Assembly: GCA_003170655.1 (NCBI GenBank)
Contig: PMYY01000140.1
Coordinates: forward strand, 1-36,039
Direction: 5' to 3'
DNA: 36,039 bases
Source: Nitrospiraceae bacterium
GTDB taxonomy: Bacteria; Nitrospirota; Thermodesulfovibrionia; Thermodesulfovibrionales; Dissulfurispiraceae
In this document: positions 1 to 36,039 of the stretch, in pieces
How positions within the stretch are numbered: the first letter of the stretch is position 1
How the letters are laid out: each line of letters starts with the position of its first letter
The notes under the pieces: generated by a model
Databases searched by the model: none
What the model saw: only the letters and a program-made list of their open reading frames with translations
What the model was told of the DNA's origin: nothing
Made by a program: the position numbers and the translations under genes

Positions 1-11
1 GCCTTGGCCAT
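1..11 (-). CDS. tuf: Start of elongation factor Tu (partial, runs off the window; MAKA...)
   Basis: Reverse complement reads GGAGGATAT-ATGGCCAAGGC (SD + Met-Ala-Lys-Ala), directly after fusA in a str operon where tuf is expected. Confidence 0.6.
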
Positions 12-57
12 ATATCCTCCTTAGTACCTTCCGTTAAAACTTTTATTACTTTCCAAG

Positions 58-2136
58 TTATTCGCCTTTTATCTTTGCTACAATGCCTTCCATGATACTC
101 TTTGGAACTTCCTCGTAATGGGAAAATTGCATCGTATATGTGGCCCTTCCCTGGGTCTTAGACCTCAGGTCGGTAGCATATCCGAACATCTCGGACAGTG
201 GGACCGTGGCCTTGATCACCTGGGTTTTACCTCTCTTTTCCATAGACTGTATCTTGCCGCGGCGCGAATTAAGATCGCCAATAACATCACCCATATATTC
301 TTCCGGAGTGACATCTTCAACATTCATGACAGGCTCAAGCAATGAGATCTGGGCCTTCCTTGCGCCATCCTTGAAGGCCATTGATCCTGCAATCTTGAAG
401 GCCATTTCCGAGGAGTCGACCTCATGGTACGAGCCGTCGATGACAGTTACCCTCACGTCCACAACAGGATATCCGGCAAGTACGCCGCCCTCCATTGCTT
501 CCTTGACGCCCTTTTCAACAGCTGGGACGTATTCCCTCGGGATAGAGCCGCCCACAACCTTGTTGACGAATTCGAAGCCCGTTCCTCTTTCGAGGGGGTC
601 CATTGTAATCCAGACGTGGCCATACTGTCCGCGGCCGCCTGATTGCCTGACGAATTTCCCCTCCACCTTCACGGAATTCTTGATAGCTTCTTTATAGGCA
701 ACCTGAGGTTTACCAACATTCGCGCCGACTTTGAATTCTCTCATCAGTCGATCTGTAATAATTTCAAGATGAAGCTCTCCCATACCGGAAATGATGGTCT
801 GGCCCGTCTCCTCGTTGAAGGAAACTCTGAAAGAAGGATCTTCCTGGGCAAGTTTTGAAAGCGATAGCGACAATCTCTCTTGGTCGGCCTTGGTCTTGGG
901 CTCGATGGCTACCGAAATAACAGGCTCAGGGAATTCCATTAACTCAAGAATGACGGGATTATTTTCATCGCAAAGGGTATCGCCGGTCAAGGTCTGTTTG
1001 AGACCCACAATCGCCGCAATATCACCGGCCCTGACTTCCTTTATCTCCTCCCTCTTGTTCGCATGCATCTGGAGAAGCCGGCCAACCCTTTCCTTGGCGT
1101 CCTTGGTCGAATTATATACGTACGACCCCGACTGCAACACGCCTGAATACACTCTCGCGAAAACAAGCTGTCCGACATAAGGGTCGGTCATTATCTTAAA
1201 TGCGAGCGCAGCAAACGGCTCATCATCTTGAGGTCTTCTGGCGACGTCTGTATCGTCAGAGGGTTTCTTTCCTATTACAGGCGGAATGTCGACCGGCGAA
1301 GGGAGGTAATCGACTACCGCGTCGAGAAGCATCTGAACTCCCTTGTTCTTAAAAGCGGAGCCGCAGATAACGGGGTTGATCTTCAGATCTAACGTTCCCT
1401 TCCGCAAGGCGTTTTTGATCTCCTGAATGGTGACCTCCTCGCCCGCGAGGTATTTCTCCATTATCGTGTCGTCTACATCGGAGAGCGCCTCGATCATTTT
1501 ATCTCTATATTCCTTTGCCTGGGCGACATACTCGGCGGGGATCTCATCTTCAACAAATTTCGCGCCGAGTGTCTCATCTTCAAAAATATAGGCCTTCATA
1601 GTAACAAGATCGATCGGGCCTCTAAACTTTTCTTCCTTGCCTATGGGTATATGGATAAGAACGGGACGCGCACCTAGCTTCTCGACCATCGAATCGACCG
1701 CCATAAAAAAATCTGCACCTACCCGGTCCATTTTATTGAAAAAAGCTATTCTCGGAACGCCGTATTTATTTGCCTGCCTCCAGACCGTTTCCGACTGGGG
1801 CTCAACCCCAGCCACTGAATCGAACACAGCGACGGCACCATCAAGTACCCGGAGAGACCGCTCGACTTCTATGGTAAAGTCGACGTGGCCGGGCGTATCA
1901 ATAATATTTATGCGGTGATTGTTCCATGAACATGTCGTTGCGGCTGAGGTTATAGTGATTCCGCGTTCCTGCTCCTGGGGCATCCAATCCATGACAGCGG
2001 TGCCTTCGTGGACCTCGCCGATCTTGTAGGTAACTCCAGTGTAGTAAAGAACGCGTTCAGTTGTAGTAGTCTTGCCGGCATCGATGTGGGCCATGATGCC
2101 AATATTTCTCGTCTTTTCTAGGGGGAATCTCGACAT
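58..2136 (-). CDS. fusA: Translation elongation factor G
   Basis: 692 aa; [14 protein letters not shown]-loop, [10 protein letters not shown] switch, DTPGHVDF, domain [33 protein letters not shown]; follows rpsG/rpsL. Confidence 0.97.
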
Positions 2137-2151
2137 TAGATATAAACCTTC

Positions 2152-2622
2152 TTACCACCGATAATGCGCAAAGGCCCTGTTGGCTTCGGCCATTTTGTGG
2201 GTTTCTTCTTTTTTCTTAATTGATGAACCTGTATTGTTGTAGGCATCCAGCAACTCGCCTGCAATCCTCTCTCGCATTGTCTTTTCCTTGCGGTCTCTCG
2301 CATATTTAATAATCCACCGCAAAGCCAGTGCAATCTTCCTGGCCGGCTTTACCTCAACCGGCACCTGATACGTGGCGCCACCTACCCTTCTCGGCTTGAC
2401 CTCGACAAGTGGCTTCACATTTTCGACAGCCGCCTTAAAGACCTTCAGGGCATCGATGCCTGTCTTCTCGCTCATGATATCAAACGCGCCATAACATATG
2501 CGTTCCGCTGTGGATTTTTTGCCTTCCTTAAGCAGAACGCTTACAAGCCGGGTCACCAGCTTGCTGTTATATTTGGGATCTGGTAGAACATCTCTTTTTT
2601 CAGACTCTCTTCTTCTTGCCAT
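2152..2622 (-). CDS. rpsG: 30S ribosomal protein S7
   Basis: 156 aa [42 protein letters not shown]...; str operon position. Confidence 0.97.
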
Positions 2623-2643
2623 TTTAATATGCTCCGACTGTAT

Positions 2644-3015
2644 CTATTTAGGCCGCTTAGCGCCGTACTTGGACCGGCCCTGCTTACGGTTGCCCACGCC
2701 GGCGCAGTCGAGGGCACCCCTCAGGATGTGATACCTCACACCCGGAAGATCCTTGACTCTTCCGCCCCTGATTAACACGATTGAATGCTCCTGGAGATTG
2801 TGACCCACACCGGGAATGTATGCGGTGACCTCCATACCATTGGTAAGCCTCACTCTAGCTACTTTCCTCAAAGCTGAGTTCGGCTTTTTCGGAGTGGTCG
2901 TATAAACCCTCACGCAGACGCCGCGCTTTTGAGGACAGCTCTTGAGGGCCGGACTTTTAGTCTTCCTCTCAAGCTGCTTGCGACCGTGTTTGACTAGTTG
3001 TGCAATAGTAGGCAC
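2644..3015 (-). CDS. rpsL: 30S ribosomal protein S12
   Basis: 123 aa [13 protein letters not shown]...[34 protein letters not shown]. Confidence 0.98.
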
Positions 3016-3074
3016 ATTTCCTCCAGTTATTATAAGTCTCTAAATTATTCCGTTTTTACCGTGAAAACCTGTTA

Positions 3075-3103
3075 AGCTTACCAGAGAAAGATCAATTTGT
3101 CAA
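3075..3103 (-). promoter_or_regulatory. Putative sigma70 promoter of the str operon
   Basis: Minus strand TTGACA - 17 nt - TAAGCT about 60 nt upstream of rpsL ATG, followed by a GGAGG-type SD. Confidence 0.55.
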
Positions 3104-3330
3104 GTCTTTCAGTGGTCTTCTTCTGTCATTACCCTTTAAACCAAAGAGTGAAAATATAACATTTCTGCACAAAAAAAAGAAAGTAGTATTTTTCTTTAAT
3201 CCACAGTATGTTTATAATATTTTCATAAACGGGTAAAAAATACTCCTAAGTATGGTATGGTTCAATACATTGCCCTGCAGTACGATTAATGACGATTGCC
3301 GTTGGAGAATCCGGGGCACTAGAGGGGAAC

Positions 3331-3948
3331 ATGACTAAGGACATCCAATGGCTGGGGCACGATACCTTCAAAATCCTCGGGGACAGAGTAGTCTATACCG
3401 ATCCATTTCGACTAAAGGCAAAGGATGCGGCGGACATCATATTCATAACGCACGAGCATCACGATCACTGTTCGCCTGAGGATGTGCAAAAAATACTCCA
3501 GCCCGATACTATTATCGTCGCGCCGGCCGATTGCGCCGAAAAATTGTCCGGCCACGTTAAGGTTGTTAAGCCTGGCGACAAATTTTCAATTGCAGGCATT
3601 GAGATTGAGGTCGTTCCAGCCTACAATACCAACAAGCAATTCCATACTAAAGACATGGGGTGGGTTGGATACATCTTTGCCGTCAATAATAAAAGGTTAT
3701 ATCTGGCAGGAGATACCGATTTCATACCAGAAATGAAGACTTTAAGAAACATAGATATTGCCCTTTTGCCGGTATCGGGCACCTATGTTATGACAGCTGA
3801 AGAGGCAGCGGAGGCGGCACTCACGATAAGGCCGAAGAGGGCCATTCCGATGCATTATGGGACTATCGTAGGATCACGGAAAGATGCTGAAATATTTGCA
3901 GAAAAACTTCGGGGCAAGGTGGACGTCATTATTCTGCCCCCCGAATGA
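3331..3948 (+). CDS. Metal-dependent hydrolase, beta-lactamase superfamily (UPF0173/YtkL-like)
   Basis: MTKDIQWLGHDTFKI...DIIFITHEHHDHCSPED; LYLAGDTDF; AIPMHYGT. Start refined from ORF start 3289 to ATG 3331, preceded by AGGGGAAC. Confidence 0.85.
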   Translation: MTKDIQWLGHDTFKILGDRVVYTDPFRLKAKDAADIIFITHEHHDHCSPEDVQKILQPDTIIVAPADCAEKLSGHVKVVKPGDKFSIAGIEIEVVPAYNTNKQFHTKDMGWVGYIFAVNNKRLYLAGDTDFIPEMKTLRNIDIALLPVSGTYVMTAEEAAEAALTIRPKRAIPMHYGTIVGSRKDAEIFAEKLRGKVDVIILPPE

Positions 3949-4043
3949 GGTTCATCTCATCACAAATGCAAATCATGTATCAAATACTGCCAATTTTCTT
4001 GACTTAGCGCTATTCATGCGCCGTATCTTATAATGGAGGGAGT

Positions 4044-5039
4044 TTGTCCAGGGGCAAGATAGATAGAGATGAGATATCGGTGCTTCTCAAAGAGAACGGC
4101 GGCTTCCTTTCGGGAACTGCTATTGCCTCACGATTGGGAGTCACAAGGACAGCCGTGTGGAAGGCTATCAGGCTGCTGAAGAAAGATGGCTATGTGATAG
4201 AATCTTCGCCGGCAAAAGGTTACCGTTTGCGCCTTTCACCGGACCTCTGCATCCCTGATCTGAGAAAAATTCTCTCGCCCGGCTCAATAATGGGTCGCGA
4301 AATACTTTTTTTTGAGTCCGTATCTTCAACCAATACAGTTGCCATGGAAATGGCAGCACAGGGATGCGCTGAGGGTACCATAGTCATTGCAGAGACCCAA
4401 ACGACCGGCAAAGGCAGGCTGGGGCGTTCCTGGATATCCCCGGCGGGCAAAAACCTTTATATGAGCATCGTGCTGAGACCTGCCATGTCGCCGCGTGACG
4501 CCACGGCGCTTACTCTCCTCTCAGCCGTCGCATGTGCCTCTGCAATAAGGCACTCTTCCTCTGTTGCAGTTACCATAAAATGGCCAAATGATATCATTGT
4601 CGGAGACCGCAAGCTCGGGGGGATATTGACCGAGATCAAGGCAGATATGGACCGCATTACCCATGCGGTCGTAGGTATCGGAATAAACGTGAACCTTGCT
4701 CTTGCAGATATGCCCGACGAGATAGCGGTCATAGCGACATCGATTATCAACCAAACCGGGGAGCCGTCCTCGCGAACAGAACTGGCTGGCGAGGTGATCA
4801 GGGAATTCGACAAATGGTATGGACTTCTCAAGACTAAAGGGAAACAGGTCATCATCGACGAATGGCTTGCAATGTCTTCGACCATCGGGAAACAAGTGCT
4901 GGTGTCCGCCGGGAAGGTGCATCTTAAGGGCTCGGCCGAGGGCATTGACGACGAGGGACTGCTGATCTTGAAACTCGCCGACGGCACTTACCGGAAAGTG
5001 AGCGCCGGTGACGTGACTATCGCGAGGACGAGAGAATGA
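4044..5039 (+). CDS. birA: Bifunctional biotin--[acetyl-CoA-carboxylase] ligase / biotin operon repressor
   Basis: 331 aa; N-terminal HTH (LSGTAIASRLGVTRTAVWKAIRLLKKDGY) plus ligase core ETQTTGKGRLGRSWISPAGKNLYMSIVLRP, KWPNDIIVGDRKLGGILTE. TTG start after GGAGGGA. Confidence 0.93.
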   Translation: MSRGKIDRDEISVLLKENGGFLSGTAIASRLGVTRTAVWKAIRLLKKDGYVIESSPAKGYRLRLSPDLCIPDLRKILSPGSIMGREILFFESVSSTNTVAMEMAAQGCAEGTIVIAETQTTGKGRLGRSWISPAGKNLYMSIVLRPAMSPRDATALTLLSAVACASAIRHSSSVAVTIKWPNDIIVGDRKLGGILTEIKADMDRITHAVVGIGINVNLALADMPDEIAVIATSIINQTGEPSSRTELAGEVIREFDKWYGLLKTKGKQVIIDEWLAMSSTIGKQVLVSAGKVHLKGSAEGIDDEGLLILKLADGTYRKVSAGDVTIARTRE

Positions 5040-5839
5040 GACCGAAAAGACAGCCTCTGCTGGCTATTGATATCGGCAACTCTACCATCGGGTTGTGTTT
5101 CTTCATCGACCCCAATATCGGTAAAGGCCTTACCGTCGAAAAAATCCCTTTGTCTCATATTAAATCATCCGCGACACTATCTCGTATGATTATCAATCTA
5201 CTCGCAAAGTGCTACAAGACTTCGAATCTGCCTAAACAGCGGATCGGAGTTGTAATATCTTCCGTAGTCCCCGAGTTGACCCGTTACGCGACTGCAGCGG
5301 TAAAAAGCTTATGCACTGATCCGGTAATCATAACGCATACCTTGGCAACGGGGTTGACCCTGAAAGTATCCAATCCCAAAACGCTCGGCTCCGACAGGAT
5401 AGTGAATGGGCTGGCAGGTTTCCGTCACTTCGGCAAACCTATAGCAGTAGTCGATGTCGGAACCGCGACTACCATCACAGTGGTAAACAAAAACTCAACG
5501 CTTATCGGCGGGGCGATAATGCCTGGAATCAATTTGATGCGAGAATCCCTTGCATCCAACACTGCCAAATTACCGCTCATCCCTCTCCAGAAGCCTTCCT
5601 CTATGTTAGGCACCGATACAGAATCTGCATTAGTGTCGGGCATAATCAACGGAACCGTTGGGGCAGTCGAAAACATCGTTAGAGGTATTGAAGAGGAAAC
5701 ACATATGAAGCTCAAGCTGATTCTGACAGGTGGCCAAGCCGGACTCATTGCATCAGTGTTGAAAAGGGAACATGTCGTGATTCCCGATCTGATTTTTGAA
5801 GGGATGCGGCTGATCTATAATCTGCATAAAGAAAACTGA
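5036..5839 (+). CDS. coaX: Type III pantothenate kinase
   Basis: 267 aa; LLAIDIGNSTIGLCFF, GSDRIVNGLAGF, DVGTATTITVV, GGAIMPGINLMRESL; ATGA overlap with birA. Confidence 0.93.
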   Translation: MRPKRQPLLAIDIGNSTIGLCFFIDPNIGKGLTVEKIPLSHIKSSATLSRMIINLLAKCYKTSNLPKQRIGVVISSVVPELTRYATAAVKSLCTDPVIITHTLATGLTLKVSNPKTLGSDRIVNGLAGFRHFGKPIAVVDVGTATTITVVNKNSTLIGGAIMPGINLMRESLASNTAKLPLIPLQKPSSMLGTDTESALVSGIINGTVGAVENIVRGIEEETHMKLKLILTGGQAGLIASVLKREHVVIPDLIFEGMRLIYNLHKEN

Positions 5840-5851
5840 GCCGTTATTGTG

Positions 5852-5894
5852 TATACTTAATTTCGTACATTACAAATGCACGAAATTAAGTATA
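5852..5894. promoter_or_regulatory. Long inverted repeat abutting the SD of the universal stress protein gene
   Basis: Arms TATACTTAATTTCGT (5852-5866) and ACGAAATTAAGTATA (5880-5894), perfect 15 bp; after one mismatch the stem continues 4 bp (CATT/AATG). SD AGGAGG at 5894-5899. Confidence 0.8.
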
Positions 5895-5906
5895 GGAGGA
5901 CACATC

Positions 5907-6350
5907 ATGATCGTCAAAAACATACTTTTCCCTACCGACTTTTCCGCAGGAGCTTCACACGCATTGTCGTACGCCGTAGACTTGGCAAAAACCTACGGGG
6001 CTAAACTTTATGTTATGAATGTTATCCATGACATAGACATGTCATCGAACATGCATATACCTCATCGTTCGGTCGATATAATGTATTCGGAATTCGAGGC
6101 AAGTGCAAAGAAGGCACTGGAAAAACTTTGCATATCGGTTCAAGACGAATGTAAGACAACCGAAAGCATTGTACTGCGCGGCATCCCGTATGAAGAGATA
6201 CTGAAGTATATACCGGTAAAAGATATCGATCTGATAATCATGGCCACGCATGGAAGAAAAGGTCTCGACAGGGTCCTCTTCGGCAGCACCACAGAGCGGG
6301 TAGTACGGAATTCGTCCTGTCCGGTGCTGACCATCCGGATGCCTGCGTAA
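5907..6350 (+). CDS. Universal stress protein (UspA family)
   Basis: MIVKNILFPTDFSAGASHALSYAVDLAKTYGAKLYVMNVI...DLIIMATHGRKGLDRVLFGSTTERVVRNSSCPVLTIR. Start refined to ATG 5907 after AGGAGG. Confidence 0.93.
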   Translation: MIVKNILFPTDFSAGASHALSYAVDLAKTYGAKLYVMNVIHDIDMSSNMHIPHRSVDIMYSEFEASAKKALEKLCISVQDECKTTESIVLRGIPYEEILKYIPVKDIDLIIMATHGRKGLDRVLFGSTTERVVRNSSCPVLTIRMPA

Positions 6351-6398
6351 CAGCTTAAATAGAGACAATTTAGCAAAGCTCCCCGCACCTCATTATTT

Positions 6399-7529
6399 AT
6401 GATGCTGAAAACAGCTGTACTAGTAGTAGGCGGCGGCCCAGCCGGAGCCACCGCCGCAAGATTGCTGGCCTCGGAAGGCGTTGATACGGTCCTTGTCGAG
6501 CGGGACTTCTCCTATGTTAAACCGTGCGGCGGAGGCATTTCCTCCGGCGCTTTCCGCGAGTTTGCCCTGCCGGAAAATATCATCAGAAAGACAATCGATA
6601 AAGTCCTCATCGTATCACCGGAAGGCCGCAAAATAGAGATATCTATTAATGAAGGTGCCATATACATCACCGACCGGGGCTGCCTCGACTCTTCACTGCG
6701 ACAGATGGCGCGAGATCGAGGTGCTTCCTTGATCGAAGGTGAGTTTACCGGATTCGAAAGAAGTGGCGGCAGCTTTATTTCCTGCGTCAATCGGAAAGAG
6801 AACGGCGTGTCAATTAAAATTCAATCCGACTACTTACTGGCTGCCGACGGGATCACGTTCAGCGTCGGCCGAAAAAGCGGACAGCCGCGCCTGAATCGGC
6901 TTTATACTATAAGCGCGAGGATTTCTCCCTTCGATGGAGACACCTGCGAGTTTTGGTTCGGCACCATTCATGCGTCCCATTTTTATTCATGGATATTCCC
7001 TTCGGACGGCCATGCATCGATCGGCACCGGTAGCCTGACTCCGCAAGAATGTCCTGCATTGCTGCAGAATTTTCTAATGAGAAGATTCGGCAGCCGGATT
7101 GAACAGATGATGCAGGAAAAACTCATAGACAGACCCCGCATATTCCCCATCCCAGCCTGGAAGAATAAATCATTCGGATCAGGTAAGATCTTTTTCCTCG
7201 GTGATGCGGCTGGCATGGTAATGCCGGTGACTTACGAAGGCATCTATTACGCCATGAAATCAGGACAGTTTGCCGCGACCGCTATAATCGAAAGAAAACC
7301 CGAAATTTACCGCAAGCTCTGGGAAGAACGATTCGGAAACAGGTTCATGGTTATGGACCGCTTCAAGAATCATTTTTTCAGGGATGACGCAAGCATCGAG
7401 AGATGGGTCGGTGTCCACAGATCGTCAGCCATCCAGGAACTCGCAATGAAACTATGGCTTGAAAAAGAACCTGGTACCCATAAACTGTTCGCTTATCTCA
7501 AGGCCTTCGGCAGTCTCCTGACGCCATAA
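6399..7529 (+). CDS. FAD-dependent oxidoreductase, geranylgeranyl reductase family
   Basis: 376 aa; GGGPAGATAARLLASEGVDTVLVER, KPCGGG, FYSWIFPSDGHASIGTG, FFLGDAAGMVMPVTYEGIYYAMKSGQ. Confidence 0.87.
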   Translation: MMLKTAVLVVGGGPAGATAARLLASEGVDTVLVERDFSYVKPCGGGISSGAFREFALPENIIRKTIDKVLIVSPEGRKIEISINEGAIYITDRGCLDSSLRQMARDRGASLIEGEFTGFERSGGSFISCVNRKENGVSIKIQSDYLLAADGITFSVGRKSGQPRLNRLYTISARISPFDGDTCEFWFGTIHASHFYSWIFPSDGHASIGTGSLTPQECPALLQNFLMRRFGSRIEQMMQEKLIDRPRIFPIPAWKNKSFGSGKIFFLGDAAGMVMPVTYEGIYYAMKSGQFAATAIIERKPEIYRKLWEERFGNRFMVMDRFKNHFFRDDASIERWVGVHRSSAIQELAMKLWLEKEPGTHKLFAYLKAFGSLLTP

Positions 7530-7582
7530 CTCCAGCGCACATTTACCAAAGAAACATCTATTTGCGTTAAAATATAATTATC

Positions 7583-8428
7583 TTGAAGCGCTATTTAATC
7601 TTTTCCATAATTCTTCATATTGTAATCATAGGCGTCGCCCTTTTTCTAATACCCGAAAAGAAAGAAAGAGAGCAAAGACCGCTTATTGCCAGACTCGTCA
7701 CTCCTGAGGAGACCAAAGATATAGCGAATCGAGTCGAGAACAGAATATCCCCAAGAAAAAAGAATAGCCAGAACCATAAGAACACGACAGACAGGATATT
7801 CGCCAAAGAGAAGCAGGTGCCCAAAGTCCTCTCTTCAGTTCCATCGAGTCCTTCAGCTAAGAAATCTCCTCTTGGGCCGCGCGCCTTGACCAAGGAATTA
7901 CCCTCGAGAGGCGGCCGGACGGGGCAGATGCCGGATGTGAGTGGCGACAAAGGATACAGCGAAGGGAAGAACCTGACTGGCCCCGATAAATCCCAAATAC
8001 CTGGACAAAAGCAAGCTCCGATGCGGGAGAAACTCTTTGATCGCGATATCATTGCCAAATTGTCAAAGACAGAACAGGAGGGAACAAAGAAAGGAAGTGC
8101 CATCACATTCGACACGACTGAATTCAAATATTACGGTTATATGCAACGACTAAGAGACAAAATCCAGAGCGCATGGAAATATCCGCAGGATGCAGCTCGA
8201 AAAGGCATTTATGGCGATCTTGATATCGAATTTACAATCAAGAAGAATGGCAAACTTGGGGCTATCCAATTGGTTAGAACATCTGGATATAAGGATCTGG
8301 ACGATGCCGCGATTAAGGCATTAAGAGATGCTGAGCCCTATTGGCCTTTGCCTGATGACATCCGGGAGCAGAGCCTTACGATCACCGGTCATTTCATTTA
8401 TTCACTTTACGGGCAGTACATAAGATAA
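7583..8428 (+). CDS. TonB family protein (energy transducer TonB-like C-terminus)
   Basis: 281 aa; N-terminal TM helix, Pro/Lys-rich linker, C-terminal YMQRLRDKIQSAWKYPQDAARKGIYGDLDIEFTIKKNGKLGAIQLVRTSGYKDLDDAAIKAL. TTG start assumed; no clear SD. Confidence 0.82.
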   Translation: MKRYLIFSIILHIVIIGVALFLIPEKKEREQRPLIARLVTPEETKDIANRVENRISPRKKNSQNHKNTTDRIFAKEKQVPKVLSSVPSSPSAKKSPLGPRALTKELPSRGGRTGQMPDVSGDKGYSEGKNLTGPDKSQIPGQKQAPMREKLFDRDIIAKLSKTEQEGTKKGSAITFDTTEFKYYGYMQRLRDKIQSAWKYPQDAARKGIYGDLDIEFTIKKNGKLGAIQLVRTSGYKDLDDAAIKALRDAEPYWPLPDDIREQSLTITGHFIYSLYGQYIR

Positions 8429-8469
8429 CTGTGTCTATGCATGTCTTTACTGCCTAATTATATGAGCTG

Positions 8470-8709
8470 ATGAACAAAAGACTCTTCCTAAAAACAGGCG
8501 ATAAGGTCATGCATATTAACTACTTCTCTTGGGGTACCGGAGAGGTGGTCGAAGAGAAGCATTCTACACTGCCCGGTGGATGTTGTCTCGTCAGGATACT
8601 CTTCCAGGACGGTAACGCGCGTTCATTCATCAATGATCTAAACAATCACTCATGCTGCTACTACACGGGCATCAGACTTATCCATGAGCAGCGTATCTGG
8701 GAAAACTAA
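8470..8709 (+). CDS. Small conserved protein, possibly DUF3553-like beta-barrel
   Basis: 79 aa; LKTGDKVMHINYFSWGTGEVVEEKHSTLPGGCCLVRILFQDGNARSFI; ends just before the terminator. Confidence 0.6.
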   Translation: MNKRLFLKTGDKVMHINYFSWGTGEVVEEKHSTLPGGCCLVRILFQDGNARSFINDLNNHSCCYYTGIRLIHEQRIWEN

Positions 8710-8710
8710 A

Positions 8711-8746
8711 AAAAAGGATGACGCCGATTCAGGCTTCATCCTTTTT
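8711..8746. terminator. Bidirectional intrinsic terminator between convergent operons
   Basis: AAAAAGGATGA (8711-8721) / TCATCCTTTTT (8736-8746) plus inner GCC/GGC stem; A-tract and T-tract flanks; lies between the 8709 stop and the pilQ stop at 8766. Confidence 0.88.
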
Positions 8747-8765
8747 GCGAAATGACCTATTCTTA

Positions 8766-10988
8766 CTACTGAGCTATTCTGGGGGTTATAAAGATAAGCA
8801 GCTCAGTTACATGTTTTTCAACCGTCTGTTTCTTGAAAAGCCATCCCAAGACGGGAATCTTTCCAAGCCCCGGCACCTCGCTGTCATCGGTCGTTTCATT
8901 GGTTGTTAAAATACCACCCATGACAATTGTTTCACCATCGTTCAACATCACCTGTGTCATGGCCTGTTTAATATCAATAGATGGATTGCCAAAGATGTCC
9001 TTGTTGGTAAAATCAGGCTGGTCTTTGTTAACCTCCACTCTAAGCTGAATGGACCCATCCGGAGCGATTTGAGGCGTAACCGTAAGTTTCAGGTTAGCAT
9101 CGATATAAACCGTCGTGAATGTGGTGGCACCTCCGCCTGATCCGCTTTGTGGCGTTGTCACCGGGATTTTCTTGCCCTGCTTTATAACAGCTGACCGATT
9201 GTCGAGGGTCAGGATCTTAGGGCTCGACACTATTTTTGCTTTGCCGGCATCCTCAATTGCGGAAAGCCGCAGGTCGATTCCCAATGTCTGCATTTTGTTC
9301 AAAAAGCCTAATGTTACGGCACTTGTCGGATTGATTAAAGTTGATGTTGTCGCCGGAAGATTGACGACACCCGGGATATTAATTGTTCCGACATTCGCCA
9401 AGGTTGACTTATCGATAACATTCAACCCTCCGCCGGGGACATTCGCTACTGTGGCACCGGAACTGCCCCCAGCTGTGGCAATTGAATGCGGCAATGACGC
9501 AGCTGAAAAAGCAGTCAGTCCCCAGTCAACACCAAGGCTATGGACGTAATCACTATTCATTTCCACGATTCTCGCCTCGATAAGAACCTGTCGCGTAGGC
9601 CGATCAAGAACCTCGAGAAGTTGCCGTACTTCGTCTACGCTGGAGGGAATATCTTTGACAATGATAGTGCGGGTCCGAGAATCTATGCTAATCGTCCCGC
9701 GGGGCGAAAGTATTTTCCCCTTTTCTATCATGTCCTTGAGTCCCGGTATTCTACGGTCCTGTTTCGTTATTTCGTCATGTTCTGTGATATCATCGACGTT
9801 AGCATAATTTACAGTAAATATTTTAGTCACAACATCCTCAGCCTTGCCGAAGAGTTCCTTGTTTTCGGCAACCGCTTTCTTTTCATCCTGGAAAGCCTTG
9901 ACGGTAGCGATCCGTATAATATTCCCCTCGACAACCTTCTCTAGGTTAAAGGTCTTAAGGATGATATCCATAGCCTGGTTCCATGGGACATTCATGAGCT
10001 TCATGGTAATCTTACCCTTTACATCAGGGTGAACGACCATATTGTATCCACCCACATCACCCAATAGTCTCAGTATCGGGACTATATCAGCATCCTGGAA
10101 ATCCAGCGATATGACCTTGCCTCCGTTAGCTAATTTTTCCTGAACTTCGCCGCCCTCTTCGGTAACTGCTTTCCTGATTTTCCTATCTTTTGCCAATATG
10201 TCGACTACGACTTCGTCGTCAAGAATATACACGTCCGTAGTCATCTTTTCGGCCAGTGTAATATCGAATTTCAATCGATCCTGTTCGGTCCTAACCTTGA
10301 TAGCCTTCACTGCTGCAGGCAATTTAGAGGGAATTGCAGCCTTCATGGAAACACCTGGAATCTCAATGCTGAGATTTCTATCAAGCTGGAAAACAGCCGG
10401 TTCCATCAGTTTTCCATCAGCCTTAATAATCAATTCGAGGGTATCTCCATCCTTGTCGAAGGCAACATCGGTAATTGCCTGCGCCCTGCTATCCTTGGTC
10501 TTTAACGACGAAGTCCCTTTTATCTTCGGCCTCTCCTGTCCGACATCAGCCGTTTTGTCCAGACTCAATATTAGTATATCGCCCTTCACTTCTGCCCTGA
10601 TTTCAGAAGGGGACTGGAGAAGAATTGTCAGCCTCGCCGCAAAAGTCGGTGTTTCCACCTGAGTCGGAACAATCTCCGCAACTCCAGGCACGGTAGAGAC
10701 GATTTTGTCCTTGAACTGTCCTATCGATACATCATTGAGTTCAACGGCGACCATAAATGGATCAGTTGACTTATATATCGAATACTTAATTGGACCATCT
10801 ATCCTGATTTGAATCGTGTTGTCCGTCATCGAGATGTCCCGGATTACAGATGGCCCAGCTGCCAATACATTCCCCACCAATGCGAATATAATCAGCACCG
10901 AAAGCAGGCAGAGATATACCCGATACTTGCGATACTCCGATCTGTCGGCCCTCTTTTTAAAGTCTATCCCTGCAACTGTAGAATTCAT
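8766..10988 (-). CDS. pilQ: Type IV pilus secretin PilQ
   Basis: 740 aa; AMIN-type N-terminus, KVISLDFQDADIVPILRLLGDVGGYNMVVHPDVKGKITMKLMNVPWNQAMDIIL, secretin core GKIPVLGWLFKKQTVEKHVTELLIFITPRI. Confidence 0.95.
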   Translation of the reverse strand: MNSTVAGIDFKKRADRSEYRKYRVYLCLLSVLIIFALVGNVLAAGPSVIRDISMTDNTIQIRIDGPIKYSIYKSTDPFMVAVELNDVSIGQFKDKIVSTVPGVAEIVPTQVETPTFAARLTILLQSPSEIRAEVKGDILILSLDKTADVGQERPKIKGTSSLKTKDSRAQAITDVAFDKDGDTLELIIKADGKLMEPAVFQLDRNLSIEIPGVSMKAAIPSKLPAAVKAIKVRTEQDRLKFDITLAEKMTTDVYILDDEVVVDILAKDRKIRKAVTEEGGEVQEKLANGGKVISLDFQDADIVPILRLLGDVGGYNMVVHPDVKGKITMKLMNVPWNQAMDIILKTFNLEKVVEGNIIRIATVKAFQDEKKAVAENKELFGKAEDVVTKIFTVNYANVDDITEHDEITKQDRRIPGLKDMIEKGKILSPRGTISIDSRTRTIIVKDIPSSVDEVRQLLEVLDRPTRQVLIEARIVEMNSDYVHSLGVDWGLTAFSAASLPHSIATAGGSSGATVANVPGGGLNVIDKSTLANVGTINIPGVVNLPATTSTLINPTSAVTLGFLNKMQTLGIDLRLSAIEDAGKAKIVSSPKILTLDNRSAVIKQGKKIPVTTPQSGSGGGATTFTTVYIDANLKLTVTPQIAPDGSIQLRVEVNKDQPDFTNKDIFGNPSIDIKQAMTQVMLNDGETIVMGGILTTNETTDDSEVPGLGKIPVLGWLFKKQTVEKHVTELLIFITPRIAQ

Positions 10989-11488
10989 TCTTCTTCCTCC
11001 CCGCGGAGTCTTAATACGGTGTCCCGTGGACTCATAACACCACTCGCATCTCTGATACGCTCCCTGATAACCACAGTGTCCTTGGTTAGCCTACTTATCA
11101 CGCCGCCATGAGTCCCAACCTTGGCTCCATCGGACACATTGTATGACTTACCATCAGGCAGGGAAACGACTGCAAAATACTTCTTCTTGTCCCAAAGAAT
11201 TGCTATGATCTTCATTTCAGTAATATCATACGATTCAAGAGGCGTGACGCCTTTATCTCTTCCCGCCTCTCTTTTTGAAACCAGCGGGGCAAAAGGATCA
11301 CGCCTGTCAAGCCCGGTATACTCGTAAGCACCGCCCGTTTGTGCGCTCCCAGAAACAGCGGTAGCTGGCGCACTAGTGGGAGAGGGTTCAGCTGCATACG
11401 CACCAGACCCAGCTGTGAAGAATGATCCACACGTAAGGCAAGATATGCCGATAACAACGGTGGCACTGATGAGCGAACAACGTCCCAT
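10985..11488 (-). CDS. pilP: Type IV pilus assembly protein PilP
   Basis: 167 aa; GLDRRDPFAPLV, YDITEMKIIAILWDKKKYFAVVSLPDGKSYNVSDGAKVGTHGGVISRLTKDTVVIRE; between pilO and pilQ. Confidence 0.9.
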   Translation of the reverse strand: MGRCSLISATVVIGISCLTCGSFFTAGSGAYAAEPSPTSAPATAVSGSAQTGGAYEYTGLDRRDPFAPLVSKREAGRDKGVTPLESYDITEMKIIAILWDKKKYFAVVSLPDGKSYNVSDGAKVGTHGGVISRLTKDTVVIRERIRDASGVMSPRDTVLRLRGEEEE

Positions 11489-12108
11489 TAATTCTTACCC
11501 CCCTTCTCAGCTTTTTCCATTGCCTTCTTTTCCGCCTCCGGAATCGAGGAGTAAGTTATGGCCGCAAAAGAAACTGCCAGAGCGGCAGCACCTTTCCTTG
11601 AAATCTTGCCGGTGCTCTTCATCACTATTTTATCCAGATTAACAATCCTTTCAATTTTCGTGATATTACTGAAAAATTGACCGAATCTGTGATAAGAACC
11701 ACGCATCTCGACATTTACCGGAATCTCGTAAACCTCTTTGCTGGCATGAACGGTCTTTGCGGATGGCCTCCAGAGAACGCTTTCGAGCCCAGACTTGAAA
11801 GCCAGTTGCGACACCTGTCTTAATAGTCCGGATACCTCTTTCTCTTCCGGAAGCTGCGATTCAAGTGCTGCCAATTTTTTCTTTAGAGCTTCATTTTCCC
11901 CTACAAGAGCAGTCAGGCGATCAGCCTGCTGCTGGGAGATTTGGAGGTCAGCCCGCTGCTTTTCTACGTTTGTTGAAATCCGGCTCTTTTCATCCAGCGT
12001 AGGTAATATCAGGAATGTAATGCTCAGTACGATGATAAGTAGAGACGGTAAGACAAGGAGGATATTCTTCTTCGAAGGGCTCAAATTGTCTAGGCTTTCC
12101 ATCGTCAT
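11488..12108 (-). CDS. pilO: Type IV pilus assembly protein PilO
   Basis: 206 aa; single TM, coiled coil, LPEEKEVSGLLRQVSQLAFKSGLES, MRGSYHRFGQFFSNITKIERIVNLDKI. Confidence 0.92.
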   Translation of the reverse strand: MTMESLDNLSPSKKNILLVLPSLLIIVLSITFLILPTLDEKSRISTNVEKQRADLQISQQQADRLTALVGENEALKKKLAALESQLPEEKEVSGLLRQVSQLAFKSGLESVLWRPSAKTVHASKEVYEIPVNVEMRGSYHRFGQFFSNITKIERIVNLDKIVMKSTGKISRKGAAALAVSFAAITYSSIPEAEKKAMEKAEKGGKN

Positions 12109-12674
12109 ATCTTCACCTTGAAGTTCAGCTTGAAGTTATATACTTCTGTCTTGTCCACGGTCCCCTGTTTTGTCTCTTCTAAATATACATCGGAATAAGT
12201 GGGCGATTTCTTTAGATTGTCTACAAAAGTGACAACGTCCATGTTCGTATAGCCGACTCCGTCGATTGTCACTTGAGGATTATTAAAAGCAACTGCTGAC
12301 AGCCATATGCCATCCGGCAGCAGCTTGCTTATGTCATCCAGCAGTCGCACCGGCACTGACTGATTTTTCTTGAGTGTCTCAATGAGATTCGACTTCTGCT
12401 GTATGGCCTTATTTAAGACCTCATATTTTTTGACCTCATCGATCTTCTTCTTATATTCCGCTATCTTTGCCTGATTCGACGTATATTCTGTTTGTAATTC
12501 CGTAACCTTCATTTTGAGAAAAACGACAACCAGCGCCATGACGAGAAACGTTGTGGCCGTAATTATTGCAAGCAAGGCAAGGAACGGAAATGCCTTCTTC
12601 GTCTCTCCAAAGGGAAGCTCGACTTTCTTCTGTTTTTTCTGTTTTCTTTCAGCCAGCAGGTTGATCCGTATCAT
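12105..12674 (-). CDS. pilN: Type IV pilus assembly protein PilN
   Basis: 189 aa; MIRINLLAERKQKK, TM helix, PVRLLDDISKLLPDGIWLSAVAFNNPQVTIDGVGYTNMDVVTFVDNLKKSPTYSDVYLEE. Confidence 0.92.
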   Translation of the reverse strand: MIRINLLAERKQKKQKKVELPFGETKKAFPFLALLAIITATTFLVMALVVVFLKMKVTELQTEYTSNQAKIAEYKKKIDEVKKYEVLNKAIQQKSNLIETLKKNQSVPVRLLDDISKLLPDGIWLSAVAFNNPQVTIDGVGYTNMDVVTFVDNLKKSPTYSDVYLEETKQGTVDKTEVYNFKLNFKVKI

Positions 12675-13720
12675 TGCCTGTCCCCCGAACGCCTCATTGC
12701 AAGACCGACTGCGACAGCTGTAATCGGTGCGATTTCATTGACTGCCAGCCTTTCGGATTTGTGGATTTTTTTCAAAACATCCGCCACTTCGACGGGGATG
12801 CCGAGTCTCTCGGACATAAGGTGAGCGAAGCCGCTGATGAGTGCCGCGCCACCGCTCAGGACGATCCCGTTGATGTCTTCATCTCCCACGCTGCTCCTGA
12901 AATATTCGAACGAGCGGTATATTTCAGCATAAATCTCGTCGGAGGCGCCGTTGATGATCTCACGTACTGAATCCACGGATATTCCTTCGGCCGCTTCACC
13001 CAGTTTTACACGCTCCGCAGCGTCCTTGGAAATGTTCAGGGTCCTCTCAAGTGCCTCGGTGTGGTAGTTACTGCCTATAGCTGTATCTCTCATGAAGACC
13101 GGCAGCCCTTTCCTGAGAATGCTTATGTTGGTTTTGCTCGCACCGATATTGACGAGTGCTATATTCTTTTTATCGGGAAAACCGTAATTCACTTCATACA
13201 CATTCCCTATCGCAAAAGAATCCACATCGACAACGACCGGTGTCAAGCCGGCCTGCTGAACTACATCGACATAGTCGGACATTACACTTTTCTTGACGGC
13301 AACAAGCATAACGTCCATCATTCCATCTTCCTCTGAATCCTGTCCGAGGATTTCGAAATCGATATTGACGTCCTTGATGTCGAACGGGATGTACTGTTCC
13401 GCTTCGTACTTGATATTGAGACCCAGCTCTTCTTCGGTGATAAGAGGGACCTTTATGACCTTAGTGATTACCGCAGAATGACCCGAAAGCCCTATCACAG
13501 CTTCAGCCTTCTTAATCCCCGCTTGGCTCATCAACGCTTTAAGCGAATCGACGAGCTTAGTTTTGTTGAGCACAAGTCCATCGCCGATTACATCTCGCTC
13601 TACAGGAAGCATGCTGAAAAGCGAAAGCTCATAGCCGTCTTTGCCGGCATCGACCTGTGCCACCTTTAAATAGCGTGACCCGATATCCAACCCTATGGTG
13701 CTCTTTTTACCTATAAGCAT
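12671..13720 (-). CDS. pilM: Type IV pilus assembly protein PilM
   Basis: 349 aa; GKKSTIGLDIGSRYLKVAQVDAG, LNIKYEAEQYIPFDIKDVNIDFEIL, IVLSGGAALISGFAHLMSERLGIPVEVADV. Confidence 0.94.
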   Translation of the reverse strand: MLIGKKSTIGLDIGSRYLKVAQVDAGKDGYELSLFSMLPVERDVIGDGLVLNKTKLVDSLKALMSQAGIKKAEAVIGLSGHSAVITKVIKVPLITEEELGLNIKYEAEQYIPFDIKDVNIDFEILGQDSEEDGMMDVMLVAVKKSVMSDYVDVVQQAGLTPVVVDVDSFAIGNVYEVNYGFPDKKNIALVNIGASKTNISILRKGLPVFMRDTAIGSNYHTEALERTLNISKDAAERVKLGEAAEGISVDSVREIINGASDEIYAEIYRSFEYFRSSVGDEDINGIVLSGGAALISGFAHLMSERLGIPVEVADVLKKIHKSERLAVNEIAPITAVAVGLAMRRSGDRQ

Positions 13721-13726
13721 ATGCTA

Positions 13727-13755
13727 TAATTAGCAGAAATAGTTTGATTTGTCAA
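13727..13755 (-). promoter_or_regulatory. pilM: Putative sigma70 promoter of pilMNOPQ
   Basis: Minus strand TTGACA (13755-13750) - 17 nt - TAATTA (13732-13727); -10 ends 6 nt before the pilM ATG at 13720. Confidence 0.6.
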
Positions 13756-13779
13756 GCATTTTATACATTGGGTCTCCAT

Positions 13780-15576
13780 TTAGAGGGGTACGCTCGTTTT
13801 GATATTAAGTTCTCTCAGTTGCCTCTGATCCACGGTTGACGGCGCACCGCTCATCGGGCACACCGCTTTTTGTGTTTTCGGAAAAGCGATAACGTCCCTT
13901 ATCGAAGCCGCGCCAACCATGAGCATTACCAGCCTGTCAAGGCCCAGTGCAATGCCACCGTGAGGAGGTGCTCCGAACTGAAGGGCATCGAGCAGGAAGC
14001 CGAACTTCTGATATGCCTCCTCGTCGCCTATGCCGAGTATCTGAAACATCCGCCTCTGCAAGTCTCTGCGGTGGATACGGATACTGCCGCCGCCCACCTC
14101 ATAGCCGTTGAGCACGAGGTCATATGCCTTTGCCGTAAACGAGGACAGTATGTCCGACGGCTCCTTTACAGGGAATCCATCATCGGAAAGCCGAAGCATT
14201 TTTTCGATGTCCTCATCGGCGGGAGAAGTGAATGGATGATGCATTGCGGCATACCTCTTTTCCTCTTCATCCCATTCGAGCAAAGGAAAGTCTGTAATCC
14301 ACGCGAAATTAAAGCCATCATGAATCAGATTGAGCCTTTTACCAAGATCGAGCCTCATCCTTCCGAGAACGTTGTGAACGATATTCTCTTTATCGGCCAC
14401 AAACATAATCAGGTCACCCTCTTCTGCACCGACCCGCTCCGCCATCTGTTTCAATATATCTCCGGGAAAGAATTTTGCTATGGGCGATTCAAATCCGCCC
14501 TTAACCTTTATCCAGGCAAGCCCTTTTGCACCGAAGGCTTTTGCATCTTCGGTAAGCATGTCCACTTCTTTTCTCGAAACACCCGCCATTCCCTTGCCGT
14601 TGATCGCCTTCACTCGACCGCCTGTCTCTATGGCATCGAGAAATACCTTAAAGGAACTCGCACGGGCAAGGTCGCCCATGTCGACGATTTCCATTCCGAA
14701 CCTCAGATCAGGCTTGTCACTTCCGAATCGTTCCATCGCTTCCTTAAAGGATAGCACCGGGAATGGTTTTGATATTGTGACGCCCATCACATCCTGAAAA
14801 AGATTGTTTATCATTCCTTCTATCAAGACCATAATTTCGCTGCTGTCGACAAAAGACATTTCGATGTCGACCTGTGTGAATTCGGGTTGCCGGTCGGCCC
14901 TGAGGTCTTCATCCCTGAAGCACTTAACTATCTGGAAGTAGCGCTCCATGCCTGCAACCATTAATATCTGCTTGAAGATCTGCGGCGATTGCGGCAATGC
15001 ATAAAATTGCCCGGGATTGAGCCTGCTCGGCACTAGATAATCCCTGGCGCCTTCAGGTGTGGATTTCGTAAGCATCGGCGTTTCTATTTCCAGGAAACCG
15101 TCTCTGTCAAGATAGGCCCTTATTCCCTTTGCAACTTTGTGACGGATTATGAAGTTGCGTTGCAATTCCGGCCTTCTCAGGTCGATATAACGGTGTTTGA
15201 GGCGCAAAGTCTCAGACGCCTCCGCCGCTTCTTCGAGTGTGAACGGCAGCACCGCCGCTTCGTTAAGTACGACCAGCTTGCTGGCGTAAAGCTCCACTTT
15301 ACCGGTTGCAATGTCATCATTTGCCGTCCCTTCAGGCCGGCGCCTAACCTCACCCTGGACCGATATGACAAACTCGCCTCTCAAACTGTGGGCAAGTTGG
15401 TGCGCCTCAGCCGAGACATCAGGACTGAAAACGACCTGAGCAATGCCGCTCCGGTCCCTCAGATCGACAAAGATCAGCCCGCCGTGGTCCCTCCTTCTGA
15501 AGACCCAGCCGGCCAGATTGAAGTGTGAGCCGGCATGTGATGCCCTCAGTTCGCCGCACCATATATCACGATACAT
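13780..15576 (-). CDS. aspS: Aspartyl-tRNA synthetase
   Basis: 598 aa; [86 protein letters not shown]. Confidence 0.97.
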
Positions 15577-15691
15577 ATATCCTCCGTTAATTCGGACTTG
15601 TAAAAAAGCCCCTATGTTGCATTGCTTGTCTCTGGACTCTTACAAATCCTCACATGTGTTTTAGTATCTGCACAGAATAGAACACATCTAT

Positions 15692-16429
15692 TCAGTTTAT
15701 TTTATATTCTCGTGTCGCGATCTCCTTCCGCAAAGACAACAACTCCTTTTCGGTAAGAGGCCTGAGTTCTCCGATTTTAAGACCGCTCAGCTTCACACCA
15801 TTGACGCTTATACGCCGCAGTTTCGAGGCAGGATGACCCACTGCCTCCACCATCCTGCGCACCTGTCTTTTTTTGCCCTCAGTAATCGTTATCTCGATCC
15901 ACGAATTATTTTCGGCCTGCCGAACAAACCTTACCCTCGCCGGCAAGGTCATCCCATCCTCAAGCCGTACACCCTGCCTTAGCTTCCGGATTTTGTCGTC
16001 CGCAATCTTTCCCTTGACCTTGACGACATAAGTCTTCGGTATTTTCCCGGACGGATGCATCAAGGCATACGCGAAATCACCATCGTTGGTAAGCAGCAAA
16101 AGGCCCTCGGAATCATAGTCCAACCTGCCTACCGGAAAGACCCTGTATCTGACGCCCTTCAGGTAATCCTTTATGGCAGGTCTGCCTTCAGGGTCAGAAA
16201 GGGAAGTCACAACTCCCTTCGGTTTATTGAGCATAAGATATACTTTCGGCTCGCGCCTAGTAAGAAGTTTTCCATCAACCTTAATGTGGTCTTTCTCTGG
16301 ATCAGCCTTCATGCCAAGCTCGGCGATCTTTCCATTGACCGTAACTCGTCCCTCTGAAATTAACTCCTCGGCTCCTCTGCGCGAGGAGATACCCATCTGT
16401 GCAATTATCTTCTGTATTCTATGTTCCAT
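15692..16429 (-). CDS. Ribosomal large subunit pseudouridine synthase, RluB/RsuA family
   Basis: MEHRIQKIIAQMGISSRRGAEELISEGRVTVNG (S4 domain), YLMLNKPKGVVTSLSDPEGRP, FPVGRLDYDSEGLLLLTNDGDFAYALMHPS, EGKKRQVRRMVEAVGHPASKLRR. Start refined to 16429. Confidence 0.9.
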   Translation of the reverse strand: MEHRIQKIIAQMGISSRRGAEELISEGRVTVNGKIAELGMKADPEKDHIKVDGKLLTRREPKVYLMLNKPKGVVTSLSDPEGRPAIKDYLKGVRYRVFPVGRLDYDSEGLLLLTNDGDFAYALMHPSGKIPKTYVVKVKGKIADDKIRKLRQGVRLEDGMTLPARVRFVRQAENNSWIEITITEGKKRQVRRMVEAVGHPASKLRRISVNGVKLSGLKIGELRPLTEKELLSLRKEIATREYKIN

Positions 16430-16449
16430 TCTCAGTCCGAATATTTCCT

Positions 16450-17406
16450 CTATTTGATCTCGACGTAAGCCTTCTGTCGCAAGCCTTTCACCCAAGCCTT
16501 GTAATCCCTCTCGAATCTTTCCGCATACAGTTTATCCTGCATCGCCTGTCTCAACTCAGTCGGGTTCTTGAATATCTTCTCACTTTCAAGCTTCATTATA
16601 TTTATCCCGCCGGACGTACTGAATGGTTCGCTGATCGCCCCAGGCTTCAGCTTTGCGAGCACATCAAGAAATTCCTTCGAAAGGTCTGTCTTGCTCACAA
16701 ATCCCAGATCGCCGCCAACCTTCGCGCTGGAATCTTCAGAGTATTTCCGCGCCGCATCAGCAAAGCCCTCTCCCGCCCTGATCTCTTCGTATATCGTGCG
16801 TGCCTTTTCTTCAGACTGTTTCGGATCTTCGGTCTTCTTTATCACAATCAGGCTTATCTTGTAGCCTTCCTCCGCCGCTGGCACCGTTGTATTCTTTGCC
16901 AGGTAGGCATTTAACTCGCCCTCGGTCACGACTACCTTACTCCTTACGTCACGGTCGACAAGACGATTTATCACGATCTGGTCTGAAAGTTTCTTTTTAT
17001 ACTCGTCAGTGGTGAACCCTTCCTTTATCACGGCCTCTTTCATGGCCGCATCGGTCATCGCGTATTTTTCCCTGATGGATTGCATGGTCTTATTGATTTC
17101 GTCATCGCTTGCGCTGATACCTGCCTTCTTCGCTTCCTGGAGAAGCAGCCTCATATCTATGAGATTCTCGAGAAAGGACTTTTCATTCTGCTCAAATATC
17201 TTGTGCCTCTCCCGCTCGCTCATGGCCTTAACCTGCGGGCTGGCCTCGAACTCCATGGACTTGTAGACCTCGCTCCAGGTTATCACCTCTGAATTCACTA
17301 CGGCCACCACCTTATCGAGCAGAATGGCCCCTTCACTGATGGTGAAGAGCCCGATAACTGCTGCGGCCAGAATATTAATACAGAGGAACCAGAATCCAAT
17401 TCTCAT
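16450..17406 (-). CDS. SurA-like periplasmic chaperone / parvulin peptidyl-prolyl isomerase
   Basis: Signal peptide MRIGFWFLCINILAAAVIGL; LDKVVAVVNSEVITWSEV; parvulin domain KARTIYEEIRAGEGFADAARKYSEDSSAKVGGDLGFVSKTDL. Start refined to 17406 after GGAGGG. Confidence 0.88.
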   Translation of the reverse strand: MRIGFWFLCINILAAAVIGLFTISEGAILLDKVVAVVNSEVITWSEVYKSMEFEASPQVKAMSERERHKIFEQNEKSFLENLIDMRLLLQEAKKAGISASDDEINKTMQSIREKYAMTDAAMKEAVIKEGFTTDEYKKKLSDQIVINRLVDRDVRSKVVVTEGELNAYLAKNTTVPAAEEGYKISLIVIKKTEDPKQSEEKARTIYEEIRAGEGFADAARKYSEDSSAKVGGDLGFVSKTDLSKEFLDVLAKLKPGAISEPFSTSGGINIMKLESEKIFKNPTELRQAMQDKLYAERFERDYKAWVKGLRQKAYVEIK

Positions 17407-17456
17407 AAATAACCCTCCCGTGTAATCAGCATAAACTTTCCCTATTAGAAACTGCC

Positions 17457-18476
17457 TCAGCAAATCCTCGGCAGCTGCTCCCCGGCAAGCATATCGATTA
17501 TACGTGTACCACCGATTGCCGTTTTCAAAAGGACCATCCCATTTTTCTTGGGGTCCCCTTCCCCAACCTCTCCGATCACTGCGGCTTCGGCACCGTGAGG
17601 ATGTGACCTCATCGTTCCGACAAGGGCATTCGCCGTATCGGCAGGAACAATTGCAAGGAGTATTCCTTCGTTCGCTATATATAAAGGATCGAGGCCGAGG
17701 ATTTCGCAGGCGCCCCTCACTCCATCCGGTACGGGTAGTAATGAGTCGCTTATGATCATCGGTAATCCTGATTCAGTGGCCATTTCCTTGAGAGTCGTAG
17801 CAACGCCGCCGCGTGTCGGATCCCTCATCATCCGCAGGTCTTTTTCGAAACCCAGCATCAAATCCACAAGGCCGACTAAAGATACCGTATCGCTTAAAAC
17901 CGGAGGTTCAAAAGACAAACCATTCCTTTCGGACATAACCGCGACACCGTGATTCCCTATCGTCCCGCTTATGATAATCTTGTCGCCGGGCCTGATCTTG
18001 TCAGGACCGAGTTCGACGCCCCCTGACACTACGCCTATTCCGGACGTCGTAATAAATATGCCGTCTCCCTTGCCTTTATCGACAACCTTGGTATCTCCTG
18101 TAACAATCTTGACGTTCGCCTTTTTTGCAGCGTCGGCCATCGAAATCAGAATTTTGCGAAGAGAATCCATGGTGAAGCCCTCTTCGATGACAAAGCCCAC
18201 TGAGAGATAGAGCGGTTTTGCCCCAACCATAGAAAGATCGTTCACGGTTCCATTGACCGCCAACTCTCCGATGTTCCCACCGGGAAAAAAGAGCGGTGAG
18301 ACAACATAAGAATCGGTAGTAAAGGCCAGTTTGCCTCCCAAGAATATGTCGCCATCCAGGACTGCGGAGTCGGCGAGCATCTTCATATCGAACTGTGGGG
18401 CGATGTACTCCCTGATCAGCGAATGCATGAGCCTGCCGCCGCTTCCATGCCCGAGTAATATCTTGTCCATTATCAT
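17457..18476 (-). CDS. hypE: Hydrogenase expression/formation protein HypE
   Basis: 339 aa; LLGHGSGGRLMHSLI, VLDGDIFLGGKLAFTTDSYVVSPLFFPGGNIGELAVNGTVNDLSMVGAKP, DPTRGGVATTL, and the C-terminal LPRIC cysteine motif. Confidence 0.95.
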   Translation of the reverse strand: MIMDKILLGHGSGGRLMHSLIREYIAPQFDMKMLADSAVLDGDIFLGGKLAFTTDSYVVSPLFFPGGNIGELAVNGTVNDLSMVGAKPLYLSVGFVIEEGFTMDSLRKILISMADAAKKANVKIVTGDTKVVDKGKGDGIFITTSGIGVVSGGVELGPDKIRPGDKIIISGTIGNHGVAVMSERNGLSFEPPVLSDTVSLVGLVDLMLGFEKDLRMMRDPTRGGVATTLKEMATESGLPMIISDSLLPVPDGVRGACEILGLDPLYIANEGILLAIVPADTANALVGTMRSHPHGAEAAVIGEVGEGDPKKNGMVLLKTAIGGTRIIDMLAGEQLPRIC

Positions 18477-18540
18477 TTCACCATTTAATTAATCCGTCCT
18501 CCCTTGGTTAGGGAAGAAAGAGGATGAGTTCTCACTTTAA

Positions 18541-19491
18541 CTAAGGATTGACGCTCACTGTTCCCGACGGAGAACTCTCTTTGGCCGGCCCAATGGCGGT
18601 TACATAGTAAGAGGTAGGCACTTCTATCGGCTCCTCATCTACGAAAAGCGGAATCAGAACATCCGCCGCAGGAATGAATTGGCCCCGCCCTTTTTTGCGA
18701 TAAACCCTGTACCCTTTTATCCACGTCTCAGGATTTTCCTTCCACGATACGTATAACTTGCCTTCAGTTCTCACAAATCTCACATCTGAAGGATGTACTG
18801 GCCGGAAAGACTGCGGGTCAACTTCCAGGCATTCCGACGTTGCTCCTTCGTTCATTATCGTCGTATGGACAAGCGATCTGACCGAATAAAAGACGGTTTG
18901 GCCGACATTCACCCCATCTTTGAAAAAAGGTTTTTCGAGAGGCGTTGCGTTTAGCAGAACTGTGTCGCAATTCCCCTTGTCAGTACCACGATAAATATTA
19001 TAGGTAACTCCGTCAGCCACCTTGTTCCAAGTAATTTCGACTGCATCATTTGTCAGGTGGAACGCAAACTTCTCTGGCGGTTCCGGTAATCCGACAGGAT
19101 TCACTTTCAGCTCGGCGGATTCGTCGCTGATGACATTCCTAAGACTGTAGACCCTTATCCTATAACGGTACTCCTTACCGACCGCAAAATGATCGTCTAC
19201 GAATTGAGTCGCATCCCCTTTCAGGAAAGTTAATGTTTCGAACGGTTTATTTCCCTCTGCCCGCTGGACATAAAATCCTTTTATAATTATCTTGTCCTGC
19301 CGTGCATAAGACCAGGAGATTGTGACCTTTCCGTCGCGATGTAACGCCCTCATAGCGGTCGCCGGCGAAGGCTTTTCAAAAGACCTCATCACCGGCTTTC
19401 CCTTTTGACCACATCCGGCAAATAAGAGCAAGCTCATGACGCACATTGCCATTAGCCTCACCAGTTTCATCTGCTTGCGGGATACCGTCAT
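18541..19491 (-). CDS. Putative lipoprotein with fibronectin type III-like repeats
   Basis: 316 aa; lipobox LLLFAGC; three FN3-like segments (VTISWSYARQDK...GFYVQRAEG; VEITWNKVADGVTYNIYRGTD; LYVSWKENPETWIKGYRVYRKKG). Confidence 0.75.
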   Translation of the reverse strand: MTVSRKQMKLVRLMAMCVMSLLLFAGCGQKGKPVMRSFEKPSPATAMRALHRDGKVTISWSYARQDKIIIKGFYVQRAEGNKPFETLTFLKGDATQFVDDHFAVGKEYRYRIRVYSLRNVISDESAELKVNPVGLPEPPEKFAFHLTNDAVEITWNKVADGVTYNIYRGTDKGNCDTVLLNATPLEKPFFKDGVNVGQTVFYSVRSLVHTTIMNEGATSECLEVDPQSFRPVHPSDVRFVRTEGKLYVSWKENPETWIKGYRVYRKKGRGQFIPAADVLIPLFVDEEPIEVPTSYYVTAIGPAKESSPSGTVSVNP

Positions 19492-19497
19492 AGATCT

Positions 19498-20880
19498 CTA
19501 AGTCCTGAGCCTCTTCTTGAAGCGAGCAATCTGCCCCTTGACCATTTCGGGAGAGGTGCCGCCGAAGGAGTTTTTGGCCTTCACAGATGCAGTCGCATCG
19601 ATGCAACTGTATATGTCGCTCCCTATCAGGGGCGAATGGAAACTATATTCTTCGGGCGTCAGTTCTGTCAATGTCTTGCCCTTGTCTATGGCGTACCGGA
19701 CAATCTTACCCGTAAGCTCATGGGCCTTTCTAAAGGGCAGTCCGCAGCGCACCAGATATTCGGCGATGTCGGTAGCCGTGGAAAAAGCAGCTCCGGCGCT
19801 GCTCTCCATTTTTTCCCGTTTGAAGGCAATGCCGCCAAGCATCTCCGTGAGTATATTTAGGGTGGCCTTAACCGTATCGCAAGTATCGAACAACGGCTCC
19901 TTGTCCTCCTGCATGTCCCGGTTGTAAGAAAGAGGGAGCCCTTTCATCAAGGTCAAAAGGCTGACAAGATTGCCGAATACCCTGCCGGTCTTACCCCGCA
20001 TCAACTCTGCGACATCCGGATTTTTCTTCTGCGGCATTATGCTTGAACCGGTCGTATAAGCATCCGAGATCTCTATGAATGAAAATTCCTCGGACGACCA
20101 AAGGATTAGCTCTTCCGCGATCCTTGAAATATGAATCATCATAAGAGACGAACATGAGAGGAACTCAATTACCGCATCACGATCGGAAACCGAATCGATA
20201 CTGTTCTCCGACACCCCGTCGAATTCGAGCAACTCCGCTACATAAGCCCGGTCGATCGGCAGCGATGTTCCCGCAAGCGCGCATGCGCCCAGAGGCAGAA
20301 TATTGATACGTTTCAATGCATCGGTGAATCTCTCGCGGTCCCGCTCGAACATCTGAGCGTAAGCCATCAGGTGATGCGACAGAAGCACTGGCTGCGCCCT
20401 TTGGGTATGCGTGTAGCCCGGCACGATAATTCCAAAATAATCCTCAGCCGTATCGGCCAGTTTTTTCTCAAGGCCGAGCAGGAGTCCGCATATTTCATCT
20501 GTCTCGGCCCTGAGATAGAGCCTGATATCGAGCGCAACCTGATCGTTCCGAGACCTAGCAGTGTGCAGCTTACCGCCTGCATCGCCGATCTTTTCTATAA
20601 GGGCAGATTCGATATTCATATGGATGTCTTCAAGTTCCTCACTGAAAACAAACCTGCCCTCGTCGATCTCCCTATAGACTTCCTTCAAGCCCTTGACGAT
20701 ACAGCCACTCTCTTTTTTTGCTATTATTCCTTGTTTGGCCAGCATGCGCGCGTGAGCGATCGAGCCTTCGATGTCGTACCGCCATAGTCTCTTGTCATAT
20801 GAAATAGACTCGGTATATCTCTCGACGCTCTTCGATGTCGCTTCAGTAAATCTTCCGGCCCAAGGCTTTTTCGCCATCAA
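19498..20880 (-). CDS. argH: Argininosuccinate lyase
   Basis: 460 aa; KPWAGRFTEATSKSVERYTESISYD, SRNDQVALDIRLYLR, TTGSSIMPQKKNPDVAELMRGKTGRV. Confidence 0.97.
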   Translation of the reverse strand: MMAKKPWAGRFTEATSKSVERYTESISYDKRLWRYDIEGSIAHARMLAKQGIIAKKESGCIVKGLKEVYREIDEGRFVFSEELEDIHMNIESALIEKIGDAGGKLHTARSRNDQVALDIRLYLRAETDEICGLLLGLEKKLADTAEDYFGIIVPGYTHTQRAQPVLLSHHLMAYAQMFERDRERFTDALKRINILPLGACALAGTSLPIDRAYVAELLEFDGVSENSIDSVSDRDAVIEFLSCSSLMMIHISRIAEELILWSSEEFSFIEISDAYTTGSSIMPQKKNPDVAELMRGKTGRVFGNLVSLLTLMKGLPLSYNRDMQEDKEPLFDTCDTVKATLNILTEMLGGIAFKREKMESSAGAAFSTATDIAEYLVRCGLPFRKAHELTGKIVRYAIDKGKTLTELTPEEYSFHSPLIGSDIYSCIDATASVKAKNSFGGTSPEMVKGQIARFKKRLRT

Positions 20881-22970
20881 TGCTCCTCTTCCTTATGCTT
20901 TTCGCGTTCGGCTATCAGTTTCTGCGTCACATGCGCCGGGAGTTCTTCGTAGTGTGAAAACTCCATCGAATAGAGACCTCTGCCTGAAGTCATGCTCTGG
21001 AGCTGGTTGGCATAAACGAGCATCTCCGCCATCGGCACAAGGGCCATGATCTTCTGATTTCCGCCGGCTTGAGGCTCGACGCCCTGCACCTTGCCCCTCT
21101 TGGAGTTCAGGTCTCCGATGACCGCACCCAGAGTGTCGTCCGGGACTACAACCTCTATTTTCATTATTGGTTCGAGTACAATTGGCTTTGCGTCCAGCAC
21201 GGCCTTTTGGAGCGCCATGGATCCGGCAATCTTGAACGCCATTTCAGATGAATCAACTGAATGATAGGACCCGTCTGTAAGCGTAACCTTCACATCAACC
21301 ATCGGATACCCGGCAATAAGGCCTTCCTTCAACTTCTCGATAATTCCCTTCTCTACAGCAGGCCGATACTGCTGGGGGATGACTCCGCCGACAATCTTGT
21401 CGATAAACTCGAAGCCCCCTCCCCTCGGAAGCGGCTCGAAGTCGATCCAGCAATCCCCGAACTGTCCACGGCCGCCGGACTGTTTCTTGTACCGTCCCTG
21501 CGCCCTAGTGCGGGCCTTGATCGTCTCCCGGTAGGCGATCTTCGGCGCTTTCATGGCAACCTCCACGCCGAATTTCCTCCTGAGCTTGTCGAGTGCAACC
21601 TCCAGGTGCACTTGACCCATGCCCGACAGGATCATCTCCTTCGACTCCTCATCCCTCGTAAAGCGGATAGTCGGGTCCTCCTCGAGTATCCTGTGGAGAC
21701 CGATGCTCACCTTATCTTCGTCGCCCTTGGTCTTCGGTGCTATGGCATATGAAATAATCGGCTCGGCAAACTTCACTTTCGGCAACACAAGCGGATGATG
21801 TTCCTCACATAGCGTATCCCCAACATTCGTCTCTTTAAGCTTAACGACGGCTGCTATCTCGCCGGCATTAACCGATGCCACTGGAACATGCTTCTTTCCA
21901 ACGAGATAGAAGATCTGTCCGATCCTCTCCTTGGCGCCTGATGTAGCGTTCAGGACAGTCGAATCGGCCTTAAGAACGCCCGAGTAAACCCTGAATATAG
22001 AGAGTTTTCCGGCAAACGGATCGGCGACGGTTTTAAATACATAAGCAGTAAGTGGGTCCGTAGTGACCGGCTTGCGGTCGACCTCCTTACCGTCCTTCGG
22101 ATTTGTGCCCCTGATCGGCGAAATCCTGCTCATCTCCTCCGGTGTCGGCAAACACATAAGCATGAGCTCCATCAGCTGTGTCACACCTATATTCATCGTT
22201 GCAGAACCGCATGCCACCGGTATAAAACGTCTTGTAAGAGAGGCCTCCTTGATGCCCTTCATAACCTCTTCGTTCGTAATTTCGCCGCCTTCGAGATACT
22301 TCTCGAGCAGAGAATCATCGGCTTCGGCAATCTTTTCTACAAGCTTCTTCCTATAATCTTCCGCTACGGTTTTGAGATCATCCGGGATAACGGTTTCCGA
22401 CGCCTTATCGTCCTTGTACACATATGCCTTCATCGCAACAAGGTCGACTATGCCCCGAAAGCTCTCGCCAGCGCCGATTGGTATAAACAGGGGGATCGCT
22501 TCCTGGTCGAACGACTTTTCGAGCTCGCTGATAGCATTCGAAAAATCAGCCGCCTCTTTGTCGAGCTTGTTCACAAAGACGATCCTTGGCACCTCGAACT
22601 CGCAGGCATACCTCCAGATCTTTTCGGTCTCTGCCTTGACACCAGATATTGCACTGACAATTACGACTGCCCCGTCGGCAACGCGCAGACATCCCCTGGT
22701 ATCTTCAATAAAATTGATGAATCCAGGGGTGTCGATGAGATTGAGACGTGTATCGTTCCAATCGCAGTAAGCAACAGCGGACGTGACGCTGATCTTGCGA
22801 TCGGTTTCCTCCGGCTCAAAATCCATCGTGGTATTGCCGCCTTCCACAGTACCGGCTCTGTCAATGGCGCCCGCGTTGAACAGAATGGCTTCAGACAACG
22901 ACGTTTTCCCGGCTCCACTGTGTGCAACGATAGCTACGTTTCTGATGTGTCCTGCATCAAGCTTGGTCAT
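20877..22970 (-). CDS. Elongation factor G-like protein (EF-G2 type paralogue)
   Basis: 697 aa; AHSGAGKTSLSEAILF P-loop, LIDTPGFINF, NKLDKEAADF, domain [35 protein letters not shown]; clearly divergent from the fusA copy at 58-2136. Confidence 0.93.
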   Translation of the reverse strand: MTKLDAGHIRNVAIVAHSGAGKTSLSEAILFNAGAIDRAGTVEGGNTTMDFEPEETDRKISVTSAVAYCDWNDTRLNLIDTPGFINFIEDTRGCLRVADGAVVIVSAISGVKAETEKIWRYACEFEVPRIVFVNKLDKEAADFSNAISELEKSFDQEAIPLFIPIGAGESFRGIVDLVAMKAYVYKDDKASETVIPDDLKTVAEDYRKKLVEKIAEADDSLLEKYLEGGEITNEEVMKGIKEASLTRRFIPVACGSATMNIGVTQLMELMLMCLPTPEEMSRISPIRGTNPKDGKEVDRKPVTTDPLTAYVFKTVADPFAGKLSIFRVYSGVLKADSTVLNATSGAKERIGQIFYLVGKKHVPVASVNAGEIAAVVKLKETNVGDTLCEEHHPLVLPKVKFAEPIISYAIAPKTKGDEDKVSIGLHRILEEDPTIRFTRDEESKEMILSGMGQVHLEVALDKLRRKFGVEVAMKAPKIAYRETIKARTRAQGRYKKQSGGRGQFGDCWIDFEPLPRGGGFEFIDKIVGGVIPQQYRPAVEKGIIEKLKEGLIAGYPMVDVKVTLTDGSYHSVDSSEMAFKIAGSMALQKAVLDAKPIVLEPIMKIEVVVPDDTLGAVIGDLNSKRGKVQGVEPQAGGNQKIMALVPMAEMLVYANQLQSMTSGRGLYSMEFSHYEELPAHVTQKLIAEREKHKEEEH

Positions 22971-23019
22971 AGACTACCCCCTCGATATATTTAAGCAGGG
23001 GAACGGCATGCCGCAGCCC

Positions 23020-23454
23020 CTACCTCTTGCTGATAATCTCTTCGATGACCGGGACCAATTCTTTCTTCTTCTCGAACTTACTGATAAGAAGTTTAACAAC
23101 TAAAAATGATGCTATCATGAAACCGAACCCGGAAAGTGCTGACAACATATCAGGATCACTCTCAGGAAAAAAAATGCTCAGGTATTCCTTGCCGACGACG
23201 GTGCCGACGACCAGTGCAAGAGCAGGTATCCCGTAGATCAGGAGAGTACCCTTCAAATAAGTGAAGGCTTTGAATGCTATCTTCACCGTGTCGCCAACCT
23301 CGGCGTGGACAGCGTTGAAAGCCTCTATTTCAGCTCCGCTCTCCGAGACTTTACAGGCAGAACCCGAAGCGCAGGCATCACAAGCGCTCTGTCTCCTTAC
23401 CGTGACAAAAGCTTTCGGACCATCGACTCTCTTTACAACTCCGGTTTCTTCCAT
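23020..23454 (-). CDS. SoxR-reducing/RseC family protein
   Basis: 144 aa; ETGVVKRVDGPKAFVTVRRQSACDACASGSACKVSE, then two hydrophobic helices. Confidence 0.82.
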   Translation of the reverse strand: MEETGVVKRVDGPKAFVTVRRQSACDACASGSACKVSESGAEIEAFNAVHAEVGDTVKIAFKAFTYLKGTLLIYGIPALALVVGTVVGKEYLSIFFPESDPDMLSALSGFGFMIASFLVVKLLISKFEKKKELVPVIEEIISKR

Positions 23455-23459
23455 CCTCT

Positions 23460-25028
23460 TCAGCCTTTCTCCTTAAGGAGTTTGTACTCGATGCTGTCCA
23501 CAAGTGCCTGCCATGACGCCTCTATTATATTCTCCGAAACGCCGACCGTCCCCCATCTGGCTTCCTCGTCTCCGCTCTCTACGAGAACGCGGACCTTGGC
23601 AGATGTACCCTTGCCCGCAGTAAGCACACGCACCTTATAGTCCTGAAGCTTCACGCTCCTCAGTTCCGGATAGAACTTTTCGAGAGCCTTGCGCAGTGCA
23701 TTGTCGAGCGCATTAACCGGGCCTTGTCCGGTAGCCGCTGTATGCTCCACGTGTTTCCCGACCTTCACCATGATAGTTGCCTCGCTCATGGGATCTTCGT
23801 TTTCCTTCCGCTTCTCGATGATGACCCTGAAGCCGATCAGGTCGAAAAATCTCCGGTGAAGACCGAGCGCTTTCTTGAGGAGAAGCTCGAAAGAAGCCTC
23901 CGCACCTTCGAATTGAAATCCCTGATGCTCAAGCACCTTTAGTTCATCGATGATCGCTTGCAATTCGGGAGAATCAGAAGTCAGGTGGATCTTGAACTCT
24001 TCGGCCTTCCTCAGCACGTTGCTTCTGCCTGCAAGATCGGAGATGAGCACCCTCTGGGAATTTCCGACAAGCTCGGGTCTTATGTGTTCATAGGTCTCCG
24101 GCCTGCGCCTGATTGCGCTTACATGTATGCCGCCCTTATGCGCAAACGCGCTGTCTCCGGCAAAGGGCTGTCTCTTGAAATGCCTAATATTAGAAATTTC
24201 GTTCACATACCGAGAGACCTCGCGCAGGCGCACTAGCTGATCATCCGAGAGGCAATGGTAGCCGAGTTTGAGCTGCAGGTTCGGGATGACTGAGATCAGG
24301 TTGGCGTTGCCGCAGCGCTCGCCGAGACCGTTGATAGTGCCCTGCACCTGGACCGCGCCGTTTTCGACAGCAGCTATAGAATTAGCGACAGCGCAGTCGG
24401 CATCGTTGTGGGTATGAATGCCAAACGGCTTTTTGAGTTTCCGTGCGACCTCCCTCACTATCTCAACCACCTCATGGGTCAAAGACCCGCCGTTGGTATC
24501 GCAGAGAACGATACAGTCGGCACCGCCCTTTTCTGCTGCCAGCAGACATTTAATCGCATATCCAGGGTTATCTTTGTACCCGTCGAAAAAATGTTCCGCA
24601 TCAAAGAAAACCTTTTCGACATTCTTCTTCAAATAGGCGATCGAGTCGTGGACGATCCCTAGGTTCGCGTCGAGCGAAATCTTGAGGGCCTCCTTCACAT
24701 GAAAATCCCAGGTCTTGCCGAAGATGGTCAGAGCCTTAGCCTTCGACTCTATCAGGCATTTGAGACCGGGATCGTCTTTAGCTTTATGTTTCGGGCTATG
24801 CGTGCTGCCGAATGCCACCAATAACGCGTTGGAAAGCGGCAGCTTCCTAACCCTCCTGAAATATTCGACATCCCTGGGGTTGGAGCCCGGCATCCCGCCT
24901 TCGATATAATGCACCCCGAAGTCGTCCAGCTTCTCGGTTATTCTGAGCTTGTCCTCAACCGAAAACGATATATCTTCGGCCTGGGCGCCGTCTCTCAGTG
25001 TCGTATCATATATCTCTATCCTGCGCAT
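23460..25028 (-). CDS. cimA: Citramalate synthase
   Basis: 522 aa; IEIYDTTLRDGAQAEDISFSVEDKLRITEKLDDFGVHYIEGGMPGSNPRD; C-terminal regulatory LeuA dimer domain. Confidence 0.92.
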   Translation of the reverse strand: MRRIEIYDTTLRDGAQAEDISFSVEDKLRITEKLDDFGVHYIEGGMPGSNPRDVEYFRRVRKLPLSNALLVAFGSTHSPKHKAKDDPGLKCLIESKAKALTIFGKTWDFHVKEALKISLDANLGIVHDSIAYLKKNVEKVFFDAEHFFDGYKDNPGYAIKCLLAAEKGGADCIVLCDTNGGSLTHEVVEIVREVARKLKKPFGIHTHNDADCAVANSIAAVENGAVQVQGTINGLGERCGNANLISVIPNLQLKLGYHCLSDDQLVRLREVSRYVNEISNIRHFKRQPFAGDSAFAHKGGIHVSAIRRRPETYEHIRPELVGNSQRVLISDLAGRSNVLRKAEEFKIHLTSDSPELQAIIDELKVLEHQGFQFEGAEASFELLLKKALGLHRRFFDLIGFRVIIEKRKENEDPMSEATIMVKVGKHVEHTAATGQGPVNALDNALRKALEKFYPELRSVKLQDYKVRVLTAGKGTSAKVRVLVESGDEEARWGTVGVSENIIEASWQALVDSIEYKLLKEKG

Positions 25029-25034
25029 TAACCC

Positions 25035-26255
25035 TCAATTATGTTTATTGAGCCCGAACTCTTCGTGCAGGACCCGTACCGCGAGTTCCGTATACTTGGC
25101 TTCTATAAGACACGAAACCTTTATCTCAGAAGTGCTAATCGCCATGATATTTACCCCATGTTTCGAGAGGGTGCCGAACATCTGAGCCGCCACGCCCGAA
25201 TGCGTCCTCATGCCGACGCCCACTATAGAGATCTTGGCAAGGTCGTCCCTGACGTCAACACCTTTCGCTCCGAGATCGTCGGCAAGCCTCTGTGCAAGTT
25301 CTAATGCCCTCCTGCTGTCGGTCTTGGGAACTGTAAAGGATATGTCTGCCGAAAGCCCGTCTGCGCTAACATTCTGGACTATAACATCAACTACAATATT
25401 AGCCTCGGCGATCGTATTAAAAAGCCTGGCTGCGATACCCGGCTTGTCCGGAACATGCATGACGGTAAGCTTCGCCTGGTTTTTATCGTAAGCAACTCCA
25501 GCGACCACAACCTTTTCCATATCCTGATCCTCCTTGGTAACAAGCGTACCCGGATTATTATTGAAACTGGAACGGACTACCACTGGGACGTTATAGTTCA
25601 TCGCAAACTCCACGGACCGGGTCTGAAGGACCTTTGCTCCCAAGCTTGCCAGTTCGAGCATCTCTTCGTACGAAATTTTTTCCAGCTTCCTGGCCTCCGG
25701 CACAATATTTGGGTCGGTCGTATACACGCCGTCCACGTCAGTGTATATTTCACATAGATCTGCGTTCAGTGCCGCAGCAACAGCAACAGCCGAAAGATCG
25801 GAGCCTCCCCTGCCGAGTGTCGTTATTTCATCGTCTTCAGTTACACCCTGGAACCCTGCTATGACTACCGCATATCCGTTATCAAGTGCCTTATTAACTT
25901 TATCCGCATCGATTCTCTCGATCTTTGCCTTGGTATAGACAGCGTCTGTAATAATACCGGCCTGCCGGCCTGTGAAGGCAATGGCCTTCTGCCCCAACTC
26001 CGAAATTGCCATGGAAGTAAGGGCGGTCGTAATTCTCTCTCCCGACGACAGGAGAAGGTCCATCTCCCTCTCAGTCGGATTAGAAGAAACCTGGCCGGCG
26101 TACCTGATAAGTTTATCAGTCTCGCCCGACATGGCAGAAACTATAACCACAACCTTATGGCCTTGACGCACAGTAGCGACCACCCTCGTTGCAACGGCCT
26201 TGATACGGTCTGGGTTGCCTACCGATGTGCCTCCGTATTTTTGCACGATAAGCAT
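25035..26255 (-). CDS. lysC: Aspartate kinase
   Basis: 406 aa; [54 protein letters not shown], paired ACT domains. Confidence 0.96.
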
Positions 26256-27476
26256 TTATTCAACTGCCTCCTTGATGAAGTAATCCATCAGAGTATGTCC
26301 CTTATCCACAATCATGATGCCATTGCGGGTTGCAATGGATTCGTCGTAAGTTGCTCCGGCATTTGCGTGTTCTACGCGGCTGTCATAGATTATGAAGGGC
26401 ACAGGTTCGCTAGTATGCGTCCTCTCCTTTACCGGCGTGGCATGGTCGGGCATTACGAGCAGCCTGACTTCGCCGAACCGCTCTTTAACCTTCTCAAGAA
26501 CAGGGCCTATTACGAGAGCATCGAGATCTTCCACAGCCTTGATCTTGTATTCAAGGTTTCCTGCGTGCCCCGCCTCGTCCGGGGCCTCTAGATGGATATA
26601 TACGAAATCGGCGTCGTTAAGAGCATTCACCGCATAATCAGCCTTACCCGCATAATTCGTGTCAATCCATCCTGTAGCGCCGGGGACGTTAATTATCCTG
26701 AGGCCCGCACAAACACCCAGCCCTTTTGTAAGGTCAACGGCGGATATCAGTGAGCCGGTGATTCCGTATTTGTCGCGATATGTCGGGAGTGAAGGCTTCT
26801 TTCCCTGGCCCCAAAGCCATATGCTGCTGGCAGGCCTCTTTCCGGCGGACCGCCTTTTTTCATTGACGGGATGACTCGCGAGAATCTTTACTGACCGCAC
26901 CATAAGTTCATTCAGTAACTTGCTTCCGTCTCCCGAAGGAAGATAATCCGCAATCGGCCTGTCGAGGATATCATGGGGAGGTGTGCAATGGGTCTTCACA
27001 CTGCCGTTGTTCCATACCATAAGATGCCGGTAGCTCACCCCCGGATAAAACGCAACATGATCACTCTTCAATTCGGCGCTTATCGCCGAGATCAGCTCGC
27101 GGCCTTCCTCGCTCGTAATGTGGCCGCTGCTGTGGTCTTTCATTATAGTTGGCGAACCAGAGCCACCGCCCTCGAGTGTAACGAGGTTGCAGCGAAAGGC
27201 CACATCGTCTTCGCCGAGTTCTATCCCCATGCTCGCAGCCTCGAGCGGGGCTCGTCCCGTATAATATGCGGCCGGATCGTAACCCATTATGCTCAGGTTT
27301 GCCACGTCCGAGCCGGGAGTCATTCCCGCCGGTATAGTCCTGACCATACCGACAGTGCCTTTAACCGCAAGCCGGTCCAAGTTAGGCGTCACCGCCTTCT
27401 GGAGGACCGTTAAACCGCCTATTTCATCGATAGGCCTGTCGGCCATACCGTCACCAATGATGACAACATATTTCAT
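26256..27476 (-). CDS. apgM: Cofactor-independent phosphoglycerate mutase family (ApgM-type)
   Basis: 406 aa; MKYVVIIGDGMADRPIDEIGGLTVLQKAVTPNLDRLAVKGTVGMVRTIPAGMTPGSDVANLSIMGYDPAAYYTGRAPLEA; C-terminal VMPDHATPVKERTHTSEPVPF. Confidence 0.88.
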   Translation of the reverse strand: MKYVVIIGDGMADRPIDEIGGLTVLQKAVTPNLDRLAVKGTVGMVRTIPAGMTPGSDVANLSIMGYDPAAYYTGRAPLEAASMGIELGEDDVAFRCNLVTLEGGGSGSPTIMKDHSSGHITSEEGRELISAISAELKSDHVAFYPGVSYRHLMVWNNGSVKTHCTPPHDILDRPIADYLPSGDGSKLLNELMVRSVKILASHPVNEKRRSAGKRPASSIWLWGQGKKPSLPTYRDKYGITGSLISAVDLTKGLGVCAGLRIINVPGATGWIDTNYAGKADYAVNALNDADFVYIHLEAPDEAGHAGNLEYKIKAVEDLDALVIGPVLEKVKERFGEVRLLVMPDHATPVKERTHTSEPVPFIIYDSRVEHANAGATYDESIATRNGIMIVDKGHTLMDYFIKEAVE

Positions 27477-27539
27477 GTGATCTTTTCCATTACCTTTCCG
27501 ACTATCGTCAAATTCGGATTTATCAACGCCGCAATTCTG

Positions 27540-27776
27540 CTACTCTACTGCGTCCGTTTCGATAAACTCAACTTCGACACCCTGGCTTCTCAGCGCTTTC
27601 AGGCCTTTCTCCAGGTCCTCCTGCTCACCTTCGAGTTCCAGAACCATTTCGCCTACCGTGTCGGTAACTCGCGCCCTTCTGATATTGGGCATAACGTTAT
27701 AATTCCTCGCCATTGTGAAGATTATCGGTTCTCTGACAAGATGCTGGGGGAAGATCAGTTTAACCCTTTTTTTCAT
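27540..27776 (-). CDS. NIL domain-containing protein
   Basis: MKKRVKLIFPQHLVREPIIFTMARNYNVMPNIRRARVTDTVGEMVLELEGEQEDLEKGLKALRSQGVEVEFIE. Start refined to 27776 after GGAGG. Confidence 0.82.
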   Translation of the reverse strand: MKKRVKLIFPQHLVREPIIFTMARNYNVMPNIRRARVTDTVGEMVLELEGEQEDLEKGLKALRSQGVEVEFIETDAVE

Positions 27777-28040
27777 AATCCCTCCTTTTTCCAGACCGTT
27801 AACCATTCATACTTCTAGCGCCCTATCGTCTCCAATACGAAAGAACTGTTCAATGTCCTCGTAACAAGATCTCTAGCGAAAAAAAGCAGATTATATTCTA
27901 ACCCAAAGCCTACATAAAATCAAAGCCCGCAACCGGATATAAGTGATTATATTTGTGATGTTTTTGAAGCTGATCAGCTACATCGAATAGTACCGGCAAG
28001 GAAAAACATCGAGGATGAAAATAATTGTGGAAATTCGCTC

Positions 28041-30647
28041 CTATCCCTTTCCGCCACCTTCCATCAGCTCGTAGTTACCCTCTTTGAACCTCTGTGCATA
28101 ATATGCAATGGCCGTATCGTCACGCAACAGGGCATCTAGCTTTCTCACGAAGGCGATGAGTCTTCCGAGCTGGTCGAGGACCTCTTCCATCCGGACCCTG
28201 CCGACATTGGCAAGCCGGGCTATGAGTAGGTCCCCGGTCGTCCAGATAGTAAACCCATGCTCCTTCAATATTGATGCTATGAATTGTACCCGTCTGGAGC
28301 GTTGCACCAGATCGGTAGCACCTCCGGAAAAACGGAAATAGACATGATTATTCCTGGGGTTCTCGCTGCAGTAACAATCCACTATATTGAAGTGATACCC
28401 GAACTTGAGACTGAGGTTGACGTACTCCCTAGAAGCAACTGCAACATTCTGGATGGGGGAGCTCATGCTCACCGAGTGGATGTCGGGCATTCTAGTCATG
28501 CTCATGAAAAAATCTTTCATCCGCAGTGGGACCGCCTCGTTGTGCCAGGCTCCCGGGTAAATCATTCCTCCGAGAATCGCCTTGAGCGGTATAGACGCTA
28601 TTTCGACAGCCGTTGCGGTCTTCTTTGCATCATTTTTCGTGTTAGACCTCACCTTCTCAAGTCCACCTCCCATATCTATAAGTACGATGCTCGCAGGGAT
28701 AGGCAGATCCAGTGCCACAGCAGTATACCCCCTGAGACTCGCCTTCTGATGCCGGGCGCAATCCACGAGTTCCATAATCGATTTCTCGTGTATGAATCTA
28801 AGGATGTCGTGCATGGTCTTGCACTCTTCGGGTTGAAATTTATCGTGAAGCGGTTCAATCAGGTTGAGCGGGGAAATATGTCTCAGCACATATCTTTTCC
28901 TCAGGTATTCGTGACCCTCCGTAACGCTCGCTGCGTTTTCATCACTGCAGCCTTGCAAGTCGTCAATCAGCCCCTCGTATACCGTACTTCCTTCATCGTT
29001 GATGCTAACTGTGATTCCCATCCCGTTCCGTAGAATCTGGGTAGCATCGTCCGTGTTTACAATTGTCGGAATCCTGAACTCTCTCGAAAGCGAAGCCATA
29101 TGGCTGGTTGGGGTTCCGATATCCGTGATAATCGCGGATACATCATTCATGAGTCGCACAAAGACAGAGAAGTCGCGCTTTGAAACAAGGATAGCGCCTT
29201 TCGGTACATCTTTTATATCTTCCGGCGTCTTTACAATGAAGACCGTACCGCTTCCGATGCCCTTCTGGACCGCAATGCCTTTATTTCTGATCAACACCGG
29301 TTTCGATACAAGGGATTTGAGGACCGAGGCGCACTTGTGGCGCTCGTCCTCTCCCAGTCTCAGCTCCCTCGACTGCAGGATGAATATGCGTCCATTCCTG
29401 TCAATTGCCCATTCGATGTCCTGGGGGGTTCTGAAATGCTTTTCGAGCGACTGAGCCATCATGGTCAGTTCCACTATGGCATCCGGATCAAGAACCTGTC
29501 TTCCTCTCAAATCACTGGGTGTGTGAATGGAGTCAACTCCCCCATCGGGGAGTACTACCGTCATAGTCTCCTTCTTGCCACACCGGGTACCGAGAATTTG
29601 CGGCACCTGTCCCTTTTTGACCCTGTAAATATCAGCCTCCACGAGTCCATCGACAACGGTCTTTCCGAGGCCCCAATTCGCACTGATCAACGTGTTCTCT
29701 TTCTTTCCGCTCGGATCGACAGAATACACTACTCCGCTGGAGACGGCATCGACCATGGCCACGCATCCGACTGCCATTTTCATTTTCCCCGCGTCGTATC
29801 GGAAGCGTCTCTGGTAAGCAATTGAATGAAGCGAGAAGAGGCTGGCGACCACCTTTTTATAAGCCTCTTTGATCGCTCTGCTTTCCAGTGGCACATTGAG
29901 CACCGTATCAAATTGACCGGCGAATGAAAGTCTTCCATCCTCCTCTTCCGCGCTGCTTCTGACGGCGACTGAGCATAACGCCCCGCATTTCGTCCTCATC
30001 TTTTTGATGGCCTTGTCGAAAACCTCATCCAGGGATGGGGGAATCTTGCTGCCGATGATCGCATTGCGAAGCACAGCGAAATCGTTCTCCGAAACGCTGT
30101 CGGTCTTCATCAGTGCCCCGGCCCTCTCTCTGAGTCCGTTGAACGCGATGAATTCATCGAATGCAAGCGTAGTTATGAAGAAGCTTTCCGGGACATCGAG
30201 CTTGAGGATGTTGGCGACTTCTGCGAGTCCTGCATTCTTGCCGCCCACCTCATAGTACATATCCCATAAAGTATCTTCCCGAAAAACTATCACTTCGCCG
30301 GAAGTGGAGGCCGAATTGGACAGCATGTCGCTGATCCTGTTGTCGATCCGGATGAACGCATCCATAAGATTGGGATACTTGCTGCGGGTGAAGGAGTCGA
30401 AGCTCTTTATTGAATCCCAGACAGCGGTGGATAGCTCGGCGTATGCATTCTCGATATAGTTGGTGTCGAACAGGTATTCACCGCTGAGTTTCTCACCCAT
30501 GTCCGCAATCATCTCCACTGCCTTATTGTGGCTTGCAAGCACTTCCCTGAATTTATTGAACAGGTCCCTGAAAGGCGGTGAAGGGGAAACAGCCCTCTTC
30601 ATCTTCTTTTGCAGGGAGCGTAAAACTCCTTCTAAACTCTTGCCCAT
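28041..30647 (-). CDS. PEP synthase / pyruvate phosphate dikinase-like protein: ATP-grasp plus phosphohistidine swivel domain, with an unassigned C-terminal domain instead of the PEP-binding barrel
   Basis: 868 aa; YEVGGKNAGLAEVANILKLDVPESFFITTLAF, VAVRSSAEEEDGRLSFAGQFDTVLNV, DIEWAIDRNGRIFILQSR, TDIGTPTSHMASLSREFRIPTIVN. No recognisable PEP-utilizer TIM barrel after about residue 560. Confidence 0.82.
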   Translation of the reverse strand: MGKSLEGVLRSLQKKMKRAVSPSPPFRDLFNKFREVLASHNKAVEMIADMGEKLSGEYLFDTNYIENAYAELSTAVWDSIKSFDSFTRSKYPNLMDAFIRIDNRISDMLSNSASTSGEVIVFREDTLWDMYYEVGGKNAGLAEVANILKLDVPESFFITTLAFDEFIAFNGLRERAGALMKTDSVSENDFAVLRNAIIGSKIPPSLDEVFDKAIKKMRTKCGALCSVAVRSSAEEEDGRLSFAGQFDTVLNVPLESRAIKEAYKKVVASLFSLHSIAYQRRFRYDAGKMKMAVGCVAMVDAVSSGVVYSVDPSGKKENTLISANWGLGKTVVDGLVEADIYRVKKGQVPQILGTRCGKKETMTVVLPDGGVDSIHTPSDLRGRQVLDPDAIVELTMMAQSLEKHFRTPQDIEWAIDRNGRIFILQSRELRLGEDERHKCASVLKSLVSKPVLIRNKGIAVQKGIGSGTVFIVKTPEDIKDVPKGAILVSKRDFSVFVRLMNDVSAIITDIGTPTSHMASLSREFRIPTIVNTDDATQILRNGMGITVSINDEGSTVYEGLIDDLQGCSDENAASVTEGHEYLRKRYVLRHISPLNLIEPLHDKFQPEECKTMHDILRFIHEKSIMELVDCARHQKASLRGYTAVALDLPIPASIVLIDMGGGLEKVRSNTKNDAKKTATAVEIASIPLKAILGGMIYPGAWHNEAVPLRMKDFFMSMTRMPDIHSVSMSSPIQNVAVASREYVNLSLKFGYHFNIVDCYCSENPRNNHVYFRFSGGATDLVQRSRRVQFIASILKEHGFTIWTTGDLLIARLANVGRVRMEEVLDQLGRLIAFVRKLDALLRDDTAIAYYAQRFKEGNYELMEGGGKG

Positions 30648-30652
30648 ATCTG

Positions 30653-31015
30653 CTATTTCTCCAGCGCCCGTTCTATGGATGCTTTAAGTTCCTTGATCTT
30701 GACAGGCTTTGGGAAAAAGTCGAAGACATCTCCTCGGAGTGCTTCTATGGCGGTATCCAGATTGGCAAAAGCCGTAATCATGATGACCTTGGTCTTTGGG
30801 TATTGTTCCTTTACCGTCCTGAGGACCTCCATGCCATCGATGCCTTTCATCTTGAAGTCGGTAACGACCACGTCGAATGTTTCTTCTTTGAGCCTTGCCA
30901 GTGCCGACTCTCCGCTCAGGAAGGTCTCCACAACATACCCATCATGTTCCAGAGCCATCTTTGCCATATCGACCACGATCTTTTCGTCATCGACAACCAT
31001 GATTTTATTGCTCAT
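30653..31015 (-). CDS. Stand-alone response regulator receiver protein
   Basis: 120 aa; IMVVDDEKIVVDMAKMALEHDGY, DVVVTDFKMKGIDGMEVLRTVKEQYPKTKVIMITAF, FDFFPKPVKIKELKASIERAL; no output domain. Confidence 0.93.
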   Translation of the reverse strand: MSNKIMVVDDEKIVVDMAKMALEHDGYVVETFLSGESALARLKEETFDVVVTDFKMKGIDGMEVLRTVKEQYPKTKVIMITAFANLDTAIEALRGDVFDFFPKPVKIKELKASIERALEK

Positions 31016-32417
31016 CTTTAACCTCCTTTGTTCTTCCGTATGCAGGCAACTCTATAGTGAAGGTCGTGCCGACTCCGACAGTGCTTTCAACCCAGATATT
31101 TCCCTTATGATTTTTTATTATTCCGTAACTTACCGACAATCCAAGCCCGGTGCCGCTGCTCTTCGTGCTGAAAAACGGGTCGAAAATATTCGGCAGATAT
31201 TCAGGAGGAATTCCTTGGCCCGTATCCTTCACATAAATATACACCTTGTCTTCGTCACCTTTCTTTGTCTCAATGGAAAGCTTGCCGCCAGGTGTCATCG
31301 CCTGCGATGCATTTACTATTAAGTTCACCATGACCTGTTCAATCTGGTGCTCGTCGACGCGAACGCGGGGAAGGTTTCGTTCGAACTTCAGGATCAGCTC
31401 GATATTCGACAACTCCAACGTATTCTCCATGAGTTGCATAGATTTTCGTACTATGTCGTTTATGTTCGCCTCCCTTAATTTGGCCTCCCTGGCTTTGGAA
31501 AAGTCCAAAAGGTTCCTTACTACCTCTTCCATCCTTTTGGTTTCTTCGGCGACTCTGTTCAATAGTGCCAGCCTCTTTTCTTTGCTCATGTAATCGTATA
31601 ATTCAAGCGAATTCTGGGTGATCATCGAAATATTGTTAAGCGGATTGATCAGCTCGTGCGCCACTCCGGCTGTCAGGACGCCGAGGGAGGCAAGTTTTTT
31701 TGCCTGGATAATCTCTTCGCCCCTGTCCTCCAGTTCTTCCGACATGCGGTTTATAGCGAGGATTACAGACCCTAACTCATCCTTCGATGTCACATCTTCT
31801 ATCTTCCTGAAATTCCCTTCCGCTATGGACAATGCAAGTCCCTCGATCTCCCTGAGCGAAACCACGATCTTTTTAGAGACAATTCTCCCCAGCACCACGG
31901 CCAGGAACAGTATGCACAGGAATGAGATAAAAAGAACACTCTTTGCATTTGAGATGATGTCGTTGACTTTCTGCCTCTCAAGCTGCGTCTTGTTCCTGAA
32001 GAAATCCCTCAATTTTCCGCCTACGGTCCTCAGTTCCGTTTCCAGGCGGGGGTCCTTGCCTCCGGACTTATCAATCTCATCTATGACTTTGGAATATTCA
32101 TCAAGATATGACCTGAGCAATTGGAGGTTGTTCTCTCCGATGACACGGCTTATGTCGTCCTTAGTAGCTTCGATGGCCTTCATGGAATCGTTTATGTTCT
32201 CATGGATATTGGCGATCCATTTCTCGTCCCTGTAGAGGAGATAGTTTTTTTCGGAAATCCGCATTTCGAGAAAGGATGCATTAAGGTCATCAGATATCTC
32301 AACAAACCTTAGCTTTGCAAGGACCTGGTTCATGTTCTGCAGAGCGAAGATGCCGATCAGTACAATAAACGCTACGTTGAAAAAATATGAATATAGGATT
32401 TTATGTTCGATCTTCAT
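31005..32417 (-). CDS. Membrane sensor histidine kinase with HAMP-like linker
   Basis: 470 aa; two TM helices bracketing a helical periplasmic domain ([15 protein letters not shown]), H-box [19 protein letters not shown]-box [15 protein letters not shown]-boxes [36 protein letters not shown]. Confidence 0.94.
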
Positions 32418-32426
32418 TCAGTGTTC

Positions 32427-33638
32427 TTACTCCGGAACTGGGCATCTCGGCATCTCGGATTGCTCCTTTCTTACCGGCAAGTACCACAATGCGCCGTCCA
32501 CTATCATCAAGACTCCAGCCGCTATAAGCATTATATCGATTACGGCCAAAAAGCTGAATGCGAAATATTTCATAAGAACAAGCCCCAGGCTCGAAAAAGA
32601 CACTCCCGTCCGGATGAAGGCAAGGCCGGTTCTTGCCCTGGCATATATTGTTCTGTAACAGGCAGCAACCGTCCGCTGCGCTGCCAGGACACTCTTTTCG
32701 CGTGTAAGCTGGGTGCGCATCTTGCTCGCCGGTTTCGGATAAAGTATTGTGCAATGATTAGCAAGAAAATCTCCCAGGCGCGCCAGCATAGTCCCTTTCG
32801 TAGGGGTATTCACCCCGGTATCTTCTATGAAATGATAATTTTCAAGGAAATAAATGGTTGCAGCTGTTTCCTGTACCAATGACTGATTACCCGGCGGTTT
32901 CATCCTCATTTTCCTGACCTTCAAATAACCCACCAAGCCGAACACCGCCATAACAAGGCCGATCCCTACAGTTAACCAATAAACGGATAGGAACGTTCCA
33001 GGCTTACGAAAATGTATGAGCACATCCGACAAGGCAATCACTGCAAGGCCCCATCTAAGCACAGTCAGGCTTGTCCTGCCTTTTGCAAGATCGGTCCTGT
33101 AACAGGCAAGCTTCGTTCTCCACTGGGCCATGGTGTTTCGCCACAGAGCGAGACCGGTCCGTTCTGTCCCGGCGAGACGTCCGGGGTTGGCATGCAGAAA
33201 GTCTTTTATGAACCATCGAATGTCCTCCCGAAGTGCAAACCAGACCTCGTATTCTTCCGAGCTGAAATATTTTCTCGCTTCACTCAGGACCAGAGGATTT
33301 TCAGGGTCGTTAGCCGCAATTATTATCTTGTTGCCTTCCTGAGCTATCGGGAACCAATGACTTATGGAAAGCCTGTCGCCATCCAGTCCCTTGAGAAGCT
33401 CAGGCGGTATGGGCATTCTTTCATCGTATTCCACATAAGGACATTGATAATAGTCGGCAAAGGCGTGTATGAGCGCATGGCGGGAAACCCCGTATTCTCT
33501 GATAAGGACGGTTTCGAGGTCGACCGCCCTCGCCTCGGCAGAGTTTATAGCATAAGTTAGCCTATTCGGTGTCAGGACCGAATAATCCAACAGGATGAGA
33601 AATTTCTCCTCAGTCTTATCAGAAGTCTTCATCTTCAA
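32427..33638 (-). CDS. Membrane protein: GspE-N/MshEN-like domain plus two DUF202-like heptad-arginine modules
   Basis: 403 aa; N-terminal FLILLDYSVLTPNRLTYAI...YYQCPYVEYDERMPIPPELLKGL; modules at aa 160-243 and 308-391, each with six R-x-x-L-A-x-x-type heptads then two TM segments. Confidence 0.75.
   Translation of the reverse strand: MKMKTSDKTEEKFLILLDYSVLTPNRLTYAINSAEARAVDLETVLIREYGVSRHALIHAFADYYQCPYVEYDERMPIPPELLKGLDGDRLSISHWFPIAQEGNKIIIAANDPENPLVLSEARKYFSSEEYEVWFALREDIRWFIKDFLHANPGRLAGTERTGLALWRNTMAQWRTKLACYRTDLAKGRTSLTVLRWGLAVIALSDVLIHFRKPGTFLSVYWLTVGIGLVMAVFGLVGYLKVRKMRMKPPGNQSLVQETAATIYFLENYHFIEDTGVNTPTKGTMLARLGDFLANHCTILYPKPASKMRTQLTREKSVLAAQRTVAACYRTIYARARTGLAFIRTGVSFSSLGLVLMKYFAFSFLAVIDIMLIAAGVLMIVDGALWYLPVRKEQSEMPRCPVPE
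32466..32717 (-). repeat. Coding repeat module B2
   Basis: RTQLTRE KSVLAAQ RTVAACY RTIYARA RTGLAFI RTGVSF...LWYLPVRK. Confidence 0.78.
32910..33161 (-). repeat. Coding repeat module B1 (diverged after the heptads)
   Basis: RTGLALW RNTMAQW RTKLACY RTDLAKG RTSLTVL RWGLAV...GYLKVRK. Confidence 0.75.
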
Positions 33639-35262
33639 TCGTCACCCTTTTCCAGTCGCCGGCAGGTCTACCGTAATCCGGTATAATAATCTCCATTCCT
33701 CTAAAGCAATACGGGAATTGTCTGCGTGTTTTCTCAGCTGGGATATACCAATATAGTCCGTCGGCAATTAGCAGGAGACCCGTTGCAATAAGAATCCCGT
33801 CGAAAAGAGTCCAGGAAACCGCCTCCGGTCCATAATAAGACAGCAACCCAATACCAACCGCCGCTACGCTGGCTCCAGTATTGATAAATGCCAGTCCGGT
33901 TCGCGCCCTTGCCATTATAGTCCTCAGTCTTGCCATAACATTGCGCCTGTCGGCCAGCATCGTCCTCTCAAGGGCAAGTCCTGTAGTGGCCCAGATTCCG
34001 CGGGCAAAAGACCGCCTGACAGGAGGCACATGTGCACGAATGGATTCAAAACCCTTTCGTTTGTGTGAAGGCGGGAAAAATATGTCCCAAATGTTTTTAT
34101 TCTCTTGTGTTTTCGTCAGGGATTTAATGCATGTGATTCCGGACCGTCGTCCCGGTAAATACCAATAGACTCCCTCCAATGCCATCAGCATGCCGATCGA
34201 AATCAGAACGATGTCGAACAGAGTCCAGTCGCTTGCCGGGAATTGCTTCAGCATTACAATACCGAGTCCAATAAATGCAATACCGGTTCGCGTAAACGCG
34301 AGTCCGTTCCGTCCCCTGGCCATCAGTGTCCTGTGGCATGCAAGGGTCGTCCGCTCCTCCGACAGGTCGGTCCTGTCACTTGCCAAAAATCGCCGCCGCA
34401 TCACCGGCGACAGGGTGCACCATTTAGCGCGTAGTTCACCGGCCCCTTCCACCGACCCACTGCGTGTAAAGCAGGGACTATTCCCGGGATTAGACATTTC
34501 GAGGACCGTTGCGCCTCCTGTGGGACACGTCGTTGCGCAGTCCAACACTTTCTTGCCTGTCTTCCTTGCCGGCAAATACCAGTTAACCCCGTCGATGGTT
34601 ATCAATATCCCTGCCAAAAAGAGTGCCGCTTCGAAGATGTTTGAGTATCCAATGCCGAACAACCTAAATAGTACGATCGAAATAATAATGAAGGAAATCC
34701 CCGTCCTCATGAAGGCGAGTCCGGTTCGCCCCTTTGCCAAGGACGTCCTATAACTGGCGAGCAAGGATCGTCTTTCTGCAAGGAATATCCGGACCATGGC
34801 GAGAGATGTCCTGGCACCGGAAACACAGAAATTCGGATTCAGGTCAAGGTTGTTCTCAATTATCCTGATAACGTCTGAGGGGAGAGCTACAAGGAAACTG
34901 ACTTTCTTGACATTAAGGGTCCCTTTTATTTCCTCAGCACAGGAAGCGTCGGGATTGCAGGCAATGACCTCAGCCTGGTCGCCTTCGAAATAGAGGGGGA
35001 TCCATAGGGCCTGTTTCATCCTTTCGAGGTCCATCATCTTCACAATTTTTGAAGAGACCATAATATCTTCATCGTATTCAACGAAAGGATGGCCGTAATA
35101 TTCGGTCAGGCAGAACAGTATTTCATGCTTTGGAATGCCTTTTGACAACAAAAGATCTTCGGGATATTTGCCGGCGGCGGTCGATGCGGCTATTATATCA
35201 AGCAATTCTTTTTCGGACAGGAAGCCTTGCTTGATCAATCTTGAAAATTTTTCGTCAAACAT
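33619..35262 (-). CDS. Membrane protein: GspE-N/MshEN-like domain plus three DUF202-like heptad-arginine modules
   Basis: 547 aa; N-terminal FSRLIKQGFLSEKELLDIIAAS...YYGHPFVEYDEDIMVSSKIVKMM; modules at aa 151-234, 290-373, 426-511, ending in WYLPARK / WYLPGRR / WYIPAEK. Confidence 0.75.
   Translation of the reverse strand: MFDEKFSRLIKQGFLSEKELLDIIAASTAAGKYPEDLLLSKGIPKHEILFCLTEYYGHPFVEYDEDIMVSSKIVKMMDLERMKQALWIPLYFEGDQAEVIACNPDASCAEEIKGTLNVKKVSFLVALPSDVIRIIENNLDLNPNFCVSGARTSLAMVRIFLAERRSLLASYRTSLAKGRTGLAFMRTGISFIIISIVLFRLFGIGYSNIFEAALFLAGILITIDGVNWYLPARKTGKKVLDCATTCPTGGATVLEMSNPGNSPCFTRSGSVEGAGELRAKWCTLSPVMRRRFLASDRTDLSEERTTLACHRTLMARGRNGLAFTRTGIAFIGLGIVMLKQFPASDWTLFDIVLISIGMLMALEGVYWYLPGRRSGITCIKSLTKTQENKNIWDIFFPPSHKRKGFESIRAHVPPVRRSFARGIWATTGLALERTMLADRRNVMARLRTIMARARTGLAFINTGASVAAVGIGLLSYYGPEAVSWTLFDGILIATGLLLIADGLYWYIPAEKTRRQFPYCFRGMEIIIPDYGRPAGDWKRVTIEDEDF
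33730..33987 (-). repeat. Coding repeat module A3
   Basis: TTGLALE RTMLADR RNVMARL RTIMARA RTGLAFI NTGASV...YWYIPAEK. Confidence 0.78.
34144..34395 (-). repeat. Coding repeat module A2
   Basis: RRFLASD RTDLSEE RTTLACH RTLMARG RNGLAFT RTGIAF...YWYLPGRR. Confidence 0.8.
34561..34812 (-). repeat. Coding repeat module A1 (heptad-Arg helix plus two TM)
   Basis: RTSLAMV RIFLAER RSLLASY RTSLAKG RTGLAFM RTGISF...NWYLPARK. Confidence 0.8.
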
Positions 35263-35322
35263 ACATCATTTCAGACCTTGGAGCCTCGGCTTTTGAAAAA
35301 CCTTTCTAGCTCAATGCTTAAT

Positions 35323-35350
35323 TTTATACCTTTCTTAAAAGGATACGCAA
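35323..35350 (-). promoter_or_regulatory. Possible sigma70 promoter for the 35262-28041 cluster
   Basis: Minus strand TTGCGT - 16 nt - TATAAA, about 60 nt upstream of the ATG at 35262; weak -35. Confidence 0.3.
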
Positions 35351-35478
35351 ACGGGAGCCGGTTCATCGACCTCGTTCCCTAAGCTTAAGGCAAATGAATT
35401 CCAAGCTTCGGAACGGAATATGGTTAGAATTGAATTAAGGTTGCCGGGTTCTCAAAAAAGAGATAGGAGGACGGTTTC

Positions 35479-36039
35479 ATGAAAAGATTTACAGGTTATT
35501 CCTGATCTTACTGGCGATGCCTGGATTAGTTATGTTCTCGACCAATGCTATATCCGATCAGGAGACAGACGATGGAAGCCCTCCATTTACTTTAAGCCTG
35601 CTCGAACCAGTAAAGCCTGCAAAGATAGAAGCTTTCGCCGGGAATGAGCTTATAGTTTATAACCCACGAAACCCGTACAATATTTTCACCAATTATGAAC
35701 TAGACATACACTGCGTCGGCTTCGATGTTTCTTATTGCTGCATCATTCCACCGAACAATAGTGTGCAGGCCCAAGACAGTCGATTTCACGTCGCATGAGC
35801 AGGCCCTGCAATTCAGCCCCGACGGCAAATACGCAAGTTCAGTAACCTGCGCGGCATGCCAGACCGTCACCGGGAAAGGGTCCCGGTCCAATTGTCGGGC
35901 ACCTGCTTCGAGAACGATTATTAGGTGATGAGTGCCACGACATCGTGGACGATAAAACGTGCCATGACATCGTGGACTCTCATCAGGTTAGTTGCGTAAT
36001 TTATAAGCAAATTCAACCACCTGAGTTTTATCGAGATAG
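35479..36039 (+). pseudogene. Frameshifted or decaying gene for a secreted protein (partial at window edge)
   Basis: Strong SD (ATAGGAGGACGGTTTC) then ATGAAAAGATTTACAGG...TGA. A hydrophobic leader LFLILLAMPGLVMFSTNA continues in a different frame (35496 on); later segments FSPDGKYASSVTCAACQ and CHDIVDDKTCHDIVDS lie in the two other frames. Confidence 0.4.
35933..35977 (+). repeat. Two direct copies of an 18-nt unit at 27-nt spacing, each containing a near-palindrome
   Basis: TGCCACGACATCGTGGAC (35933-35950) and TGCCATGACATCGTGGAC (35960-35977); CCACGA-CA-TCGTGG is a perfect hairpin core in the first copy. Confidence 0.8.

Follow-up and report, generated by a model that had tools for sequence, protein, structure and literature searches.

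The DUF202 domain is widespread and to our knowledge has no known function in bacteria; none is given in the titles and abstracts consulted from literature that mentions DUF202. The closest described assembly is the VTC complex, a pentamer of three Vtc1 chains with Vtc3 and Vtc4, in which five TM1 helices form a polyphosphate channel and residues K24 and R31 line the pore (PMC9911596). A second described relative is found in the MshEN/GSPII N-terminal domains of PilB/GspE-type ATPases, where c-di-GMP is bound through a pair of motifs with the extended form (R/K/L)LGxx[LVI][LVI]xxG (PMC11731258). The locus presented here has features of both.

The window, meaning the whole stretch of DNA analysed, is one complete contig of 36,039 bases, and the two genes of interest, P1 and P2, are its last two minus-strand genes. 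Positions 32427-35262 hold exactly these two minus-strand ORFs, which overlap by 20 bases. The gene order continues with a histidine kinase (HK), a receiver-only response regulator (RR) and a PEP-synthase-like protein, the genes being packed to within a few bases of one another:

33619-35262, minus strand: P1, 547 aa, ATG start; MshEN-like domain (about aa 1-138) and three heptad-extended DUF202 modules (ORF list, Pfam, AlphaFold with pLDDT 85.5, Foldseek)
34555-34812, minus strand: P1 module 1 (aa 151-236), six Arg heptads, TM1, TM2; the six Arg are invariant in 59 homologues
34102-34395, minus strand: P1 module 2 (aa 290-387), six Arg heptads, TM1, TM2 (positions, AlphaFold, conservation)
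33718-33966, minus strand: P1 module 3 (aa 433-515), four Arg heptads and N461, TM1, TM2; DUF202 match at 33745-33924
32427-33638, minus strand: P2, 403 aa, TTG start; MshEN-like domain (aa 8-147) and two heptad-extended DUF202 modules (ORF list, Pfam, AlphaFold, Foldseek)
32904-33161, minus strand: P2 module 1 (aa 160-245), six Arg heptads, TM1, TM2; DUF202 match at 32907-33098
32460-32717, minus strand: P2 module 2 (aa 308-393), six heptads including K315, TM1, TM2 (positions, AlphaFold, conservation)
31005-32417, minus strand: histidine kinase with HAMP, HisKA and HATPase_c (Pfam), adjoining P2 in most loci
30653-31015, minus strand: receiver-only response regulator, 120 aa (Pfam), a conserved operon partner
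28041-30647, minus strand: PEP-synthase-like protein, 868 aa, with PPDK_N and the PEP-utilizers swivel domain (Pfam, conservation, operon)

The same assembly holds a second, partial copy of the operon (G000:C199, L045), in which the HK is 92% and the PEP-synthase-like protein 89% identical. The P2 end of this copy is broken across two frames, and the copy either is paralogous or comes from a strain variant within the bin.

The heptad arginines fall at residues 151/158/165/172/179/186, 290/297/304/311/318/325 and 433/440/447/454 of P1 (the last set flanked by T426 and N461) and at 160/167/174/181/188/195 and 308/(K315)/322/329/336/343 of P2, every position given in the initial annotation proving exact on recheck. 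These runs far exceed chance. With 20,000 shuffles per protein, a run of six in-register arginines arose in three shuffles of P1 and none of P2, and the positions with three arginines in register number 11 in P1 (shuffled mean 0.23, maximum 5) and 6 in P2 (shuffled mean 0.14, maximum 4). In all five modules the heptad run is followed by two hydrophobic segments. AlphaFold models (pLDDT 85.5 for P1, 81.8 for P2) predict each run as a single unbroken helix of 52-57 residues continuous with TM1 (P1 151-202, 286-340 and 421-477; P2 155-209 and 304-359) and then a second TM helix, in agreement with the two TM segments originally noted after each heptad set. The ending WY[LI]Px[RK], originally described as usual for the modules, is kept exactly in three (WYLPARK, WYLPGRR and WYLPVRK) and with a slight change, as WYIPAEK, in a fourth; P2 module 1 lacks it and has GYLKVRK.

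Assignment of the modules to DUF202 (PF02656) was borne out by Pfam matches in both proteins. P1 scores 46.7 bits, above the gathering score of 23.4, and P2 scores 23.0 in hmmscan, just under that value, and 23.4 in the six-frame search, over the cut-off; Pfam delimits three DUF202 stretches in P1 and two in P2. By both sequence and AlphaFold, each module has the helix with an RT/ERT motif followed by a TM pair that defines DUF202. The tandem arrangement stands as first described, with three modules in P1 and two in P2, each beginning with 5-6 R-T-x-L-A-x-x heptads. Across 59-60 homologues the heptad arginine columns amount to 29 sites (6+6+5 in P1, 6+6 in P2) that are 92-100% Arg, mostly 100%. 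The two departures in our sequence are private to the window, as N461 of P1 is Arg in 58 of 59 homologues and K315 of P2 is Arg in 59 of 60, while T426 of P1 is Thr in 59 of 59. An ordinary DUF202 protein of 146 aa encoded in the same genome (C58) shares the ERTxLA heptad start and two Pfam-matched TM helices with the modules, but it has only two in-register RT heptads and an apparent third TM, in contrast to the five tandem modules of 5-6 heptads each and the MshEN-like domain of P1 and P2.

The P1-P2 pair is kept at 43-65% identity in Nitrospirota, Desulfobacterota and Acidithiobacillus, and P1 occurs at 50-62% identity in about a dozen of 60 related genomes. A profile scan of GTDB was needed to recover 79 P1/P2 loci from Nitrospirota, Desulfobacterota (including a Candidatus Electronema) and Acidithiobacillus, the single-sequence GTDB scan having returned no matches; a plasmid search with P2 also returned none. 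Of the 68 loci with enough flank, 66 have P1 immediately before P2. At the remaining two (L077 and L066) the gene caller had picked a longer antisense ORF, and a P1 gene of 50% identity is present on the L077 contig despite that call. An automatic count gave 3+2 modules in 58 of the 66 adjacent pairs, the eight exceptions tracing to broken or truncated loci, to runs that narrowly miss the threshold or to an additional, spurious N-terminal run. Pairs in which both genes are intact all have 3+2 modules. The five module positions form five separate clades across the sampled phyla (bootstrap 100% for four and 93% for P2 module 2), indicating that their order and number were fixed before the lineages diverged or exchanged the operon.

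Variants of the locus were also observed. An apparent P2-HK fusion of 872 aa in L106 was rejected as frameshift read-through, since the frame slips within P2 module 2 and the kinase has its own start; a similar frame of 873 aa occurs in G378. Two adjacent P1 genes precede P2 at L036:9969-13435, which doubles the 3+2 total on the P1 side. The one genome of the same genus in the comparison (G001), listed as 100% complete, is without P1-P2, so the distribution of the operon is patchy. In Nitrospirota the P1-P2 cluster often comes after a set of Usp-TauE-Alph_Pro_TM-Usp-Usp genes. The 146-aa DUF202 protein of the present genome (L046:58-2654, on G000:C58) is flanked by a Usp and a sulphur-transport (Sulf_transp) protein, and the P1-P2 genes of relatives often come after Usp and TauE.

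Kinship to the TM part of VTC, pointed out in the initial annotation, is supported by yeast Vtc1, of which 27 residues from the PDB-chain alignment match the same Pfam model above the cut-off (E 2e-9). Positions 1 and 8 of the DUF202 profile correspond to Vtc1 K24 and R31 (8i6v numbering), and the same profile positions are occupied by R172/R179 in P1 module 1, R447/R454 in P1 module 3 and R181/R188 in P2 module 1; the second modules of P1 and P2 would follow the same register. The suggestion of a pore-lining or assembly helix holds up as an idea, through the register shared with Vtc1. P1-P2 resembles the TM core of Vtc1/Vtc3/Vtc4 in its DUF202-type modules, its K24/R31 register and its total of five modules, and differs in having two TM helices per module where Vtc1 has three, a 3+2 tandem fusion and 5-6 heptads. 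No Pfam match to the SPX or TTM (VTC polymerase) domain was found in P1 or P2 at E values up to 10, and consequently the pair does not belong to VTC and the likeness is one of mechanism. VTC was not among the Foldseek matches listed for the two models.

Both proteins begin with an MshEN domain (PF05157), scored by Pfam at 24.4 and 38.5 bits against a cut-off of 23.1. MshE/PilF domains were the best Foldseek matches of both models (probability 1.00, target TM-score 0.62-0.71), the confident matches covering the MshEN part only. Unlike the PilB/GspE-type ATPases, which share this Pfam match and fold, P1 and P2 have neither an ATPase domain nor the (R/K/L)LG c-di-GMP motif. The motif was found in 0 of 119 homologues, which indicates that the fold was retained and the known ligand site lost, and rules out c-di-GMP binding through the known MshEN motif. 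An ordinary GspE/PilB secretion ATPase is likewise ruled out, as the N-terminal PilB matches are weak and Pfam finds no T2SSE ATPase domain. The MshEN-fold domains probably act in docking or regulation and have lost the established mode of c-di-GMP binding. Elsewhere in Nitrospirota and Desulfobacterota, many open frames of ~760-800 aa (for example G050:C37:7020-7451 and G886:C2:102328-102780) match the MshEN region of P2 better than do the secretion ATPases of ~590 aa.

The neighbours of P1-P2 recur with it. An HK is found near the pair in at least 50 of 66 loci, a receiver in at least 39 of 64 and a PEP-synthase-like gene in at least 40 of 54, all of these being lower bounds because antisense ORFs masked some genes. 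Acidithiobacillus has P1-P2 without HK/RR, so the two-component control step is not universal. By Pfam the response regulator consists of a receiver domain alone, and without an output domain its target must be a protein. The PEP-synthase-like protein has PPDK_N and PEP-utilizers in common with PEP synthase and keeps the ATP-grasp domain, but Pfam finds no match to the PEP_utilizers_C barrel, so that the full PEP synthase domain set is lacking. Its swivel-domain His516, the phospho-His position, is invariant in 45 orthologues. The C-terminal domain (about aa 580-868), which has no Pfam match, is undescribed and carries many invariant His/Asp/Arg residues (H613 D614 R617 H620 E621, D658 GGG, H752 D757 N767 H768 R772). 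Loci of Desulfobulbaceae often have two or three PEP-synthase-like copies around P1-P2.

Heptad extension is carried further in single-module DUF202 relatives, which have 10-38 uninterrupted Arg heptads (12-38 in those of Desulfobacterota), and the heptad run can thus be regarded as a length-variable extension of TM1. This variability, the MshEN-fold domains, the conserved operon and the constant total of five modules had escaped the initial annotation. Four of the single-module relatives bear on the operon:

L247:6257-7069: rod of 22 heptads, directly before HK-RR orthologues
L248:2394-3347: rod of 29 heptads, directly before HK-RR orthologues
L249:3287-4393: rod of 38 heptads, directly before HK-RR orthologues
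L212:5726-6778: 12 heptads, TM pair and receiver domain in one chain

The neighbours of the three rods are 41-45% (HK) and 54-62% (RR) identical to the genes of the window, and the L212 fusion gene is followed by a PEP-synthase-like gene and an HK. Adjacency to HK-RR and the receiver fusion together support a link between heptad-DUF202 proteins and the two-component pair, and the fusion would make the DUF202 protein the leading candidate target of the regulator. DUF202 proteins of ten heptads also occur on plasmids of Leptolyngbya (WP_225907736) and Neorhizobium (WP_037145520), named in RefSeq just 'DUF202 domain-containing protein'. They share with P1/P2 the uninterrupted Arg heptads before a DUF202 TM region, but they are single-module proteins without MshEN, one of them with a bile-acid-symporter fusion. 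At L253:5980-7422, on a Leptolyngbya plasmid, ten Arg heptads and DUF202 are fused to an SBF domain, and the gene adjoins three more DUF202 genes.

Counted over 167 heptads of the rods and 1,127 of P1/P2, R1-T2-L/M4-A/S5 forms the conserved face, with positions 3, 6 and 7 variable. At 3.5 residues per turn, L4 and A5 lie ~51 degrees either side of R1, and the arginine accordingly bisects the angle between two packing columns. Of the 177 rod heptad arginines, none has an acid at i±3/4, compared to 92 of 110 other Lys/Arg in the same segments, from which we infer that the neutralising partner lies off the arginine's own helix. This rules out a single alpha-helix of the ER/K type, and the geometry would fit arginines that face a common interior or hold an anion better than it fits an exposed stripe or such a single-helix rod. 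The net charge of the rods is +7 to +24, except for L253 (0).

Five modules and pore-register arginines continued upstream are the basis of what we tentatively consider the best reading, a 3+2 Vtc1-like, arginine-lined pseudo-pentamer under two-component control. P1 and P2 would be obligate partners that jointly supply five Vtc1-type DUF202 modules, three from one and two from the other. In each module one long helix passes from the cytoplasm into TM1. The five TM1 helices may be arranged next to one another in the manner of the VTC pentamer, and the 29 arginines would line a funnel ~50 Å long, leading into a membrane pore or an anion-binding core. The HK and the receiver-only regulator may control this assembly by direct protein contact, as suggested by a regulator without an output domain and by the related receiver fused to a heptad-DUF202 protein. 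The ligand would be some anion or polyanion, probably not PPK-made polyphosphate in this organism. Several points weigh against the pseudo-pentamer: the agreement of 3+2 with the five of VTC could be coincidence, each module has two TM helices and not the three of Vtc1, an open tube is difficult to reconcile with rods of 22-38 heptads, and the absence of PPK removes the known VTC cargo. The more extended version, a two-component-controlled, Arg-lined helical conduit of five DUF202 modules that carries or senses a polyanion, with a cytoplasmic lumen of ~50 Å in P1-P2 and roughly up to 400 Å in the single-module relatives, appears improbable.

The rods that are awkward for a pore are natural for a spacer, and a non-conducting scaffold, though unlikely on balance, is a serious competitor. 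The pair would here be a membrane-anchored coiled-coil stalk that holds, or signals among, the HK, the receiver and the PEP-synthase-like enzyme, with arginines serving assembly or small-anion binding inside the bundle. The heptad periodicity in itself, its range from ~5 to 38 repeats and the constant operon link to HK and receiver, including the receiver fusion, are all consistent with such a stalk. However, with position a always Arg and position e Ala/Ser, only one large hydrophobic residue is left per heptad, which would make a weak coiled coil, and the arginine register equals that of the VTC pore-lining residues (PMC9911596). We judge it distinctly unlikely that the helices form a poreless surface for acidic lipid headgroups, nucleic acid or another polyanion at the cytoplasmic membrane face. 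The positive net charge of nearly all rods, the arginines without intrahelical acidic partners and the placement of positive charge on the cytoplasmic side would suit this, but the arginines are central in a conserved Leu/Ala face that should be buried, and in the rods the residues at the exposed positions 3, 6 and 7 vary and are frequently acidic. The simple lipid-headgroup stripe originally offered fits less well because of this central, non-exposed place of the arginine. That the pair is a bacterial channel for polyphosphate translocation of the strict VTC kind is very improbable, even given the homology and register with Vtc1 K24/R31 (PMC9911596), as P1/P2 have no SPX or VTC polymerase domain and polyphosphate kinases are missing. 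Neither PPK1 nor PPK2 was found in this genome, with control genomes positive as expected, nor in G006, an operon-bearing relative complete in a single contig; PPK1 was present in 2 of 60 relatives and PPK2 in none, and most P1-bearing relatives also have neither. Polyphosphate from the known kinases is thus an unlikely cargo here, a strict polyphosphate channel was demoted on this outcome, and the earlier idea of a polyphosphate-binding surface is unsupported for this organism. If such a channel did exist, its polyphosphate would have to come from a polymerase other than PPK, and the PEP-synthase-like protein would be the sole local candidate for that role.

The heptad-extended tandem DUF202 pair was not described in the literature searched, and to that extent the claim of a new DUF202-derived architecture holds; long heptad runs as such are not confined to it, being found also in single-module proteins of RefSeq. 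We would place P1-P2 as a new architecture within the known DUF202 family, with a structural model that is specific and testable and still a proposal. A conserved pair that matches the VTC channel both in its number of modules and in its Arg register allows for a concrete structural prediction, and the rods of 22-38 heptads, with in-register arginines that have no intrahelical acidic partner, are a striking sequence feature of their own. Association with a receiver-only regulator and a PEP-synthase-like enzyme points towards a signalling or transport system that has not been described, and P1-P2 and their kin suggest that environmental bacteria have a previously undescribed anion pore or rod under signal control.
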